Shown: positions 1 to 64,000 of the stretch, one piece after another
Position numbering within the stretch: the first letter of the stretch is position 1
How the letters are laid out: every line of letters begins with the position of its first letter
Translations under genes and position numbers: made by a program
DNA from: a bacterium
GTDB lineage: Bacteria > Armatimonadota > Fimbriimonadia > Fimbriimonadales > Fimbriimonadaceae
Direction of reading: 5' to 3'
NCBI GenBank assembly: GCA_013823945.1
Contig: PNMZ01000003.1
Span: 1 to 64,000, forward strand
Length of the DNA: 64,000 bases
Notes under the pieces: generated by a model
What the model was told of the DNA's origin: nothing
What the model saw: only the letters and a program-made list of their open reading frames with translations
Databases searched by the model: none

Positions 1-1
1 T

Positions 2-277
2 GTGCGGCGGATCCAGACGATTGAGGAGTGGGCGAGGCAGGCGTGCGGGGCGGATTTGGAATGGGCGATGGGGATGACGTGGTTGTACGGGGAGTTGTGG
101 GGTCAATGGCGGTCGAAAGTTCGGCGGAAGTTGTTCACGCCGATTCCGGAGCCGATGGTGGCGAAGGTGGAACCGAGTCAAGTGGCGCGGGCGCAGGTGG
201 CGGGGTTGCCAAGTTATGGGAAGATCACAGAGCAGGAAAGGCGGGCGATTGCGGCGCGGATGGGGGTGGGATCGTGA
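2..277 (+). CDS. Phage-type late-region protein, 5' end possibly outside window
   Basis: Open frame from a GTG at base 2 to a TGA at 275-277, 91 residues if that GTG is the start; the frame may continue upstream of the window. I do not recognise the family. The product has a Trp/Gly-rich N-terminal half (LYGELWGQW) followed by a basic stretch and a polar C-terminal part, with no clear membrane segment. It lies directly upstream of the repeat cassettes and a broken endolysin, so it is probably a phage structural or lysis-region gene. Its stop codon overlaps the GTGAGTTCA that begins the first repeat unit, exactly as the two micro-genes end in the next units, which suggests the cassettes were inserted or duplicated at gene ends. 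Confidence 0.45.
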   Translation: MRRIQTIEEWARQACGADLEWAMGMTWLYGELWGQWRSKVRRKLFTPIPEPMVAKVEPSQVARAQVAGLPSYGKITEQERRAIAARMGVGS

Positions 278-318
278 GTTCAAAAAGGGGCCTTTTTTGC
301 AAAAATTTGCAGAAGGGG

Positions 319-349
319 TTGACAGCCTGCTTTGAAATGTTGGAAGATA
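319..349 (+). promoter_or_regulatory. Cassette promoter 1 (TTGACA-N19-AAGATA)
   Basis: Consensus -35 TTGACA at 319-324 and AAGATA at 344-349. The same hexamer and 19-base spacing recur in copies 2 and 3, where the -10 reads ATCATA. The spacing is longer than the usual 17, so the -10 assignment is tentative; the -35 is exact in all copies. Confidence 0.5.
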
Positions 350-393
350 GTGTAGATTTACGTTTTGAGTCGATGACGCAGGCGTTAATGACT

Positions 394-427
394 AAGCCGG
401 TGAGCCAGATGGTTCTCCGGCTTTTTT
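394..427 (+). terminator. Intrinsic terminator, cassette 1
   Basis: AAGCCGG (394-400) pairs with CCGGCTT (417-423). The inner arm GAGCC/GGTTC (G-T wobble) extends the stem around an AGAT loop, and a run of six T residues follows the stem's CC-GG-C. It lies only about 40-70 bases downstream of the predicted transcription start, before the micro-gene, so it either ends a ~70-nt RNA or attenuates the downstream gene. Confidence 0.85.
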
Positions 428-487
428 GTAAGCCATTGCATGAGGCAAGCAGGGCCGACCTTTCCTCAGGGTTGGCGGGTGGGAAGA

Positions 488-607
488 GTGTCTGAAGATG
501 AGAAGGGGTGCGAAGTTCATGCGATGGTGCGCGACGGAAGGCATGCGATGTTCACGAACGATGAGATGATCAAGTCAGCTCATAATGCGGAGGGGTGGAG
601 AAGGTGA
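488..607 (+). CDS. Micro-protein of the phage cassette, copy 1 (39 aa)
   Basis: GTG-started frame of 39 codons; an in-frame GTG at 479 would give 42 codons. The product is charged, with core EDEKGC, AMVR, GRHAM, EMIKSA and NAEGWR. The paralogue at 806-925 keeps the same length and frame, with differences concentrated in a few residues (E/K, H/Y, F/L). That argues the frame is translated. No family is recognised and there is no membrane segment or signal peptide. GGGTGGGA just upstream could act as ribosome-binding site. The position between a late-region gene and an endolysin suggests a phage accessory or lysis-timing role, which is inference. Confidence 0.55.
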   Translation: MSEDEKGCEVHAMVRDGRHAMFTNDEMIKSAHNAEGWRR

Positions 608-647
608 GTTCAAAAAGGGCCCTTTTTTCAAAAGATTGCAAAAGAGG

Positions 648-678
648 TTGACATGGAGTAGGTGGGGGTTGCATCATA
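648..678 (+). promoter_or_regulatory. Cassette promoter 2 (TTGACA-N19-ATCATA)
   Basis: TTGACA at 648-653 and ATCATA at 673-678. TTGCATCATAGTA around the -10 is shared with copy 3. The palindrome at 612-627 ends 20 bases upstream of the -35, a position suited to a regulator binding site. Confidence 0.5.
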
Positions 679-710
679 GTATCACGCGTTGATTTAGTGA
701 GTGACGCTAG

Positions 711-744
711 AAGCCGGTGAGCCAGTAGGTTCTCCGGCTTTTTT
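711..744 (+). terminator. Intrinsic terminator, cassette 2
   Basis: AAGCCGG (711-717) pairs with CCGGCTT (734-740), with inner GAGCC/GGTTC pairing, a loop of AGTA and T residues to 744. The loop is the only part that changes between copies (AGAT, AGTA, AAAT), so the hairpin is under constraint. Confidence 0.85.
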
Positions 745-805
745 GTAAGCCATTGCATAAGGCAGGCAGGGCAGATCCTTCCCCCTGGGTTTGCGGGTGG
801 GAAAG

Positions 806-925
806 GTGATTGAAGATGAGAAGGGGTGCAAAGTTTATGCGATGGTGCGCGGAGGAAGGCATGCGATGTTGACGTATGGTGAGATGATCAAGTCAGCTAA
901 TAATGCGGAGGGGTGGAGAGGGTGA
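806..925 (+). CDS. Micro-protein of the phage cassette, copy 2 (39 aa)
   Basis: Paralogue of the 488-607 gene, 39 codons from GTG at 806 (alternative GTG at 797), TGA at 923-925 overlapping the start of cassette 3. The shared residues include EDEKGC, AMVR, GRHAM, EMIKSA and NAEGWR; the N-terminal residue after the start and a handful of internal sites differ. Conservation of length and reading frame despite an indel just upstream supports real coding. The function is unknown. Confidence 0.55.
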   Translation: MIEDEKGCKVYAMVRGGRHAMLTYGEMIKSANNAEGWRG

Positions 926-965
926 GTTCAAATGGGCCCTTTTGTGCAAAAGAGTGCAGAAGGGA

Positions 966-996
966 TTGACACAGAGTATGAGGGTGTTGCATCATA
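966..996 (+). promoter_or_regulatory. Cassette promoter 3 (TTGACA-N19-ATCATA)
   Basis: TTGACA at 966-971 and ATCATA at 991-996, identical hexamers and spacing to copy 2. It would drive the endolysin remnant if the terminator at 1041-1074 were read through. Confidence 0.5.
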
Positions 997-1040
997 GTAG
1001 TACCTTTCGGTTTCGAGTCGATGATTCAGCCAAAAGGTGT

Positions 1041-1074
1041 AAGCCGGTGAGCCAAATGGTTCTCCGGCTTTTTT
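1041..1074 (+). terminator. Intrinsic terminator, cassette 3
   Basis: AAGCCGG (1041-1047) with CCGGCTT (1064-1070), loop AAAT and T residues to 1074. It sits about 80 bases upstream of the endolysin remnant start. Confidence 0.85.
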
Positions 1075-1152
1075 GTAAGCCATTGCATGAGGCAAGCCGG
1101 GCCGACCTTTCCCCAGGGTTGGCCCATTTTATTTTCCGGGAGTGGAGATTTG

Positions 1153-1311
1153 ATGAGTCAGAGTCGCATTTGCCTGGATGCCGGGCACGGAATGAGCAAC
1201 GTGGTTGCGGGTCGGTTTGAACCGGGAGCGGTGGCCGGAGGCGTGCGCGTAGCAGACATTGCGCTCGATTGGGCGAACGAGATAAGGCGAATTCTCCCAA
1301 TTGTTTTCTGA
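1153..1311 (+). pseudogene. Truncated N-acetylmuramoyl-L-alanine amidase (phage endolysin), N-terminal fragment
   Basis: The 52-codon frame reads SRICLDAGHG, then EPGAVAGG, then ADIALDWANEIRRIL. This matches the first strand and zinc-binding His of Amidase_3 endolysins and the usual GAVAGG...EADIAL segment. The family needs about 150-180 residues, including a Glu and a second His zinc ligand; here the frame stops shortly after the first helix. The loss of homology near base 1290-1300 is followed by a sharply more AT-rich stretch and an integrase gene. The break is therefore probably the edge of a second integrated element or a deletion joining phage late genes to an integration module. It is unlikely to be an active enzyme. 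Confidence 0.7.
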
Positions 1312-1560
1312 TGGATAGTAGCTAAACTGTATTGCTTAGTATCACCCACCCAAACTGCTCGAAGGTTTACTAACGCAAATTCTAGGAAATTAAACTCGAC
1401 ATCTCTCTGGTTATAGTTTGCTGCTAAATTTCATATCAATGTACCCACTTCGGAATGACATTGTTTAAAAGTACTTTGACTTCATGGTGAGTGGTGTGTT
1501 GACAACGATTTGAATGGTTTACAAATGGAACCATTCGAAAATGGCAAGAGTGAAAAAAAA

Positions 1561-1875
1561 ATGAGCAATAACGATCCAAAACCCATTGGAACAGATGCGC
1601 AAGGGGCATGTGTTTATTTGGGCTGTTCAGACTCGATGTTTAAAGAGTTAAGAAGTCGTGGATATATACCAGTCGTTCGCAAGAACTGGTATTCGTTTGA
1701 CGACCTAGACCTCGCCATGAGTCGGCTTCGCAACGAAAGAGACGAAGGAGTAAAACGAGTTCGACATGAAGTTACCAACAGCATATCCAGTCAAAAATCG
1801 CCCAGGACTCTGGGCAGCGAAGGGGGTCGATCTGACTACCCTAAAACGAAAGACATACTACGCAAAATGCCCTGA
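1561..1875 (+). CDS. Small helix-turn-helix protein, excisionase-like
   Basis: 104 residues from ATG 1561; an upstream in-frame ATG at 1510 lies inside a possible promoter (TTGACA at 1499) and is less likely. The segment AQGACVYLGCSDSMFKELR followed by YIPVVR and WYSFDDLDLAM fits the MerR-like/HTH_17 fold used by excisionases and by helper domains of integrative elements. The C-terminal third overlaps the integrase gene by about 110 bases in another frame, which is unusual. It probably binds the element's own attachment or promoter DNA and biases integration against excision. This function is inferred from the fold and the neighbouring integrase. Bases 1312-1560 upstream hold no gene and are AT-richer than the host genes. 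Confidence 0.6.
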   Translation: MSNNDPKPIGTDAQGACVYLGCSDSMFKELRSRGYIPVVRKNWYSFDDLDLAMSRLRNERDEGVKRVRHEVTNSISSQKSPRTLGSEGGRSDYPKTKDILRKMP

Positions 1876-2842
1876 AGAAGCAACACGATTGGCGTATAGA
1901 TCGTTCGCCATAGAGCAAGAATATAAGCTGTTCGATTTCTATAGCAGAGTCTATTTGCCAACAGTAAAGCACCGGAGTGAGAATTGGCTAAACCAAATTG
2001 CGTGGACAATGGATCGCTATGTTCTCCCCAGGTTTGGAAATCATGACATCCGTGAAATCAAGAGAGCGGAACTCCAGCAGTTCTTCAATGTTCTGGCGTC
2101 AACTCTGAAGCCAACGACGGTTTCTAAGATGAAAATTGTTTTTTCTGGCGTGCTGCGTCTTGCAATAGCTGATGAACTTATCCAGAGTAATCCAACTGAG
2201 TTTGTACGGCTCAGGGAGCCCCGACGGGAGGAGAAGACTGTCCTGACCCTCGACGAACTTCGCCGACTTATTGAGGCATCGCCTGACATTATTCGGCCCT
2301 TTGTCTTGCTCACCGGATGTTGCGGGCTTAGGCGCGGCGAGGCGTTGGGCGTTACTAAAGGGGCCATTAGTCGAGCAGGCGTCTTGAGTGTCCGGCAGCA
2401 AGTACAGCAACTCCGTGGTGGGGCCATCATATCACCCAAGCTAAAGACAGAGAACAGCTATAGAGAGATCCCTTTACCTACGGGATTGCTCAATCAGCTA
2501 TTGGGAGTGAACTCTGGAAGCAATATCTGGGTGTGCTCAGACAGCAATGGCGGTGGGTTTCTCAAACCGACACTGATTTTGAAAAAACTTACTGAGGCTT
2601 GCACCCTTGCGGAAGTACCTAGAGTATCACCTCATGAGCTCCGACACACATTTATATCGCTGATGGACAATGATATAGAGGCACCTCGGACGGTCGTCAT
2701 GGCTCTAGCTGGTCATGCTCCGCAGTCTACGACTGATGGGTATTCCCACGTTAAAATCGAACAAAAAATCAGGTGGATGAATCGTTTTTGGGATCAGATC
2801 TCTACAGTTTGTGTCCCAGAACAGTGGGCTACAAGGGCCTAA
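1766..2842 (+). CDS. int: Tyrosine recombinase / phage-type integrase
   Basis: 358 residues. The N-terminal part carries a short arm-binding-like region (NRPGLWAAKG, KTYYAKCPEEA) and a SAM-like core-binding domain around LPTVKHRSENWLNQIAW to TTVSKMKIVFS. The C-terminal catalytic domain shows the Arg of GLRRGEALG, a Lys in KTENSYREIPL, HELRHTF (HxxR), AGHA and the nucleophile Tyr in YSHVKI. All expected residues are present, so the protein is likely active. It strand-exchanges element DNA into a chromosomal site, very probably the 3' end of the tRNA-Leu 33 bases downstream. Base composition is more AT-rich than the surrounding host genes, consistent with transfer. Confidence 0.92.
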   Translation: MKLPTAYPVKNRPGLWAAKGVDLTTLKRKTYYAKCPEEATRLAYRSFAIEQEYKLFDFYSRVYLPTVKHRSENWLNQIAWTMDRYVLPRFGNHDIREIKRAELQQFFNVLASTLKPTTVSKMKIVFSGVLRLAIADELIQSNPTEFVRLREPRREEKTVLTLDELRRLIEASPDIIRPFVLLTGCCGLRRGEALGVTKGAISRAGVLSVRQQVQQLRGGAIISPKLKTENSYREIPLPTGLLNQLLGVNSGSNIWVCSDSNGGGFLKPTLILKKLTEACTLAEVPRVSPHELRHTFISLMDNDIEAPRTVVMALAGHAPQSTTDGYSHVKIEQKIRWMNRFWDQISTVCVPEQWATRA

Positions 2843-2874
2843 ATGGTAGGTTCAATTGAACCGAAGCGGATATT

Positions 2875-2961
2875 TGGTGCCCAGGAAAGGACTCGAACCT
2901 TCACTCCCTTGCGAGAACTAGTACCTGAAACTAGCGCGTCTACCAATTCCGCCACCTGGGC
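2875..2961 (-). tRNA. tRNA-Leu(CAG), with encoded CCA
   Basis: On the minus strand the sequence starts GCCCAGG and ends CCTGGGC-A-CCA, a perfect 7-bp acceptor stem. It has the GGCGGAATTGGTAGACGC D-arm typical of leucine tRNAs, an anticodon arm CTAGT-TTCAGGT-ACTAG giving anticodon CAG, a long variable arm (TCTCGCAAGGGA region), and the GGTTCGAGTCC T-arm. The length is 87 nt. The 3' end faces the integrase, so the gene is the likely attachment site. The element's other end, which should carry a copy of the tRNA 3' portion, is not in this window. Confidence 0.95.
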
Positions 2962-3015
2962 ACAGGGGATTCAAATATACCCGCTCGATCATCGCAATTC
3001 GACTGAACTTTGGGG

Positions 3016-3966
3016 CTAGGGAAGGAGCGCGATGGTCTTGCGATCGGGGAGGGGTTTGTCTGAATCTGCGCTCACAATAACGGCACAGATGAACTTTCCT
3101 TGAGTTGCTATATCAATCCGGGCGTGGCGTTTGTCGCTGACTTTGATACTCTCGAAAACGTGGATTCCTTCGACTAACTTAGCAACGGGTTTGGGTTCGG
3201 ATTTGAGCCATTCTTGGTAGCCTAAGGCGGTCAGAAGGCTCTCGGCGGTGATTTGAGAGGGGTTGTCTGAATAGAGTGCGATTTCGGCGGTGGCGTACCA
3301 TTCAGATTCGGAAATGCTCCCGATATATCGTCCAGTTTGTTCCTCGGAGGGGCGGACTTCTGTATTCGCTGATGCCGGTTTGTTGAGCAGAAATCTGAAT
3401 GGTGCGCCAAGTAGCGTGTAAGGCCCGATCGTGCCAATAAGGGCCTTGGGCGTGTGGGTTAATGAGTCTGATTTGAGTTGAACAGATCGAACGGCTTTAA
3501 TTGCATTTGTGTAGTCATCGCCGCCAATATAGGTCAGCCAAGTGATCTCGTACGCTTTGGATTCTGTGCTCAGGGCAGCTGACACGTGATAGGTGTTGAT
3601 TGGGCGTTGGGCGACATCTCTAGTGAGGGCACTTCCGACTAATACGACCATCGGTAGCCCGTTGATTTCGGTAAGTTCGGTCTTGAAAAGTTGGCCAGAG
3701 AAGCCTTGGCGGGTTCGGTTAGCGCGGTCATGGAGATCGCAGATGAGTTGGGGGGTGGGTTTGTTTTCGAGCTTGGCGAGGTCAGTTTCGACCACGCTGA
3801 TGACTTGGGTGATGGCCCCTGATGCGGTTTTGACTTCGGCGACCCATGCGCGAAAGTTGGATTGTTCGGGCTGGGCTTTGAATTCGTGTTCTGTTTGAAT
3901 GAGCAGTTCGCCGAATTGTTGATGTGAGTTTTGGGCCAAAGCCAATGCGAAGACGAAAGAGAGCAC
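3016..3966 (-). CDS. Secreted protein of unknown function
   Basis: 316 residues from a GTG start. The N-terminus LSFVFALALAQ looks like a short or truncated export signal. The remainder is soluble, with alternating beta-strand-like segments (YHVSAALSTESKAYEITWLTY, a repeat of charged turns) and no recognisable catalytic motif. An internal GxIGPYTLLGAPFRF segment and the VSADSDKPLPDRK tail suggest a two-domain extracytoplasmic protein. The gene stands alone between the tRNA and the EF-G-like gene, which is transcribed divergently. The family is not recognised. Confidence 0.6.
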   Translation of the reverse strand: MLSFVFALALAQNSHQQFGELLIQTEHEFKAQPEQSNFRAWVAEVKTASGAITQVISVVETDLAKLENKPTPQLICDLHDRANRTRQGFSGQLFKTELTEINGLPMVVLVGSALTRDVAQRPINTYHVSAALSTESKAYEITWLTYIGGDDYTNAIKAVRSVQLKSDSLTHTPKALIGTIGPYTLLGAPFRFLLNKPASANTEVRPSEEQTGRYIGSISESEWYATAEIALYSDNPSQITAESLLTALGYQEWLKSEPKPVAKLVEGIHVFESIKVSDKRHARIDIATQGKFICAVIVSADSDKPLPDRKTIALLP

Positions 3967-4056
3967 TAATCCTACTGACGTTTGAGAATGCGGCTTTGCC
4001 CTCTGAATTCTTCGCGAGTGGGAATGTTGACTGAATCCACTTTTTAAAGAAAGTGT

Positions 4057-4085
4057 TTGGAGTTAGGGCTGGGTTTTGTTAAGCT
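4057..4085 (+). promoter_or_regulatory. Promoter for the EF-G-like gene (TTGGAG-N17-TAAGCT)
   Basis: TTGGAG at 4057-4062, 17-base spacer, TAAGCT at 4080-4085 followed by GAGG. The same arrangement (TTGGGG-N17-TAAACT-GAGG) precedes lgt at 39755. The predicted transcript start near 4092 leaves a leader of about 60 bases with a GGAGG ribosome-binding site at 4137-4141. Confidence 0.45.
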
Positions 4086-4150
4086 GAGGTTAGGGTTCGA
4101 CGCTTGCGCGGAAAGCGGGGGCGCCTGACCTTCCAACGGAGGAAGAATCA

Positions 4151-6220
4151 GTGAAACAATACACACCCGACAAAATCAGAAACGTGGCTATTGTAGGCCA
4201 CGGCGGTGCTGGCAAAACGATGCTGGTGGAACATATGCTCTTTACCGCCGGAGCGACCGACCGAGTGGGAACCGTAGAAGCGGGAAACACGCAGAGTGAC
4301 TATGATCCGCTTGAGATTCGGCGGAAGATCAGTGTGAACGCGAGCGTCACGCCACTCGAATATCACGATCACAAGATCAACTTGATTGATGTTCCGGGAT
4401 TTCCGGATTTCGCTGGAGATCTGAATGCGGTGGCGGAAGTCGTTGGCTCGTTCATTTTCGTATGCGAAGCAAAGGCGGATTTGGATGTGGGATTTGATTT
4501 GGCTTGGGAAGTTGCCGAGAAGCACGGACTGGCGAAGTGCATCTACATCAATAAGCTTGAGCGAGATAACGCTGACTATGAAGGATTGATTGATACGCTC
4601 CACCAGCGCTACGGGCGGCGAATTGTAAACGTCCAGATTCCGATTGGTCGTCAAGCATCTTTCAGCGGTGTGCTTGATCTTGTCCAAATGAAAGTCTATA
4701 AGGGTAAGGACCGCGGGGAGATCGTTGAGGATATTCCAGACTCGATGCGAGCTGAAGCAGATGAGCGCCATGAGAAAATGATGGAAGCTGCGGCCGAAGG
4801 AGATGACGAATTGGCGATGAAGTTCTTGGAAGGTCAGGAGCTCACTCCAGATGAGGTCGAACACGGGTTGCTCGAAGGAACGAGAAAAGGTGCCGTCGTT
4901 CCGGTGTTGCTCGGCTCGGCCCACTCGGGAATTGGCGTGGCGACTTTGCTCGATCGGATCATTGGGGAACTGCCTTCACCGGTTTATAAGCCGATGGATA
5001 TCAACGGTGTTCACTATGAAGAAGATCCAAATGGGCCATTGATTGCCTATGTTTTCAAGACCACGGCTGACCCTTACGTTGGGAAATTGAACTACATTCG
5101 GCTGTTCTCGGGGACTTTGAAGGTTGATGATCATGTTCTGAATACGACAACAGGCGAGATGGAACGGGTTCACAACCTGTTTACTCCTCACGGGAAAAAC
5201 CCAGAACCAATTGATAAGGTCGTGGCCGGGGATATTTGCGTTGTTGCGAAGCTCTCAGAAACTCGAACGGGGGATACGCTCTGCAACAAAGACAAGCCGG
5301 TCAAGATGTGGAAGCCTGACTTCCCCAATCCGGTTTATCGAGTGGCGATAACGCCTGTTTCAAAGTCGGACGAAGATAAATTGGGTTCGGCGATGGAACG
5401 TCTGCTGGATGAAGATCCCACTCTTCGATACACGCGCGATGCGGAATTGCACCAGGAACTCTTGGAGGGTCTGGGTGACATTCATATTGATACAACGATT
5501 GAAAAATTGAAGAATCGCTTTGGTGTTTCAGTGGAGACCGGCGAGGCAAAGGTGCCTTATCGGGAGACAATTCGAGGTTCGGCTAAGTCGCAAGGGAAGT
5601 TCAAGCGGCAATCAGGGGGTAAGGGCCAGTACGGTGATTGCTGGCTGGAATTGGAACCGATGCCTCCTGGATCGGGATTTGAGTTTGTTAACAAAGTTGT
5701 TGGCGGCTCAATTCCCAAGAACTATATTCCAGCGGTGGAAAAAGGCGTGATTGAAGCCATGACCAAGGGTTCACTTGCGGGCTATCCGGTGGTGGATATT
5801 CGAGCAACGGTTTACGACGGTAGCTACCACGATGTTGATTCTAGCGAGGCGGCGTTCAAGATGGCTGGACAGCTTGCGTTTCGCGCGGCGACGGATCAGG
5901 CAAAACCCGTGCTCATGGAGCCGATCATGAGGCTCGAAGTGGATGTGCCCGATGAATCGGTTGGCGATGTGGTCGGTGATCTGAATACGCGTCGGGGTCA
6001 TATGTCAGGAATGGAACCGTGTTCGCCAGGCAAGACCCGGATCATGGCGGAAGTGCCGATGGCGACGATGATGCGGTATGCGCTTGATTTGCGTTCGTTG
6101 ACGAAAGGGCGCGGGATGTTCCGGTCGGAGTTTGCTCGCTATGCCGATGTCCCAGCCCACGAGGCGGAACCATTGATCAAAGCTCATGCGGCGGCGCATA
6201 GTCATGCAGAACTGCATTAG
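4151..6220 (+). CDS. Elongation factor G-like translational GTPase (EF-G-2 type)
   Basis: 689 residues from GTG, with the full EF-G domain order: GTPase (G1 GHGGAGKT at 16-23), domain II beta-barrel near residue 290-390, III, IV (RGSAKSQGKFKRQSGGKGQYGD) and V (MAEVPMATMMRYALDLRSLTKGRG). Two GTPase motifs deviate from canonical FusA: G3 reads DVPGF rather than DTPGH, so the catalytic His is Phe, and G4 reads NKLE rather than NKxD. This pattern belongs to the EF-G-2/EF-G-like paralogues, not to the main translocase. The role is probably in translation under special conditions or ribosome rescue; the exact task is not established. A good GGAGG ribosome-binding site lies about ten bases upstream. 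Confidence 0.88.
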   Translation: MKQYTPDKIRNVAIVGHGGAGKTMLVEHMLFTAGATDRVGTVEAGNTQSDYDPLEIRRKISVNASVTPLEYHDHKINLIDVPGFPDFAGDLNAVAEVVGSFIFVCEAKADLDVGFDLAWEVAEKHGLAKCIYINKLERDNADYEGLIDTLHQRYGRRIVNVQIPIGRQASFSGVLDLVQMKVYKGKDRGEIVEDIPDSMRAEADERHEKMMEAAAEGDDELAMKFLEGQELTPDEVEHGLLEGTRKGAVVPVLLGSAHSGIGVATLLDRIIGELPSPVYKPMDINGVHYEEDPNGPLIAYVFKTTADPYVGKLNYIRLFSGTLKVDDHVLNTTTGEMERVHNLFTPHGKNPEPIDKVVAGDICVVAKLSETRTGDTLCNKDKPVKMWKPDFPNPVYRVAITPVSKSDEDKLGSAMERLLDEDPTLRYTRDAELHQELLEGLGDIHIDTTIEKLKNRFGVSVETGEAKVPYRETIRGSAKSQGKFKRQSGGKGQYGDCWLELEPMPPGSGFEFVNKVVGGSIPKNYIPAVEKGVIEAMTKGSLAGYPVVDIRATVYDGSYHDVDSSEAAFKMAGQLAFRAATDQAKPVLMEPIMRLEVDVPDESVGDVVGDLNTRRGHMSGMEPCSPGKTRIMAEVPMATMMRYALDLRSLTKGRGMFRSEFARYADVPAHEAEPLIKAHAAAHSHAELH

Positions 6221-6230
6221 TTGAAGTCGC

Positions 6231-6261
6231 GCCCCTGGCTCTTTTGAGCCAGGGGCTATTT
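6231..6261. terminator. Bidirectional intrinsic terminator
   Basis: Perfect 11-bp stem GCCCCTGGCTC (6231-6241) and GAGCCAGGGGC (6246-6256) around TTTT, followed by TATTTGTTT. It separates the EF-G-like gene from the convergent four-gene operon, whose last stop is at 6264. Confidence 0.9.
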
Positions 6262-6263
6262 GT

Positions 6264-6767
6264 TTATCTGAGATATCCGCGAATCGGAAGAAGGGTTGAT
6301 CCAGCTTGAAGGATTCGTCCGACCGGACCTTCTGGGAATTCCATCGCAAGGAGGGGAAGGATTGTTAAGGTCGCGGCGAAAAGAGCCAAGGTTATGAGAT
6401 TGAACGGAAGAACTGTGTAAAGAAATGCGGTGAGCAAACCTCCGATTAGCCCCAAGATGATCGAGGGCCATGTGTAAACGTAAGGTTGGAGGCCGAAGAA
6501 CCAGCCGTAGAAGAGACCGATCAGTCCGAGGCTGAGGAATCGGGGCAGTTGACCGGGAAGATTGAGTTGAGAGAAGACAACGAATCCGCCATCGGCAGCG
6601 ATGGGGAACAGGATGCCAAGGGCTACGGTTTGGAGGAGGAATGGAAGGTCAATCGGAACGGCAGCGACGCCAGCCCGGCGGTTTATTCGATTGATGAATA
6701 GCCGACCGAGAAGAGGGAGACTTATGAAAAGGGCGGCAAGAAGAATAAAGTGTTTGAGGAAGGTCAA
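6264..6767 (-). CDS. Multi-pass membrane protein, last gene of VWA operon
   Basis: 167 residues with an N-terminal hydrophobic helix (FILLAALFISLPLLG) and about three further membrane spans (FLLQTVALGILFP, FLSLGLIGLFYGWFF, IILGLIGGLLTAFLY, LITLALFAATLTILPLL). It ends with a hydrophilic tail. No family is recognised. Its start overlaps the stop of the upstream VWA protein gene by 4 bases, so the two are translationally coupled. It is probably a membrane partner of the VWA proteins encoded upstream. Confidence 0.7.
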   Translation of the reverse strand: MTFLKHFILLAALFISLPLLGRLFINRINRRAGVAAVPIDLPFLLQTVALGILFPIAADGGFVVFSQLNLPGQLPRFLSLGLIGLFYGWFFGLQPYVYTWPSIILGLIGGLLTAFLYTVLPFNLITLALFAATLTILPLLAMEFPEGPVGRILQAGSTLLPIRGYLR

Positions 6768-7936
6768 ATTTTTTCTTCTCCAGTTGGGGATTTGGGTTTG
6801 GCCGCAGGAGCCGTAATCTCTTTGTCCGATGGTGCAGGGACGGGCGTTGCGATCGGGGCAGGACCGCCAACTCGGACATCGGTTCGCTTGGGTGATTTGC
6901 CGGAGCGGTAGCCGATCTTTACTTCTTCATCATCGTTTGCGAAAGGTTGACCAGGTCGTTTAAGCTCGAGATTGACTTCCCAGCCAATTGTCATGGTTTT
7001 GAGTTTTTCGGCGAGGCGTCGGAATGTGGGGACGAGTTGGTCGCTTTCTGAAACAGAAATGACTTCGGTCGAGAGAGTGCGGAGGGCATCGAGATCGGGC
7101 GCAGGGCCGAGCGCGATAGTGATGAGGGTTATGCCGCTTTCTTTAACCTTTTCCGCTAGTCCAGGGGGAACACCGCTGTTGCTTTCTGTGTCACGACCAT
7201 CCGTGAGGAGGACAGCAATTTTGGGTCGATCTGCTGGTTCGCCAGCCATCCACTCCACGGAATCGCCAATGACCCGATAGAGGGGGGTACCGGAGTTCTC
7301 GTTGGATTTGAGTTTGTTGAGTTCCGCTTGGATTGAGTCAGGCGTGCCGAAGTTTTTGAGAATCGCCGGGGGTTCGACGCGAGGGATGCGATAGCCGGGC
7401 ATTGGGTTCAGACGGGGGAATGTAGCGAGGGCGACTCGGTCTTCTCCCGAGAGGACGTCTAAAAGAGCTTTGACGGCTTCAATCCGTTTGTAATCCCGGT
7501 CAGCGGCAGGGAGCCAATCATCGTTCCATGGGCTTGGAGGGGAAGGTTGAACCATACTGTAACTGTTGTCGAGCAGCAACATGATGGATTTGCCTCGCTC
7601 GTCACGGGTAGTTTCTGTGATTGGGTTGACATCAAGAATGCGGATAGTGACGTCCTTGGTCAGACTCACAAAGCTGAGGCGGTCAATTTCTTCTTCGGGG
7701 ACGCGAAAATTGACTTTCCGCGTGTAAATCTTCTTGGGTTCTTCGCGGACAATTTCTGGCTTGGTTTTGTTGGGATCATTTTTTGCGATGACTTCCGGCA
7801 TCAAGACGCCTTCACGCCCGGCCTTGTTGTAAATACTCGGGGATGCCCCGGCATTGACCGTGGTGACCGTCAGCAAAATGACGGCGGCGACCCCGAGAAT
7901 GACGCCTCCACGAACGAGCCAGGGGTTGGGAATCAT
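6764..7936 (-). CDS. Membrane-anchored von Willebrand factor A domain protein
   Basis: 390 residues. A membrane anchor or signal (GVILGVAAVILLTVTTV) at 9-25 is followed by a linker and a VWA domain with an intact metal-ion site: DNSYS near residue 122, a Thr in SGTPLY, and the Asp of LLTDGRD. The region before the VWA core is proline- and charge-rich. The C-terminal 60 residues (PAPIATPVPAPSDKE) form a disordered tail. VWA domains mediate divalent-metal-dependent protein binding, here outside the cytoplasmic membrane. It is the third gene of a minus-strand operon that also contains a VWA lipoprotein. The ligand is unknown. Confidence 0.8.
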   Translation of the reverse strand: MIPNPWLVRGGVILGVAAVILLTVTTVNAGASPSIYNKAGREGVLMPEVIAKNDPNKTKPEIVREEPKKIYTRKVNFRVPEEEIDRLSFVSLTKDVTIRILDVNPITETTRDERGKSIMLLLDNSYSMVQPSPPSPWNDDWLPAADRDYKRIEAVKALLDVLSGEDRVALATFPRLNPMPGYRIPRVEPPAILKNFGTPDSIQAELNKLKSNENSGTPLYRVIGDSVEWMAGEPADRPKIAVLLTDGRDTESNSGVPPGLAEKVKESGITLITIALGPAPDLDALRTLSTEVISVSESDQLVPTFRRLAEKLKTMTIGWEVNLELKRPGQPFANDDEEVKIGYRSGKSPKRTDVRVGGPAPIATPVPAPSDKEITAPAAKPKSPTGEEKI

Positions 7937-7948
7937 AGTTGTGTGCCT

Positions 7949-9115
7949 TTATTTGATATACGCCCGGTTCGATTTGGGTTTGCTTCCGAGGTTTTTGAAC
8001 TCTGTAGCAACTCCGCGAATGGTGCGCAGGGCGCGGGCTCGCTGCTCTTGGGCTTTTGTGCTTTCGGGATTCACAGCATCGAGCTGAGCCATGAAGGTTT
8101 GCCAAGCATCCTGGGCGTGGAGGGCGAGGGTTCGACCTTGGGCGAGGGCGACTTCGTCGTTATAGCGTTTGAGGGCGATGAGGTAGGAATCGCGCAGTCG
8201 TTCTTTGTCCGAGCCAAGGGGTTCTTGTTGGTGGCGCAGAATTTTGTAGGTGACGAAAAATTCGTATGCAATCACTGTTCCGACAAACAGGAGGGCGAGT
8301 CCACCGGCGGCCATAGCTGGATTTTCAAGGTCTTTACTGGAGGCGAGAGCTTGAACATCAACGGTGAAGAACGAGAACAGTGAACCTACGAGGGCAACGG
8401 ACATAATGACCATCAAAGCAACGGTCATTTTTCTGCCTAGCATCTGACCTGCTGTGCGAGCCTCCCTAAACGATTCACCAGGGGCAAGGGAAACGATCAT
8501 CATCATGATGAATCGAGTCATGAACGTGATTCCGTAGCTGAGTGCGATTGCCAAAAGAATCGCTAGGGGGGTTCGAACAGTGTCAGACGGACTCAGCGGC
8601 GCGACCAACGTTGACGCGAGCGGCATGAGGAGATAGGTTTTCAGGATTATTGCAACGAAAAGAGCGAAGAAGCCTCCAGTCAATTTCTTCGTTGTATCGT
8701 GACTGTGCCCAAGAGCGGCAAGATAGACTTTTTCTAGGCCGACGGCGTCGGCATATTTTGGAGCTTTGACGCGACCACCGATGCTGCGGCAATCTTCGAT
8801 AAATTCGGCGGCTCGGGCCGCGAATCCGCCATTCATTTGCTCATCGCGTTGGAGTGCCTCATGCGATGCATGCCACTGCTGGGTTAAGCGTACGTAGGCT
8901 TGAAGAAATTGCTTGGCTTCCCAGACGTGTCGCGACATGAATCCCATTTGCATCATGTCGTTTTCGACAGTTGCCGCGAGTTCGTCTCGCTCGGAATCGG
9001 TGACGAGTCGGGGTTGTTCTTGGGCGAGTTGCTGTTCGGGGTTCGGGCGCGAAACGATGCGCTCGCGCACGGGCGGGACGGGGATGGCGGGCGGTCGATC
9101 GAACGTTGTGCTCAT
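7949..9115 (-). CDS. Four-span membrane protein of VWA operon
   Basis: 388 residues. About 150 N-terminal residues are soluble, proline-rich then helical (a conserved-looking FLQAYVRLTQQWHASHEAL stretch). Four hydrophobic spans follow: ALFVAIILKTYLLMPLAS, LAILLAIALSYGITFM, VALMVIMSVALVGSLFSFF and GGLALLFVGTVIAYEFFV. The C-terminal 100 residues are predicted helical and charged. No family is recognised. It sits 6 bases after the VWA lipoprotein gene and 12 before the anchored VWA gene, so it is probably the membrane core that the two VWA proteins act on. Confidence 0.72.
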   Translation of the reverse strand: MSTTFDRPPAIPVPPVRERIVSRPNPEQQLAQEQPRLVTDSERDELAATVENDMMQMGFMSRHVWEAKQFLQAYVRLTQQWHASHEALQRDEQMNGGFAARAAEFIEDCRSIGGRVKAPKYADAVGLEKVYLAALGHSHDTTKKLTGGFFALFVAIILKTYLLMPLASTLVAPLSPSDTVRTPLAILLAIALSYGITFMTRFIMMMIVSLAPGESFREARTAGQMLGRKMTVALMVIMSVALVGSLFSFFTVDVQALASSKDLENPAMAAGGLALLFVGTVIAYEFFVTYKILRHQQEPLGSDKERLRDSYLIALKRYNDEVALAQGRTLALHAQDAWQTFMAQLDAVNPESTKAQEQRARALRTIRGVATEFKNLGSKPKSNRAYIK

Positions 9116-9121
9116 ACTTGT

Positions 9122-9871
9122 TTACTCGGCGGCAGATTCGGTTGCTGCGGGGGTTGTGCTTGCGATTTGGCTTTGGATCGCACTTTTAGCTTGATCAAGT
9201 TTCGGGCCACCATTCTCTAAAGTGATATCAAAGAACTGTTTTTGGGCCTCGCCGCCCGTTCCCATGACGAAACGGTCGCGAACGACACTGTCGAGAGTAG
9301 TGAGTTTGGTGGTTCCGTCGGCGTCGAGACCGATGAAGACGAGGGTCGTCACATTGGGCATATCGCGAAGGACTTCGGTTTCTTTGCCGAGGACGGATTG
9401 GTCGTCTTCGAATCCTCCATCGGTGACGAAAACGCCAATGACTTGGGCTGATCCGGCGCGAGTGGCTTGGGTTTGGAGATCACGAAATGCGACGGCAAGA
9501 TTGGTTCCCTTGATCCCTTTGTCGTCATCGTTGGAGTCTTTGACATAGTCATCCATGATTCCAGTGAGGTTTGGCAGACTTGAAACGGTGGTAGTGATTT
9601 TTTTGCACTCTTGGGAGTACCAATGCAGGGTGACCTCTGGTGCATTAGGATAGAGGTCGAGTAGTTGCATGACTTGCTTGCTGATTTCTGGGCGGAGGTC
9701 TTTGGCGGAGCCGCTTCGATCAAGATAGACATGCATCACAACACCATCGGTTGTGGGTTGAGTGGGGGCGAAAGTTTCTCGGGTGACTTGATCTTTAACT
9801 TGATCAACGGCTCCACATCCGGTCAGGGCGAACACACACCCAAGGGCCAACATCCATCCAACGCGTTTCAC
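9122..9871 (-). CDS. VWA-domain lipoprotein, first gene of four-gene operon
   Basis: 249 residues from the GTG at 9871, giving a classic lipoprotein signal (positive KR, hydrophobic WMLALGCVFA, lipobox LTGC). A longer in-frame ATG at 9952 would bury the signal behind 27 residues and is less likely. The VWA metal-ion site is present: DRSGS, the Thr of KGTNLA and the Asp in VTDGGFED. It is probably anchored in the envelope. The following three genes, at spacings of 6, 12 and -4 bases, form one transcription unit with a second VWA protein and two membrane proteins. I know no described system with exactly this order. Confidence 0.8.
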   Translation of the reverse strand: MKRVGWMLALGCVFALTGCGAVDQVKDQVTRETFAPTQPTTDGVVMHVYLDRSGSAKDLRPEISKQVMQLLDLYPNAPEVTLHWYSQECKKITTTVSSLPNLTGIMDDYVKDSNDDDKGIKGTNLAVAFRDLQTQATRAGSAQVIGVFVTDGGFEDDQSVLGKETEVLRDMPNVTTLVFIGLDADGTTKLTTLDSVVRDRFVMGTGGEAQKQFFDITLENGGPKLDQAKSAIQSQIASTTPAATESAAE

Positions 9872-10030
9872 ACCCCAAGATACGCCATTTTGGGGGGTGA
9901 GTTGCACCCGTAATTGTGACAATTTCGGCGAAATCGGGGATTTTTGTCTCATGGTTGTGATGGTTTAACGATTGTTAGACGGAATTGATTCCATCGAATT
10001 GAGTTTTTGAGGCCTGGTAGGATTTGAAAT

Positions 10031-10579
10031 GTGGCGAAGGGCAAGACGATCGTGAGCAAAACTGGAGTACGAGCCGTGCACAAAGAAATGATGCGGAAGT
10101 ACGGAATTCGATCTGAGATTTGCTTTTTTGCACAAGACTGGGAGGATGGATACAACGTGGGTGGTCTATTTCGCCTCGCTGATGGATGCGGGGCGAGTGA
10201 GATCATTTTGACGGGAAAGACTCCAAAGCCGGAAGAAAATCCGATGATTGCGGTGACGAGTATGGGTCAGCATCGTCGCATTCGTTGGCGGCACTTTGAC
10301 CGGCATGATGATGCGGTCGCTCAACTCAAGAGTGAGGGTTGGAGTTTGGTGGCGGTGGAGATTGCGGAGGGGGCAATCGATGTGAATGAGTATGTTTGGC
10401 CAGAAAAAGTTTGCTTGATTTTGGGGAATGAGGGTGGTGGAGTTTATGGGAATGTTATGCAAGAGTGTGATGGATCAGTTTTTATTCCAATGTTTGGCAA
10501 AGGGCGAAGTTTGAACGTGACGAGCGCGGCGAGTGTGGTGGCCTACGCAGTCGTTTTTGGATCATCGAAGGTAAAATAG
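10031..10579 (+). CDS. SpoU-family tRNA/rRNA 2'-O-methyltransferase (TrmH-like)
   Basis: 182 residues from GTG with GGTAGGA about ten bases upstream. The three SPOUT motifs are present: NVGGLFRLADGCGASEIIL (motif 1), LILGNEGGGV (motif 2, cofactor loop) and SLNVTSAASVVAYAV (motif 3, trefoil knot). It uses S-adenosylmethionine to methylate a ribose 2'-OH in tRNA or rRNA; the target nucleotide cannot be read from sequence. Compact length without an N-terminal L30-like domain resembles the TrmH/TrmL subgroups. Confidence 0.88.
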   Translation: MAKGKTIVSKTGVRAVHKEMMRKYGIRSEICFFAQDWEDGYNVGGLFRLADGCGASEIILTGKTPKPEENPMIAVTSMGQHRRIRWRHFDRHDDAVAQLKSEGWSLVAVEIAEGAIDVNEYVWPEKVCLILGNEGGGVYGNVMQECDGSVFIPMFGKGRSLNVTSAASVVAYAVVFGSSKVK

Positions 10580-10584
10580 GGGAG

Positions 10585-10767
10585 ATGGATAAGGTGATTC
10601 GAGTGGTTTCGCCGGAGGAATCCGATCGGATTACCCGAGAGCGGAATCACGCGATGACTCCGGAGGAACGGCTTGCGGTTCAAAATCGCTTGATCATGAT
10701 GTACTATGGAGACAATCCACCCCGATTGGAAAGAATTCTTACGATTGCTCGTCGAGAAAAACGTTGA
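10585..10767 (+). CDS. Small protein paired with nucleotidyltransferase, antitoxin candidate
   Basis: 60 residues, beginning six bases after the SpoU gene, charged and probably helical (ESDRITRERNHAMTPEERLAVQNRL) with a basic C-terminus (RREKR). The following nucleotidyltransferase gene starts 62 bases before this one ends, in a different frame. A short gene overlapping an orphan nucleotidyltransferase is a frequent toxin-antitoxin layout. I infer a partner or antitoxin role, without sequence proof. Confidence 0.55.
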   Translation: MDKVIRVVSPEESDRITRERNHAMTPEERLAVQNRLIMMYYGDNPPRLERILTIARREKR

Positions 10768-11143
10768 ATTTCTCTTGGTTGGCGGTCATGCAGTTGCGAT
10801 TCATGGCTACCCTAGGTTCACAAGCGATTTAGATTGTTTTTTCGGAACCGCGCAAGAAAACTGTGAAAAGTTGAATCAGGTTCTTATTGAGTTTGGGTTT
10901 GGAGCTATTGAGATTGGCAAGCTCAAATCCAAGCCGCAGGTTTTTATGCTTGGAAGAGAACCGTTTAGAATTGATTTGTTAAATGATATTGATGGTGTCG
11001 AATTTGACCAAGCTTTTTTTAACTCCATTTTCGCCGACTTTGGAGGAATCCAACTGAGAGTGATCTCGAGAGATGACTTGATGCGGAATAAGCGGGCTTC
11101 CGGTCGAAAGAAAGACTTGGCTGATTTGGAAGAACTCAGTTGA
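10706..11143 (+). CDS. Orphan nucleotidyltransferase (AbiEii/DUF6036-like), toxin candidate
   Basis: 145 residues. FLLVGGHAVAIHGYPR, then TSDLDCFFG, gives the GG...DxD pattern of Pol-beta-fold nucleotidyltransferases. A later Asp in FRIDLLNDI fits the third metal ligand. The fold is short and has no extra domain, like MNT and AbiEii-related toxins that transfer nucleotides to RNA or proteins. The gene overlaps the 60-residue upstream gene by 62 bases and converges on mazG with an 8-base overlap. A toxin role is inferred from size and layout; a housekeeping nucleotidyltransferase is the alternative. Confidence 0.75.
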   Translation: METIHPDWKEFLRLLVEKNVEFLLVGGHAVAIHGYPRFTSDLDCFFGTAQENCEKLNQVLIEFGFGAIEIGKLKSKPQVFMLGREPFRIDLLNDIDGVEFDQAFFNSIFADFGGIQLRVISRDDLMRNKRASGRKKDLADLEELS

Positions 11144-12125
11144 GCTCTTTGGCTCGATTCCAGAGGTCGTCCCATTCTTCGGCTGTCAGCTCGGTCAATG
11201 GTCGAGGCGAAAGCGATTCCATAGTCATGAATCGTTTTCGGAATCGTTCGACCATCGTGCGGAGTGCGTCTTCGGGGTCGATTTTGGCCCAGCGCGCGAG
11301 GTTGACGACGGTGAAAAGGAGGTCGCCGAGCTCGGCGGACTGATCTTCCGGTGAGCCTTTTTCTAGTGCGTCGCGGAACTCACCCTCTTCTTCCCGGAAT
11401 TTTTCCCATACGCCATCGATGTTGGGCCATTCGAATCCGGCACGGGCGGCTCGTTTTGAAATTTCCATGGCCAACATGAGTGCGGGCATGGCGGAAGGTA
11501 CTCCAGCTAAGGTTGATTCCTCTTTTTTCTTTTCGAGTTTTTCGGATCGCTTGATGGCGTCCCAATTTTTGAGAACTTCTTCCGGGGTTTCGGCTGAAAC
11601 ATCGCCGAAGACGTGGGGGTGCCGGCGAATCAGTTTTGAGTTGATCGCGTGCGCTACTTCATCGATGCCCCATTTGCCTTCTAATCGTTTGATTTGCGTG
11701 TGCATGAGGGGTTGGAGGAGCACATCGCCAAGCTCTTCGATCATGTCGGCTTCGTTTCCCTCATCAATGGCTTGAATCAGTTCGTAAGATTCTTCGAGCA
11801 GATATTTCTTGAGTGATTCATGAGTTTGGGCTTGATCCCAGGGGCAACCGCCGGGGCCGAGGAGTCGGTCTACGATATGAACGAGCCCGGCTAATCCTCC
11901 CGGGTGTTCAGTTTCTTGGGCCGGGATAACGAGAGGATTTGACGGCTCTACTTGAATTGATTGGCAATAGATGCGGCTGAGTTCAGTTTGGAGAAATTCG
12001 TGGTCAAAGTCAACGAAAACTTGATGGGCGCGTTGGTCGATCGTCAGGATGAGAGGCGAGTAATGAACTTGAAATGAGCCGGAAAGCTTTTGCTCTTGAA
12101 GGAGTGATTCGACGGAATCCGGCAT
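11136..12125 (-). CDS. mazG: MazG nucleoside triphosphate pyrophosphohydrolase with N-terminal extension
   Basis: The first MazG domain reads HIVDRLLGPGGCPWDQAQTH with the metal-binding EEsYE and EElGD motifs. A second, degenerate MazG domain follows (LMLAMEISKRAARAGFEW, EEEGEF, ELGDLLF), ending near the C-terminus. It hydrolyses non-canonical or damaged NTPs to NMP and pyrophosphate. About 80 residues precede the first domain and are not part of typical MazG. The frame is open to a GTG at 12173, but that start lies in a hairpin, so I place the start at ATG 12125; ATG 12143 is another option. Convergent with the nucleotidyltransferase gene by 8 bases. Confidence 0.88.
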   Translation of the reverse strand: MPDSVESLLQEQKLSGSFQVHYSPLILTIDQRAHQVFVDFDHEFLQTELSRIYCQSIQVEPSNPLVIPAQETEHPGGLAGLVHIVDRLLGPGGCPWDQAQTHESLKKYLLEESYELIQAIDEGNEADMIEELGDVLLQPLMHTQIKRLEGKWGIDEVAHAINSKLIRRHPHVFGDVSAETPEEVLKNWDAIKRSEKLEKKKEESTLAGVPSAMPALMLAMEISKRAARAGFEWPNIDGVWEKFREEEGEFRDALEKGSPEDQSAELGDLLFTVVNLARWAKIDPEDALRTMVERFRKRFMTMESLSPRPLTELTAEEWDDLWNRAKELN

Positions 12126-12141
12126 GACAGGGGGATACCTC

Positions 12142-12177
12142 ATCCGTGGGAGTTCTCGTTGGAGCTTTCCCACGGAT
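12142..12177 (-). terminator. Hairpin between ppiC-type gene and mazG
   Basis: Perfect 10-bp inverted repeat ATCCGTGGGA (12142-12151) and TCCCACGGAT (12168-12177). It follows the PpiC-like gene on the minus strand but lacks a T tract, so it may be an attenuating or RNA-stabilising hairpin rather than a strong terminator. Confidence 0.5.
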
Positions 12178-12190
12178 GTGGAAGCGATTC

Positions 12191-13132
12191 TTAGTTTCCG
12201 CCGGACATCATTTGCTTGATGTCTTCGTCGAATGGACTCCCTTGGTATTCGATGCGGGCTTTTGCGCGCATTTCCGCCATCATTTTGCCCATATCGTTCC
12301 GGACGGCACCGCGATCGACCATGAGTTTTCGCCGGATTTTGCGCTTGAGAACGTCATCGAGTTTGATTACTTCTGCCGGAAGGATCGCTTCAACAAAGAG
12401 CTTCAACTCGCTGGTGGAAGCCTTGAGCCAGGATGTGGATTGCCCGGCTTTGAGACCGGTGACCAGGGTCTTAACCTCTCCGCCGAGACTGTCTTCGGCG
12501 ATGTCTCCCATTTTCCCGTCATCAAATTTTGTTGAAACATCTACGCTGTGCTCGCGGGCAACGGCTCCGAAGGCTTTACCCGAGGCCAGTTCGGCATCAA
12601 CTTTCTTTTTGAGATCATCGGAGTTCACGGCAATGACTCTGAGCCGGTATCGCTTGGGAAGAGTGAAGTCAGCTTTGCGATCTTCGTAGAACCGATTGAT
12701 CTGAGCGTCGGCGATATTGATGCCCATGGTAACCAAATTGAACTCGGAAAGTTGAACTTTGAGGTCGTAGCGGAGATCGGCTTGGGTGAAACCGAGCATC
12801 GTGAATGCTTTTGAGTAATCAGGATTTTCTGCGATCCGAGCATTGAGCTCATCGGTGATTTGCTGCTCAGTTGGGAGGACATTTTTCTCCTTTGCGAGTT
12901 GGAGCATCAGCATTTCATTGATGAGTGTTTGGAGGGTTATGAATCCAGGCTGGAGAGTGATAAATTGGTTCCCAACTTGCTTACCGACTCCGGGAAGGAC
13001 TTCCATTCGTTTGACGTAGTTGCCGCGGAGGATCGGTTCTCCATTGACAACAATCATCGGTTTGTCATCTTGCGCGGTGGCGAAACTGGTCAGTATCGCT
13101 ACGGCGAGGGAGGCGAGTAGAAATCGTTTCAT
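12191..13132 (-). CDS. SurA/PrsA-like peptidyl-prolyl isomerase (PpiC family), exported
   Basis: 313 residues with a signal peptide (FLLASLAVAILTSFATA, cleavage before QDD). SurA_N-type helical chaperone segments follow (FITLQTLINEMLMLQLAKEKNVLPTEQ), then a parvulin-like domain (RYRLRVIAVNS, LASGKAFGAVAREHS, KMGDI) and a C-terminal helical tail returning to the chaperone module. It assists folding of exported proteins in the periplasm. The parvulin domain is recognisable but the catalytic His pair is not obvious, so chaperone activity may dominate. Transcribed ahead of mazG. Confidence 0.82.
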   Translation of the reverse strand: MKRFLLASLAVAILTSFATAQDDKPMIVVNGEPILRGNYVKRMEVLPGVGKQVGNQFITLQPGFITLQTLINEMLMLQLAKEKNVLPTEQQITDELNARIAENPDYSKAFTMLGFTQADLRYDLKVQLSEFNLVTMGINIADAQINRFYEDRKADFTLPKRYRLRVIAVNSDDLKKKVDAELASGKAFGAVAREHSVDVSTKFDDGKMGDIAEDSLGGEVKTLVTGLKAGQSTSWLKASTSELKLFVEAILPAEVIKLDDVLKRKIRRKLMVDRGAVRNDMGKMMAEMRAKARIEYQGSPFDEDIKQMMSGGN

Positions 13133-13182
13133 ATGAGTTGTCCTAGCATTCTGACGAGTGTCTTGGTCGAAAGAATCAGGAG

Positions 13183-14508
13183 GTGGGCCAGAAAGTCCGG
13201 TGGTGCCATAATCCGGCGATGGTGAGCGATCCGCGCTGGTGCCCCACGGATGGGTTGGTGCGACAGTTAGCGGTTGAATTTGGTACTCCCCTTTATGCTA
13301 TCGATGAGGCGAGTTTTCGGTCGAAAATCCGTGACTATCGGGCTTCTTTCTTGAAGTTCGATGCAGGTGCGGTTTTGACATTTGCGAGTAAGGCAAATTC
13401 TGTAGTGGGGGTTTTGAGAATCGCTCATTCGGAAGGGTGCCTGATTGATTGTGCCAGCGAAGGAGAACTGAGGGCAGCTTTGATGGCGGGGGTTCCAGCC
13501 AAAGATTGCCACCTTCATGGGAACAATAAATCACGCTCAGAGCTTGATTTTGCAATTGATCAAGAAATTGGTCAGATTGTCGCGGATAATCGCGAAGAGC
13601 TTGAGTTGATTCTGGATGCTGCGTCTGGAGCTGAGGTTGTGTTGCGACTTGCACCGGGAGTTTTGCCCATTACCAACGAGAAGATTTCGACAGGTCAGTC
13701 GGATACGAAATTTGGATTTTCGATCGATGATGGCGATGCAGAGAGGGCGGTGAAGTTTTGTATTGATTCGGGTCTGAATTTGGTTGGATTTCATTGCCAT
13801 GTCGGGTCACAATTGCTTGATCCCGAGGCACAGATCGCAGCGGGGCAAATTTTGGCGGAGTTTGCGCGGAGCATGCATGATCGGTATGGATTTGATGTAA
13901 AGATATTGAATGTCGGGGGCGGACGCGCAGTTAGCTATACCGACGAACAACCAGTTCCGTTGGACGAATACAACGACCGTCTTGTTGGTGGCGTTCGAGT
14001 GGCCCTGGAGGGGAGTGGCTTGAGACCAGTCTTGGTTCAGGAGCCTGGGCGCTCGCTGATTGCAGAAGCAGGGGTGACGATCTACCAGGTGGGTGTGGTT
14101 AAGGATGTGGCTCGTTCAGGTGGCGGGAGAAGGCGATTTGTTGTCGTTGACGGTGGGTTAGCCGATAATCCTCGACCTGCATTGTACGGGGCTCGTTATG
14201 GAATCATTGGAGTTTCGGGAGATGGTCGGGAATTGGGTGAACTGAGCCCAGCTACGGTGAGCGGGAGACATTGCGAAGTTGACCAGCTTTTTGAGGATGT
14301 TGATTTGCCGAACGACCTGAGAGCAGGAGATTTTGTTGCAGTATTGACGACAGGAGCGTATTCCAGTAGCATGGCAAGCAACTACAACCGCTATCCTCGA
14401 CCGATGACGGTTTTGGTGCGTGAGGATGGTAGGTTTTCTGTGTTGCAACGTGCGGAGAATTTTGAAGAAATGCTGAGTCGAGAAGTTTTGCCGGAGGATT
14501 TGAAATAG
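13183..14508 (+). CDS. lysA: Diaminopimelate decarboxylase
   Basis: Fold-type III PLP enzyme converting meso-diaminopimelate to lysine. The PLP lysine lies in TFASKANS, HCHVGSQLL and NVGGGRAVSY form the phosphate-binding region, VQEPGRSLIA the conserved EPGR, and GAYSSSMASNYNRYPRP the C-terminal substrate motif. Length from GTG 13183 is 441, typical for the family. The start is uncertain: an AGGAGG at 13178-13183 overlaps that GTG, and the next in-frame ATG is at 13219 without a good ribosome site. The gene is followed directly by the M50 protease gene, with the stop and start adjacent. Confidence 0.93.
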   Translation: MGQKVRWCHNPAMVSDPRWCPTDGLVRQLAVEFGTPLYAIDEASFRSKIRDYRASFLKFDAGAVLTFASKANSVVGVLRIAHSEGCLIDCASEGELRAALMAGVPAKDCHLHGNNKSRSELDFAIDQEIGQIVADNREELELILDAASGAEVVLRLAPGVLPITNEKISTGQSDTKFGFSIDDGDAERAVKFCIDSGLNLVGFHCHVGSQLLDPEAQIAAGQILAEFARSMHDRYGFDVKILNVGGGRAVSYTDEQPVPLDEYNDRLVGGVRVALEGSGLRPVLVQEPGRSLIAEAGVTIYQVGVVKDVARSGGGRRRFVVVDGGLADNPRPALYGARYGIIGVSGDGRELGELSPATVSGRHCEVDQLFEDVDLPNDLRAGDFVAVLTTGAYSSSMASNYNRYPRPMTVLVREDGRFSVLQRAENFEEMLSREVLPEDLK

Positions 14509-15165
14509 ATGTTCGGAGATATTACGGTTGAATATGTGTTGGCGGCGCTTTCGGTAATTTTCTTGGCGATTGGGTTGCACGAGTATGCTCATGCAAAAGT
14601 GGCCGATCTGGCGGGTGATCCAACGCCTCGGCTTCAGGGGCGAGTTACTTTGAATTTGACAAAGCACTTTGATCCGATCGGGACGATGATGATTATTTTT
14701 ACAACCCTAGCGGGATTTGGGATTGGCTGGGGGAAGCCGGTTATGGTGAATCCGAGCAAAATGAAGAATCCGAAATGGGATCATGTTGCGAGCGTGGCAG
14801 CGGGTCCGCTTTCTAATTTGTTGCAGGCAATGGTTTTTGCGGTTGTTTTTCGTTTAGTAACAGCGACAGTTCCTGTGATGGATCCGGACGGATTTCTTTA
14901 CAATTTTCTTTTCCTGGGGGTCTTGATCAATATTTCTTTGATGCTGTTTAACCTGATTCCGTTTGGCCCGCTGGATGGTCATTGGCTCCTGGGCTACATG
15001 TTGCCGGAACCGACGCGCACTAAATGGTTTCAGTTCAATCGGGTACAGGGTGGGATGATCTTGTTGGGCGTGATCTTGATTGGGCAGTTCACGGGATTTA
15101 GCATTATCGGGATGATTATTCAAGCTCCGGCTACGTTCCTGCTGAAGTTTTTGCTTGGCGTGTGA
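14509..15165 (+). CDS. Membrane metalloprotease, site-2 protease family (M50)
   Basis: 218 residues, five to six membrane spans. The zinc motif HEYAH is at 24-28 in the first helix and the third ligand Asp is in FGPLDG near residue 160. The family's NPxPxxPLDG region appears here as NLIPFGPLDG. There is no PDZ domain, so this is the minimal rhomboid-sized class (SpoIVFB/Rip-like) rather than RseP. It cleaves substrates inside the membrane; the substrate is unknown. It abuts lysA with no gap and precedes trpS by 46 bases. Confidence 0.87.
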   Translation: MFGDITVEYVLAALSVIFLAIGLHEYAHAKVADLAGDPTPRLQGRVTLNLTKHFDPIGTMMIIFTTLAGFGIGWGKPVMVNPSKMKNPKWDHVASVAAGPLSNLLQAMVFAVVFRLVTATVPVMDPDGFLYNFLFLGVLINISLMLFNLIPFGPLDGHWLLGYMLPEPTRTKWFQFNRVQGGMILLGVILIGQFTGFSIIGMIIQAPATFLLKFLLGV

Positions 15166-15211
15166 TGCGTGGTTTGGGCTGATTTTGCCCGAATCGGGAT
15201 AATGGGGAGTT

Positions 15212-16201
15212 GTGAGCGAGAACAAACGAATTCTGAGTGGAATGCGAAGCACAAGCCCGAAGTTGCACATCGGGAACTATGAGGGTGCGTTGCGGAACTG
15301 GGTTCAGATGCAGGACGAGGGGTATGAGATGTTCTGCATGGTAGCGGATTGGCACGCGCTCACGACGATGGAGGGGAAGGAGTCGGGGCGATTTGCAAGG
15401 GAAGTCGCGAAAGATTTTATTGCTGGGGGGATTGATCCGGCGAAATCCGCAGTGTTTATTCAGAGCCATGTTAAGGAGCACGCAGAGTTTCATTTGCTAT
15501 TGAGCATGATCACCCCGCTCGGTTGGCTCGAGCGAAATCCTACTTACAAAGAGAAGCAAGCGGACATTTTGGGAGTAGAACGGGAGCCGTACGGTCTGCT
15601 TGGTTACCCAGTTTTACAAACGGCAGACATTTTGCTCTATCGCCCAGTGGGAGTTCCGGTGGGTCGAGACCAAGCCCCCCATTTGGAAATTGGGAATGAC
15701 ATCGGTCAGCGATTCAATCGGTTGTTTGATGTTGAACTGTTTGAGCCGTACCAGTATTTGATACCCAAGGATGAGAATCGGGCGAAGCTGCCGGGGCTGG
15801 ACATGCGGAAGATGAGTAAAAGCTACGACAACTGTATTTATTTGAGCGACACTGCGGATGAAACGGCCGCAAAAATCAAAAGTGCTTTCACGACTCCGAC
15901 GAAGCTCCGAAAAGAAGATCCGGGTGTTCCGGAAGGTTGTGCGGTTTGTCAGTATTTGAAGCTTTACTCGCCGGATTGGGAACGTCAGTGGGCGGAGGAT
16001 GTTGCGGGCGAGCGGGGCTGTTTTCAGAGCAAGAAGGAATTGACAGAGGTGATTAATGAGTTTTTGCGCCCGATGCGAGAGCGGCGCGCGGCATTGGACG
16101 ATGGTGCGGTCGAAGAAATTTTGGTGGCCGGGGCGGAGAAGGCTCGGTCGGTTGCGGCAGATACGATGGATAGGGTTCGATCGGCGATGGGTTTGTATTA
16201 G
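15212..16201 (+). CDS. trpS: Tryptophanyl-tRNA synthetase
   Basis: 329 residues, class I Rossmann fold. The HIGH signature appears as HIGN (as usual in TrpRS) and the KMSKS loop as MRKMSKSYDN. ADWHALTT and the GRDQAPHLEIGNDI stretch contact ATP and tryptophan. The enzyme charges tRNA-Trp. It starts at GTG with GGGGAG upstream. All catalytic elements are present and the length is normal. Confidence 0.96.
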   Translation: MSENKRILSGMRSTSPKLHIGNYEGALRNWVQMQDEGYEMFCMVADWHALTTMEGKESGRFAREVAKDFIAGGIDPAKSAVFIQSHVKEHAEFHLLLSMITPLGWLERNPTYKEKQADILGVEREPYGLLGYPVLQTADILLYRPVGVPVGRDQAPHLEIGNDIGQRFNRLFDVELFEPYQYLIPKDENRAKLPGLDMRKMSKSYDNCIYLSDTADETAAKIKSAFTTPTKLRKEDPGVPEGCAVCQYLKLYSPDWERQWAEDVAGERGCFQSKKELTEVINEFLRPMRERRAALDDGAVEEILVAGAEKARSVAADTMDRVRSAMGLY

Positions 16202-16220
16202 AAAGGACTTGGCGTAGACT

Positions 16221-16394
16221 ATGGCTATGGATCAGCAAGAAGAGTGGGTTCCGACTCCCGAGCAATTGAAACGAATTGAGCAAGGGGCAAAAGATATTCG
16301 TGAAGGCAAAGTTTATGGGGAAGAAGAGGCTCGGGTGGAAATACGGCGACGAGTTCGAGAGATGAATCGAATCGTAGACCATGATTCCGCATAA
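16221..16394 (+). CDS. Antitoxin of ParDE/RelBE-type pair
   Basis: 57 residues, too short to stand out by length. It is highly charged, with a helix rich in Glu/Arg (GEEEARVEIRRRVREMN) that could wrap the toxin and a short N-terminal part. Its TAA overlaps the ATG of the following ParE-like gene by one base (16394), the hallmark of co-translated toxin-antitoxin genes. No clear ribbon-helix-helix is visible, so the antitoxin subfamily is unassigned. Confidence 0.72.
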   Translation: MAMDQQEEWVPTPEQLKRIEQGAKDIREGKVYGEEEARVEIRRRVREMNRIVDHDSA

Positions 16395-16684
16395 TGACCC
16401 TTTCAGCTGTAGCTCTTGCCGATTTGGCCGAAATTGCATTCTATACCGAGCGGGTTTGGGGACATCGCCAATCGCTCATATATGAAGATTTTCTATTTGA
16501 CCTCATGCATTGTTTGGAGTCGAAAGAGCTTTCGGGCAAACCGCTTCGATCAGTGCCCAATTGTTGGTACTACTTGGCAAGGTGGCCGGGTGCGGAACAC
16601 GGACACTACATCGTCTTTGAAAGGATTGAGGAATCAATTTTTGTAAGGACATTGGTACATTCCGCATCAAATTTCAAATTCTAG
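16394..16684 (+). CDS. ParE/RelE-superfamily toxin
   Basis: 96 residues. LSAVALADLAEIAFYTERVWG, then GKPLRSVPNCWYYLARWPGAEHGHYIVFERIEESIFVRTLVHS, matches the ParE/RelE fold: two N-terminal helices followed by a four-stranded sheet with the conserved R...Y...Y and final VxR/H segment. ParE members poison gyrase and RelE members cleave mRNA; the target cannot be decided here. It is coupled to the antitoxin gene by a one-base overlap. Confidence 0.82.
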   Translation: MTLSAVALADLAEIAFYTERVWGHRQSLIYEDFLFDLMHCLESKELSGKPLRSVPNCWYYLARWPGAEHGHYIVFERIEESIFVRTLVHSASNFKF

Positions 16685-16687
16685 AAT

Positions 16688-17260
16688 CTAGCTTCGTGTG
16701 CCGGGTTTGGTGATTTCGATGTCTCGGAGCCAGTCGGGGATTTCGTGTTCAGCCCAGGATTCGGCTTCGACTTTGTAGCTGGCAAAAAGTGGAGCACCAA
16801 AGTCGATGTCGTTGGTTGCGCGGTCAATGAGGACGCCGACTCCGGCGATTTTTCCGCCGGCTAGGGTGATCGCTTGGGCAGTTTCTTGAACGCTCAGGCC
16901 CGTGGTCAGGACATCGTCTACAATAAGAACTCGAGCTCCTTCGGGGATTGAAGCGTTGCGGCGGATCATTTTCATTCCATCAACGCTTTCAACATAAATT
17001 GCGGATAATCCCATTTGGCGAGCAACTTCAAACGCAATGATGATTCCGCCTGTTGTGGGTCCGGCGACGATGTCAACTTGTCCGGCAAAGTGTTCAGCAA
17101 TTTCTGTGCAGAGAGCTGACAGAGCTTTCGGATTTTCAAGTACGCGGAATTTTTCGAAGTAAATGTTTGAGTGGCGACCTGACGTTAGTTTAAAGTGACC
17201 TTTGAGAATGGCTCCCGAATCTTGAAGGAGCTGTTCGAGCATTTCGCGATTGTTCGTCAT
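16688..17260 (-). CDS. pyrE: Orotate phosphoribosyltransferase
   Basis: 190 residues. The PRPP loop reads VLIVDDVLTTGLS, and the N-terminal LTSGRHSNIYFEKFRV and AGPTTGGIIIA hold the orotate and pyrophosphate contacts. It makes orotidine 5'-monophosphate in pyrimidine synthesis. It is the last gene of a minus-strand run ccmE-ccmF-panD-pyrE, two bases after panD's stop, so likely co-transcribed. Confidence 0.95.
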   Translation of the reverse strand: MTNNREMLEQLLQDSGAILKGHFKLTSGRHSNIYFEKFRVLENPKALSALCTEIAEHFAGQVDIVAGPTTGGIIIAFEVARQMGLSAIYVESVDGMKMIRRNASIPEGARVLIVDDVLTTGLSVQETAQAITLAGGKIAGVGVLIDRATNDIDFGAPLFASYKVEAESWAEHEIPDWLRDIEITKPGTRS

Positions 17261-17262
17261 TT

Positions 17263-17625
17263 TTAGCCTAAGACAGAGAATGGACTAAGGTCGCGGATAA
17301 CTTCGTTATTGTCGCCGAGGAGAACGATTTGGGGGGTGACTGGTTCATCGGCAAGAGCGAATGCGGCGATGATAATTCGGTCGCCTTTTTCAAAAAAGTG
17401 GGCGGCTCCACCGTTGAGTCCGATGACACCTTTTGGGCCAGAAAAGGCGTAGGTTTGGATGCGGGATTTGTGGTCAACAGCCCAGATATGAACAAGCTCG
17501 CCATCTTCAATTCCGACCGCTTTGAGCAGGTCAGCATCAATTTCGATACTGCCCACATAGTCGGGATTTGCGTACGTTATGCGTCCGTGGTGGAGCTTAG
17601 ACTTCAACAAGGTTTTCAGTTGCAT
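17263..17625 (-). CDS. panD: Aspartate 1-decarboxylase (pro-enzyme)
   Basis: 120 residues with the self-cleavage site Tyr-Val-Gly-Ser-Ile; the Gly25-Ser26 bond is cut to make the pyruvoyl group. The remainder follows PanD closely (GRITYANPDYVGSI, LNGGAAH, GDRIIIAAFA). It decarboxylates aspartate to beta-alanine for pantothenate. It overlaps the end of ccmF by 29 bases on the same strand, so it is translationally coupled. Confidence 0.95.
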   Translation of the reverse strand: MQLKTLLKSKLHHGRITYANPDYVGSIEIDADLLKAVGIEDGELVHIWAVDHKSRIQTYAFSGPKGVIGLNGGAAHFFEKGDRIIIAAFALADEPVTPQIVLLGDNNEVIRDLSPFSVLG

Positions 17626-20047
17626 CTGCTTGATCCGTTTCCGGTTCGGTGGAGTTTGAATCTTCCGGATTTTTCGGAGTCTTCGGTCTATTTCGACGGT
17701 AAATCGCGCCGAGCGTTCCGCCGAGAGCCATGATACCGACCCCGTACCAGACGAGAATAGTCAGGGGCTTATAGAAAATTTGAACCGGGTAAGCCGGCGT
17801 CGTGTACTTGATGACCAAAGCGGCGGATTTATCGGCGGCGTTGATACTGTCTACATAGATGCCCAGACCCCGACCAATATCAACGACGGGCCGTTCCATT
17901 TCACCGGGGCCGAGGAGCTTGACGTAAGGTTTGATGACTTCTTCGCCAGCGGGGCTTGTGACGGTGAGGACGGTTGAGAATTTTGCCCCGAATGTTCCGG
18001 GTGTTCCTTCCGTTTCCATGCCTTGGTAGGAAATGAGTACGCGGTTGAACTCGGCACGCTGTCCGGGCAGAAGACTGACGGGTTCGCTCCCGCCAAAATC
18101 GAGAGTGCCTTCTTCTTCTATGTGAAAAGCACGAGCAACGACATAGAGATCATAAAGTGGCCACGAATGAATGTAGGGCCAGAGAAATTCTTGGGGTGAA
18201 CCATCTTGTCCAGGAATGAAATAAAGTCCGGGGGTTGCGGTGAACTGATTTGGTCCTTTGCGGAAATTCATCCGCACTTTATTGTTGCGGTCTGCAAAGG
18301 TTGAGGTGTAGTCGAGCAGGTCTATATCGTAGCCGAAGGCCTGGATGGTCTTGGATTCGTGGACGACCCCCTCAAATTTTTGTTCTAACCCTCGGGAGAA
18401 GATCAATCCGGCCAATGTGAGGACTACTCCTAAGTGAGTGAGCATTCCCGCCGAAGACAGTTTGTTTTTACGAAAGAGCTGGATGCCTTTGGCGAAGTTT
18501 GCAAAAATGGCAAATGAACAAACGGCGAACAGGAAGAGCACCCACGGGGTCGTTGGAATTGTGGCCTGTCCTAGCAGCAGTTCGGTTGTTTTGGCGGGGT
18601 CGGCACTGCGACCAGGGAATCCGACAATGAAGCTTCCGAATGCGACTTCTCTACCCCCCCACTTAAGCCAAAGGAGGAGAAATCCGGTCGTGGCAATTGT
18701 GGCGGCGAGGCAATTGATCAAGAGACTGGCTTTGGATTTGAGGTCGGCTTTCCGCCACGTAAGGAAGGGACCAATTGCCATGAGGAAGACAATGGGGAGG
18801 AATGGAAATGCGGTGACGGTGTTGTAGAGGGATTCTTCGACCACCTTGGGGGACTGGCCTTGAAGAGACTGGATGAGAGGGACACTCATGCCGAATCCAG
18901 CGATCACCCCGACCAGAATGAGTAGCCAGTTACCGTAAGCATAAAAGGTGTCCTTTGTGAAAAAGCCTTCAATTTTTGGTGCGGGCGGGGCGATGGTCGC
19001 CCACCATTTCTTAGTTGGGAAAAGCACTGCAACGAAACCAATGAGTGCAGCGAATCCGAGGCCGGTGAGAATCCATAGGGCCGACCGATCCATTTGGGCG
19101 AAGCTGTGGACGCTGGTGTCGCCGAGGAATCCGCTCCGTGTGAGAAATGTGCCGTAAACGAATGTCAGGAATGGAGAAGCGGCGAGCGCAGCATTGCCTA
19201 TGTGCCACTTGTTTCGGGCTTTTTGAACGATCATTCCGTGGACGAAAGCGGCAAGGATGAGCCAGGGAACAAGTGAAGTATTTTCAACCGGATCCCAAGC
19301 CCAGAATCCTCCCCATCCTAGGGTTTCATATGCCCAGAATCCGCCCATGCAGAGGCCAACTCCGGTGAGTGAGAGGGCAACAAGAGCCCACGGGCGCACT
19401 TGATCGATCCATGTGTCGAGGTCTCGGTGGAGCATGGCGGCAACCGACCAAGCAAACAATGCGGTGAGACAGCCGAAACCGAGAAAAATCGTGGGGGGGT
19501 GAATTACAACCCAATAGTTGAGCAGGCTGGGGGCCATTCCAAATCCGTCCGAAAGGTCAGTTCCGGCAGGATTGAGGGCGAATGGCGATTCAAAAGAGAG
19601 AATCCCGGCTAGAGCGGCGAGGAAAAGGCTTCCGACTCCGGCGAACCATCGTTCGTATCCTTTAGCTTTTCTCACAGCGAGGCTAAGGAACAAGGCCGAG
19701 CAAATTGTCCAAAGGAGAAAGGAACCTTCTTGACCTGACCAGACTCCAGCAAATTTGTACTGAAGTTCGTGGTCGAGAGCGGAGTGGCGTTGGACGTACC
19801 GAAATTGAAACTGCGAGGTGAGAAAGAGGGTGAGGAGCGAAAGAAAGCCAGTGCCAAATGAAATGCTGGCTCCGTGAAGTGCTTTTACAGCAAGAGTTTG
19901 GTTTTTGCGGAAAGCGGCTATAAAGCTCGTGAAAGCGAGAATGCCCCCAAGGGCCACAAGAATGCGACCTAGCGTTCCAACCCAGGTCAGGGTGTTTACG
20001 GGAACTGGTGCGGTTTGCGCCCAGAGCGTGAAGAAATCGAGATTCAT
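17597..20047 (-). CDS. ccmF: Cytochrome c maturation protein CcmF (heme lyase subunit)
   Basis: 816 residues and about 15 membrane spans. The tryptophan-rich heme-handling WWD signature is WGGFWAWDPVEN, flanked by conserved HPPTIFLG and MIVQKARNKWHIGN. A large periplasmic domain precedes a last transmembrane segment (PLTILVWYGVGIMALGGTLGA). CcmF attaches heme to apocytochrome c in System I. It starts six bases after ccmE ends. No ccmA, B, C or H gene lies nearby in this window. Confidence 0.93.
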   Translation of the reverse strand: MNLDFFTLWAQTAPVPVNTLTWVGTLGRILVALGGILAFTSFIAAFRKNQTLAVKALHGASISFGTGFLSLLTLFLTSQFQFRYVQRHSALDHELQYKFAGVWSGQEGSFLLWTICSALFLSLAVRKAKGYERWFAGVGSLFLAALAGILSFESPFALNPAGTDLSDGFGMAPSLLNYWVVIHPPTIFLGFGCLTALFAWSVAAMLHRDLDTWIDQVRPWALVALSLTGVGLCMGGFWAYETLGWGGFWAWDPVENTSLVPWLILAAFVHGMIVQKARNKWHIGNAALAASPFLTFVYGTFLTRSGFLGDTSVHSFAQMDRSALWILTGLGFAALIGFVAVLFPTKKWWATIAPPAPKIEGFFTKDTFYAYGNWLLILVGVIAGFGMSVPLIQSLQGQSPKVVEESLYNTVTAFPFLPIVFLMAIGPFLTWRKADLKSKASLLINCLAATIATTGFLLLWLKWGGREVAFGSFIVGFPGRSADPAKTTELLLGQATIPTTPWVLFLFAVCSFAIFANFAKGIQLFRKNKLSSAGMLTHLGVVLTLAGLIFSRGLEQKFEGVVHESKTIQAFGYDIDLLDYTSTFADRNNKVRMNFRKGPNQFTATPGLYFIPGQDGSPQEFLWPYIHSWPLYDLYVVARAFHIEEEGTLDFGGSEPVSLLPGQRAEFNRVLISYQGMETEGTPGTFGAKFSTVLTVTSPAGEEVIKPYVKLLGPGEMERPVVDIGRGLGIYVDSINAADKSAALVIKYTTPAYPVQIFYKPLTILVWYGVGIMALGGTLGAIYRRNRPKTPKNPEDSNSTEPETDQADATENLVEV

Positions 20048-20053
20048 CTGGTT

Positions 20054-20458
20054 TTAGTTCAGTTCAGCCTTCGTTTTATTCTGAGCTTTAGGATCGCTTT
20101 CGTACTTGCTGGGGCACTTGGTGAGGATTTTGTGGCTTTCGAATGTTTCGCCTTTCATTCCACCGACGGCAACGACGCGGGTCGCTTCTCCCATGTTTGC
20201 CGGGGGTAATCCGTGAAATAGGACGTTCACGGTGTCACCGTTGTCGTCGCGCATGGCGAATCGGACTTTTTGTGTATTTATATCAACTTGAACAGTCTCT
20301 TTCAACAGATCACCTTGGATATGAAGATTATCAGCATCGGTTTTCTTTGCCTCGGCGACGGTGACATATGGGCTTGCATTGGAGAGCATCACAAACGCGA
20401 CGGTTGAAAGTGCAATTACTCCGGCAACAATTCCGACGAGGGACTTGGCATTACTCAT
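20054..20458 (-). CDS. ccmE: Heme chaperone CcmE, CxxxY variant
   Basis: 134 residues: an N-terminal membrane anchor (VGIVAGVIALSTVAFVML) and an OB-fold domain with LHIQGDLLKETVQVDINTQKVRFAMRD and NVLFHGLPPANMGEATRVVAVGG. The covalent heme site, HxxxY in most bacteria, is here Cys115-Pro-Ser-Lys-Tyr119. A Cys-containing CxxxY form is known from some archaea and sulfate reducers, where heme attaches through the cysteine. It chaperones heme to CcmF, encoded immediately downstream. Confidence 0.93.
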   Translation of the reverse strand: MSNAKSLVGIVAGVIALSTVAFVMLSNASPYVTVAEAKKTDADNLHIQGDLLKETVQVDINTQKVRFAMRDDNGDTVNVLFHGLPPANMGEATRVVAVGGMKGETFESHKILTKCPSKYESDPKAQNKTKAELN

Positions 20459-20631
20459 GGCCTTAACGACATTGTACGTTAGGTTCAGGCAGGGCCCGAG
20501 GAAGATTTCTGAAAGTAGGGAACAAGGCTGAGCGATGAAGCGTTACATAGAGAGCGCGGGTCTGGGTGCCTTGTTTATTGGTGATTTAGGATAAACTGGC
20601 AGAAGAGATTCGAACCGAGCGTTAAGACGTT

Positions 20632-21201
20632 ATGAATGCACTTGCAAAATTAGCCGTGGTTGGGGGATTGCTCGCAGTGAGCGCACCTAACTTTGCCCAA
20701 AAAGCGACGCCCGAGCAGATGGGGCCATACGCAAATCGTGAGGACATGGGTGTGTTCCACATGCAAACGAAGCTGGGGAGCTTTAAAATGATCAACGGCG
20801 AAGGTCGAGTGGATTTCTCGTTCAAGGGGACGCTTTTGGTTTCAAATCACACCGACGGTGAGATGCGCGTAGTTTCAGGGAACTTGAGAAAGGAGTATTC
20901 CAAGAACAATCGAACGGTCTATACGGGCCAAGCGCGTGTGATTCTTACTGGTAAGTGGCGCGGCATCCAATGGTTTGGCAGTGACCTGACTGCGGTTAAG
21001 TACGGAAAAGGTTTCGTGCGAGTCAGCGGTGAATTCGACCGCAATATGAAGACAGGTTTTTATTGGTTTGAAGATCCGGCGGCAAAGAATGCATTCCCGG
21101 CATCAAGCGTTATTAGCTTGGCGATTCCGCCACCAGAGTACGGGGCCAATCGCAACATTAAGCCGACTCCTCGGAAGGGCGGAGCAGCGGGCGGAAACTG
21201 A
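20632..21201 (+). CDS. Secreted protein of unknown function
   Basis: 189 residues with a signal peptide (LAKLAVVGGLLAVSAPNFA, cleavage before QKA). The remaining domain is beta-rich (VDFSFKGTLLVSNHTDG, RVILTGKWRGIQWFG, GFVRVSGEFDRN) with a Pro/Gly C-tail. It resembles LPS-transport OstA/LptC-like or filament-type periplasmic sheets only loosely and I do not assign a family. The stop is three bases from the TTG start of the next gene, suggesting co-transcription. Confidence 0.65.
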   Translation: MNALAKLAVVGGLLAVSAPNFAQKATPEQMGPYANREDMGVFHMQTKLGSFKMINGEGRVDFSFKGTLLVSNHTDGEMRVVSGNLRKEYSKNNRTVYTGQARVILTGKWRGIQWFGSDLTAVKYGKGFVRVSGEFDRNMKTGFYWFEDPAAKNAFPASSVISLAIPPPEYGANRNIKPTPRKGGAAGGN

Positions 21202-21204
21202 CCT

Positions 21205-21999
21205 TTGCTGACCCACACCTTTTGCCACATCCCTCGACTTGGAGCGCATACGGAAAGGGAGTTGTGGCGGTCAGGGTGTCGGCATTGGGATTACTTCTTG
21301 GAGCATTCACATGAGTTCTCGACGGGTGCGGTGAGTCGAGACGAAGCAAAACGGGCGATTGAGGAATCTACCCAAGCACTCTCAGAGCGTAATCACCAGT
21401 ATTTTGCTGACTCGTTGAGCAGTAAAGAAGCGTGGCGGGCTTGGCCAGAATTTGGCGACAAGATTTACTATCTCGATATCGAAACGGATGGGGGTCAATC
21501 AGGGGATTCGATTACAACGGTTGGTCTCTATGACGGAAAGGACTTTGTTTGCTTGGTTAAGGGGCAAGATTTGGGGGATTTTCCGGACGTTATCAGCAGG
21601 GCCGGGATGCTTGTCACGTTTTTTGGACAAGGTTTTGATATTCCCATGCTGAAGAAGGCATTTCCTATGGTGCCTTTTGATCAGATTCACCTCGATCTGT
21701 GTTTTGCGCTCAAGAGGGTTGGGGTCAGAGGTGGCCTTAAGAAGATTGAGAAGCAGTTTGGAATCGCCAGAGGCGATGAGACGGACGGTTTGTCGGGCAT
21801 GGATGCGATTCGGTTGTGGAGACAATATCAACGAGGGGATGATTCTTCGCTTGAAACATTGATCGAATACAACCGAGAGGACGTTGTTAATTTGGAAGTC
21901 TTGGCGGCAATAACTTATGGCAAATTGCGTGATGAAACTTTGGGGATGGCAGGATTAAGTCCGGCTGATTTCGATCAACCTTCGGCCCGCCTCTTCTAG
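21205..21999 (+). CDS. Ribonuclease H-like exonuclease (YprB-type)
   Basis: 264 residues from TTG. An N-terminal helical region (GCRHWDYFLEHSH) precedes a 3'-5' exonuclease-like RNase H fold. The metal motifs include YYLDIETDGG (Asp and Glu), NREDVVNLEVL (the conserved NxxD motif in the last helix) and an internal HLDL. This is the YprB/RNase_H_2 group, sometimes fused to helicases in other bacteria. It probably trims single-stranded DNA or RNA. The 3' end overlaps the convergent threonine aldolase gene by 45 bases. Confidence 0.8.
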   Translation: MLTHTFCHIPRLGAHTERELWRSGCRHWDYFLEHSHEFSTGAVSRDEAKRAIEESTQALSERNHQYFADSLSSKEAWRAWPEFGDKIYYLDIETDGGQSGDSITTVGLYDGKDFVCLVKGQDLGDFPDVISRAGMLVTFFGQGFDIPMLKKAFPMVPFDQIHLDLCFALKRVGVRGGLKKIEKQFGIARGDETDGLSGMDAIRLWRQYQRGDDSSLETLIEYNREDVVNLEVLAAITYGKLRDETLGMAGLSPADFDQPSARLF

Positions 22000-22971
22000 C
22001 ATTTCGTCGGTGATTTGGTGGTGAAAAACGAACCTCATCCTTTGTGGTCCGAAGGGATATGCCCGAAGATTTTTTGATTCGCACTGTTCAGCGATCTCGG
22101 TTGCAGGTCGGTCAAGATCGAGCATAACAATGTTTGTTTCCGGCGCGGGAGACGACCATTGGGTGTTTGCATTGATGAATTCGGAGAATTGTTTAGCCCG
22201 GGCGTGATCTTGGATTAATTTTGGAAACTGGTGTTCGATTGCAAAGAGTCCGGTGGCAGCAAGAAGCCCGGATTGTCGCATACCACCACCGAGGCGCTTT
22301 CGCCAAATTCTGGCCCGTTCAATGTGTTCGGCGGTTCCTGCAAGGACGCTTCCGACCGGAGTGCCAAGGGCTTTGCTGAGACACAGGCTGACGCTATCAA
22401 CATGGATTGTGAATTGGGAGATGGGCTCGTTTAGGGCGGCAGCGGCGTTCCAAAGTCGTGCCCCATCGAGGTGGATTTTTATTCCGAGTTCGTTGGCGAT
22501 CTGTCGAAGTTCGGAATGCTCGTGTGGACTCACAATCGAACCACCGTGACGGTTATGGGTGTTCTCGAGGCAGAGCAAAGTTGTTCCGGGGGTGTGGAGA
22601 GAAGGCGCGAGGTACTTTCTTCGGACTAAGTCAGGAGTGGGAGTACCACGTTCAGTTTCATAAGACCGTATTGTAAGCCCATTGAGAACAGCGAGAGCAC
22701 CGACTTCATAGTGAAGAATGTGGGCTTCGTCTTCAACTAAAATGCTATCTCCAGGGTTAGTGAGCGCGGCGATTCCAATTTGGTTGCCCATCGTTCCGCT
22801 GGGAACGAATACGGCGGCTTCCATCTCGGTTAGATCGCAGATTTTTTGTTCCAGGGCTTGGACAGTCGGATCATCGCCTAAGACATCGTCACCGACCGGT
22901 GCCGCAATCATTGCCTGGAGCATTTTGGGCGTTGGTTTGGTGACAGTATCGGATCGAAGGTCAATGATCAT
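21955..22971 (-). CDS. ltaE: Low-specificity L-threonine aldolase
   Basis: 338 residues, PLP fold-type I. MIIDLRSDTVTKPT is the diagnostic N-terminus, the PLP lysine is in SLCLSKALGTPVGS, and HLDGARLWNAAAA carries the Asp-Gly-Ala-Arg motif. It cleaves threonine/allo-threonine to glycine and acetaldehyde. It is convergent with the RNase H-like gene, overlapping by 45 bases, and co-directional with the esterase gene upstream. Confidence 0.93.
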   Translation of the reverse strand: MIIDLRSDTVTKPTPKMLQAMIAAPVGDDVLGDDPTVQALEQKICDLTEMEAAVFVPSGTMGNQIGIAALTNPGDSILVEDEAHILHYEVGALAVLNGLTIRSYETERGTPTPDLVRRKYLAPSLHTPGTTLLCLENTHNRHGGSIVSPHEHSELRQIANELGIKIHLDGARLWNAAAALNEPISQFTIHVDSVSLCLSKALGTPVGSVLAGTAEHIERARIWRKRLGGGMRQSGLLAATGLFAIEHQFPKLIQDHARAKQFSEFINANTQWSSPAPETNIVMLDLDRPATEIAEQCESKNLRAYPFGPQRMRFVFHHQITDEMLEEAGRRLIEISRT

Positions 22972-22980
22972 CGTGAATCT

Positions 22981-23820
22981 CTACAGAGTGCGAACAAACT
23001 CGAGGCTCAGCTCCCGAATGTGGAGCCAGCTTTCCATTGTGAACGAGTGACCCTCCTCGGGCAGACTATGGTATTCGGCGGGAATGCCAGCTTGGCAAAG
23101 ATGGACATAGAGGCTTTTGCTTTGTTCTGGCGGGACGATATCGTCACTATCGCCGTGGAAGATTAGGAAGGGAGGGGCGTTTTCGTGGATATGGGTGATC
23201 GGAGAAGCATTGGCGTATTTATCGGGAAACTGGCTATACGAGCAGTCCATGAATTGCTCGAGAAAGGACATTGAAATTGGGTATTGGGTTTCGTTGGGGT
23301 TTCGGATGTCCGTTATGGGGCAGATTGTGATTACGCCATCGACATTCTCGGTAGGGTTTCCTTTGGAGTCATGCTGTTGGAGTCCGGCAATACAACTGAG
23401 ATGACCTCCAGCAGAGTTGCCAAACGCGATTAATCGCTTGGGGTCGAGGTTGAATTCTTTGGCGTTGTCACGAAGGAACTTTGTTGCAGCAAGCACGTCG
23501 TCGCAAGCGGCAGGGAATGGGTGCAGAGGGGCTAAACGATAGGCGACGCAGGCGCAAGCGATGCCTTGAGAAGCAAAAAATGAGGCTTCGTCGTGAAATG
23601 AGGATTTATCGCCGCTGATCCAGCCGCCTCCGTGAAGCATGATGAGGGTGGGATAGGGGTCGTTTCCTTCTGGAGTGAAAATGTCCAGGAGCGCGCCTTT
23701 GGTTGATGGGGAATAGGCGACATTGGAGTGAATCTTCACAGAATTATTTTGGCATGGGTTAGGGGAAGGCGCGGGTAAGACCGATGTGAGCAGGCGGTAG
23801 ACATTTTGGACATTTTTCAT
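22981..23820 (-). CDS. Alpha/beta-hydrolase esterase (HSL/BD-FAE type)
   Basis: 279 residues. The oxyanion motif is LHGGGW, the nucleophile Ser is in FGNSAGGH, an Asp lies in HGDSDDIVPP and the catalytic His is probably EEGHSFT. The fold is that of hormone-sensitive lipase-like carboxylesterases. The first 35 residues are probably cytosolic linker; no convincing signal peptide is visible. The substrate is unknown. It is divergently transcribed from the regulator at 23913. Confidence 0.85.
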   Translation of the reverse strand: MKNVQNVYRLLTSVLPAPSPNPCQNNSVKIHSNVAYSPSTKGALLDIFTPEGNDPYPTLIMLHGGGWISGDKSSFHDEASFFASQGIACACVAYRLAPLHPFPAACDDVLAATKFLRDNAKEFNLDPKRLIAFGNSAGGHLSCIAGLQQHDSKGNPTENVDGVITICPITDIRNPNETQYPISMSFLEQFMDCSYSQFPDKYANASPITHIHENAPPFLIFHGDSDDIVPPEQSKSLYVHLCQAGIPAEYHSLPEEGHSFTMESWLHIRELSLEFVRTL

Positions 23821-23912
23821 CGTTTTTTTTCAAAATGGTGAAATTCGTCTGGTTTATATGTGATATTTATGTTGTCGAATCCGAACAGGAATTGGCAAAA
23901 AGGGAGAGACAA

Positions 23913-25004
23913 ATGAATACAGAATACGTGATTGGCCTTTTCGGCCGTATCAGCGTTCGTCGTGGTGACCAACTCTTGGTCGCATTTCCGACCAAGAAGG
24001 TAGCGGAGCTATTGCTTGCGCTGGCTCTGCATCAGGGTCAACGGTTGCCCCGGAAGGATGTGATCAAGTTGCTTTGGCCCGGAGCAGCGGGTGGGCGAGC
24101 AAATAATCGTCTGTCGGCGACGCTCTATATGCTCCGCCGGGCACTTGAGACACATTTTGGAGAAACGGCGGCGCGAATCATCCAAACAGGAGAGGGCCAG
24201 CTCTGGCTCGAGGATTCGGTGAGATCTGACTTGGGTTCTTTTGAGAGGAACTGGGTTGGTTTTCGTGATGCAACTGATGATCACCAGCGATTGAACTTCG
24301 GGAAGTTAGTGACCCAAAGTTATTCAGGTCACCTGGGAGCGGATTTGAATGGCAAGTGGTATGAACCCATTCAATCGCTCTGGGCGAGTCGGTGGACGGA
24401 AGCAGTTCTGTCGCTGGTCTCTATGGACTCGATTCCTCTGGATAGCGGTCTTGAGAAATTGGCGAAAGTTCAGCCAATTTTGTCGGTAACACGGACGATG
24501 GTTTTGCAATATGGGGATCGGATTGGTCAGCCTGATTTGTTGACGAGCTGGAATTTTGCGGTGTCAGATGAAGGAATTCGGAGGCATTCGGGTCACTATT
24601 ATTCGTTCAGCCGTGATGATGTTGGTTTAATCGCGCGTCGACCGACAGTTACGGCAGTTGTTGTCGAGCGATCAATTGTTCCCGCTCTCAAGACACTTGT
24701 CGACCAAGCTCAGCCCCAAAATGAATGGAGCGGGAGTTCTCAGATTTTCTGTGCCCGCAATCCTCTTTTTGCGCAGCGACTGGTCAGGAGTATTCGGCTT
24801 CAACATCCGACGGCAAGGATTTACGTTTCAACAGAGGTTGCAGACTTGGAGAATCGTGATCAAACGAGGCTTTTGAGTTGGCTTTCCATCCTTGAGCCAG
24901 GTGAGACGCGACTTAACGCGGCTTCAGCGGCATTGATTGCTCAACACGAACAGAGTGTAGTCATGGAGCGACCGTTGGGAAGCGAAGATTACCGACTCGT
25001 CTAA
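23913..25004 (+). CDS. SARP-like transcriptional regulator (OmpR-type winged helix)
   Basis: 363 residues from ATG 23913, preceded by GGGAGAG; an upstream in-frame ATG at 23835 lacks a ribosome site. An OmpR/SARP-type DNA-binding domain is at the N-terminus (IGLFGRISVRRG, PTKKVAELLLALALHQGQRLPRKDVIKLLWP, then NNRLSATLYMLRRAL). The remaining two thirds do not show the usual BTAD repeats clearly and may be a divergent or unrelated sensor region. It probably activates nearby or scattered genes; the divergent esterase is one candidate target. Confidence 0.72.
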   Translation: MNTEYVIGLFGRISVRRGDQLLVAFPTKKVAELLLALALHQGQRLPRKDVIKLLWPGAAGGRANNRLSATLYMLRRALETHFGETAARIIQTGEGQLWLEDSVRSDLGSFERNWVGFRDATDDHQRLNFGKLVTQSYSGHLGADLNGKWYEPIQSLWASRWTEAVLSLVSMDSIPLDSGLEKLAKVQPILSVTRTMVLQYGDRIGQPDLLTSWNFAVSDEGIRRHSGHYYSFSRDDVGLIARRPTVTAVVVERSIVPALKTLVDQAQPQNEWSGSSQIFCARNPLFAQRLVRSIRLQHPTARIYVSTEVADLENRDQTRLLSWLSILEPGETRLNAASAALIAQHEQSVVMERPLGSEDYRLV

Positions 25005-25096
25005 CGCGCTAAAAAAACCTGGTAATGATGCAGAGATTAGGTTCGAGTGCGCCACCGATATTCATTGGTATCCCAGGGCTGGGAGTGAGGCAAAGG

Positions 25097-25300
25097 ATGG
25101 CCAAACGCAACCTAAAAGTAGTTCGACTCATTGAGCCAGAGATGTGCTTGGAGTGTCGTTTTGCCAAGACGGCGGAAGTCGAATTGGCGGATGGATCAAT
25201 GCAGCGCATGATCCATTGTCTTCGGCTGGACTGTGACAATTGGGATTACAGTTCAGCCGAAGCGGCCAAGTCAATCATTGACGAAGATCAAGCGGCCTAG
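25097..25300 (+). CDS. Small Cys-rich zinc-ribbon-like protein
   Basis: 67 residues from ATG 25097 (a longer ORF starts at 25025). Four cysteines occur as CLEC and, thirty residues on, CLRLDC, near a HCL that could add a His ligand, so a small metal-binding knuckle is plausible. The C-terminus is acidic. The function is unknown. It lies between the regulator and the Tat-exported phosphoesterase genes, both co-directional. Confidence 0.55.
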   Translation: MAKRNLKVVRLIEPEMCLECRFAKTAEVELADGSMQRMIHCLRLDCDNWDYSSAEAAKSIIDEDQAA

Positions 25301-25341
25301 AGGCGGAACGGTTCAACACGGTTCGCGGTTATTCTTTCTCG

Positions 25342-26220
25342 ATGCACGCCGAAGATCGAGTGTTGGATGATGAAGAAGTTTCGGGGCGGATTTTAACCCG
25401 TCGGAAATTTCTGAAAGCGGCGGCGGGACTCGGGGCGGCGTTTGGGGGTTATGGATTTTTGGGTGAGCCGAACTGGCTTGAAGTGACGCATACCCAGATT
25501 TCGGTACACGGTCTGCCGGAACCATTTGAGGGCTACAAGTTTGCTTTGGTGAGCGATCCGCACTGGCCGGAGGGGATTGAACAAGGGTTTATGACTCGGG
25601 TTGGAAATTTGATCCAACTGGAATGTGTTAAGGCGATTTTGGTACCCGGTGATTTGGTCGATCAATCCAGCGGAAAGAAAGTAAGTTTAAAAGGCGTATT
25701 TGACAATTGGACGGCACCGGATGGACAGTTTGCGACGCTCGGCAATCATGATCACTGGTCTGGAGCAAAGCACGTCACGCGAGAACTAGCAGAGAATACG
25801 CCGCTCAAACTTTTGGACAACGAGTTTCATTTGATCGAGAAGAAAGGATCGGCGTTAGCAATTGTGGGAGTGGATGATTACACCGATGGTTTTATGGATG
25901 TGGACAAGGCATTTGCAGGATTAGATCCAGAAATTCCGAGGATATTGATGTCTCACAATCCTGATGTTGCCCATGACATGACGGGGGATTATCGAGTGGA
26001 TTTACAGGTCAGCGGTCATATGCACGGGGGGCAGGTGAACTTGTTTGGGTGGGCTCCTGTGACGCCGAGTAAATATGGCCAAACATTCGTTCGAGGATTG
26101 GTTCAGGGGCGTAAGAACTTGGTTTATGTGACACGAGGAATTTGTCGGACGAAGATCCATTTGCGTGTTGGATCACGCCCAGAAGTTTCGATTATTGAGC
26201 TTGTTTCGGCAGATAGTTGA
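25342..26220 (+). CDS. Tat-exported calcineurin-like metallophosphoesterase (YkuE-type)
   Basis: 292 residues. A twin-arginine signal (TRRKFLKAAAGLGAAFGGYG) is at 19-38. The phosphoesterase fold follows with ALVSDPHW, PGDLVD, GNHDHW, MSHNPD and VSGHMHGG, matching all five metal-site blocks. These enzymes hydrolyse phosphodiester or phosphomonoester bonds with two metal ions, here on the outside of the cytoplasmic membrane; the YkuE group is Tat-dependent and wall-associated in Bacillus. The substrate is unknown. Confidence 0.88.
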   Translation: MHAEDRVLDDEEVSGRILTRRKFLKAAAGLGAAFGGYGFLGEPNWLEVTHTQISVHGLPEPFEGYKFALVSDPHWPEGIEQGFMTRVGNLIQLECVKAILVPGDLVDQSSGKKVSLKGVFDNWTAPDGQFATLGNHDHWSGAKHVTRELAENTPLKLLDNEFHLIEKKGSALAIVGVDDYTDGFMDVDKAFAGLDPEIPRILMSHNPDVAHDMTGDYRVDLQVSGHMHGGQVNLFGWAPVTPSKYGQTFVRGLVQGRKNLVYVTRGICRTKIHLRVGSRPEVSIIELVSADS

Positions 26221-26287
26221 TCATTTTTCGGCCTTTAGGGTGGAGGGGCGGTTATCTTTTTGGGCTCCATCCCGTAGAATGGCGGTG

Positions 26288-27304
26288 ATGTATCGGTTCC
26301 TACTGGGCGGACTTGCGGCGTTGGTGTTGATGATTGGTTGTTCGGGAGGGGCTCCAAACGAAGAGACTACAGTCACCATTGAGCCGGACTTGCGGGGTCA
26401 GAAAGTTGAGGGGGCATTGAAAGTTGCTCTCCTTACTCCGGGAAATGTCAATGATAGCGGCTGGAGTGCTATTGCGAATCGAGGACTTATCGCAATTAAA
26501 GATGAGCTCGGTGCAGAGACGAGTCAACAAGTCACGAAGGACGCGGGCATTAAAGATGCGATGCGGAGCTTTGCGCAGGACGGCTACAACCTAATTATTG
26601 GACACGGTTTTGAATATAACGATCCGGCGGTTGAAACAGCCAAAGATTTCCCTAAGACAGTGTTTGTTTCGAGCTCTGGCGGCGGATTTGGGGAAAACGC
26701 GGGAGCGTTCCGTTTTTATCTTGAGGAAGGGTTCTTTTTGGCAGGAATGATCGCTGGGAAAGAGTCGAAGTCGGGGACGATTGCGATGATTGGTGGCCCG
26801 GATGTCCCTTCGATCCGATCAACATTTAAGGCTTTTGAAGAAGGGGCAAAATCGGTCAACCCTTCCATAAAAGTGATTACCAAGTTCACGGGTAAGAATG
26901 ATGATGTTGCAGCAGCTCAGCAGGCGACCTTGCAAGCCATTGATGAAGGGGCGGATTTCTTGATTCACCAAACAAATAATGCGGTATCGGGATTCTTCAA
27001 AGCTTGTGAAGAGCGGAAAGTGTGGTGCTTTGGAGCAAATGAAGATCAGAATGGCATGAGTCCTCGTGTGGTGGGATCTGCAGTGATCAAAGCCGAAAAG
27101 CCATTCGTTAATTTGGCAAAGCGCATTCAGGACAGTACATACAAAGGCGGAATTGAGCTTGTTGGCATGAAGGACGGCGCCATTGATTTCATATTCAACA
27201 CCGCACTCATTGGTGAAATCGCACCAGAAACCAAGACTTTGGTCAGTGAGAAGCAACTTATGATGACGGAAGGAGCATTTGCCACTCCAAAAGATGAGTT
27301 CTAA
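26288..27304 (+). CDS. BMP-family ABC substrate-binding lipoprotein (nucleoside type)
   Basis: 338 residues from ATG 26288, with lipobox LMIGC; a start at ATG 26279 is also possible. The BMP/PnrA fold follows: KVALLTPGNVNDSGWSAIA at the N-terminal strand, GHGFEYNDPAV, FYLEEGFFLAGMIAG, IGGPDVPSI and the C-terminal DGAIDFIFNTALIG. This family (YufN, TmpC/PnrA) binds nucleosides or purine derivatives outside the membrane. It heads an operon with the ATPase and two permeases. Confidence 0.88.
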   Translation: MYRFLLGGLAALVLMIGCSGGAPNEETTVTIEPDLRGQKVEGALKVALLTPGNVNDSGWSAIANRGLIAIKDELGAETSQQVTKDAGIKDAMRSFAQDGYNLIIGHGFEYNDPAVETAKDFPKTVFVSSSGGGFGENAGAFRFYLEEGFFLAGMIAGKESKSGTIAMIGGPDVPSIRSTFKAFEEGAKSVNPSIKVITKFTGKNDDVAAAQQATLQAIDEGADFLIHQTNNAVSGFFKACEERKVWCFGANEDQNGMSPRVVGSAVIKAEKPFVNLAKRIQDSTYKGGIELVGMKDGAIDFIFNTALIGEIAPETKTLVSEKQLMMTEGAFATPKDEF

Positions 27305-27309
27305 GTTTC

Positions 27310-28743
27310 ATGGTCTCGAATGCTGACTCAGGGCCCTTGCTTGCGGTTCAGTCCGTGAGTAAAGCCTATGGATCGGTGCAAGCTCTGCGGGAGATTTCCG
27401 CAGAGTTTTTTTCTGGGGAAGTTCATGCCGTATTGGGAGAGAACGGGGCGGGAAAGTCCACTTTGATGGGGATGATTGGTGGCTTTGTAGTTCCGGACAA
27501 TGGGGTTCTTGTATTTGATGGGTCGGAGTTGCCAGTTGGAAAGCCTTTCGAAGTGCGGGGTACGGGGATTCGCATGGTTCACCAACACTTTATGTTGGTG
27601 CCTCAACTTACGGTTCGGGAGAACTTTGCTTTGGCTCAATTGGAAGGTGGAGTTCGGCGACTGGATGCGGATAGATTGGCACAGGACGCAGTTGAGATTG
27701 GCCAGAAGCTTGGTTGGGAAGTTGACTTGGATGCGCGGGCGGGTGAATTGCAAGTGGGGGCACAGCAGCGGGTTGAAATCTTGAAGGCCTTGGCAGGGGA
27801 GGCACGGGTGCTTATTTTGGATGAACCCACGGCGGTTTTAAGCCCTGCGGAGGTTGATGAGTTGTTCGGGGTTTTGCGCGCATTGACCTCACAAGGGGTG
27901 GCGGTGTTGTTGATTGCCCACAAGTTGAGCGAAGTCATGGCGGTGGCAGACCGTGTGACAGTTCTGCGGCGAGGAGAATTTGTGGCCTCATGTTTGATTG
28001 GCGAAACCAACCGAGATCAATTGGCGGAGTGGATGGTGGGGGAGATGCCGGAGCCGCCGGAGATTCGAGATCGAGAGTTTGGAGAAGTGGTTGTCCGAGG
28101 GGAAGGGATTCGAGCCAAAGATGATCGGGGCGTTGAAGTGGTTTGTGGGATTGACCTGGAAGTCAGGGCAGGCGAAATTTTGGGAGTTGGCGGAGTGGAT
28201 GGAAACGGTCAGGTGGAATTGGCGGAGGTTCTGGCGGGGGTGCGGATGTTTTCGGGTCAATTGGAGGGGATTGATGAAGTAGGATACATCCCTCAGGATC
28301 GGCAAAGCGATGGCCTTGCCCTGGGGATGTCGATCGAGGAAAACATGCTTCTGGGTTCGATGCCGAAGGAAGTCTTTTCTGGAATTTTTGTTTTACCGGG
28401 GAAGGTGCGAAATCGGGCGCATCAGTTGATTGAAGAATTTCAAATCAAATTTGGATCAGCGGGAGATTCTGCCGGGAGTTTGAGCGGAGGGAACCAGCAG
28501 AAGATTGTGGCGGCAAGGACATTGTCCCAAAAACCGAGGGTCGTGGTCGCGGTGAATCCAACCAGGGGGCTTGACCTGAAAGCGACCGATTACGTTCATT
28601 CGCGCTTACTTCAAGCGGCTGATGAGGGAGCAGCAGTGTTCTTGTTTTCAACGGATTTGGATGAATTGGCGGCGTTGGCTGATCGTACGGTCTATATGGA
28701 TCGTGGTCGCTTTACTGAAGAATTTTTGGTTGGCTCGAAGTGA
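27310..28743 (+). CDS. Double-ABC ATPase of nucleoside importer (YufO-type)
   Basis: 477 residues with two ABC modules, as in sugar/nucleoside importers. The first has Walker A GENGAGKST, Q-loop MVHQHFML, a signature-like GAQQR and Walker B RVLILDEPTAVLS. In the second, Walker A is degraded (GVDGNGQ, no Lys), while SLSGGNQQK and an NPTRGLD D-loop are kept, so one ATP site is probably non-hydrolytic, as known for this family. The stop overlaps the permease start by 4 bases. Confidence 0.93.
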   Translation: MVSNADSGPLLAVQSVSKAYGSVQALREISAEFFSGEVHAVLGENGAGKSTLMGMIGGFVVPDNGVLVFDGSELPVGKPFEVRGTGIRMVHQHFMLVPQLTVRENFALAQLEGGVRRLDADRLAQDAVEIGQKLGWEVDLDARAGELQVGAQQRVEILKALAGEARVLILDEPTAVLSPAEVDELFGVLRALTSQGVAVLLIAHKLSEVMAVADRVTVLRRGEFVASCLIGETNRDQLAEWMVGEMPEPPEIRDREFGEVVVRGEGIRAKDDRGVEVVCGIDLEVRAGEILGVGGVDGNGQVELAEVLAGVRMFSGQLEGIDEVGYIPQDRQSDGLALGMSIEENMLLGSMPKEVFSGIFVLPGKVRNRAHQLIEEFQIKFGSAGDSAGSLSGGNQQKIVAARTLSQKPRVVVAVNPTRGLDLKATDYVHSRLLQAADEGAAVFLFSTDLDELAALADRTVYMDRGRFTEEFLVGSK

Positions 28744-29765
28744 AAGTTTTGATTCGATATTTGGTTTTATTCGCGGGATTAGTGTTCGTTGTGGCTCTGA
28801 CGTTGGCAGCATTTGGGCTTGATATAGTCCAGAGCATGAATTACTTGTGGCGAGGGGCGGCAGGAGATTCCGTGGCGATTGGGAGGACATTGGTTCGAGC
28901 AACCCCGTTGACGCTTGCTGGTTTAGGAATTGTTGTTGCTTGGCGGGCAGGTATGTATAATATTGGCGGAGAAGGGCAGTATGTATTGGGGGGGATAGGA
29001 GGGGCGATTGTGGCCAAACTGCTGATAGGAATCGCGCCGGGAGTTTTGTCGATTTTGATCATTTTTGCGGGGGCAGGATTTGGGGCTTTATTGGGAGCAT
29101 TTGCGGGATGGCTCCAGGTCAAGCGTGGTGTTCAGGTCGTCATTTCCACGATCTTGATGAATTTCTTGGCTCTGCTCCTATTGGAATGGTCGCTTCGGGG
29201 TCCGCTTCAAGAATCGAAAGGACAAACTTTTGTCTCGGAAAGTTTGCCAAATGTGGTGATGCTCATGCGTCCTGACCGGCAATCGGACTTGCATGTTGGT
29301 GTTTTTGTTGCGTTGCTCGCGGTGATTGCGGTTTGGGTGTTATTGAAATTCACTCCAGCTGGATTCCGGTTAAGAGTGGTGGGTGAATCGGCAAGTGCAG
29401 CGAGGGCCAGCAAGATTGACGTTGGCAAGACTCAGATTCGAGCGATGGCTCTCAGTGGGGGGCTTTGTGGTTTGGCAGGAGTGATTGACTATGTGGGACT
29501 CACTGGGAGGTTGGCGGATGGCTTCGCTCAAAATTGGGGATTCATTGCGATTCCGGTGGCGTTATTGGGAGGGTTAAACCCTTGGGGCACTCTGGTGAGT
29601 GCGACGTACTTTGGTGGGCTCTTTGCAGGAAGTGAAGTATTGAAGCGGTTTACGCCGATTGGAAACTCTCTGGTTCCGGCAGTACAAGGGCTGGCGGTAC
29701 TTGCTTTTGTCGGATTGAATTATTGGTTGAACAAGCGGTCGGAGGCGAAGAATGGATCCGATTAG
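28740..29765 (+). CDS. Nucleoside ABC importer permease 1 (YufP-type)
   Basis: 341 residues with about ten membrane spans. The BPD_transp_2 family signature includes LAGLGIVVAWRAGMYNIGGEGQYVLGGI, and later RASKIDVGKTQIRAMALSGGLCGLAGVIDYVGLTG. It forms the transport channel with the second permease. It overlaps both neighbouring genes: 4 bases with the ATPase, 14 with permease 2. Confidence 0.92.
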   Translation: MKVLIRYLVLFAGLVFVVALTLAAFGLDIVQSMNYLWRGAAGDSVAIGRTLVRATPLTLAGLGIVVAWRAGMYNIGGEGQYVLGGIGGAIVAKLLIGIAPGVLSILIIFAGAGFGALLGAFAGWLQVKRGVQVVISTILMNFLALLLLEWSLRGPLQESKGQTFVSESLPNVVMLMRPDRQSDLHVGVFVALLAVIAVWVLLKFTPAGFRLRVVGESASAARASKIDVGKTQIRAMALSGGLCGLAGVIDYVGLTGRLADGFAQNWGFIAIPVALLGGLNPWGTLVSATYFGGLFAGSEVLKRFTPIGNSLVPAVQGLAVLAFVGLNYWLNKRSEAKNGSD

Positions 29766-30624
29766 CCTGGGATTGCGCATTATCCAATTCACTGCGCCCA
29801 CGGCTTTTGCAGCACTCGGCGAGACGATCGGTCAAAAAACCGGAGTTTTGAACATTGGATTAGAAGGAACGATGCTCGTCAGTGCCTACACAGCTGTTGT
29901 AGTCAGCGGAGCGACAGGATCAGCATGGGTTGGACTGGCGGCAGCAGTTGGATTGGGATTGTTGCTGACGATGGTCCAGGCCTTTTTCACGGTCATACTG
30001 TCCAGCGATCAAGTGGTTGCGGGGACGGCGGTGAATTTGTTAGGACTGGGTTTGACAAGTACGCTTTTCGATCTTGGGGTTGCGGAAGGACGCGCTTTTA
30101 CTGGGGTGGCGGGATTTGAGAAGATTGGTGGGGTGATTGATCCGGTACTTCTATTGCTTCCCGTTCTGGGTTTTGGAGTTTATTGGCTGCTTTTTCGGAC
30201 GGAAATTGGCCTTGCCATGCGGGCGGCGGGAGAGTATCCGCCTGCGGCAGAATCAGCAGGTTTCTCGGTCATTCGGTTGCGACTATGGGGTCAAGCTTGT
30301 TGCGGAGCATTTGCTGGTCTTGCGGGAGCATATTTGACGCTCGGTATTTCGCAGAGCTTTGCGCAGAACATGACGGCGGGCCGAGGATTTATCGCGATAG
30401 CGCTCGTCACGTTTGGTCGGTGGCGTCCTGGTTGGGTTTTGGCTGCATCAGCGTTGATTGGATCCTTAGAGTGGTTGCAGTTTGCGGTGCAAGGGAAAAG
30501 TGCTTTGCCGATACAACTTTTCCTGGCATTGCCTTACGTTGTGGCTTTGTTGGTTTTGGTTCTGGTGGGCAAAGGCACCCAGCAACCGCAGAACTTGGGG
30601 GTTCCTTTCCGTAGAAGAGGGTGA
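29752..30624 (+). CDS. Nucleoside ABC importer permease 2 (YufQ-type)
   Basis: 290 residues, eight or so membrane spans. The N-terminus FTAPTAFAALGETIGQKTGVLNIGLEGTMLVSA is diagnostic of YufQ-like permeases, with AMRAAGEYPPAAESAGFSV as the cytoplasmic coupling loop. It is the second subunit of the transmembrane heterodimer. Its stop overlaps an alternative GTG start of the next gene. Confidence 0.92.
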   Translation: MDPISLGLRIIQFTAPTAFAALGETIGQKTGVLNIGLEGTMLVSAYTAVVVSGATGSAWVGLAAAVGLGLLLTMVQAFFTVILSSDQVVAGTAVNLLGLGLTSTLFDLGVAEGRAFTGVAGFEKIGGVIDPVLLLLPVLGFGVYWLLFRTEIGLAMRAAGEYPPAAESAGFSVIRLRLWGQACCGAFAGLAGAYLTLGISQSFAQNMTAGRGFIAIALVTFGRWRPGWVLAASALIGSLEWLQFAVQGKSALPIQLFLALPYVVALLVLVLVGKGTQQPQNLGVPFRRRG

Positions 30625-30629
30625 GGATT

Positions 30630-31454
30630 ATGGGGTTCGTTACACTGACGCGGAAAATTGGATTTAGTAGTGGGCATCGATATTGGCTGGCAACACGTTC
30701 CGAATCTGAAAATCGGTCGTTGTTTGGCCGTTGGGCGTCGCCATTTAATCATGGTCACAACTACGTGCTGTGGGTTTCGGCTCGGGGGCTGGTTGATGAA
30801 AGTAACGGGATGGTGGTGAACATCAAGTGGATTGATGATGTTCTGAAGGAGCGAGTCATCGCGCGTTTTGATCAGAAGTCGATCAATGACGAAGTTGATG
30901 GGTTTGCGGATCGGTCACCTTCGCTGGAGAATTTGCTTATTCATTTTCGGGATGAATTGACCGGATTACCGGGCGGGGTTGAGACGACGCATTTGAAATT
31001 GGAGGAAACGCCTTTGCTCTACGGAGAATGGACTAAAGAGAACGACATGGTAACGATCACACGGGTTTATGAGTTTGCGGCTTCGCACCGCTTGGATGTT
31101 CCGGAATTGGGACAGGATGAGAACGTCCGGCTTTTTGGGAAGTGCAATAACCCGAATGGCCATGGACACAATTACGTTTTGGAGGTCACAGTAAGTGGAG
31201 AAATTAACCCGGTTACGGGGATGAGTGTGGACTTGGGGGCTCTGGATGCGGTTTGTGAAGAGGAGGTTGTGGGGCGGTATGACCACAAGAATTTGGATTT
31301 GGACATTCCGGAGTTTGCGGGTCGAAATACGACGAGCGAAGTTGTGGCGGCGGAGATTTATGATCGCTTGGACGGCGTGGTTCCGGGTCGGTTGGAACGG
31401 GTGCGGCTGTTTGAGACAGAACGGAATGTTTTTGAAGTAACGCGGGGACTATAG
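30630..31454 (+). CDS. Tandem double 6-pyruvoyl-tetrahydropterin synthase / QueD-like protein
   Basis: 274 residues from ATG 30630 (GAGG upstream; GTG 30621 is an alternative). There are two PTPS domains end to end. Both keep the zinc ligands, with HRYW then HGHNYVL in domain 1 and HRLD then HGHNYVLEV in domain 2. Only domain 2 has the catalytic Cys (FGKCNNPNGHGH); in domain 1 the same place reads FGRWASPFNHGH. Family members act on dihydroneopterin triphosphate to make tetrahydropterin or 7-deazaguanine precursors. The position as last gene of a nucleoside importer operon suggests salvage or remodelling of a pterin or purine-like compound, which is inference. Confidence 0.88.
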   Translation: MGFVTLTRKIGFSSGHRYWLATRSESENRSLFGRWASPFNHGHNYVLWVSARGLVDESNGMVVNIKWIDDVLKERVIARFDQKSINDEVDGFADRSPSLENLLIHFRDELTGLPGGVETTHLKLEETPLLYGEWTKENDMVTITRVYEFAASHRLDVPELGQDENVRLFGKCNNPNGHGHNYVLEVTVSGEINPVTGMSVDLGALDAVCEEEVVGRYDHKNLDLDIPEFAGRNTTSEVVAAEIYDRLDGVVPGRLERVRLFETERNVFEVTRGL

Positions 31455-31476
31455 GCTTGGAACCCACCCCTTCCAA

Positions 31477-31512
31477 CCTCCCCCTCCCTCATGGAGTTTA
31501 GGGAGGGGGAGG
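31477..31512. terminator. Bidirectional terminator hairpin
   Basis: 13-bp inverted repeat CCTCCCCCTCCCT (31477-31489) and AGGGAGGGGGAGG (31500-31512) between the convergent PTPS-like and TolB-like genes, followed by CTCTTTGTT. Confidence 0.85.
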
Positions 31513-31530
31513 CTCTTTGTTAAACGAGGA

Positions 31531-32649
31531 TTATTCCACCCAGTCGGCAATGAAGATGTTAGTTTCGCCGCGGACTGCTCCGTGGCGGTTTGTGCCCCAG
31601 ACTAGTTTCTTTCCATCGCGGCTAAACATAGGGAAGCCGTCGAATTCGGGGGAAAAGGTGATTTGCTTGAGGCCAGTTCCATCAGTGTTGATCAAGAACA
31701 GATCAAATTCTCGACCAGTCGGGTCATGGTGGTTACTGGAGAAAATGATCTGCTTGCCATTGGGGTGGATGAACGGCGCGAAGCTCGCCCGACCGAGGTG
31801 AGTGACTTGGCGTTTGTTGGAGCCGTCGGCATCCATGAGCCAGACATCCATGTTGCTGGGGCGGACAAGATTTTCTTTCAGCAAGGATTGATAGGCGGTG
31901 ATTTCTTCTTGGCTCTGGAATGGGGCAGAGCGGCGATAGACAATTTGCTTGCCATCCCATGAGACGAATGGGCCACCGTCGTATCCGATTTCGTCGGTGA
32001 GCTTAGTAATCGCTGATCCGTCGAGATTAGAACGATAGATTTCGACATCGCCTTCCCAGTTTCCGGTGAAAGTCATGTAGCTGGAGTCAGGAGCGATCGT
32101 GGTTTCGGCAACATAACCGGGCTTGGCGATAACACGTTCGAGATTCTTGCCATCGGGACGGCTACGGTACAGGATGAAATTGGGATTGACCATCCAAACA
32201 TAGCCTTTTGACATATCGATTGGGGGTTGTCCGGCGGGCTGAGCAAAGTGAGTGCTGCTGAAGTAGACCCACTTCTCGTCGGGGCTGAAATAGGAACAAG
32301 TTGTACGGCCCTTTCCGGTGCTGATGCGGGTGCGATTTGACCCGTCAATGTTCATGGTGTAGATTTGCTCGTCAGGGTAGTTAGGTTGGCGGGTTTGGTA
32401 GGTCAGTTTGTTGCCTTTGAGGTTGAAATAGGCTTCGGCGTTTTGTCCGCCGAAGGTGAGCTGGCGGAGATTCTTGAGATGGAGTTCACCTGATTCCGGG
32501 CTGAACGCTCGGTTTTTTGGCCACTCAGTCATCGGGGTTGCTTGGGTCGGAGCAGGATGTGAAAGAACTGCGTGACACAGGCATCCGAGGTGGGTGGTTG
32601 GGACAAATGCGATTCCAGCCACGATGAGCGAGGTGATCATAAAAAGCAT
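31531..32649 (-). CDS. Exported TolB-like beta-propeller protein (PD40 repeats)
   Basis: 372 residues. A signal or anchor (MITSLIVAGIAFVPTTH) is followed by WD40-like PD40 blades, recognised by repeats such as DGSNRTRIS, FSPDEKWVYFSS, DGSAITKLT, DGKQIVYRR, NGKQIIFSS and RDGKKLVWGT. Such six-bladed propellers mediate protein binding or act as dipeptidyl-peptidase-like scaffolds; here no peptidase domain is present. The substrate or partner is unknown, and there is no Tol-Pal cluster nearby. Confidence 0.8.
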   Translation of the reverse strand: MLFMITSLIVAGIAFVPTTHLGCLCHAVLSHPAPTQATPMTEWPKNRAFSPESGELHLKNLRQLTFGGQNAEAYFNLKGNKLTYQTRQPNYPDEQIYTMNIDGSNRTRISTGKGRTTCSYFSPDEKWVYFSSTHFAQPAGQPPIDMSKGYVWMVNPNFILYRSRPDGKNLERVIAKPGYVAETTIAPDSSYMTFTGNWEGDVEIYRSNLDGSAITKLTDEIGYDGGPFVSWDGKQIVYRRSAPFQSQEEITAYQSLLKENLVRPSNMDVWLMDADGSNKRQVTHLGRASFAPFIHPNGKQIIFSSNHHDPTGREFDLFLINTDGTGLKQITFSPEFDGFPMFSRDGKKLVWGTNRHGAVRGETNIFIADWVE

Positions 32650-32778
32650 TATCCCTGAGGTGTGAAATTTAGTCCTTGTTCGGGGTGATTTTGTTTTGAC
32701 TCATGTGAGGGTGGATGTCCCGTGACCTAGTAATTTTGCAGAGGGTGGGTGGGGGTGGGTGTGGAATGAATCATTGGG

Positions 32779-34488
32779 ATGCTTACGGGCGACGTCTTTG
32801 TGGAAGAGGGTTTGATTACCCCCTATCAACTTCAACTTGCGGTGAATAAGCAGGTGGAGATGGGGGGCACCGAACCTATCGCTAAGGTCATGGTTGACCT
32901 TGGTTTGATCACAGAGAAGGACAAAGTTCGATGTTCTGGCCGGATGTGGGATATTCCGTTTGCGGACTTGGCAGTTCAGGGGCCAACCCAGGAAGCTCTC
33001 CAGATTTTGACCCCGCAATTTGCCAAGCGATTTCGCGTTTTACCACTGCGACTTGAGGAGGGTGTTCTCCATGTCGCGATGTCGAATCCGCTCGATGTGT
33101 TTGTCATCGATGAACTTTCGATGAACACAGGACTGGATATCCAGCCTTATATTGCAGTTGAGGAAGAAATCACCGCCGCGATGGCGGAATATTATGCTTC
33201 GGATACCAGTGTCTCCCACGAATTGAGTGGGATGATGAAAGAGCTGGACGATGAGAATTCAGCCTTTGCCGCCCTAACGACAGACGAAGAGGAGGTTAAC
33301 GAGGCGGATGATGCGCCAGTTATTCGCTTGGCGAACTTGATTGTTAACCAAGCGGTTTCGGACAAGGCAAGCGATATCCATATTGAGCCTCGGAAAGAAG
33401 AGACCGTCGTACGGTATCGAATAGACGGGATTATGCATGAGATCATGCGCTTGCCGAGGAAGATTAGTAACGCCTTGACAAGTCGGTTTAAGATCATTGC
33501 AAATATGGATATTGCGGAGAAGCGGGCACCTCAGGACAACCGGATCAGTGCTGTGATTAACGGCAAGCCTTATGACTTTCGGGTTTCGACTTTGCCGGTT
33601 GTTTATGGTGAAAAAATCGTTATGCGGGTTTTGGATAAGGGTGGGATCAATGTTGGTTTGTCTAAGTTGGGATTCCTTGAGCATAACTATAAGATGATGG
33701 AGGACTTCGCTTCGCGCAGTTACGGCATTGTTTTGGTTACTGGTCCGACCGGTTCAGGGAAATCTACAACGCTCTATTCGCTTTTGAACCAAACCAACGA
33801 TGGTCTAAAGAACATTATCACGATTGAGGATCCGGTTGAATACGAACTTGATTCCATCAATCAGTGCTCGGTGAATAACAAAGCGGGGATGACTTTTGCG
33901 GCGGGTTTGCGCTCTATGTTGCGGCAAGACCCTGACGTTATCATGGTTGGGGAAATGCGGGACGAGGAGACGGCGACGATCGCGATGGAAGCGGCGATGA
34001 CGGGCCACTTGGTTTTTAGTACATTGCACACAAATGATGCGCCTTCGGCTCCGGGACGGCTTGTTGATATGGGGGTCGAGCCGTTCTTGATCAGTTCTTC
34101 AATTGTTGGGATTTTGGCTCAGCGATTGATCCGGGTTTTGTGTCCCAACTGCAAGGAACAGTACACAGCAACCCGCGAACTTCTGCTTCGGGCGGGGCTT
34201 CCATTGCCTGAAGAATTGGGTGCAGATACGCATGGTGAGATTACGCTCTTCCGGGGGAAAGGGTGCGAGAAGTGCAAAGGATCCGGATACAAGGGTCGTT
34301 CGGGTGTGCACGAAGTTCTGTGTATGAATGATGATATCCGGGATGCGTTGATCAAAGGAGCGGCGTCGCACGAAGTGCGGAAACTAGCGATTGAAGGGGG
34401 GATGAAGACTTTGCAGGAGGATGCGGTCTCGAAGATTTTGATGGGTGTCACAGACTTGGACGAAGTGATTCGAGTGATTTACTCATAG
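32779..34488 (+). CDS. pilB: Type IV pilus assembly ATPase PilB/GspE
   Basis: 569 residues. The N-terminal T2SSE_N domain (FVEEGLITPYQLQLAVNK) precedes the motor: GPTGSGKST (Walker A), DPDVIMVGEMRD (Walker B and Asp box), HTNDAPSAPGRLVDMG (His box). A zinc-binding four-cysteine module (CPNC...CEKCKGSG) is specific to PilB/GspE motors. It drives pilus extension. It is the first gene of pilB-HDOD-pilT. Confidence 0.92.
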   Translation: MLTGDVFVEEGLITPYQLQLAVNKQVEMGGTEPIAKVMVDLGLITEKDKVRCSGRMWDIPFADLAVQGPTQEALQILTPQFAKRFRVLPLRLEEGVLHVAMSNPLDVFVIDELSMNTGLDIQPYIAVEEEITAAMAEYYASDTSVSHELSGMMKELDDENSAFAALTTDEEEVNEADDAPVIRLANLIVNQAVSDKASDIHIEPRKEETVVRYRIDGIMHEIMRLPRKISNALTSRFKIIANMDIAEKRAPQDNRISAVINGKPYDFRVSTLPVVYGEKIVMRVLDKGGINVGLSKLGFLEHNYKMMEDFASRSYGIVLVTGPTGSGKSTTLYSLLNQTNDGLKNIITIEDPVEYELDSINQCSVNNKAGMTFAAGLRSMLRQDPDVIMVGEMRDEETATIAMEAAMTGHLVFSTLHTNDAPSAPGRLVDMGVEPFLISSSIVGILAQRLIRVLCPNCKEQYTATRELLLRAGLPLPEELGADTHGEITLFRGKGCEKCKGSGYKGRSGVHEVLCMNDDIRDALIKGAASHEVRKLAIEGGMKTLQEDAVSKILMGVTDLDEVIRVIYS

Positions 34489-34497
34489 GGAAAAAAT

Positions 34498-35364
34498 ATG
34501 GCAGCACAACCACACATGGATCGAGCGTCGGCGGTGGCGCGAATATTGGCGAATAATGGTGACCTTGCGGCGTTGCCCCAGGTTGTTTTTAAGGTGATGG
34601 AAATCACCGGTACGGATCCGGCTTGTGCGGTTGCGCTGGAGCGAGCGATTGTTGTGGATCCTGGCTTTAGTGCGAAGTTGCTAGCACTCGCGAATTCAGC
34701 GCACTTTGCTTTGCCAAAAAAGGTGAGTTCGATCAAAGACGCGATTATGTTTATTGGGTTGCGACAAGTTCGCCAGACCGCAATGGCGGTTGGGGTTTTT
34801 GATATGTTCCTAGGCAAGTCTGACTCTGAAAGTCGTCGTCGTCGGGCTTGGTGGCGACACTCGGTTGATTCAGCAACAGCGGCAAAAGCGCTCGCGAAAG
34901 ATTATGACGTTGATGAAAACTCCGCTTACACGGCGGGTCTATTGCACTGGTTTGGGCGAACGGTCTTGGACAAATCAAATCCTGGTGCTTATGAAAAAGT
35001 GATTCAGTTGCAGGATCGCGGAGTGCCATTTTGGCAAGCGGAAGAGGCCGTTTTTGGTTGTGATCACCGCGACATTGCGATGGCGAGCGCAGCATCTTGG
35101 GGATTCCCGGACGAATTAGTCAATGGACTGGCCTATTATCGTCGACCAGATGATCATCCGGAAGATAATCGATTGGGGGCATTGGTAGCGATTGGAGGAG
35201 TGATTGCGGATGTTGCCCTGACGGGGAGAATTCGGAATGATGGGAGTGCAAAGGCTTTGCCGGATTGGGTCTTGCCTCACCTTGGGATTTCGGACGAACA
35301 AACCGACAAGATTATTGAGAAAGGGCTTGCGGCGATTACGGCAGGGTCGCATTTGCACTTCTAA
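34498..35364 (+). CDS. HDOD-domain protein between pilus motor genes
   Basis: 288 residues, with the HDOD core LPQVVFKVMEITGTDPA, AIVVDPGFSAKLLALANSAHF, SIKDAIMFIGLRQVRQTAM, and GLLHWFGRTVLDK. HDOD proteins are degraded HD-type phosphodiesterases used in signalling and second-messenger responses; the active His-Asp pair is incomplete here. The placement between pilB and pilT suggests control of motility or surface sensing, inferred only from position. Confidence 0.85.
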   Translation: MAAQPHMDRASAVARILANNGDLAALPQVVFKVMEITGTDPACAVALERAIVVDPGFSAKLLALANSAHFALPKKVSSIKDAIMFIGLRQVRQTAMAVGVFDMFLGKSDSESRRRRAWWRHSVDSATAAKALAKDYDVDENSAYTAGLLHWFGRTVLDKSNPGAYEKVIQLQDRGVPFWQAEEAVFGCDHRDIAMASAASWGFPDELVNGLAYYRRPDDHPEDNRLGALVAIGGVIADVALTGRIRNDGSAKALPDWVLPHLGISDEQTDKIIEKGLAAITAGSHLHF

Positions 35365-35378
35365 AAAAAGGAACAGGT

Positions 35379-36785
35379 ATGTCAGAAGAGTTTAGCTGGG
35401 ACAAGCACTTGACGGGTTCGACTGAACCGAGCGGATTGACACCTCCGCCGGCGGCACCGGGCGGAATGCCCCCGGTTGCAAATCCAGCCCAGCCGGCGAA
35501 TTCTGCACCACCAGTGGCATCGCCCGCTCCGACTATTCCTGATCTTGGCGGGGATATGGCTCCGATTGACTTCACCCCTTCGAGCATTGGGATTGACCAT
35601 AATTCTCCGGCTCCAGTGCCTTTGGAGTTACGAACGCCCGAGAAGTTCCGCGGGAAGTTCTTTGTTGATGAAGAAGTTCAGACTCCGGGCTTTGAGCGCG
35701 GTGAGCAGCTAGCACCGATTGCTGGGGTTCACCTTGATGAGATTTTGCGGATGGCCCACGAACGCAAGGCGAGTGATATTCACATCACGGCGGGTTTGCC
35801 ACCGATGATGAGGCTCGATGGCGAAATCGTTGGTCTCCCTTACATGACTTTGAAGCCGGAAGATACTCAGCGACTTCTTTATGAAATTCTGACAGACGAT
35901 CAAATTACTAAGTTTGAATCGACAAAAGAGCTTGACTGTGGTTACACCGTGAAGGGCTTGAGTCGTTTCCGGGTCAATGTTTATCAACAACGGCAAGCAA
36001 CGGCGGCGGCGATGCGTATCATTGCTAACCGGATTCCGACTTTTGAGGAGTTACGCCTTCCGCCGATTATCCGTGAAGTGAGTAAACGTCACTCCGGATT
36101 GGTGCTGGTGACTGGTCCAACTGGTTCGGGTAAGTCGACGACGATTGCGGCAATGATTGATGATATCAACGAGCATCGTCAGGGTCACATCATGACCATT
36201 GAAGACCCGATCGAGTATTTGCATAAGCATAAGAAGTGCATGATCAATCAGCGCGAGATGCACGAAGACACCTATAGTTTCCATGCTTCACTGCGGGCGG
36301 TTCTGCGGGAAGACCCGGACATTATTCTAGTTGGTGAGCTTCGTGACCTCGAAACGATAGAAGCGGCTTTGACCTTGGCGGAAACGGGTCACTTGGTCTT
36401 TGGTACTTTGCACACGCGGAATGCGCCGAGTACGATTGACCGGATCATTGACGTTTTTCCCGCGGATCAGCAGGAGCAGATTCGGGTTCTGTTGGGGAAC
36501 ACGCTTGAAGCAGTTATTTCTCAGCAGTTGTTGCCCAAGCTTGGCGGGGGCCGAGTGGCGGCGCTTGAGATTATGCTCGGGATACCGGCGATTCGGAACT
36601 TGATTCGAGAAGGGAAGACGCACCAGATGTACTCGGTTTTGGAAACAAACTCGAATATTGGTATGGTGACGATGGATCGGTCGCTGGCTGATCACTTCAA
36701 GTCGGGCCAGGTGGCTTATGAAGAGTGTGTGATTCGATCGGTGGATAAGGATTCGTTCACCCGGTTGGCAAAAGGCGTTGCATAG
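35379..36785 (+). CDS. pilT: Twitching motility ATPase PilT with proline-rich N-terminal extension
   Basis: 468 residues. About 115 N-terminal residues are Pro/Ala-rich and probably disordered. The remainder is a normal PilT motor: ASDIHITAGLPPMMRLDGE, GPTGSGKST, DPDIILVGELRD, TGHLVFGTLHTRNAPSTIDRIIDVFP and EIMLGIPAIRNLIREGKTHQ. It powers pilus retraction. The typical length is about 350, so the extension is added; it may bind a pilus-machine partner. Co-directional with pilB and the HDOD gene. Confidence 0.92.
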   Translation: MSEEFSWDKHLTGSTEPSGLTPPPAAPGGMPPVANPAQPANSAPPVASPAPTIPDLGGDMAPIDFTPSSIGIDHNSPAPVPLELRTPEKFRGKFFVDEEVQTPGFERGEQLAPIAGVHLDEILRMAHERKASDIHITAGLPPMMRLDGEIVGLPYMTLKPEDTQRLLYEILTDDQITKFESTKELDCGYTVKGLSRFRVNVYQQRQATAAAMRIIANRIPTFEELRLPPIIREVSKRHSGLVLVTGPTGSGKSTTIAAMIDDINEHRQGHIMTIEDPIEYLHKHKKCMINQREMHEDTYSFHASLRAVLREDPDIILVGELRDLETIEAALTLAETGHLVFGTLHTRNAPSTIDRIIDVFPADQQEQIRVLLGNTLEAVISQQLLPKLGGGRVAALEIMLGIPAIRNLIREGKTHQMYSVLETNSNIGMVTMDRSLADHFKSGQVAYEECVIRSVDKDSFTRLAKGVA

Positions 36786-36803
36786 AGTTTTCTAAAAGCT
36801 CGG

Positions 36804-36835
36804 AGCTTGGGGATCAACTCAAGTTGATCCCTAAG
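36804..36835. terminator. Hairpin between pilT and lon
   Basis: Inverted repeat with GGATCAACT (36811-36819) and AGTTGATCC (36822-36830) as the core, extended by AGCTT/AAGCT. It covers the lon stop codon (36831-36833) and lies 19 bases after the pilT stop, so it separates convergent genes. No long T tract follows, so efficiency is uncertain. Confidence 0.55.
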
Positions 36836-39281
36836 CTTGCGTTGGGGCAATTGCGATTTTGAGTACTTGTTTGGCATCGGAGACGAAGTGGGCATTGAGT
36901 TGGGCGCGGATGTCTTCGGGAACCTCTTCCAGATAGTCTTTTTTGTTTTGTTCGGGAAGGATTACGGTTGTGACTCCGGAACGGAAAGCGGCGAGGATTT
37001 TTTCTTTCACTCCGCCGATGGGAAGAACTTGTCCCGTCAAAGTGATTTCGCCGGTCATGGCGAGGCGTTCCTTAGTCGGTTGGTTTGTGAGAAGGCTGAC
37101 CAGTGCGGTGAGCATGGTGATTCCGGCGGAGGGGCCATCTTTGGGCACAGCACCTGCGGGGACATGGACGTGAATTTGGTTCTCTTCGAAGACTTTCGCG
37201 TCAATTTTAAGGGCTTTCGCATGGGCGCGGATGTAGCTAAGGGCGGCGGTGACTGATTCCTTCATCACGTCACCGAGTTGTCCGGTTACGGTCAACCCTT
37301 TGCCGGGAAACATACTGGCTTCGATAAACAAGATGTCTCCGCCCACAGGGGTCCAGGCCAGTCCGACGGCAACGCCGGGGACGAGTTTGCGCTCGGCAAC
37401 TTCGTCGTTGAGGTAGCGAGGAGCACCGAGGGCTTTTTGAATCCAGCTTTTGGTGACGGTGACTTTTGCTTTGCGGCCCTTGGCGAATTCTACGGTGGCT
37501 TTTCTGATCACGGAACCGATTTCGCGCTCCAAGTTACGTACTCCGGCTTCTCGAGTGTAGTGGCGGATCAGGAAACGGAGGGCATCTGATTTGAATTCGA
37601 GCTTTTTGGCAGTGAGTCCATGCTCGTTGAGCTGACGCGGGACAAGGTGTTCGGTTGAAATGGCAAATTTTTCGTCTTCTGTGTAGCCGCCAAGCTCAAT
37701 GATTTCCATCCGGTCGCGCAGGGCGGGGGGGATAGTATCGAGGCGGTTAGCGGTGGTGATGAAGAAGACGCGGCTGAGATCGACAGGGACATCGAGATAG
37801 TGATCGCGGAAGGCGTTGTTTTGTTGCGGGTCAAGAACTTCGAGCATTGCCGAAGCTGGGTCACCCCGAAAATCGTTGCCAAGCTTGTCTATTTCGTCGA
37901 GGATGAAGACTGGATTATTCGATTCGGCCCGGCGGAGTCCCTGGACGATTTGGCCGGGGAGTGAGCCGATGTAAGTCCGGCGGTGACCCCGAATTTCGGC
38001 TTCATCGCGCATACCGCCGAGAGAGAGTCGGACAAATTTCCGGCCCATTGCGGTGGCGATAGACTGACCGAGTGAGGTTTTTCCGACACCGGGCGGGCCA
38101 TAGAAGCAGAGAATGGGCTGCCGGGGTGGTGAGTCGGTTTTCACGAGGCGCACGGCCAAGAATTCGATGATTCTCTCTTTGATTTTGTCGAGCCCAGCGT
38201 GTTCTTTATCGAGGATTTCTTTGACGTGGTCGAGATCGAGGTCATCTTGAGTGGATTTGCTCCATGGAATTGAGGAGATCGTTTCCACGTAGGTTCGCGC
38301 GACGGTGTATTCCGGCGAAGATGGATTGATCCTTTGTAGGCGGTCAAGTTCTTTAAAGGCGGCTTTTTCAGCTTCGGGAGGCATTTCCGCATCTTCGATC
38401 GCTTGGCGGAGCTCGTCAAGGTCCTCGCTGTAATCGTCTCCTTCACCGAGTTCACGTTGGATGGCGCGAAGTTGTTCGCGGAGATAGTATTCGCGTTGGT
38501 TTCGGGACAGTTCCTGGGTGACTTCGCTGTGGACTTTGGATGTGAGTTCAAGCACCCGAACTTCGCGACCGAGGATGGCGAGGAGTCGTCGGAGCCGGTT
38601 GGTGATATTGGTGTCGGCGAGGACGGCTTGTTTGTCTTCGATTGAGAAGGGAGTATGAGCGGCGATGAGATCCGCCATGGTGTGCGGTTCTGAAACGGAT
38701 TGAGTGAGAGAGGCGAGGTCTTCCGGGAGGTTTGGCGAGAGCCGGACAGCTTGCTCGAATAGAGCGGCGACGGATCTGCGAAGGGCTTCAGTTTCTTCGA
38801 CTTTTTCGGGATCAATAGGTTCGTCTTGGAGAACTTCGATTTTGGCCCGGAGGAATGGAGTTGACTGGACGGGCTCGGTAATTCGAAATCGGGCGGTGCC
38901 TTGCACGATCATGCGGACGTTATCCGTTCCTTTCATTAGGGTGCGGATGATGACCACACAGCCGACTTGATGGAGCTGGTCGAATCCGGGGTCATCGGTC
39001 TCGGGATCACGTTGGGCTAGAGTTCCGACCATACGCTGAGATGACACAACGCTCTCATCGATTAGCTTAATGCTGGACGGTCGGCTGACGCTGAGGGGGG
39101 CGATCAGCATTGGGAAAATCACGCTATCGCGGAGGGGAAGGATATTGAGTTCGCCGGGGATTTCCGGGGTTTTCTCGTCGCTGTCAGAAGGTTCGGCATC
39201 GACGGCAACGGATTCGATGACGGCATCGAGCATGTCTTGCTCGAGGGCGTCGAGATCATCGTGAAAATTTTTGGAGTTCAT
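36831..39281 (-). CDS. lon: ATP-dependent Lon protease
   Basis: 816 residues with the standard order: substrate-binding LON N domain (LPLRDSVIFPMLIAPLSVSRPSSIKLID), AAA+ motor (GPPGVGKTSLGQSIA, then LDEIDKLG) and the C-terminal serine protease with the catalytic Ser in DGPSAGIT and the Lys in the GVKEKILAAFRSG strand. It degrades misfolded and regulatory proteins. It follows hsp20 by three bases, so the two form a chaperone-protease operon. Confidence 0.95.
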   Translation of the reverse strand: MNSKNFHDDLDALEQDMLDAVIESVAVDAEPSDSDEKTPEIPGELNILPLRDSVIFPMLIAPLSVSRPSSIKLIDESVVSSQRMVGTLAQRDPETDDPGFDQLHQVGCVVIIRTLMKGTDNVRMIVQGTARFRITEPVQSTPFLRAKIEVLQDEPIDPEKVEETEALRRSVAALFEQAVRLSPNLPEDLASLTQSVSEPHTMADLIAAHTPFSIEDKQAVLADTNITNRLRRLLAILGREVRVLELTSKVHSEVTQELSRNQREYYLREQLRAIQRELGEGDDYSEDLDELRQAIEDAEMPPEAEKAAFKELDRLQRINPSSPEYTVARTYVETISSIPWSKSTQDDLDLDHVKEILDKEHAGLDKIKERIIEFLAVRLVKTDSPPRQPILCFYGPPGVGKTSLGQSIATAMGRKFVRLSLGGMRDEAEIRGHRRTYIGSLPGQIVQGLRRAESNNPVFILDEIDKLGNDFRGDPASAMLEVLDPQQNNAFRDHYLDVPVDLSRVFFITTANRLDTIPPALRDRMEIIELGGYTEDEKFAISTEHLVPRQLNEHGLTAKKLEFKSDALRFLIRHYTREAGVRNLEREIGSVIRKATVEFAKGRKAKVTVTKSWIQKALGAPRYLNDEVAERKLVPGVAVGLAWTPVGGDILFIEASMFPGKGLTVTGQLGDVMKESVTAALSYIRAHAKALKIDAKVFEENQIHVHVPAGAVPKDGPSAGITMLTALVSLLTNQPTKERLAMTGEITLTGQVLPIGGVKEKILAAFRSGVTTVILPEQNKKDYLEEVPEDIRAQLNAHFVSDAKQVLKIAIAPTQA

Positions 39282-39284
39282 TCG

Positions 39285-39734
39285 TTAAATGCGCTTGATT
39301 GTAATCTGTTCTACGACGAGGATGGGTTCGTCGGGGGTGTCTTTGGGGATTGTGATATTGAGGATGCCGTTTTTGTGGTGGGCTTGAATTTCTTGGAAGC
39401 GGAATTTACCTTTTGGGAGAAGAATTTCTCGGTAAAAGGGGCCTTCTTCAATTTCGAGCAGGTGGGCTTGCATTTGCTCTTCGCGGGCATAGAGGTCATC
39501 TGGGCGTTGGCCTTTGATCGTGAGGGAATTCCGGTCACGGTTGATGCCGATGTGGATATTTTGGTTGGTGACTCCGGCGAGTTCGGCGCGTACGAGAAGG
39601 GCACGGTCGGATTCGAGAACATCAATTTTGGGCATCCATCCGCGTTGGCGGACGAACTTTGGAGTTGTTATTTCCCTGCTGGCGAGGTTGGGGCCAATTT
39701 CCAGGATCCACTCTTCGACATCGCGCCGGTTCAT
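39285..39734 (-). CDS. Small heat-shock protein, Hsp20 family
   Basis: 149 residues with an alpha-crystallin domain: PKIDVLESDRALLVRAELAGV, SLTIKGQRPDD, then EIEEGPFYREILLPKG and NGILNITIPK. It binds unfolding proteins without ATP. Directly ahead of lon, it suggests a heat-shock operon, with the promoter in the 58-bp interval shared with lgt. Confidence 0.92.
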   Translation of the reverse strand: MNRRDVEEWILEIGPNLASREITTPKFVRQRGWMPKIDVLESDRALLVRAELAGVTNQNIHIGINRDRNSLTIKGQRPDDLYAREEQMQAHLLEIEEGPFYREILLPKGKFRFQEIQAHHKNGILNITIPKDTPDEPILVVEQITIKRI

Positions 39735-39754
39735 AGCTTGATTTTACTTGGGGA

Positions 39755-39783
39755 TTGGGGCTGGGGGTGGGTGAGGCTAAACT
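39755..39783 (+). promoter_or_regulatory. Promoter for lgt (TTGGGG-N17-TAAACT)
   Basis: TTGGGG at 39755-39760, 17-base spacer, TAAACT at 39778-39783 followed by GAGG. It closely matches the promoter proposed at 4057. The predicted start lies only a few bases from the ATG at 39793, so the transcript is short-leadered; the GAGG may alternatively be the ribosome site. Confidence 0.4.
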
Positions 39784-39792
39784 GAGGAGTCG

Positions 39793-40590
39793 ATGATTTG
39801 GACTCACAACCTCTCACCCTATATTTTCAAGATCGGGGATTTCGGACCCCGATGGTACGGGTTGGCCTATGTGATTGGATTTTTCTTAGGTTATCAGGCC
39901 CTGAAGAAAGCGTTTGTGGAGGGCAAGTTTCCGAGTTTGAAGGAATCGGACATAGAGAATTTGATGATCGGTTTGGTTGCTGGAGTGGTGCTCGGGGGAA
40001 GACTGGGATATTGTTTGCAGAACATGGATTTGTGGCTGAAGGATCCTTTCTATTTTTTCCACTTTAATGAAGGGGGCATGGCGTTTTTTGGTGGGCTGGC
40101 GGGAGTGGTGCTGGCTTTGGTGTTGTTTGCTTGGCGCAAAGGGATGGGGTTTGCGGCGTTGGGGGATGCCTGTACAGTTCCGGCGGCACTTGGTCTGGGA
40201 ATTGGTCGATTGGCGAATTTTATTAACGGGGAGTTGCCAGGGAATAAAACAGATGGGAGTTGGGGGGTGATCTTCCCGCAGTTTGATCCCGTCAATCCAC
40301 GGCACCCGAGCGTGCTATATGAAATGGTGACGCACTTCATATTGGCGGGGGTTTTGATTTGGGCAGGTCGTCAGGAGTGGGCGAAGGCAAAGCCAGGCGT
40401 GCTCGGGGCGATCTTTGTCCTCGTTTATGGTTTGCTTCGGGTCGTGACTGAGGCCTTCCGCGAGGCAGAAACCTATTGGGGGCCGCTGACGAACGGTCAG
40501 GGGGCAAGTTTGGTGATTGCGTTGATTGGTGGAGTGGTTTTGGAGCGATTGCTGAAACAAAAGCCGAAAGAAACTATGGAAATTTTGTAA
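39793..40590 (+). CDS. lgt: Prolipoprotein diacylglyceryl transferase
   Basis: 265 residues with seven membrane spans. The Lgt signature is GRLANFINGELPG near residue 140; PRWYGLAY and HPSVLYE are the other conserved blocks. It transfers a diacylglyceryl group to lipobox cysteines. The window holds at least five lipoproteins that need it. It is divergent from hsp20. Confidence 0.95.
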   Translation: MIWTHNLSPYIFKIGDFGPRWYGLAYVIGFFLGYQALKKAFVEGKFPSLKESDIENLMIGLVAGVVLGGRLGYCLQNMDLWLKDPFYFFHFNEGGMAFFGGLAGVVLALVLFAWRKGMGFAALGDACTVPAALGLGIGRLANFINGELPGNKTDGSWGVIFPQFDPVNPRHPSVLYEMVTHFILAGVLIWAGRQEWAKAKPGVLGAIFVLVYGLLRVVTEAFREAETYWGPLTNGQGASLVIALIGGVVLERLLKQKPKETMEIL

Positions 40591-40691
40591 ATTTCTTTAA
40601 AAACTGGCAAGTGCAGAAACTGATTGGAGGGTTTATGCGTTAGAATAAGGGACTAAAGTCCTTAAAGACTTTACGACTTGTTGTACTCGCG

Positions 40692-42032
40692 ATGGCAGAG
40701 CTTGCTCGACTCCTTGACGCTGTTCACTTAGCAGCGCAGAAATTGGCTTCCACAGCGGATCTTAAATTGGTCTTGCGGGAGGTTTTGAGCATTTGCGTCG
40801 AAGCCACAGGTGCGATGGGGGGATCAATCTATCTCCATGATCCAGGAAACAAAACGCTTCGATTTCTCCATGTCTTGCCGGATGAAATTGAACGAAAGTT
40901 AGAGCGACTTGATATTCCCGATGACTACGGAGTGGCGGGAGAGGTTTTCCAGAGTGGGAAATCTATGATTAGCGTTTATGGGAATACGGGCGATCCTCAC
41001 CGGCGCGCGATTGTGCGGCGGACGGGGGTGACGGTTGAAAACATGATCACGATTCCGTTGCAGATCGCTGGTTTGAAGCCGATCGGGATTGTCCAACTTG
41101 TTAATAAGTTGCATGGTGAGTTCGACGATACGGACGAGGCCGTTTTGGACACGATCAGTGATGTTGCAACTTTAGCAATCATGAACTCTCGGATGCTGGA
41201 TCGATCAACTCGGGTGGCAGCCCTTGAGGGGATGGGCCAAGCTGCGCATGATTTGGCGAACAAGGCCGGCGTTTTGGTGACGTTTTTGCCCGATTTTGAG
41301 CGGAACCTGAATGGCTTGCGGAAGGCACTTTTGGATGCCAATGCCGGGGGCGAAGCACAGTTCTATTTGGAAATGCTTCAGGGGACATTCGAAGATGTCT
41401 TTGCCCCTTATAGCGAACGGGTTTATCGTTATGCGAAGCTCGTAAATAACTTGGCAGCGGGTAAACCGCTCAAGCCGCTGAAAAAGCGATGGAACTTTGC
41501 CCATGTAGTCCATGAAGCCGCCCAATACATGGAAACGAATGCGCGAAGGAGTCACGTTGAGTTAGTTTATGATTTGCAGCGAGATGCGCCGGATTTCGCC
41601 TTTGATGATCTCTATGTGATCCGGATTGTTGAGAACTTGGTCGGTAATGCGATTAAGGCGGTTCACGAAACGATCACAGATGAGTGGCTCCGTGAAAATG
41701 GAGAGAATGAGAAGGCGACTTTTGGCAAGGTTCGGATTCAATACCGGTGTGCAGCGGGGAATCATGTTTTGATTGTCAGCGATGATGGGCCGGGAATGTC
41801 TCCGGGGACGATTCGCCAGATTTTGGGCGGAAGTGCGAAGTCGAACTGGGAACAGTCAACGGGAAGCGGTCTGGGAACGAAGGTCATCACAGAGTTGGTA
41901 TCGGCGCATGGAGCGAAACTTTCGATTCGCAGTAAGTTGGGTGAAGGATCGGTTTTTGAGGTTGACTTTGGGACTGGGGATTCTCCGGAGTCGGTTGATG
42001 CTGACGCGGATTTTGTTAAATCGCGTACCTAG
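40692..42032 (+). CDS. GAF-domain sensor histidine kinase
   Basis: 446 residues. An N-terminal GAF domain (LREVLSICVEATGAMGGSIYLHD to LDTISDVATLAIMNSRML) is followed by a phospho-acceptor helix with GQAAHDLANKAGVL. The ATP-lid is intact: VENLVGNAIKAV (N box), DDGPGMSP (G1), SGLGTKVI (G2). There is no transmembrane segment, so it senses a cytoplasmic signal. No response regulator lies beside it, so it is an orphan kinase in this window. Confidence 0.88.
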   Translation: MAELARLLDAVHLAAQKLASTADLKLVLREVLSICVEATGAMGGSIYLHDPGNKTLRFLHVLPDEIERKLERLDIPDDYGVAGEVFQSGKSMISVYGNTGDPHRRAIVRRTGVTVENMITIPLQIAGLKPIGIVQLVNKLHGEFDDTDEAVLDTISDVATLAIMNSRMLDRSTRVAALEGMGQAAHDLANKAGVLVTFLPDFERNLNGLRKALLDANAGGEAQFYLEMLQGTFEDVFAPYSERVYRYAKLVNNLAAGKPLKPLKKRWNFAHVVHEAAQYMETNARRSHVELVYDLQRDAPDFAFDDLYVIRIVENLVGNAIKAVHETITDEWLRENGENEKATFGKVRIQYRCAAGNHVLIVSDDGPGMSPGTIRQILGGSAKSNWEQSTGSGLGTKVITELVSAHGAKLSIRSKLGEGSVFEVDFGTGDSPESVDADADFVKSRT

Positions 42033-42074
42033 TTTAGTGAATCCTTTTATGGGGGGTGCTTCGTAAGGGGTGTT

Positions 42075-42428
42075 ATGGAATTCCAGGGAATCCTCAACGC
42101 GTTGAATAGTGGTCCAGGGATGGTTGGTGGATTAGTTGGCTATCTGCTAGTCTGCGGAAGTCTCTTTATGATTGCTCAGCAGGAGAGAGAGGAATTTGCG
42201 TGGTTTGCGTTTATTCCAATTCTCAACCTCTTCTTGATGTGTAAGATTGGCAAGGTCAATCCGCTTCTGCTTCTGCTGTTCTTTGTTCCCTGTGTTGGGT
42301 TCTTGATGCTCGGCTATTTGTGGGCGAAGATTGGTGAGCCAAGAGGGAAAGCACTTCTGGGATGGTTGTGCGTCATTCCTTGTTGTCTCTATTTCTGTCC
42401 GCTGATTATTGCGTTGGACAAGAAGTGA
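42075..42428 (+). CDS. Small membrane protein (DUF5684-like)
   Basis: 117 residues with three membrane spans (MVGGLVGYLLVCGSLFMI, FAFIPILNLFLMCKIG, LLLLFFVPCVGFLMLGYLWA, LGWLCVIPCCLYFCPLII). It resembles small helical membrane proteins of the DUF5684 group. The function is unknown. AAGGGG upstream is a good ribosome site. Confidence 0.65.
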   Translation: MEFQGILNALNSGPGMVGGLVGYLLVCGSLFMIAQQEREEFAWFAFIPILNLFLMCKIGKVNPLLLLLFFVPCVGFLMLGYLWAKIGEPRGKALLGWLCVIPCCLYFCPLIIALDKK

Positions 42429-42476
42429 TCGAGTTGGCCCCCATAAAGTGGCCGCTCAATTCGGTATATTTTGGGA

Positions 42477-42713
42477 ATGGCAATTGAACCGGTTGTGGGC
42501 GACAAGTACTTTTTTACGTGGGCGGAATTAGGAAAGCCGACCGTTGCCGCTGAGATCAAGCTCCCGGGGCTTGGGATCCTGATATTTGATGATGGGGATG
42601 CGCACTATGCCAAACAGATAGGGGAGAATGCGGCTTACTTTATTCGCCGAAGTCGCGTGATGGGTGAAGGGATTTACGTTGTGGTTTCCCGTCAACAACC
42701 CGCTGAGCAGTAA
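42477..42713 (+). CDS. Small hypothetical protein
   Basis: 78 residues from ATG 42477 with TTTTGGGA upstream. The sequence is mixed beta/alpha (KYFFTWAELGKPTVAAEIKLPGLGILIFDDGDAHYAKQIG) with no membrane span or signal. No family is recognised. The following 220 bases (42714-42933) hold no gene I can support; an interrupted GCTAAGCA/TGCTTAGC repeat is present but unexplained. Confidence 0.5.
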   Translation: MAIEPVVGDKYFFTWAELGKPTVAAEIKLPGLGILIFDDGDAHYAKQIGENAAYFIRRSRVMGEGIYVVVSRQQPAEQ

Positions 42714-42933
42714 AGGTTGGCACGGATTTTGCTTTAGTTTAAAAAGTAGAAACCGGGGCTAAGCAGCTTGATCCTCTCCTACAGCAAATTGATCGTCGCT
42801 TTTGATTTTGATTGCTTAGCTGATCCGGTCTCTTGGTTCGATTTAGTTATACAACAGGTGGCTGTGCCAGTGTATGGTTTTCTGAATTGATCCGGTAGTT
42901 GTGCTTGGGGATTCCCGTTTTTTTGCTGGTTGA

Positions 42934-43230
42934 TTACAGGTCTTCGTGGCCCGCGACTTCATAAATGCGGATGTTAGATGATTCCACCAGGGCTGCGGTT
43001 GATTTGACAAATTCCTTGAAATGAGGCATTTCGAAATGAGCCTGAAGTCCATCGCGGGTTGTCCATTCTTCGACAAAGACAACGTGGTTCGGGTCGGTGG
43101 GGTGTTGGAAGAATTCGTAGGTGATGCAAGGCTCTTCGGCTTGGGAGGGAGCCAGCATAGCGGTAGCCAGCTCAAGGTAAGCAGAAAGAGATTCGGGTTT
43201 GATGTGCGCGTGGGCGACGAGGACGACCAT
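42934..43230 (-). CDS. Antibiotic biosynthesis monooxygenase (ABM) family protein
   Basis: 98 residues with the ABM ferredoxin-like fold: VVLVAHAHIKPESLSAYLELATAMLAPSQAEEPCITYEFFQHPTDPN, then VFVEEWTTRDGLQAHFEMPHFKEFV. The family includes quinol monooxygenases and heme-degrading relatives. It comes ten bases after the last mrp gene and is probably co-transcribed with it; no link to sodium transport is known. Confidence 0.8.
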   Translation of the reverse strand: MVVLVAHAHIKPESLSAYLELATAMLAPSQAEEPCITYEFFQHPTDPNHVVFVEEWTTRDGLQAHFEMPHFKEFVKSTAALVESSNIRIYEVAGHEDL

Positions 43231-43240
43231 GAGTTGGATG

Positions 43241-43603
43241 TTACTCGCCTTTGGGGGGTCGCGTCGGGGCGTATTTCCGCCATGCTGGGTGGTTGGCCAT
43301 GCTGTCTTTTGTATCAGACTTTTCGGTGCGAAGCAGATATGCCGCCCGACTGAGCATTTGGCCCGAAGCGGGGGAGGTGACGAAGAGGAACAGGATGACC
43401 ACTATTGCGCGGCTGGATGCCCCGGGGGTGTCAGCGAAGTAGATTGCGACGCCGAGCATCACCAAGGCGACGCCGAGGGTGGTGCCCTTCCCGATTGCTT
43501 GCATGCGGCAATAGAAATCCGGCATCCTGACAAGCCCAATCCCGGCGACCAGTGTGAACAGGCAGCCCAGAAGGAGCAACGTGGAAACAATGATCTCAGT
43601 CAT
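43241..43603 (-). CDS. mrpG: Mrp Na+/H+ antiporter subunit G
   Basis: 120 residues from ATG 43603 (the open frame extends further upstream but starts inside mrpF). Three membrane spans, with the MnhG signature LLLGCLFTLVAGIGLVRMPDFYCRMQAIGKGTTLGVALVMLG. It overlaps mrpF by 8 bases. Part of the seven-gene A-G antiporter operon. Confidence 0.92.
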   Translation of the reverse strand: MTEIIVSTLLLLGCLFTLVAGIGLVRMPDFYCRMQAIGKGTTLGVALVMLGVAIYFADTPGASSRAIVVILFLFVTSPASGQMLSRAAYLLRTEKSDTKDSMANHPAWRKYAPTRPPKGE

Positions 43604-43874
43604 GGTTGAGGGCACTCCTTTCGAGATAGCGGGAAAAGGCAACAGTGCCAAGAAAGACGATGATAGCGAGGATGACGGCGACATCCAGGAAAGCGGCGTT
43701 TTTGAACTCGATGCTCAGGACGCCAATGGTGCAAATAATGATGACACTGGCTAGATCGAGGCTTGCAATTCGGTCTTGGCGGTGGGGGCCTTTGAAAACT
43801 CGGTACAGCACAAACGCGAGACTTGCGGTAAGCGAAACGAGGCAAATCTGGAGAACGATCGGCGGGATATTCAT
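43596..43874 (-). CDS. mrpF: Mrp Na+/H+ antiporter subunit F
   Basis: 92 residues, three membrane spans, MnhF pattern FVLYRVFKGPHRQDRIASLDLASVIIICTIGVLSI. It overlaps mrpG and touches mrpE, so translation is coupled. Confidence 0.92.
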   Translation of the reverse strand: MNIPPIVLQICLVSLTASLAFVLYRVFKGPHRQDRIASLDLASVIIICTIGVLSIEFKNAAFLDVAVILAIIVFLGTVAFSRYLERSALNHD

Positions 43875-44347
43875 TAGCGCAGAACCTCCAGAACTTTTCG
43901 TTCAAAACCCTGTTTCAGTTCCTGTATGAGGGCTTCTTCGTCGTCGCAATAGATGGCGTGAATAAACAGAGTTGACTTGTCTTCGGAGACTTCCATGCTC
44001 AGGGTTCCGGGAGTCAGTGTGATCAGCGAAGCTAGCACGGAAATTTCTGCGTCGGTTTTGGCATCGAGGGGCATTGCGATGATCGCAGGCTTGATGGATA
44101 GGCCGGGGGTGAGAAGCTCCCACGCAATTCGGATATTGGCGATGAACAGTTCTTTGATGAAATAGAAGAACAGGCCGATTGCTTTGGGGAATCGGGCGAC
44201 GTAGCGAGATTTGTCGGTGAGTCCCTGGCGGGTCAAGATGAGGAGGACAATGTAGCCAAGAACGAACCCGCCGATCATGTTGGCAGTGGAGAAGTTGCCT
44301 TGGAGCCAGCACCAAACGACGGCGATGAGGATGTTCCAAAGTAACAT
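43874..44347 (-). CDS. mrpE: Mrp Na+/H+ antiporter subunit E
   Basis: 157 residues with two to three N-terminal membrane spans and a cytoplasmic domain with the MnhE signature ASLITLTPGTLSMEVSEDK. The start adjoins mrpD's stop. Confidence 0.92.
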   Translation of the reverse strand: MLLWNILIAVVWCWLQGNFSTANMIGGFVLGYIVLLILTRQGLTDKSRYVARFPKAIGLFFYFIKELFIANIRIAWELLTPGLSIKPAIIAMPLDAKTDAEISVLASLITLTPGTLSMEVSEDKSTLFIHAIYCDDEEALIQELKQGFERKVLEVLR

Positions 44348-45808
44348 TTACTGATCACCTCTGTTGATTTGGAAATAAGGAGCAAATTCACTAGCGGCAC
44401 GATTCGTTAGATCGGCGATGGGAGCCGGGAAAAGGCTGATAACGAGGATGATTGCCGCAAGGAGGTATGCAGGGAGAGCTTTCGTTGTTGGGCAGGGGGG
44501 CATCTCTGGGGTTTCGGTTACTTCTGCACGCCAGAAAATATTCATCCACACTTTCGCCATTGCGAGGAGGGTCAGGAAGCTAGAAAAGATAATCGAGGCG
44601 AAGAATAGGGGAGTTTCGCTTGCGGCTTGGAGGAGGCCGATTTTTGGCCAGAATCCGCTGAATGGAGGAATTCCGATCAGGCTCAAAGTTGGGATTGCCA
44701 TGCCGACGGCGAGGGCAGGATATTTTGCCTGGAGTCCGCCGATCTTGCGGATATCTATTTGTCCGGTGTGCCATTGGATGATTCCCACGAAGAAGAAGAG
44801 GCACGTGATCACGAGGATGTGGTTGAGCATATAGAAGTAAGCGGCGGCCATGCTGGCTTGGGTAGGGACGATTAAACCGAGAAGCATGAAGGCGATATGG
44901 CCGATAAGGAGATAGCCAAGAATTTTGCGGAGATTTGTGTGGGCGAGGGCGCCGATTGAGCCGATGACGATGGTCAGAACGCAGATTATTGTCAGGATTG
45001 GAATGATGGCTGCGGCAGTGGTCGGGGCGATTGTGCCGACAAATCGAATGATGGCGTAGATGCCAACTTTGGTGAGGAGTCCGGCGAAAAGGGCGGCGAC
45101 GGCGGTTGGGGGAGTGTGATAGCTGTTGGGCAGCCAGCTGAAGAATGGGAAAAGGGCGGCTTTTAGACCGAATGCGGTAACGAAGACAACAGTGATGAGA
45201 GCGGCGGTGCTAGGGTTGATCTGGGCGGTCCTTTCGGCAAGTTGGGCCATATTGAGGGTGCCCGTTGCGCCGTAGATCAGGCCAAGTCCAGTTAGGAAAA
45301 GCATGGAACTGAACAGGTTTGGGATCACATAGTTGAGGCTTCCACGAAGTTGTTTCTTTTCTCCCCCTAATCCGAGAAGAACGAAGCTTGAGAGGAGAAT
45401 GCACTCAAACCAGACAAACATGTTGAATAAGTCGGCGGTGACAAATGCGCCAGAAATACCACCGAGCAACACGAAGAAGAGGGGGTGGAATCCGAAGTTG
45501 GTTCTCTCGTCATCGATGTTGCTGTGAGCGTAAATTGTGACGCACAGGCCGATAAAGCTGGCGAGGGCGACCAGGGTTGCACTAAAGATATCAGCGCGAA
45601 ATTCGATGCCAAATGGTGGAATCCATCCGGAAATGTTTTTGGCTACGGCTCCGGACTGAATGACCGTTGTGAGAAGCCAAACTCCGGCGAGGGCATGGGC
45701 TGCGCTTCCGATGAGGGCGATGATCTTGCGTCCTTTTGGGACATTCCATAGGCTGACGAGTAAGGCCGCCATAAGAAGGGGGATGAGAACAACGAAAATG
45801 ACGCTCAC
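44348..45808 (-). CDS. mrpD: Mrp Na+/H+ antiporter subunit D
   Basis: 486 residues from GTG, about 14 membrane spans of the NADH-dehydrogenase M/N type. The conserved Lys-bearing segments lie in ALFPFFSWLPNSYHTPP and LAHTNLRKILGYLLIGHI. It is one of the two ion-translocating subunits. It overlaps mrpC by 4 bases. Confidence 0.93.
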   Translation of the reverse strand: MSVIFVVLIPLLMAALLVSLWNVPKGRKIIALIGSAAHALAGVWLLTTVIQSGAVAKNISGWIPPFGIEFRADIFSATLVALASFIGLCVTIYAHSNIDDERTNFGFHPLFFVLLGGISGAFVTADLFNMFVWFECILLSSFVLLGLGGEKKQLRGSLNYVIPNLFSSMLFLTGLGLIYGATGTLNMAQLAERTAQINPSTAALITVVFVTAFGLKAALFPFFSWLPNSYHTPPTAVAALFAGLLTKVGIYAIIRFVGTIAPTTAAAIIPILTIICVLTIVIGSIGALAHTNLRKILGYLLIGHIAFMLLGLIVPTQASMAAAYFYMLNHILVITCLFFFVGIIQWHTGQIDIRKIGGLQAKYPALAVGMAIPTLSLIGIPPFSGFWPKIGLLQAASETPLFFASIIFSSFLTLLAMAKVWMNIFWRAEVTETPEMPPCPTTKALPAYLLAAIILVISLFPAPIADLTNRAASEFAPYFQINRGDQ

Positions 45809-46185
45809 GGGGCACTCTCCTTCTCGGTAAGGTCTTGACCCAATGGTTCTATCAGGTCTTCGACATCGTCGGATCCGATCGCGTCATAAGTTCTCCTGAT
45901 GAGCATCATTGTGAAGGCAAGCACACCGAAGCTGATTACAATTGCGGTGAGAATCAGTGCTTGACCAAGCGGGTCGGCGAAGGGTGGCTGGAGAATTTTT
46001 TCGCCTTTGGGAATGATGGGCGGAGCGCCTCGGACGAGACGAGAACAGGTGAATACAACGAGGTTGGTGGCGTTGCCGAGGAGGACAAGCCCGATGAGGA
46101 ACTTGATCATTGTTCGCTCAAGGAGGAGATAGACGCCGGTAGTGAACAGGATTCCGGTGAGGATCGCGACGGCGAGTTCGGTCAT
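45805..46185 (-). CDS. mrpC: Mrp Na+/H+ antiporter subunit C
   Basis: 126 residues from ATG 46185 (the frame is open further upstream). Three membrane spans, NuoK-like, with [29 protein letters not shown] and [21 protein letters not shown]. It overlaps mrpB and mrpD by 4 bases each. Confidence 0.92.
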
Positions 46186-46589
46186 TCGTCCATGTCCTCC
46201 AAGAAGCTGACAGTAATGCCAATAACAACGAGATAAACGCCAATGTCGAAGATGACGGGAGTGCCGACTTTTGTTGGTCCAAGGGGAGTCGGGAGCATGA
46301 ACCATATGGCTTTGAGGTAGGGCTCGCCGATGAAGAATGCAGGAAATCCGCTCAATACGGCGATCACCAGACCGATTCCAGCGATTGATTTGGGATCAAA
46401 TCGCATTGCCACTTTCATTTCGTTCTTGCCGAACGCAAGCAGGATCAAAGCGAATGAGCTGGCTGCGATGAGTCCACCAGCGAATCCTCCACCTGGCTCG
46501 TTGTGTCCGCGCAGGAGGAGGAACACGCTGAGGACGAGGAGGAACGGGATGATAAACCGACAGATTGTTTGGAGGAGGATTGACCTCAT
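46182..46589 (-). CDS. mrpB: Mrp Na+/H+ antiporter subunit B
   Basis: 135 residues from ATG 46589. Four membrane spans, MnhB pattern with [19 protein letters not shown] and [12 protein letters not shown]. It overlaps mrpA by 4 bases and mrpC by 4. Confidence 0.92.
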
Positions 46590-48835
46590 TGTTTTTGTCC
46601 TCCTGATTTGACTTTGAGCCGAACCAAGGTGTGGACGCCAAGGGCGGCGAGGCACAGTACGGTTATTTCACCCATGGTGTCTAAAGCCCGGTAATCCACG
46701 ATGATGACGTTGACGACGTTTAGACCCTGCCCGAGAGTGTATGACGTCTCGGCGAAGTAGTGATTGATGCTGGGGAGTTGTGGAGCGCTAAGAACCGCTA
46801 GCATGAGAAGCGTCATGGCACTACCAAAGACTATTGAGATAGTGGCGTTCGTGAGCTTTTGATTCTTTGTAAGAATGTCTTTGAACCGAGGTAGTTTTGC
46901 GAAGATCAGAACGAAAAGGACGACGGTCAAGACATCGATGAGAATCTGGGTGAGGGCGAGATCAGGAGCGGAAAAGGTGACATAAGTGATTGCCATCGCA
47001 ACTCCGACAATGCCAAGAACGGCGACGGCACCAAGTCGATTGGGGATGAATATGACTACAATCGCGGCGAGGGCAGCGAATAGGAGCAGAACGACTTCGT
47101 GGAACAGGATGCCGGGGCCATTTGGAAGGGCCAAGGTCATGGGGTTTTGGGCGGCGACGACTCCGAGGATCACAAGAAATGCCCCGAAGTTGAGAATCAT
47201 GTGGTCGCGCACAGATCGGCGCTCGTAGAACATGGTGATTCCGACTGAAGTTTGATTAGTGAGTTGATTGAGGGCGCGAAAACTGCCTTCGAGAGTGACT
47301 GTCTTTGGAAGATTTTCTAGTGATGTGCGGATTCGAGGCCAGAAGGGGTTAAGAATGAAGCCAGTTACGATGGCTCCGATGCTGAGGAATAGAGGCAGTT
47401 TGAACCCATGCCACAAGGCGATGTGGTTCTTGACTTCTGAGCCGTGGATGGTGGCTGCAACGTACTGGATGAAGTGTTCGCCGATGGGGAGGCAGAAGGC
47501 TCCGACTAGGAGACCGAGAACTGCAAGAATGAGCGGGGGAATCCAAAGTCCGGGGGTGGGTGCATGATGGAGTTCTGCTTCTTCCGGTTGAGATTGGAAG
47601 AAGATGCGGTGAGTCAGAGTCATGGCGACGATGATGCCGCTGATGGCGCTGATGATGATGGCGATGAGGAAAGGAATTCCAGTTGCGGGCTCGAATGCAG
47701 CGAGAGCGAGTTCCTTTTTGATAAAGCCTGCGAATATGGGAATTCCGGCGAGACTTAGGCTGGCAAGGATAGCGGGCAGGGCGAGGGTAGGAATATGGCG
47801 GCGCAGATTGCCAAGTTGAAGGGCGTCTCGCGTGCCCATCGCGTGATCGATTGACCCGGCGGTCATGAAGAGGGCGCCTTTATAAAGAGCATGGGCGAGA
47901 ATGGTGTAGGCAACGGCTTCAGCAGCTTCTTTGGTTCCATGCCCGATGAGCATGACCATCAGGCCAAGGGCACCTACAGTTGACCAGGCGAGAATCCGTT
48001 TGAGATCGCGTTCGCCTAACGAAAGAACGCTGGCCCAGACGAGGGTAATTGCTCCGATCCATGCCAGAGCTGGTTGCGGGCCGAACAATGGTGACAGTTT
48101 GGCGAGAAGAAAGATCCCGGCTTTGACCATCGTTGCGCTGTGGAGGTAGGCGCTCACGGGGGTAGGGGCGGCCATCGCATTTGGGAGCCAGAAGTGAAAA
48201 GGGAATTGGGCGGATTTGGTCATACACCCGATGGCGACCAGAGTTATGGCGATGGGGCTTGCCGACGTCCACTGGGCGAATTCAAATGTTTGATTTTCGG
48301 TTCCGAGAAGGATGAGTCCAGCTAAAAGAATGAGTCCTCCGATGCCCGTGACTGCGAGGGCTTGGACAGCTGATTTCCGCGAGTTTTCGTATTCTCCTTT
48401 GAATCCAATCAAGAGAAAGCTAGTGATGCTGGTGATTTCCCAGAAAAGGAAAAGGGTGATGGCATTGGCGGCACTCGCTATGCCGAGCATGGCAACCATG
48501 AAAACACTTAGAATACTGAGGAGCCGAGGGAGTTCTTTGGGCTTCATATATGCGCCGGCATAGATGAAGATCAGGGTACCAATTCCGCTGATGAGCAGCC
48601 AAAAGAGGAGGCCGAGATGATCAAGGCGAAGACTGAAATCGAGCCCGAGACTTGGAACCCAGGGCCGAGAGGAAATGATCGGCAAAGTCTGGAGGCTAGT
48701 GATTCCCCAAACGAAGGCACTGAGAGGGACGAGGGTAGCAAGGAGGCTGAACGAAGATCCGAGGCGTCGCCCGATAGGCTGAGCCAAAGCGGCCAGGATG
48801 AGTCCTGCGATCAGAAAAATTTCAATCGTTACCAT
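46586..48835 (-). CDS. mrpA: Mrp Na+/H+ antiporter subunit A
   Basis: 749 residues, about 20 membrane spans, NuoL-like core ([36 protein letters not shown] region, and [17 protein letters not shown]) plus the MnhB-like C-terminal extension. This is the first gene of the operon A-B-C-D-E-F-G and the main proton/sodium-translocating subunit. The system exports Na+ and helps pH homeostasis. A stem-loop element lies just upstream (48861-48908). Confidence 0.94.
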
Positions 48836-48860
48836 GCCTTTGGGGTTGCGGGAGAGATTA

Positions 48861-48908
48861 CCGGAGTTTAGTGATTACTCCAGGTTCTGCCTGGGAAGAT
48901 CACTCCGG
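48861..48908. promoter_or_regulatory. Structured stem-loop upstream of mrpA
   Basis: An interrupted hairpin with three nested arms: outer CCGG/CCGG, AGTGAT with ATCACT, and inner CCAGG with CCTGG around TTCTG. The ends at 48861-48867 and 48902-48908 are CCGGAGT and ACTCCGG and compete with the middle arm. It lies 26 bases upstream of the mrpA start on its strand, with no T tract. It could be a leader structure that controls the antiporter, or an RNA 5' structure of the divergent gene; no known riboswitch is recognised. Confidence 0.4.
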
Positions 48909-48997
48909 GGTCGCAAGATGCCAGCGGTCGATGTGCAGCACAGACCCAGGTCAAAATTTTGAAAATTGAAACTTGCGAGGGGGTGTGAAACGTTGCT

Positions 48998-51208
48998 ATG
49001 GGTATGACTAGTTCGATCTTGGCATTGGCTTTGGCTGGGGTACTGCAAGAGGAGCCGAAACTTGAGCTCAATGTTCCGGGGGCAACACTTGGAAGTGTAG
49101 CGGGAAAGATTGGGGAACAAATGGGTTGGGATGTCCAAGTTGATCCATCGGTTCGGAGTGAAGTTTTGGTCATTCGCACGGACGGGATGGATCCGCAGAA
49201 GACATTGGCGAAGATTGCAGAAGTTACGGGGACGAAGTGGATTTTGGATGGTAACCGGATGATTGTTCAACCGGATTTTGATGCTCGGAACCGGGAGCGC
49301 GCCAAGAAGAGGGCGGAGAATACGCAACGGATTCTCAAAGCTAAAGGAGATTTTTTGAAGAATCTTGCAAATCCCAAAGCCACGAGCATGGAGGGAGAGG
49401 AGTTCAGCTATGAGGCGGGAACGGGTTCAAAGTTGCTGGGGCAAATTGTTCAGGGGTTGGGTGATCAAGTCTTCAGCCGGCTGGCTCCGGGCCAGCGAGT
49501 TGTTTTAAGTACGAATCCGACGAGGATGCAACAGCCGCTCGGCAGTGTTAACGTTCAGATGGTGACGAAATGGATTGCGGAAACCAATGAGCAGCGCAAA
49601 GCGGTCGGTCAGATTGATCCGGGTGATGATGAAGGGGTTCAGCAGATGATGGAGATGTTTGGGATGAACATGGAGGACATGGCGCCCAAACCGATCACAG
49701 AACAGCCGGAGAAAGTGGTTTTGGTTCTGGCCCGATCAGGACGGTCGGAATATACGGAATCGGGGGTTTCGGTAACGCTCAAGGTGATTGGCCCGGGAGG
49801 GAAAACGTTGTTGAGCGAGCAGAGTGCCTTTGGTGGAGGTGGGGAGATGTTTGGCGATTTTGCGATTGCGGTACCGACAATGACGCCGACGGATGAGACG
49901 GACGAAGAGCCGGCACGCAAGCCGATGCCGGGCGATGAATTGAAGGTTAAACCGTCTGAGGAATATCTCACAATTCGCAAGGCAACCACGATTAGTTTTG
50001 AAAATCCTAACGCGGCGAAAGTTTCACCCGAGACCAGGCAGAAGCTGAAGGACATCGAGAATTTTGAGCCTCTGAGATTTGAGTTGGGTGAGTTGCTATG
50101 GCAAGCCGCGGAGCAGATGGATAAGCCGCTTATTGCGCTTTTGCCCGACGAAACATGGCAATTCGGCGAAAAAATTCCGGAAACGATTGGAGAAGTCCGC
50201 GACCAGTTTGAGTTTTACAATGTTGTTGAAAAGGAAGAAGGTGGTTTTTGGCAGGTTTTGCCGAAGGAGATTGGCTCGGCTTGGGATGGTCGCGTTGACC
50301 GAACCACTTTAGCGATGGTGATGCGGGCGGCGGATGGTCGGACTTACGTTCCTCTTGACCCCCTTGCGACATTCCTCTATCAATATCCCGATGCAACATC
50401 GAATGATGTTGCGAACTCCCGTATCCAGGCATTTGCTCCGTTCTTGATGGGGAGTATGATGGGAATGGGTAGTGCCAATGAGCTTTACCGAGTTTATGGT
50501 GCGATGACAGCGAGTGAGCGGCAATTTGTCCGGCGCGGGGGTCAGATTTCTTTGGGTCAACTCTCTGGTTCGGCGCGGAATGTTTTGGTTGAGATGTTCT
50601 TTGGCGCAGAAGGTCGAATTATGCCGGTGGAATTGGAGCAAGCCTTAAAGCAGGAGAATCCGACGGACTTGGCGAATTCGATGTTCGGTCGCGGAATGAT
50701 GTTTGGTGAAATGATGGGCGGGGGCGGAGACGAACCGACTGAACTTATGCCGACGGGATTGCCCATGAATGGATTTGTTGCGAGCCAGGCGTTTCAGGAC
50801 AAATATGTAATATCGGTTGATCAGCAAGGCCAGCCGGTGGCAAGCATGCCGCCTTTTGGTCGGTCTGAGATAGCTTTTCTTTCTTTGTTGACTCGAAATC
50901 CGCAGTTCCTTTCTGATACTCCGGAAGCGCAGGAATTCCTGGCTCGGATTGCAGCTGGTGAGCGTACGCAGATTCACTTGGCGGTGATGATTGCGCCGAA
51001 GAAAGGAGCGCAAGGCGTTTTGAGTGACATGGGCGACCCAGATTTGAAGAACATCTTTAAGTTTTCAAACATGCCTGGTGAATTGGGCGCGAACGCCAAA
51101 GCAGATGCCGATGCAATTGCAGCTTCTCCGATGGGTAAGTTTTTCCAGATGATGGGTTCCGGTGGAGGAATGGGTGGATTTGGTGGCGGCGGAACGATCA
51201 AGCCTTGA
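48998..51208 (+). CDS. Large secreted protein with STN-like N-terminal domain
   Basis: 736 residues. A short signal (SSILALALAGVLQ) is followed by LNVPGATLGSVAGKIGEQMGWDVQVDPSVRSEVLVIRTDG and TLAKIAEVTGTKWILDGNRMIV, which looks like a secretin/STN-type alpha-beta module. The middle and C-terminal regions are unique, with a Met/Gly-rich end (MGSGGGMGGFGGGG). It may be an Armatimonadota-specific envelope protein; the function is not recognised. Divergent from mrpA. Confidence 0.62.
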   Translation: MGMTSSILALALAGVLQEEPKLELNVPGATLGSVAGKIGEQMGWDVQVDPSVRSEVLVIRTDGMDPQKTLAKIAEVTGTKWILDGNRMIVQPDFDARNRERAKKRAENTQRILKAKGDFLKNLANPKATSMEGEEFSYEAGTGSKLLGQIVQGLGDQVFSRLAPGQRVVLSTNPTRMQQPLGSVNVQMVTKWIAETNEQRKAVGQIDPGDDEGVQQMMEMFGMNMEDMAPKPITEQPEKVVLVLARSGRSEYTESGVSVTLKVIGPGGKTLLSEQSAFGGGGEMFGDFAIAVPTMTPTDETDEEPARKPMPGDELKVKPSEEYLTIRKATTISFENPNAAKVSPETRQKLKDIENFEPLRFELGELLWQAAEQMDKPLIALLPDETWQFGEKIPETIGEVRDQFEFYNVVEKEEGGFWQVLPKEIGSAWDGRVDRTTLAMVMRAADGRTYVPLDPLATFLYQYPDATSNDVANSRIQAFAPFLMGSMMGMGSANELYRVYGAMTASERQFVRRGGQISLGQLSGSARNVLVEMFFGAEGRIMPVELEQALKQENPTDLANSMFGRGMMFGEMMGGGGDEPTELMPTGLPMNGFVASQAFQDKYVISVDQQGQPVASMPPFGRSEIAFLSLLTRNPQFLSDTPEAQEFLARIAAGERTQIHLAVMIAPKKGAQGVLSDMGDPDLKNIFKFSNMPGELGANAKADADAIAASPMGKFFQMMGSGGGMGGFGGGGTIKP

Positions 51209-51236
51209 TTGATCTCTGAAGAACAGGAGCCCAAGA

Positions 51237-51911
51237 ATGTGCGCACGGTTTGTTTTCACGAATGAACAAGCGGCTTTTTTGGGCTTCAATGCGGAGATGT
51301 TGTGGGATTTTGCGGGTAGTTTCAATGTTGCGCCGACGGATTATTCGCTCATTGTTCGGATGGCGGAGGGAAAGCGGCGGATGTGGCCGATGCGTTGGGG
51401 TTTGATTCCGAGTTGGGCCAAGGACGAAGGAATTGGGATTAAATGTATCAACGCGCGGAGCGAGACGGTCACGGAAAAGCCGAGTTTTCGGGCAGCCGTG
51501 AAGTACCGGCGATGCTTGGTTCCGGCAGACGGATTTTTTGAATGGCAGGGTGTGAAGGGTTACAAACAGCCGTACTTTATTCATCGCGCTGACGGCATGG
51601 CGATGGCGATGGCGGGGCTCTGGGAGGAGTGGGAAAGTCCAGCGGGGACGGTGGAAACGTTCACGATTATCACGACGGATGCCAACCGCGAGATGAGCGA
51701 TCTCCACGATCGGATGCCTGTGATTTTAGAGCATTCGGATTGGGAGCGATGGCTTGATCCGGGCTTGACGGATGGAGAGGCATTGCGGGGGCTATTAGTT
51801 CCGGCATTGGATGGAACGTTGGTGATGCATCCTGTCGGGAAGGCGGTGGGGAATCCTCGGAATGAAGGGCGAGAATTGATTGAGCCAGTAGGGGGTTCGA
51901 CATTGTTTTGA
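51237..51911 (+). CDS. SRAP-domain protein (HMCES/YedK)
   Basis: 224 residues. The start MCARF puts the catalytic Cys at position 2, needed after Met removal. NVAPT, NARSET, the Glu of VPADGFFEWQ and the His of DLHDRMPVIL complete the active site. It makes a covalent thiazolidine link to abasic sites in single-stranded DNA and protects forks. The start is fixed by the Cys2 requirement. Confidence 0.95.
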   Translation: MCARFVFTNEQAAFLGFNAEMLWDFAGSFNVAPTDYSLIVRMAEGKRRMWPMRWGLIPSWAKDEGIGIKCINARSETVTEKPSFRAAVKYRRCLVPADGFFEWQGVKGYKQPYFIHRADGMAMAMAGLWEEWESPAGTVETFTIITTDANREMSDLHDRMPVILEHSDWERWLDPGLTDGEALRGLLVPALDGTLVMHPVGKAVGNPRNEGRELIEPVGGSTLF

Positions 51912-51975
51912 AGGAGAATTACGTTAAGGGACTGGCGGGGGGTCTTAACAATCGTGTGTTATCCTTTTGGGAATA

Positions 51976-52794
51976 ATGAAGACTGTCCTTGGCGAAGCTG
52001 CCGTCGGGATGCAGACTGAGAAAACAATGACTGAGCCACCGAATGGTTTGATGGTTGCCAAAGACGTAGATTTCTTCTACGGCAGTTTTCAGGCATTAAA
52101 GAAGGTTTGTTTGGAGATGCCACCTCAGAAAATCACGGCTCTGATTGGTCCCTCTGGATGCGGGAAGTCCACTTTTTTGCGCTGTCTGAACCGGATGAAT
52201 GACTTGATTGATGGCACTCGTCTGGAAGGGTTGGTGACGATTGATGGGCATGATATTTATTCCAAGGACGTTGATGTGGTCGAGTTACGGAAGACAGTGG
52301 GGATGGTATTCCAGAAACCGAATCCGTTCCCGATGTCGATTTTTGACAACGTTGCTTATGGGCCAAAAATTCATGGGATGAAGAAAAAGGCAGACCTTGA
52401 AGTGAAGGTCGAGGAGTGTCTCACTCGGAGCTTTTTGTGGGATGAAGTTAAGGACAAATTGAACCAAAGTGCACTTGGGCTTTCGGGTGGTCAGCAACAA
52501 CGCCTTTGCATCGCGCGGACGATTGCGGTAAATCCCGAAATCATCTTAATGGATGAGCCTTGTTCGGCCCTTGACCCGGTAGCGACGGCTAAGATTGAAG
52601 ACTTGATGCTTGAATTGAAAGAGCAGTTCACGATCGTGATCGTGACTCACAACATGCAGCAAGCCCAGCGAGCCAGCGATACGACGGCGTTTTTTATGCT
52701 TGGTGAGTTGATGGAAGTGGCGCCGACCCGGGATATTTTCTTGCGTCCGAAGAACAAGCGGACGGAAGACTATATTTCTGGTCGGTTTGGTTAG
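51976..52794 (+). CDS. pstB: Phosphate ABC transporter ATPase PstB (orphan)
   Basis: 272 residues from ATG 51976 (TTTTGGGA upstream). Walker [10 protein letters not shown], the PstB-specific [12 protein letters not shown]-loop [11 protein letters not shown], signature LSGGQQQR, Walker [13 protein letters not shown] and switch [13 protein letters not shown]. About 20 extra N-terminal residues precede the core. No pstS, pstC, pstA or phoU gene lies next to it in this window. Confidence 0.93.
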
Positions 52795-52863
52795 GGAGTC
52801 GAACCTGTTAGGATTGCTAGTTTAGGCTAGTGATTTCGCCAGAAATAGGGATTTCTATGAGAC

Positions 52864-53574
52864 GTGGATGCAAACTTGAGCGTGGGCTTTATGGCTAGGC
52901 TTGCATCAGTGGGAATTGGCGAACGACTTGACTTGGTTCGGGCAGACTTTGCACGGGCAGAAGGGCGACAACCGGATGGGATCGTCCTGCTGGATCGTTC
53001 AGGTTTGATTGAACTGATGGATGCGGGTGCAACTCGGCTTCTGGATTTGGATCCCCGGCGGGAATTGGGGAATGCATGGGGAGAGCGCGAATTTGATGGC
53101 GTTCACCTTGTGATCGGGGAAGGAGCAATTGCCATTTATGAATTTGGCGTGATTTCTGTGGAGCCGTTGATTGAAAGGAGGCCATCGATGAATGTTTTGG
53201 AAGAGTTGCTCAGACTCGATTCTTTAGAAGATGTGATGACCTGGTTGGGTGATTACTTTGATGATCAGAGTGATGGATTCCGCGGCGCGATTGCCTTGCG
53301 GGATGAGGCATCGATGGTGTTATGGGCAGCTTGGCCCTTGGATCAGGGAATACTGATGCCGCTGCGATTTTCGGTAACGGAGTCACGAGCTTATCGGACA
53401 GGTCAGCGGAGCTACGGTCGCGAGTTTGAGCTTGTGAGTGGAGATGATGTGACGGTCGTTCCGGTGGTAGTTGACGGGTCAGTGATGGGTTTGGTGGCTT
53501 GGGAAGGTTCTCAGGGGGCGGTCGATGAGTTTCTGCCGCACTTTGGAATGGTTTTGGGCCGGTTTATGGAGTGA
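52864..53574 (+). CDS. Hypothetical cytoplasmic protein (PAS/GAF-like)
   Basis: 236 residues from a GTG start. GIVLLDRSGLIELMDAGATRLLDL resembles a PAS-like first strand and helix. The second half is beta-rich with FRGAIALRDEASMVLWAAWP and VVPVVVDGSVMGLVAWEG. The fold could be PAS plus GAF, which would make a ligand sensor without an output domain, but no conserved residue proves it. It follows the pstB gene and precedes a hairpin. Confidence 0.5.
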   Translation: MDANLSVGFMARLASVGIGERLDLVRADFARAEGRQPDGIVLLDRSGLIELMDAGATRLLDLDPRRELGNAWGEREFDGVHLVIGEGAIAIYEFGVISVEPLIERRPSMNVLEELLRLDSLEDVMTWLGDYFDDQSDGFRGAIALRDEASMVLWAAWPLDQGILMPLRFSVTESRAYRTGQRSYGREFELVSGDDVTVVPVVVDGSVMGLVAWEGSQGAVDEFLPHFGMVLGRFME

Positions 53575-53576
53575 TT

Positions 53577-53606
53577 GCCCGTCCGTGGGCTTCAGGCCGG
53601 ACGGGC
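53577..53606. terminator. Terminator-like hairpin
   Basis: 9-bp stem GCCCGTCCG (53577-53585) and CGGACGGGC (53598-53606) between convergent genes, with TACGTTGTTT following. Functions in either direction; the T run is weak. Confidence 0.7.
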
Positions 53607-53614
53607 TACGTTGT

Positions 53615-53929
53615 TTATTCGCCTTCAGGCATTTGATCAAGCGAACTTCCGGCCGACCCAGAGACTCTTTGTGCTTGCTCTTTTGCAGCTTGACCGACGC
53701 CTCCACCTCCACCGGACCCCTGAAGATTTTCGGTTCCCGTTACAGGAGCAATTCCGGATGCTCCGGCGGCACCGCCTTGAATTTGGATTCCACCGCCCGT
53801 GCCTTCGGTCGTAGCTGGCTGTTCGGTTGCCGCTGGTTCTTCTCCTTTGACGTAACCTTCTGGCTCAGCGGGTCCGCAAGCGGCGAGTGCGAGAGAAGCG
53901 AGGATGGCGAGGGCGAGGATTTTTCGCAT
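53615..53929 (-). CDS. Small Gly-rich lipoprotein
   Basis: 104 residues: signal MRKILALAILASLALAAC with lipobox LAAC, then Glu/Thr/Gly-rich low-complexity sequence (TEGTGGGIQIQGG, GSGGGGGVGQAAKEQAQ). No family is recognised. It probably sits in the envelope as a flexible anchor. Confidence 0.7.
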   Translation of the reverse strand: MRKILALAILASLALAACGPAEPEGYVKGEEPAATEQPATTEGTGGGIQIQGGAAGASGIAPVTGTENLQGSGGGGGVGQAAKEQAQRVSGSAGSSLDQMPEGE

Positions 53930-53965
53930 GGAAATAGTTTAGCGGTTCCTCAGGGGAATTTGCTG

Positions 53966-56344
53966 TTAATCATCATCGTCGCCAGGCTTTGGTGCTCCGA
54001 ATCTGCGAGTGATTCCTGGATAGGGGGTTGACTTGCCTTTGATCGCATGCCAGATATCTCGATTAAGGGCTTGTTCCTGCATGATGTCCAGTTGATCCGG
54101 TTCGCTAAAATCGATGGCATCAACGCTGGGATCGGTTGCACGGGGAGGGTTTATGGCAAGCAAATCTGTGTTCGGTGTGAGGGCCCGGTAAGGAGTGAGT
54201 ATTGGAGTGTTTCGGAACGCGTTGTATAGAGGCGTTGCGGCGGCATCATGTTGTGTAAGCGGCTGGGCTCCCATGATCAGGCCAATTGTGCGTACAAGTG
54301 ATGTCGTTGTGTAGTGCGTGGAATCAATCCCACTGTTGCGGGTGTACGGCGAGATAGCGAGGCAGATGGTTCGATGAGCATCGACATGATCTGGTCCGTT
54401 TTGCGCATCATCTTCGACAACGAAAATTGCGAACTTATCCCACAGTTTGCTGTTAGAAATGGTCTCTACAATTTTTCCAAGGCCGAGATCGTTTGAGGCG
54501 ACACATGCTTGAGGGGTAAACGCACCAGGGCGTGTTCCGGATGTATGATCTTCGCTGAGGGCAAGTACCATAAAGTTGGGCATTGTTCCTTTGGTCTCAA
54601 ATTCGCGAAACTCTTTGATGAATATGTCGACAGCGTTGTAGTCTCGCGCACGGTTTTTTCGCGCTTCGGCCCATGCTTCGGATTGCCGGTCTTGGGTGTG
54701 GTAGTAGTAGGTTCGATAGGTTTTGTTGGCACGGCGGATGGTATCCCAGATATAGCCATTGGGTGGCACGGACAGTTTTTCGGTTAATCTTGGGGCTCCT
54801 TTTCCGCTATATTGCTGCGGCCAAGTTCTTTGCATGAAATCAGGAACGTAGGCTCCCTTTGACCAGTGATGTCCGTCGACGGAAACCTCTCCACTGGCAT
54901 AAAAATTATCGAAGAGAACGTAGTCTTGGGCTAATTTCCGGTGGTTTGGCGCGACATCTTGACCGAACAGCGTTAGCTTGGGGTCGCCATTACCATATGG
55001 TTTTCCGTTGCGTTGGAGGTCGCCGAAGAGTTGATCATAAGTCCGGTTTTCCTTGATGATATAAAGAACATGCTTGATAGGAGACGGATCGCCCGTTTTT
55101 GAGGGTATTGGATTGGAGCCGGGCTTTGGAGCTGAATTGGGGCGGTTTATGTTCCCGGTCTTGTACGCCGAAAGCTCAAGCACAGAATTTGTTGCTGCCC
55201 GGAGTTGGGCATCGTTCTGAGGCGGTGTAGTTTGAAGAGTTCCGTTTAAAAGGGTGACAATGTAGGGATAGCCTTGGGGGGCGATAGGGTCAATCTTATC
55301 GGTGTTTCCGTTTGGACCAGTTCCGCGACCTTTGCCACAACCGGTGAGTAGGGTTCCATCTTTGAGACATGCGAGGGCAGAAGGATATAGCGCGGTGGGA
55401 ATGTAACCTTTAATATGAGATTGAGCCCGATTTTCTATATCGATCACTCCGACGCAGTTGTTATCGCTCAGCGCGACATAGAGTAGCTTTTGATTCTGGC
55501 TCACTGCAAGTGCGTGAGGTGTTGAACCTGCGGGCGCATCGGGCCACGGTCGGACATTGAGACGCTCTTCTCTGGCCCCAGTGTAAAGATCAAAGATTTC
55601 GACAGTATCTTCGTTGCCGCAACTTACAACCATACGATCATTCAGGAAAAGGATATCGTTCGGGTGGTCTCCAGTTGAGAAACTTCGGGTTTCGTTCAAT
55701 GTTTCGGTGTCCAGTTCGATTACTCGATCTGACCCTTGGAGGGAGGCATAAAGCTTCTGTTCGTGAATTCTTAATTGATAAGGACTTGCTGATAATTCAA
55801 GTTGAAGGATTTTTTCAATTTTTCCTGTTTCAATGTTTATCTTTAAAATTTGATCGCTAGCTGCAGAATTGATAAAATAGTGAGTAGTTGTTCGGGTTAG
55901 TCCGGAGAACCAACCAGTGCCTGGTTTGTAATCTGGGATTTGGATTGTTGTTGTTTTTGTTGCTTGACCCTGATCTGAAATATTGAATGTATTGATTGCA
56001 TGTTGGGTGCCGCCGGAGATGCTTAAGGATTTTGAGTCAGGGCTCCATGTTTGACCGATCCATCCGATGGGTAGAGACGTTTCCGATACGATCTTGCCAG
56101 AATCTGCGGAGACGATATACAGTTTATGGGTGCCTTGTCCTACCGCAAGAAAACTGATCCACTTGCCGTTTGGACTCTTTTCCCCACCGGCCAGGAGGTC
56201 TCCAGTAAGAACCGATTTTCCAAGGGGGTTAATTTTCCATCCACTTGGCAGTGAGACTTCAGATTTGGAGATGAGTGAGGATATTCCTGCCGCCGCCGCT
56301 GCGAAAGGAACGATGACGAGAAGGACTAAGAACGGATTTTTCAT
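53966..56344 (-). CDS. Beta-propeller / phosphoesterase fusion, exported
   Basis: 792 residues. A signal (FLVLLVIVPFAAAAAG) is followed by a YncE-like seven-bladed propeller (DQILKINIETGKIE, GSDRVIELDTETLNE, DNNCVGVIDIENRAQ) and a C-terminal alkaline-phosphatase-superfamily phosphoesterase (VLYIIKENRTYDQLFGDL, DGHHWSKGAYVPDF, VEDDAQNGPDHVDAHRT). The metal-binding Asp/His of that superfamily are visible. It may be a phosphatase or phospholipase whose propeller binds the substrate or a partner. It overlaps the lipoprotein gene by one base. Confidence 0.85.
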   Translation of the reverse strand: MKNPFLVLLVIVPFAAAAAGISSLISKSEVSLPSGWKINPLGKSVLTGDLLAGGEKSPNGKWISFLAVGQGTHKLYIVSADSGKIVSETSLPIGWIGQTWSPDSKSLSISGGTQHAINTFNISDQGQATKTTTIQIPDYKPGTGWFSGLTRTTTHYFINSAASDQILKINIETGKIEKILQLELSASPYQLRIHEQKLYASLQGSDRVIELDTETLNETRSFSTGDHPNDILFLNDRMVVSCGNEDTVEIFDLYTGAREERLNVRPWPDAPAGSTPHALAVSQNQKLLYVALSDNNCVGVIDIENRAQSHIKGYIPTALYPSALACLKDGTLLTGCGKGRGTGPNGNTDKIDPIAPQGYPYIVTLLNGTLQTTPPQNDAQLRAATNSVLELSAYKTGNINRPNSAPKPGSNPIPSKTGDPSPIKHVLYIIKENRTYDQLFGDLQRNGKPYGNGDPKLTLFGQDVAPNHRKLAQDYVLFDNFYASGEVSVDGHHWSKGAYVPDFMQRTWPQQYSGKGAPRLTEKLSVPPNGYIWDTIRRANKTYRTYYYHTQDRQSEAWAEARKNRARDYNAVDIFIKEFREFETKGTMPNFMVLALSEDHTSGTRPGAFTPQACVASNDLGLGKIVETISNSKLWDKFAIFVVEDDAQNGPDHVDAHRTICLAISPYTRNSGIDSTHYTTTSLVRTIGLIMGAQPLTQHDAAATPLYNAFRNTPILTPYRALTPNTDLLAINPPRATDPSVDAIDFSEPDQLDIMQEQALNRDIWHAIKGKSTPYPGITRRFGAPKPGDDDD

Positions 56345-56685
56345 TACATTTGAGTGAAAGTTTGGGGAGAAGGGTTACCGGGGAGCGTGATGGTGAGGTC
56401 AAGATCTTTGCGTTGGAAAGGACTGTCGATCGTTTCGCCATTGAGAGTAATGGTCAGGGTCGTGTCATCTTTCTTCTGCCAGGTGCCAAGAGTTTCTTGA
56501 GCGCCAGACGTGAGTTTGAGAGTGCCATCGTCTTGAATATCAAGCCCGAGGTCGGAGTTCGAAGTGCCGACCCAGAGACCTGTCGGCATTGATGTGATGT
56601 AGTCATCGGCCGGTGGGGTTTGGCTACACGCGACAAGGAGGATCGATGAAAAAAAGAGAGAGGTGAGAGCACGAGTCCGTGGCAT
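56344..56685 (-). CDS. Small lipoprotein, co-transcribed with the phosphoesterase
   Basis: 113 residues: signal with lipobox LLVAC, then a beta-rich domain (GLWVGTSNSDLGLDIQDDGTLKLTSGAQETLGTW, LTITLNGETIDS) similar to lipocalin-like small domains. The stop overlaps the phosphoesterase start by one base, so the pair is translationally coupled. The function is unknown. Confidence 0.72.
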   Translation of the reverse strand: MPRTRALTSLFFSSILLVACSQTPPADDYITSMPTGLWVGTSNSDLGLDIQDDGTLKLTSGAQETLGTWQKKDDTTLTITLNGETIDSPFQRKDLDLTITLPGNPSPQTFTQM

Positions 56686-56817
56686 ATTGTTAAGAATTCC
56701 ATGGGTTGATTAAGCTTTAGTTATGTTGAGAGCTTGCTTAATCCAACCCTAATGTTTGGGAAGTTTAGTGGGATCACCCAGAGCTCTTATGGGGCTGTTT
56801 GGGAGGCACTACAACTC

Positions 56818-57759
56818 ATGAAAACCCGCACTTCTCCTTTCGCCCAACGTGGATTCACGTTGATCGAACTCTTGGTCGTGATTGCAATTATTGCGATCTT
56901 GGCAGCAATTTTGTTCCCGGTTTTTGCTCAAGCAAAGTCGGCGGCAAAGAAGGCAAATTCCCTTTCCAACCAAAAGCAAATGGCTCTCGCTACCCAGATG
57001 TATGCGGGTGACTACGACGACACTTTGCCCGAAACAGGTTGGGATGGACCTTGCCAGCAACCGGAACAAAACCATGGCGGAACTTCGGCGAGCGTTGGCG
57101 ATGCTTTCTGGAGCGGCGTCTATGCATTCCCCTTGGCTAACCAGCCCTATATGAAGAATCTTCAGCTTTTAGCCGACCCGACCGACCCAGACAAGGGTGT
57201 TTGGGGCAAGGAAGGCTCGGTCTGCTTTGAGCGACAGTTGCTCGCTTTTGGAATCCAAGGTGCTTACGACGGAATCCGATCGGTTCCGGGCGGAATGGCT
57301 CGAGTATTCCCAGTTTCTTATGCCGGAAACTACTTCTTGGCCCGAGCATATGACGCGCCCCGAGGTTCAACCACGGCAAAGGGTCGAGTTTTGACTCAGA
57401 TCGAGAATCCGGCAAACGTCGTCTTCACGGCTGAAGTTGGATCAGCACGACTAGCAAGCGGCGGTGTATTTGCGGGTTGGTATGTTGCCCCGGGCTACGG
57501 TAACAACGGTAACGGAACGGGTCGCTGGGAGCGCGGTGGTCGCCATGGTGGCGGTCGCAACTGGACGTTTACGGACGGCCATGCAAAGTTCGTGAAAGAT
57601 ACTTCGTACACCCGAGCAAATGGTACGACGAAGCCCCAACGAGAAATCATGTGGGAGTATCAACAACGCGGACTTTATACGTTCCCCGAAACTCCTGATA
57701 ACAACTACTGCCCGCAAGGCGCGGCAACTTGTTCGACTCTGACCGGTAGAGCTTGGTAA
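56818..57759 (+). CDS. Type II/IV pseudopilin-like protein (DUF1559-related)
   Basis: 313 residues from ATG 56818 (the frame opens at 56734). A class III signal with [29 protein letters not shown] is the prepilin cleavage and assembly helix; the LFPVFAQAK ending is characteristic of Armatimonadota. The mature domain is beta-rich with [14 protein letters not shown], a motif found at the C-terminal of DUF1559-type pseudopilins. It is probably cleaved and methylated by a prepilin peptidase not in this window. Confidence 0.9.
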
Positions 57760-57783
57760 TCGCTCTTCGTCGAGCCGAGACCT

Positions 57784-57811
57784 GCGAGGGAGCGAAAGCT
57801 CCCTCGCTTTT
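57784..57811 (+). terminator. Intrinsic terminator after the pseudopilin gene
   Basis: 10-bp stem GCGAGGGAGC (57784-57793) and GCTCCCTCGC (57798-57807) with GAAA tetraloop and TTTT. Confidence 0.93.
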
Positions 57812-57823
57812 GGAGTTTATGAG

Positions 57824-58636
57824 ATGAAAAATTCAAGTTGGTTGGTGATTGGTTTGGGGCTGATTTTGGTTGGGTGCGGGCCCAAACCTCCGGTAGAGGT
57901 TCGACCGGACATCGCGGCGGCGTACGACGAGTTTTACGATGTGGGTGGAGGGGACACAGGGGCGGCGAAGATAGCTCTGGCAAAAGCTCGGAAAGCGGAT
58001 GCGGAGAATGCTTATACAGATTATCTGGAAAGTTGGATCGCATTTCGGACAAAGGATTATGCGGGTGGACTGGAACTATTGCGCTCTGGAAATAAGCGGG
58101 AAAAGTGTTTGATTTATGTGACCGAGCCGCCACCAGCGGACAACATTAAGAGTTTGGGGCGGATCCGGCAAGTGGGGTTTGAGACGGACAATTTCAAGGA
58201 CTTTTTGGAGATTGCGGAAGACGTTTTTGTTGAAGTTCGTCATATGGGAAAAAGAGTTGCGAATGCTGAACCAGTGAATAGTTTGTCGGTTTTGAACGGG
58301 ACAGGGGTGATTCGCAAGAGTTACCAGAGCGAGATTGCGTATTGGACTGAAAAGAAGTCCGAGAAGGATGTTCAGCGGGTTCAGACAAAACTGGATGAGT
58401 TTACGAAGTGGTACGACAAGTTCCAGAAGGATTTGGCGGAACACGTGGGTGACTTGATGCGAGAAGCTGGAGAGGCGGCAGGTATGACAGACGAGGAACT
58501 TGCAGACTATGCACAGGGGAAGCCGATCCAGGATCAAGGGAAGATTGCAAAAGCGGATGCGAAACGGATTGAGCTTTATGAGGCTGAGGTTCGCGCGTTG
58601 CGTGAGTCTTTGAAAGGGATGCCAAAACTCGATTGA
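57824..58636 (+). CDS. Lipoprotein of unknown function
   Basis: 270 residues. Signal [18 protein letters not shown] with lipobox LVGC. The remainder is helical and charged, with repeated short segments similar to TPR-like helices ([28 protein letters not shown]). The C-terminal third is rich in Glu and Lys. No family is recognised. Confidence 0.68.
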
Positions 58637-58696
58637 TCAGAAGGCTTAGTCTGTAGAATTCTGTCTAGGTTGTTCGTGTAGAATGGTGGGGTTGGC

Positions 58697-60667
58697 ATGA
58701 GCAACGAGAAGATCATTGTGCGCGGGGCACGCGAGAATAACCTGAAGAATGTCACCATTGAGATTCCGAGGGATAAGCTCGTTGTCATTACCGGCCTGAG
58801 TGGGAGTGGGAAGAGTTCGCTGGCGTTTGATACGATTTACGCGGAGGGGCAGCGGCGGTATGTGGAGAGTTTGAGTGCTTATGCGCGGCAGTTTTTGGGG
58901 CAGATGGATAAGCCGGATGTGGATTCGGTAGAAGGGTTAAGCCCGGCGATTTCCATTGACCAAAAGAGCACGAGTCGGAACCCGCGCTCGACAGTCGGGA
59001 CGGTTACAGAAATTTATGACTATTTGCGGATTCTTTTTGCCCGGATCGGGGTGCCTTATTCTCCGGCGACAGGGAAGCCAATCGAGCGGAGTAGCCCGGA
59101 GATGGTGGTGGACGCCACGATGGGATTGGCGGAAGGAACCAAGGTTCAGGTTCTTTCGCCGATTGTGAGGGGGAGAAAAGGGGTCTACCAAAAGGAGTTG
59201 GAAGACGTGGGGAAAGCGGGGTTTGTGCGAGTGCGAGTGGATGGGGAGATGTATGAGGTCACGGATGATATTCCGATGGATCGGTACAAGCAGCATACGA
59301 TTGAGGTCGTGATTGACCGCTTGGTCGTGAAAGAGGGAATTGAACGGCGGCTGGCGGATTCGGTTGAGACGGCCCTAAAAATGGGGAAAGGGCTGGTGAC
59401 GGTGAGTCACGAAGTAGATGGCGAGTGGGTGGACGTGCTTTTTAGTGAGTTTTATTCTTGCCCGGAGAGTGGCTTCACCATGCCGGAGTTGGAGCCGAGG
59501 ATGTTCTCGTTCAACTCGCCCTTTGGGGCTTGCCCAGAATGTACGGGTCTTGGGACGAAAACAGAATTTGATGCCGATTTGTGTATTCCGGACAAGAGTA
59601 AGCCGGTGCGCGATGGAGCGATTGTTCCGTTTGTTTATAAGTCGGGTGAAGTGAAGGAGTGGTGGCCGCAGGTTTTGGACGGGGTTGGTCGGGCCATGGG
59701 GTTTGATGCGCACAAACCGGTGAGCGAATTGACGGAAGAGCAATATCATGCGGTTTTGCATGGCCTGAAAGAGCCAGTGAATGTGCGGATGCAATACGCG
59801 CGGTCGGAGCGTGAGTTTTCGAGCAAGTGGGATGGGGTTTTGAATGTTCTGCGGAAGAAATATGAGCAGACGGAGAGCGAATGGGTCAAGCAGGATTTGG
59901 CGCAGTACATGAGGACGAATCCCTGCCCAAGTTGCCATGGAAAGCGGCTGAAGCCGGAAAGCCTCTGTGTGAAATTGGCCGGAGTGGATATCAGTACGGT
60001 GACGGAAATGAGTGTGGGGGATGCGTTTGCGTTTTTTGAGGGGCTTTGGGGGCATTTGAACGATCGCCAGAAGGCGATTGGGGAGCGGGCGGTCAAGGAG
60101 ATTCGGGAGCGGCTCGGATTTTTGAACGATGTTGGGTTGTCTTATTTGAATTTGAGTCGGTCGGCGAATACCTTGGCGGGTGGGGAGGCCCAGCGGATTC
60201 GGTTAGCGACACAGATTGGGAGTGGTTTGATGGGGTGCCTTTATGTTTTGGACGAGCCTTCGATTGGGCTCCACCAGCGGGATAACAATAAGCTGATCGA
60301 GACGCTGATTCGACTCCGGGATTTGGGGAATACGGTGATCGTAGTGGAGCACGATGAGGACACGATGAAGGCGGCGGATTGGTTGATTGACATTGGTCCG
60401 GCGGCGGGCGAGCATGGTGGGCGAATTGTGAACGAGGGGCCTTACGAAGAGTTCATCAAGCGGGATTCGCCAACGGCGCGGTATTTGAACGGATTGGAGA
60501 AGATTGAGGTGCCGAAGGTTCGGCGGGAGCCGAGGTCGCGGTGTCCGCTCTTTGGGCCGGAGTCGGGGAATGGCGTGGTCAAGAAATCTCCAGCAAAGCG
60601 GCCGGCGGTTGCGAAAGCTGGGGCAAAGAAGGCTTCGGTGAAGAAGGTGAGGAAGGTGAAGAAGTGA
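58697..60667 (+). CDS. uvrA: UvrA, N-terminal half (ABC module I) of a split gene
   Basis: 656 residues. Walker [10 protein letters not shown] at 33-41, [41 protein letters not shown] zinc region, and the module I ABC signature [12 protein letters not shown] with [15 protein letters not shown]. The first zinc knuckle is degraded: one CxxC has become CPES. It ends after SPTARYLNG and a Lys/Ala-rich tail ([19 protein letters not shown]), exactly where the second ABC module begins in normal UvrA. It recognises DNA damage in nucleotide excision repair. The stop overlaps the next gene's GTG start. Confidence 0.95.
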
Positions 60668-61083
60668 GTGAATTGAATTCGGAATTGGTAAAAGTCGCGC
60701 GGGGGCTCGGGGTAGCGATGCCGGATCAGGAGTTGATCGATGAGGGGATGGGGGATGAGGTTTTGCACGCAGGGATTCGGATTGAATTAGAAGATCGGTT
60801 TTTGGCGACGGGGGCGAATTTGGAGGAGGGAGATGGGGAGCGGTTGGCGATTTTCTATTCGGGTCAGCCGGCGGAGTATGTAGTGGATGAGGTCGCAGTG
60901 ACGGCGGATTGGGAAGGGGACATGGATGGCTTGGTGGCGCGGTTCGAGGGGTTTCGGGGGACGGCCCTTGGGTTAGTGCCGGAGGTTTTGGCGGCGATGG
61001 GCTTGGCGAAGAAGTTTGCAATGATTGGTGAGTTTGATCGTCCGGTGCATTATCAGGTTTGGCTGGGGCCGGAGGCGGAGTAG
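60664..61083 (+). CDS. Unknown protein nested between the uvrA halves
   Basis: 139 residues from GTG 60664, which overlaps the uvrA N-half stop, and three bases before the next gene. Acidic and probably alpha/beta (ELIDEGMGDEVLHAGIRIELEDRF, LVPEVLAAMGLAKKFAMIGEFDRPVHYQVWLG). No family is recognised and no membrane or signal segment is seen. Conservation of its position between uvrA halves in related genomes would indicate a repair role. Confidence 0.72.
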   Translation: MSELNSELVKVARGLGVAMPDQELIDEGMGDEVLHAGIRIELEDRFLATGANLEEGDGERLAIFYSGQPAEYVVDEVAVTADWEGDMDGLVARFEGFRGTALGLVPEVLAAMGLAKKFAMIGEFDRPVHYQVWLGPEAE

Positions 61084-61086
61084 GCG

Positions 61087-61503
61087 ATGGCGAAGAAGAG
61101 TTGGGCGGAGAAGATGCTGAAACCGGCGGAGGTTGAGGTGAAGGTAATGGAGAAAGATATGGGGAGTTGGGGGAAGGCGGGGGATCGGCTTTTGATCCCA
61201 ACGCCGGAGGTGATTCGGGATTACGTTCGGGGGATTCCGGCCGGGGAGGGGCGGTCGGTGGTGGCGATGCGGGCGGATTTGGCGCAGGAGTTTGGGGCGG
61301 AAATGACTTGTCCATTGACGACGGGGATTTTTTTGCGCGTGGTGAGTGAGGCGGCGTTTGAGGAGGTTTCGGCGGGGGCGGGTTTGAGGGATGTGGCTCC
61401 GTTTTGGCGGGTGGTGGAGCCGGGTTCGGCTTTGGGAAAGAAGTTAGCGTGTGGCGGGGATTGGATTCGGGATGTTCGGGTGGGGGAGGGGATTGATGGC
61501 TGA
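61087..61503 (+). CDS. Alkyltransferase-like (ATL / MGMT DNA-binding) protein
   Basis: 138 residues, with the MGMT-type winged helix [53 protein letters not shown]. The acceptor motif PCHRVVxxxGxLG is replaced by [13 protein letters not shown], so the alkyl-accepting Cys is Phe and the His is Trp. This is the pattern of alkyltransferase-like proteins, which bind O6-alkylguanine without repairing it and pass it to excision repair. It lies between the uvrA halves and overlaps the C-half start by 8 bases. Confidence 0.85.
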
Positions 61504-62491
61504 TTGGTTGGTGATCAAGAATGCACGGGGGCATAATTTGCAGGGGGTGGATGTGGCGATTCCGCTCGGCTGCTTCACATGCGTGACAGGGGTGAGCGGG
61601 AGTGGGAAGTCCACGTTGATCCAGGACACGATGTTCCCCCGGATGATGTATGAATTGCACGGGACGCGGGGGGTGTGGGAGCCGCACGACGAGCTGACGG
61701 GGCACGATGAGATTGACAAGGTCATTGACATTGACCAGGGGCCGATTGGGCGGACGCCGAGAAGCAATCCGGCGACCTACACGGGCACGTTTGACATGAT
61801 CCGTGATCTTTTCAGCAAGACGCAGGATGCGAAGATGCGAGGCTATAAGCAAGGGCGGTTTAGTTTTAATGTGAAAGGGGGGCGGTGCGAGACGTGCCGG
61901 GGGGATGGGATTATTAAGATTGAGATGCACTTTTTGCCGGATGTTTATGTGCCGTGTGAAGTGTGCAAGGGGCGGCGGTACAACCGCGAGACTTTGGAAG
62001 TGAAGTACAAGGGTAAGTCCATTGCGGACGTTTTGGAGATGACGATTGAGGAGGCGTGCGAGTTTTTTAAGCCGATTCCGAAGATTTTCCGGAAGCTTGA
62101 GACGTTGCTGCAGGTGGGTCTTGGCTATATTCGGATGGGGCAGGCGGCGACGACGCTTTCGGGAGGGGAAGCTCAGCGGGTGAAGTTGGCGACCGAGCTT
62201 TCGAAGCGGTCAACGGGGAGGACGCTTTACATATTGGATGAGCCGACGACGGGGTTGCATTTTGAGGATGTCCGGCGACTCCTTGCGGTGTTGCATCAAT
62301 TGGTCGATGCGGGGAACACGGTTTTGGTGATTGAGCACAATTTGGATGTGATCAAGACAGCGGATTGGTTGATTGATATGGGTCCGGAAGGGGGCACGGG
62401 TGGGGGGACGGTTGTCGGGATGGGAACGCCGGAGGAGATTGCGAAGATTCCTTCGAGCTATACAGGGCAGTATTTGGCGAAGTTGTTGTAG
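61496..62491 (+). CDS. uvrA: UvrA, C-terminal half (ABC module II) of a split gene
   Basis: 331 residues from ATG 61496, chosen because it overlaps the ATL gene stop and starts at the family's ABC II boundary ([22 protein letters not shown]). Walker [30 protein letters not shown], the intact zinc finger CETC...[24 protein letters not shown], signature [12 protein letters not shown] and Walker [11 protein letters not shown]. All normal ABC II residues are present, so it should assemble with the N-half. Confidence 0.95.
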
Positions 62492-62687
62492 GGATTGAAG
62501 TGCGTCTTTTCGCTTTTTCGGGTGATGTTTGTCAATCCATAGATTTGGGACGGAAGGTTGCAATTTGTAGACAATTGTTTCATGAGACCTTTGACTAGGG
62601 TGTAATTTAGCATCAAATACAGAGAATTTTCACGATTTTTCTCAGATCGCACAATTAGACCAGTTGAGTTGCGTAGATTAGCGCGTT

Positions 62688-63716
62688 ATGGAGCTAGCAG
62701 GAATTCCGATTTGGATTTGGGGATGTTTCCTTGGATTCGTTTTCTTGCTTCTGGCTCTTGACTTGGGGGTTTTCCACAAAGAAGCTCACGAAGTCAAGAT
62801 GAAGGAAGCCTTGACGTGGAGTGCGATTTGGATTGTGATCGCGTTGATTTTCAACGCGGGAATTTTTCTCTTGTGGGACAAAATTCAGCCGGGTAGTCAA
62901 TACACGCCGAATCAGGCAGGACAGGCGTTTCTCGCGGGATATCTGGTTGAGAAGGCCCTGAGCGTAGACAATATCTTTGTCTTCTTGATGGTTTTTGGCT
63001 ACTTCCAAGTTCCGGCGAAGTATCAGCACCGCGTTTTGTTCTGGGGAATTGTCGGAGCGTTGATCTTCCGCGCACTCTTCATCGCGATGGGTGCGGCGAT
63101 TCTAGAGAAGTGGTTCTGGATGATGCTCGTCTTCGGAGCGTTTTTGATCTTCACCGGATTGAAAATGTTGCTGGTTGCGGACAAAAAGCTTGATCCGGAG
63201 AAGAATCCGGCGGTGAAGCTTGTGCGCAAGATTTTCCCGGTAACCAATGACTACGTTGGTCAGAAGTTCTTCACTCGGATTGATGGAAAGCTTTGGGCGA
63301 CACCGTTGTTCGTCGTTTTGATGATGATTGAGTTCACGGACATCATCTTTGCGGTGGATTCCATTCCGGCGATTTTCGCAATTACGGCTGATCCGTTCAT
63401 CGTGTTCACATCGAACGTTTTCGCGATCCTTGGTTTGAGGGCATTGTTCTTTGCGATTGCGGGCTTGGTCAAATTGTTTGCTTACCTGAAATATGGTTTG
63501 TCGGCGATCTTGATTTTCGTCGGTGGCAAGATGATCTATAACTACGCGGAGAAAACTTATGACCTGATTGATGGGGTTACTAAGTTCCCCGTTGGTTTAA
63601 GCTTGGGAATCATTGCGGGAGTGTTGGCGTTGTCCATTTTCGCATCGATGCTCTTCCCGCCGAAGAATAATCCGCACGAAGTTCCGAGCGTTTCTGAAGA
63701 AACTCCGGAAGCTTAA
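62688..63716 (+). CDS. TerC/Alx-family membrane protein
   Basis: 342 residues, about nine membrane spans. TerC motifs EKALSVDNIFVFLMVF and IEFTDIIFAVDSIPA carry the conserved Asp and Glu residues that bind Mn2+ or other cations. The C-terminal tail is soluble. The family exports manganese or protects exoenzymes and tellurite-exposed cells. I looked for a yybP-ykoY manganese riboswitch in the 196-base upstream interval and did not find its conserved core. Confidence 0.92.
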   Translation: MELAGIPIWIWGCFLGFVFLLLALDLGVFHKEAHEVKMKEALTWSAIWIVIALIFNAGIFLLWDKIQPGSQYTPNQAGQAFLAGYLVEKALSVDNIFVFLMVFGYFQVPAKYQHRVLFWGIVGALIFRALFIAMGAAILEKWFWMMLVFGAFLIFTGLKMLLVADKKLDPEKNPAVKLVRKIFPVTNDYVGQKFFTRIDGKLWATPLFVVLMMIEFTDIIFAVDSIPAIFAITADPFIVFTSNVFAILGLRALFFAIAGLVKLFAYLKYGLSAILIFVGGKMIYNYAEKTYDLIDGVTKFPVGLSLGIIAGVLALSIFASMLFPPKNNPHEVPSVSEETPEA

Positions 63717-63740
63717 ATTTAGTTCTTGGTAATCCTAATT

Positions 63741-63776
63741 CCCTCGCCTTCAATCATCTTGCGGGCGAGGGATTTT
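63741..63776. terminator. Terminator between terC and a convergent gene
   Basis: 8-bp stem CCCTCGCC (63741-63748) and GGCGAGGG (63764-63771), followed by ATTTTTG; functional in both directions. Confidence 0.85.
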
Positions 63777-63779
63777 TGT

Positions 63780-64000
63780 TTATGGATTCAGACACCAGTT
63801 GAGGCCGTATCCGTACAGCCAGTCGGATGGAACCATGGCGTCGTCGGCGTCGGCGAGAGGGTTGAATGTGGCGTAGGTTGCGACCATTTGGGAGGGGTCA
63901 CCGACATGAGCGTTGGGGAGGAGTTTGCCGAGAGTGGACTTGCCGTACATGACACTGTCCCAAGCGATGAACTCTCGAGTTCGTTGATTGTAAGTGGCTT
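63780..64000 (-). CDS. C-terminal part of an unknown protein (partial at window end)
   Basis: The last 72 or so residues of a gene reading in from beyond the right edge; the stop is TTA complement at 63780-63782. The protein ends DAMVPSDWLYGYGLNWCLNP, with aromatic and acidic residues and no membrane span. It resembles the C-terminal ends of secreted pseudopilin-type proteins but is too short to assign. Confidence 0.5.
   Translation of the reverse strand, partial: ATYNQRTREFIAWDSVMYGKSTLGKLLPNAHVGDPSQMVATYATFNPLADADDAMVPSDWLYGYGLNWCLNP

Follow-up and report, generated by a model that had tools for sequence, protein, structure and literature searches.

In phages of Gram-positive bacteria, late activators of the ArpU/RinA type are encoded at the end of the early operon, before the late genes; these proteins activate initiation and do not need a terminator between the promoter and the first gene. 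In phage lambda, where late control works by antitermination, the late leader is 194 nt long. For Q proteins to act, the late promoter must contain both a binding element and a -10-like pause element (PMC9371919, PMC6606751), and in the known systems the binding elements of Q and of AlpA lie in the region of the -35/-10 spacer (PMC9371919, PMC7969949). The alpB and PA0807 terminators are located 54 nt and 26 nt after the transcription start, respectively (PMC7969949). For Fimbriimonas ginsengisoli, a cultured type strain, the genome paper describes a 45.5-kb prophage that excises and circularises, and an antiterminator goes unmentioned there (PMC4072686). Our search of the openly accessible journal literature turned up no account of Q-type late control for Armatimonadota.

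Here we analysed a 64-kb stretch of DNA (the window), whose left end coincides with the edge of contig C3 in a 3.16-Mb genome. A sequence-only reading had described three tandem promoter-leader-terminator units near this edge and had placed them in a phage late region. The phage origin held up, but the site (window 1-1140) corresponds to the early/late junction in a remnant prophage from which the late genes have been lost, and not to an intact late region (Table 1). A second remnant prophage of the same genome, located at a tRNA-Asn gene on contig C5, carries one unit. Contigs C3 and C5 start at the identical point of the gene upstream of the units, which occupies the position of Q, in two related prophages; the assembly was therefore probably broken at a collapsed repeat. 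The left portions of both prophages, including the primase gene, were not found in the assembly.

Table 1. Coordinates of the features of the window and of related genes elsewhere
Feature	Position	Strand	Remarks
Q-position gene, last early gene, C-terminal 91 aa	2..277	+	cut by contig edge; 46% identity to C-terminal half of Uphvl-Ar1 167-aa proteins
Unit 1, upstream A/T-tract element	281..318	+	GGGGCC core, palindrome imperfect
Unit 1, promoter-like TTGACA-18-GAAGAT	319..348	+	weak -10, divergent spacer; missed by promoter scan
Unit 1, leader with 5' hairpin	354..395	+	p 0.10 vs shuffles
Unit 1, predicted intrinsic terminator T1	396..427	+	folding energy -19.8 kcal/mol
Short, doubtfully coding ORF separating units 1 and 2	440..607	+	dN/dS about 1.2 vs 791-925; without relatives
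Unit 2, predicted promoter TTGACA-18-CATCAT	648..677	+	conserved spacer TGGAGTAGGTGGGGGTTG; promoter scan, unit alignment
Unit 2, leader, 5' hairpin GCGTT..GACGC	683..712	+	p 0.13 vs shuffles
Unit 2, predicted intrinsic terminator T1	713..744	+	
Short, doubtfully coding ORF separating units 2 and 3	791..925	+	
Unit 3, predicted promoter TTGACA-18-CATCAT	966..995	+	promoter scan, unit alignment
Unit 3, leader with 5' hairpin	1001..1042	+	TACCTT at its start, possible -10-like pause element; p 0.01
Unit 3, predicted intrinsic terminator T1	1043..1074	+	
Second predicted terminator T2 (GGGCCGACC..GGTTGGCCC ATTTTATTTT)	1099..1135	+	17 nt ahead of endolysin start codon
Truncated endolysin (Amidase_3), about 47 codons	1153..1311	+	Pfam Amidase_3 E 0.004, under cut-off
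Small HTH protein, excisionase position	1510..1875	+	HTH_17, weak
Tyrosine integrase	1766..2842	+	phrog_1 E 2.5e-48
tRNA-Leu(CAG), presumed attachment site	2875..2961	-	att repeats seen for Uphvl-Ar1 tRNA-Asn prophage only
Truncated endolysin	L004 (G000:C5) 494-760		
Truncated endolysin	L011 14633-14860		
Truncated endolysin	L012 10659-10780	reverse	
Q-position homologue	G005 L096 114-638	reverse complement	motif W.AV...R...GD..A.P....RG.PS
Q-position homologue	G060 L097 622-1056	reverse complement	same motif
Q-position homologue	G001 L095 514-1053	reverse complement	same motif
Q-position homologue	G065 L098 498-1112		same motif

The three units, at 274-440, 603-760 and 921-1090, are related by tandem repetition at spacings of 317 and 330 bp, in agreement with the tandem arrangement that had been noticed. 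Two repeats underlie it: D1, which is 223 nt long at 85% identity, and D2, which is 84 nt long and present in three copies at the same two spacings. Every unit opens at the stop codon of the ORF before it (TGAGTTCAAA...) and then presents, in this order, the A/T-tract element, TTGACA, an 18-nt spacer, a -10 sequence, a leader with a 5' hairpin, and the terminator T1. TTGACA is present in all three units (319, 648 and 966), as the earlier reading had it, but its common 19-nt spacing gives way to a best -10 of CATCAT after 18 nt, and unit 1 has only GAAGAT; the transcription starts it had put at 356, 685 and 1003 agree with our predictions (~355, 684 and 1002). T1 reads GCCGGTGAGCC-N4-GGTTCTCCGGC-TTTTTT in each unit, with variation confined to the loop, so that the claim of a nearly identical terminator per unit stands. 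The leader occupies ~30-40 nt before T1, or about 60-75 nt when counted to the end of T1. A GGGCCC palindrome upstream of -35, which had been proposed as a regulator site, is perfect in units 2 and 3, but unit 1 has GGGGCC and the copies outside the window have GTGCCT, AGGTCT and GGGTCT; a role as regulator site is thus unsupported. What is kept upstream across copies is the context AAAA-N6-TTTTTT-GC-AAAAAA.

Neither the promoter nor the terminator pattern is a common feature of this DNA. The string TTGACA-N17..19-CATNATAG occurs twice in the 64 kb, against 0 expected and 0 in 100 shuffles. In the whole 3.16-Mb genome, only four sites match the T1 pattern, namely, those in the three window units and in the C5 unit, and this confinement argues that the T1 hairpins are not ordinary terminators scattered genome-wide, the outcome that would have spoken against the earlier reading; an origin as ordinary host terminators was rejected on the same grounds. 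Between -35 and -10, the spacer GGAGTAGGTGGGGGTTG is kept in five of six units, and its identity across species (81%, unit 1 left out) equals that of the -10 sequence. A -10-like pause element, TANNNT, lies at about -1 to +5 in window unit 3 and in the two units of a sister species described below; it is shifted by one position in unit 1 and absent from unit 2 and the C5 unit. The 5' hairpin can form in all six units and is stabler than shuffles in four (p 0.002-0.03), not clearly so in units 1 and 2.

The sister species is Armatimonadetes bacterium Uphvl-Ar1 (CP021423.1), and the units occur in no other of the 85 family genomes outside the source genome; a sequence model of the unit, run against these 85 genomes, returned the six known copies and otherwise weak, chance-like matches. 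Uphvl-Ar1 has two prophages (A and B) at orthologous tRNA-Asn and tRNA-Leu sites with one unit each, so that the cassette was indeed found in related prophages, as a single unit in the C5 prophage and in both of these. In all three it stands directly ahead of a truncated endolysin gene, with about 27 nt from terminator to endolysin start in A. Gene order in Uphvl-Ar1 is a repressor-like gene (-), a D5/DUF5906 primase (phrog_6088, E 3e-112), small genes, the 167-aa Q-position gene, the unit, the truncated endolysin, an HTH gene, the integrase (in B) and the tRNA; a few small ORFs separate the Q-position gene from the unit in B. A hairpin GGGCCGA..TCGGCCC in the Uphvl-Ar1 copies corresponds to T2. 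The promoter and T1 form islands of conservation in the aligned DNA, flanking a divergent leader: between C5 and Uphvl-Ar1 A, identity is 61% in the Q-position gene, 87% in the promoter, 39% in the leader, 94% in T1 and 42% from T1 to the endolysin, with 91% in the HTH genes and 89% in the adjacent host gene. The leaders fall into two sequence types that are mixed among the copies. Searches of IMG/VR with the DNA pattern, the Q-position protein, the primase, the endolysin and the G010 relative gave no result, nor did DNA or protein searches of INPHARED.

Several further observations were made around these elements. Prophage A lies in a 39.4-kb island (L017-L018-L011, G078:C1 about 382350-421808) between 62-bp tRNA-Asn att repeats; the island carries an integrase and helicase-like and AAA/SbcC-like proteins, and no structural genes were found among the nine larger proteins scanned. 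Beside the Uphvl-Ar1 tRNA-Leu prophage are several tandem Rhs-like C-terminal cassettes (L019 1-2451; L012 15638-19901, minus strand), all with MMSASVLYTNFGGMLVHEDRGGVERTYVHD and each followed by different small ORFs, like an exchangeable Rhs-tip array. In G026 (L028 1501-1535, minus strand) there is a hairpin very similar to T1 (GCCGGGAAGCCAGTTGGCTTTCCGGCTTTTTC), which could reflect chance or a shared terminator type.

Discrete promoter-hairpin-terminator genes of this kind, with a 5' hairpin more stable than shuffled sequence in most copies and kept in prophages without late genes, might encode a family of small regulatory RNAs, each folded into two hairpins and made from a promoter and terminator of its own; these RNAs would target phage or host RNAs in trans, and read-through would not matter. 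We regard this as unlikely, and the small-RNA array that had been offered as one of two explanations is less supported than lambda-type late control: the leader is the least conserved part amid a conserved promoter and terminator, the reverse of what a conserved seed would give, antisense matches to the element are not above shuffles, and Rfam yielded no match in window 1-3200 other than the tRNA. A terminated leader may nevertheless accumulate as a small RNA by construction. A P4-like antisense immunity RNA directed against the element's own primase or repressor was also tried and rejected, as no duplex rose above shuffles. A riboswitch or attenuator was rejected as well; the leader diverges, and no conserved alternative pairing was seen.

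The position of the unit recurs in more distant phages. Promoter, leader and terminator lie between the regulator-position gene and the lysis gene in four locus copies of two species, and the same layout appears in phages of the genomes G084 (partly, owing to a contig break), G009, G010 and G007, whose promoters are weaker predictions. In G084, which is from the same genus, the primase is 38% identical and the Q-position gene is on a separate contig; the order endolysin, holin-like gene, two small genes, TerS and TerL, all in one direction, indicates that the endolysin comes first among the late genes. All four remnant prophages of the two species have a truncated endolysin (about 43-85 codons), and the remnants have 51% identity to the intact G084 endolysin. 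G009, G010 and G007 share the order of primase, small genes, Q-position gene, about 200 nt of noncoding DNA and first late gene, with endolysins of the CHAP type in G009 and the GH25 type in G010. In G084, G009, G010 (by folding only) and G007, the gap ahead of the first late gene contains a strong predicted terminator, compared with 4 of 32 codirectional gaps of 100-450 nt at the same loci, a set that includes some late-gene gaps. A profile of the G009/G010 protein found four further homologues among 291 genomes of the phylum (G001, G005, G060 and G065), none of which has a terminator directly after it; two of the loci are remnants, and in the other two further genes intervene. In G065, the homologue is followed by a 397-aa RtcB-like gene, with the terminase farther on.

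Terminators are ordinary at the ends of operons, and ArpU/RinA-type activators also sit at the site of the Q-position gene, so it is conceivable that T1 and T2 merely end the early operon, that the promoter-like sequences are weak or incidental, and that an initiation activator of the ArpU/RinA style turns on the late genes. Two features make this improbable. The promoter sequences are situated upstream of the terminators, and their conservation exceeds that of the surrounding DNA. In addition, as judged from the DNA, a promoter would not fit into the 17 nt that separate T2 from the endolysin start in the window; in G084 and G010, about 15-27 nt lie between the end of the terminator and the start codon of the endolysin, and such a gap means that these endolysins cannot have a promoter after the terminator. 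There is more room in G009 and G007.

The position of the upstream gene suggested Q, and we therefore compared its product with 11 Phage_antitermQ-type proteins from E. coli K-12 and phages. A profile of A, B and G084 scored 28.7 over 93 columns against this set, compared with 12.5 +/- 2.2 (maximum, 20.8) for 100 column shuffles. The independent pair G009 and G010 scored 24.4, a value reached by 0 of 100 shuffles (12.5 +/- 2.3), and all five proteins together scored 26.6. When single sequences were ranked among 198 local ORFs, G084 and B came 1 and 3, G009 came 8, G007 came 36, and G010 came 103. The protein had no match at a useful level in Pfam or PHROGs, a scan of the genome with PF06530 (Phage_antitermQ) gave nothing significant, and an AlphaFold model built from three sequences was too poor for a fold search (pLDDT, 41). 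Since its score falls below the Pfam gathering cut-off for PF06530, we do not assign the Q-position protein to Phage_antitermQ, and the profile comparison offers weak to moderate support for a remote homology to this family without membership.

Our results lead us to propose, as a reading that we hold to be fairly probable, that the ancestral unit was the late promoter, leader and terminator region of a phage with a Q-like antiterminator, as in lambda pR'-tR', because the units combine a promoter, a short leader, one or more terminators, a conserved spacer and TANNNT, the last in half to two thirds of the copies. We infer that transcription and antitermination take place, as well as which protein is the antiterminator and where it binds. 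The sigma-70-type promoter of the unit would fire, and RNA polymerase would make a ~60-75-nt leader RNA, consisting of the 5' hairpin and T1, and then stop. An antiterminator made from the gene directly upstream would load onto polymerase at the unit promoter, and the loaded polymerase would pass T1 and T2 into the endolysin, holin, terminase and structural genes. In the window prophage, tandem repetition has brought this region, together with a spacer of ~160 nt, to three copies. Its late genes have been lost, which is why the region today probably yields leader RNAs only. Of the mechanisms that the sequence-only reading had considered, lambda-type antitermination is the best supported, given the recurring site between the Q-position gene and the endolysin, the terminators in distant phages and the remotely Q-like upstream gene. 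Its gene-by-gene version is unsupported, because a single unit is present in three of the four known locus copies, and the ORFs that separate units are doubtful genes. Against late control stand the weak promoter of unit 1, the presence of the pause element in only three or four of six units, and the four lineages with G009/G010-type homologues that lack a terminator right after them.

How the triplication arose can be read in part from its joints. Where a broken T2 meets the spacer, units 1 and 2 have the joint GGGTTGGC/GGGTTTGC-GGGTGGGAA in common, which is what a tandem duplication that took in both the unit and its spacer would leave. The two spacer ORFs differ at 6, 4 and 4 sites by codon position, which shows no positional bias (dN, 0.12; dS, 0.10), and no relatives were found in the 85 genomes. 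Each unit does precede the next ORF by position, as had been noted, but no signs of selection at the protein level were seen in the ORFs that follow units 1 and 2, and the gene after unit 3 is the truncated endolysin. Integron- or attC-like gene cassettes were considered and rejected, as the nearby recombinase is a phage-type integrase beside a tRNA gene and no relatives of the spacer ORFs were found. The T1 stems do not vary among the three window copies, whereas the flanks differ by 15-20%, which may reflect recent conversion or continued constraint. With the late genes lost, a present-day function of the triplication is doubtful, and we see about an even chance that a unit once functional was triplicated neutrally, which would be compatible with late control.

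A more radical version would give the promoter- and terminator-like sequences themselves no defined regulatory role: they would be products of decay or of chance in a dying prophage, and their triplication would be only neutral tandem duplication. The loss of the late genes, the truncated endolysin, the degraded promoter of unit 1 and the spacer ORFs without selection all fit this view, but the conservation of the promoter and T1 as islands across species and the recurrence of the arrangement in distant phages make it very unlikely. Finally, these elements might be phage satellites in which repeated late-promoter units were kept and multiplied as a trap that binds or answers the late antiterminator of a helper phage. 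We consider this highly improbable; if it were true, the short leader RNAs would let the satellite sense or dampen the late programme of its helper.

If late control is the correct reading, it would place lambda-type late antitermination in phages of Armatimonadota, which are almost unstudied, reveal a very divergent group of Q-like proteins with their natural cis sites, and provide a case in which the late switch itself has been tandemly multiplied. The arrangement shares with lambda Q/pR'/6S/tR' and its relatives in phages 21 and 82 a putative regulator gene, a predicted sigma-70 promoter, a short leader, a predicted intrinsic terminator and lysis genes, all in one direction, and the regulator site, which is embedded in the promoter in lambda, would be expected there in the units as well. 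Unlike lambda, the leader is about 60-75 nt to the end of T1, there are two terminators, the window has three tandem copies, the Q-position protein is only remotely Phage_antitermQ-like, and the host belongs to a different bacterial phylum. The units also resemble the AlpA/alpBCDE system of Pseudomonas aeruginosa, a Q-like processive antiterminator whose binding element lies between -35 and -10, the place of the conserved spacer in the units, and whose targets have a terminator 26-54 nt after the start, with leaders as short as those of the units, and lysis genes downstream (PMC7969949, PMC9371919), although the alp system is located on the bacterial chromosome. Together, these comparisons suggest that a known type of switch, that of lambda late control, is present in Armatimonadota and has been tandemly triplicated at this locus.

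Follow-up and report, generated by a model that had tools for sequence, protein, structure and literature searches.

In the window, a 64,000-nucleotide stretch of DNA from a member of the Fimbriimonadaceae (contig PNMZ01000003.1), the gene for the repair protein UvrA is present as two separate halves with two further reading frames between them, all four genes lying on the forward strand. The first, uvrA-N (58697..60667, 656 aa), encodes ABC I, the UvrB-binding domain (PF17760, 127.7 bits) and the DNA-binding insertion (PF17755, 90.5 bits), and ends in a basic C-terminal tail; the last, uvrA-C (61496..62491, 331 aa), encodes ABC II with signature II and a four-cysteine zinc module. ORF2 (60664..61083, GTG start, 139 aa, without a known family) overlaps uvrA-N by 4 bases and is separated by 3 bases from ORF3 (61087..61503, 138 aa), which looks alkyltransferase-like from its AGT-like model, with PFWR where AGTs have PCHR, and which overlaps uvrA-C by 8 bases. 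On re-reading, the coordinates, lengths and overlaps given for the four genes in the initial annotation were all correct, and the break falls between the two ATPase modules as described there, with TIGR00630 positions 1-610 matched by the N-half and 611/612-924 by the C-half; the N-half by itself scores 836.4 bits against a cut-off of 729.8. Upstream of uvrA-N, on the same strand, lie TAGAAT (58679..58684), a -10-like element spotted by eye, and a 16-bp palindrome (GTAGAATTCTGTCTAG, 58653..58668), a putative damage-response operator with 2 mismatches to GTAGAC-N4-GTCTAC. A scan of 58300-62800 with the sigma-70 consensus found no site.

Could the split be an artefact? The frame spanning both halves contains 20 stops, counting the N-half's own, in keeping with the earlier statement that this is not a single frameshift error. 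In a close relative, Armatimonadetes bacterium Uphvl-Ar1 (CP021423.1, taken to be genome G006), the N-half, ORF2, an extended ORF3 and the C-half follow each other in unchanged order; its ORF3 is fused to another ORF3-like stretch and an ORF2-like stretch. The N-half of this relative has a frame shift near codon 475 that may be a sequencing error. Because of this shared order, and because the split is conserved in relatives, closed genomes among them, an assembly error is very unlikely, and the spanning-frame stops and the conservation together led us to reject misassembly or frameshift as the source of the split. Nor did a profile search of the window genome (99.8% complete, 3.16 Mb) find any other uvrA, intact or otherwise: its other 29 profile matches score 38 bits at most and look like ordinary ABC ATPases.

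Our search covered 85 Fimbriimonadaceae genomes, 88 from the order that are at least 90% complete, and 205 from the phylum. Separate uvrA halves were found in 54 of the 70 Fimbriimonadaceae genomes that are at least 90% complete, spanning 24 genera, and in these the gene is divided at the ABC I/ABC II junction (TIGR00630 position ~609/610); a contig end truncates the N-part in three of the 54 (G007, G015 and G083). A one-frame uvrA is present in the other 16 (G002, G010, G013, G016, G053, G056, G058-G061, G066, G073, G080, G081, G087 and G088), that of G080 having its frame broken near the end. The distance between the halves varies widely, being less than 2 kb in 18 of the 54 split genomes (convergent in G012), 2-10 kb in 9, and more than 20 kb on one contig in a further 9 (by over 1 Mb in G089 and G090, whose chromosomes are closed), while in 18 the halves are on different contigs. 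The suggestion that the halves are co-translated is plausible for the window genus, but 36 of the 54 have them more than 2 kb apart or on different contigs. The wider claim, that of a real, retained and functional-looking split UvrA, is supported, and the split is conserved across the family.

A different split is found in a related family (f2), where 10 of 11 genomes have uvrA divided near residue 242: one gene covers positions ~243-924, and a separate N-piece ends just after the UvrB-binding domain, which puts Walker A I and signature I on different chains. Both pieces were read in six genomes, among them the closed G029, where they lie ~1 Mb apart; in G101-G104 the large piece was read and the small piece is a second profile match that was counted. 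Natural two-chain UvrAs have arisen, that is, at two different places in one order. Elsewhere in the order, uvrA is joined in five f5 genomes and one f3 genome, and the single f4 genome has its pieces spread over two contigs. Among the matches listed for the 117 remaining genomes of the phylum, the uvrA genes are whole or nearly whole. Eight phylum genomes whose best match was weak or missing, or which showed several pieces, were rechecked: G131 has a joined uvrA, the pieces in G113, G120, G144, G148 and G176 stop at contig ends, and no uvrA match was obtained in G116 and G190.

The working parts of the protein have been kept. Both halves could be read in 50 split pairs (the window included; G006, G007, G015 and G083 left out). 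All 50 have Walker A I, signature I, Walker B I, signature II and Walker B II, and 49 have Walker A II, G043 differing, and the C-terminal zinc region has its four cysteines in all 91 rows read out of 93 having a C-part, including all 54 split rows. Both halves are under purifying selection, with dN/dS values against CP021423.1 of 0.022 for uvrA-N and 0.009 for uvrA-C. The N-halves end soon after a conserved RRxP stretch, often in a Lys/Arg-rich tail, and the C-halves mostly start 3-8 residues ahead of the first conserved residue. A decaying uvrA, interrupted when ORF2 and ORF3 were inserted and now a pseudogene about to be lost, might be suspected from the window, where the only uvrA found is broken and has two unfamiliar small genes between its halves, but the motifs kept in the 50 pairs, the low dN/dS values, the recurrence of separate starts and upstream elements, and the sheer number of genomes and genera that have the split in common leave this idea virtually no chance of being right.

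UvrA is normally one protein, and its two ATPase sites are regarded as communicating within one molecule. What, then, would become of these sites when the protein is made as two chains? According to excerpts of a published account, the proximal site pairs ATP-binding domain I with signature domain II, and in the distal site ATP-binding domain II is paired with signature domain I (PMC6486640). As each known site draws on both halves, the halves should work only together, and both sites should form only when the halves combine, as judged from the known structure. The 27 of 54 genomes in which the halves are more than 20 kb apart or on different contigs could be taken to mean that the halves have acquired separate jobs, the C-half serving for instance as a lone ABC ATPase, and that UvrABC repair has been lost; we nevertheless hold this to be highly improbable, since both ATPase sites described in those excerpts need both halves, the window N-half keeps its UvrB- and DNA-binding domains, the same upstream element precedes both halves, and there are signs of re-fusion.

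The upstream element, GTAGAC-N4-GTCTAC, was first spotted by eye ahead of both halves and then scored in the same sequences, which makes the accompanying statistics post hoc. Allowing up to 3 mismatches in 12 within 60 bases, it is found ahead of 43 of 52 split N-halves and, outside the window genus, ahead of 43 of 46 C-halves (G044, without a counted C-half start, was excluded), and it persists when these C-halves are grouped by rising distance between the halves (10/10, 9/9, 9/9 and 15/18). The C-halves of the window genus have it in none of 7 cases, the window's own C-half included. By comparison, 1.6-1.8% of shuffled sequences reach 3 mismatches or fewer, and 4 of 183 neighbouring genes carry the palindrome, three of these being, as we interpret them, divergent genes with an intergenic region in common with uvrA. 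The control site accompanies halves that form separate units and is missing where the two lie in one operon-like cluster headed by the N-half. Joined uvrA genes of the family have the palindrome in 12 of 17 cases (including G020, 89% complete). Within 170 bases, it also precedes 3 of 7 joined f5 genes and both pieces in the f2 genome G039, and is absent from the other f2 pieces read, from the f3 genome G026 and from the joined f2 gene of G025.

The palindrome was also looked for ahead of recA and lexA. Upstream of recA (up to 220 nt, without a shuffle control), 8 of 11 regions read match with at most 3 mismatches, 5 of them within 2. A lexA gene scores above the cut-off in 10 of 10 genomes; its upstream region has the half-site GTAGACA in all 9 cases read and the full palindrome, with at most 3 mismatches, in 2 of the 9. 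There is no genome-wide excess of the palindrome, a backward control pattern being commoner in all five genomes, and our claim is therefore limited to upstream regions. In the C-halves, the left half of the palindrome overlaps the -10 region, so that part of the match may be promoter. We read the palindrome as a putative LexA-type operator; a literature search on LexA in Armatimonadota returned nothing relevant. Since the same element stands ahead of both halves and before recA, damage co-induction of the two halves is likely, and a control site that both usually have suggests joint production and assembly into a single sensor. The operator may predate the split of uvrA, and the C-half can be read as having gained its copy on becoming a separate unit.

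How old is the split, and has it been undone? A tree was built by a careful search from the joined N and C parts (87 rows; G007, G015, G027 and G083, because of contig breaks, as well as G131 and G056b were excluded). On this tree, the label changes between split and joined at least 8 times within the family (8-9 across the central 90% of bootstraps), 5 changes being forced by well-supported branches alone. A single clade of all split rows was rejected in a tree test. The joined gene of G002 sits inside the split genus of the window; with the careful tree, the AU test rejects a constraint that keeps the split rows of that genus together (p 0.0014), whereas the same constraint was not rejected on an earlier quick tree (AU p 0.57), which the careful tree supersedes. 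In G001, the outermost split member of this genus, ORF3 is already found between the halves. The nesting of joined genes among split ones points to re-fusion, and in some lineages the halves have apparently been fused again.

The long linkers of several joined genes are a further sign of re-fusion. That of G002 has 21 residues and ends in STGW, and the C-halves of G085 and G098 start with MSTGW. In four joined g36 genes and in G060, the linkers are 36-45 residues long, mostly Lys-rich, and resemble the tails of split N-halves. The linker measures 8-15 residues in the joined genes of f2, f3 and f5, that of G131 has 32, and in several joined genes of the family it is short (8-13 aa) and outgroup-like. 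In a tree of C-halves only, four joined genes are at the base of the family, a topology that fits a joined ancestor; the probability of the split state is 0.54 at the ancestor of the whole family and reaches 0.975 only one node further on, which leaves aside the long-branch genus g44. The C-half tree, the short linkers and this uncertain root speak against a single old fission.

The C-half tree and the short outgroup-like linkers would also suit many independent fissions at one permissive linker, a natural cut point, without any re-fusion, and a two-chain UvrA would still hold in that case. Such a history, however, needs 17 fissions, as opposed to one fission followed by 9 re-fusions, fits 12.9 lnL units worse under a two-rate model (-44.9 for fission only, -32.0 with re-fusion), and has to accommodate G002, nested in a genus whose outermost split member already had ORF3 in place. 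We regard it as unlikely.

An old fission, two chains forming one working UvrA, co-expression that was kept and some re-fusion together make up the explanation that we favour with considerable confidence. The fission would have occurred at the short ABC I-ABC II linker, in or near the ancestor of the Fimbriimonadaceae, leaving two genes whose products would pair up as one UvrA unit, two such units making the usual dimer, here (N)2(C)2. With the proximal site combining ATP-binding I with signature II and the distal site ATP-binding II with signature I, each ATPase site would now lie between two chains, and neither half could work alone. Co-expression would be secured either by separate promoters with the same damage-type (LexA-like) operator or, within the window genus, through an operon whose C-half gene lacks its own operator and overlaps ORF3; in some lineages, the halves would have been fused again.

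Compared to single-chain UvrA, the damage sensor of nucleotide excision repair (TIGR00630/NF001503), the split protein has the same order of domains, motifs and zinc module, but is made as two chains from two genes, with a basic tail on the N-half and a new start and short leader on the C-half. Heterodimeric ABC ATPases form composite sites between their subunits, and split UvrA, with its two half-ATPases on separate chains, would do likewise; unlike them, it would consist of two unlike halves with two unlike sites, and the pair is predicted to dimerise again. Tandem double UvrA, two units in one gene and apparently also present in this phylum, departs from the one-unit plan as well, joining two copies where split UvrA divides one. 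In our searches of the literature outside subscription journals, covering split UvrA, its gene fission and uvrA in Armatimonadetes, Fimbriimonadia or Fimbriimonadales, no listed paper appeared to describe such a split protein. Besides offering a core repair gene that undergoes fission and likely re-fusion, two-chain UvrAs have ABC I and ABC II parts that can be expressed, mutated and titrated separately, and how the two sites share lesion search, recognition and UvrB loading thereby becomes directly testable.

The initial annotation had seen in ORF2 and ORF3 two new partners of UvrA and had asked for the four-gene order in relatives. CP021423.1 has this order, apart from the extension of ORF3; within the window genus as a whole, 7 of 8 genomes have ORF3 between the halves and 3 of 8 have ORF2. 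Among the 85 family genomes, ORF2 turned up in 3, all in this genus, and ORF3 homologues, present in 42 of the 85, are between the halves in this genus only and elsewhere in the genome in other genera. Given this distribution, we reject ORF2 and ORF3 as general UvrA partners, and neither is needed for split UvrA generally. ORF2 is probably a real gene, since its dN/dS against CP021423.1 is 0.083; its fold model is poor (pLDDT 59.5), and no relatives were found in plasmids.

ORF3 (dN/dS 0.171 against CP021423.1), homologues of which also occur in Bacteroidetes, Betaproteobacteria and Mesorhizobium records, is modelled with a pLDDT of 92.6, and its best 34 VIA matches are all AGT/ATL entries. 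The fold scores are middling, with a best Z of 7.9 (below 8; rmsd 2.1 over 81 residues) and a best Foldseek E of 0.14. Pfam and NCBIfam returned no accepted family for ORF2, ORF3 or the 20 rows of the ORF3 alignment, one row giving a weak PF01035 match (E 0.071); the homologue in G045 scores 26 bits against PF01035 (27.7 joined; cut-off 27), and searching the PDB by sequence with ORF3 brought up nothing, or else weak matches to SurA. Across the 20 rows, P105, W107 and R108 are invariant and F106 is kept in at least 90%. This PFWR, matched by eye to PCHR and PWWR rows, replaces the PCHR of AGTs, leaving no catalytic cysteine, and in that respect ORF3 resembles ATLs; it differs from them in a longer N-terminal part and in going unrecognised, in the window, by PF01035.

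Excerpts of a published account describe ATLs as binding alkylated DNA and contacting or recruiting UvrA (PMC7835731), which makes the position of ORF3 beside uvrA suggestive: in the window genus, the alkyltransferase-like gene of the presumed operon may hand alkyl lesions to UvrA. A bolder version would make the operon a dedicated four-protein damage sensor, in which ORF3 and possibly ORF2 are built-in subunits that join the UvrA halves in feeding alkyl lesions to excision repair, a protein bridge replacing the covalent link; this we put forward tentatively and think rather doubtful. Short ATL-like proteins with PWWR are encoded in four genomes of the family.

The N-terminal half of the split gene, uvrA-N (58697–60667), carries CPES in its first zinc module at the position where other sequences have CxxC. 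Across this stretch, three cysteines are present in 13 of the 58 family rows read, and two in one further row. Between the uvrA halves of CP021423.1, a close relative of the window genome, a single fusion (L214:6001–7242) combines the alkyltransferase-like ORF3, a second ORF3-like stretch and an ORF2-like stretch, and G003 harbors an additional short ORF3-like piece at the same place.

A different division of UvrA, near residue 242, occurs in a related family (genomes G029, G031, G033, G035, G037, G039 and G101–G104; loci L123–L134 and L136–L139), leaving Walker A I and the UvrB-binding domain on one side and the remainder of the protein on the other.

The 16-bp palindrome GTAGAC-N4-GTCTAC, a candidate LexA-box, lies upstream of recA, and half-sites precede lexA (box or half-sites at L274, L275, L276, L279 and L281, and at lexA loci L199–L208); a single literature search on LexA in Armatimonadetes yielded nothing relevant.

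Among genomes with uvrA joined in one frame, the UvrA proteins of G087 (L084) and G088 (L085), both 1.5-Mb genomes, show no match to profile positions ~292–402, the DNA-binding insertion domain, and that of G087 is ~68 residues shorter across this region. G056 encodes a divergent full-length UvrA (L070) as a second copy besides its joined one. Finally, among the matches listed, apparent frames of ~1,760–2,180 aa contain UvrA matches in genomes of families f8, f24 and f35–f39, G109, G172, G173 and G215 among them; these lengths are apparent only, the same measure having proved misleading in the window. In the four named genomes, two UvrA units were entered per single apparent frame, and these long frames possibly represent a tandem double UvrA.
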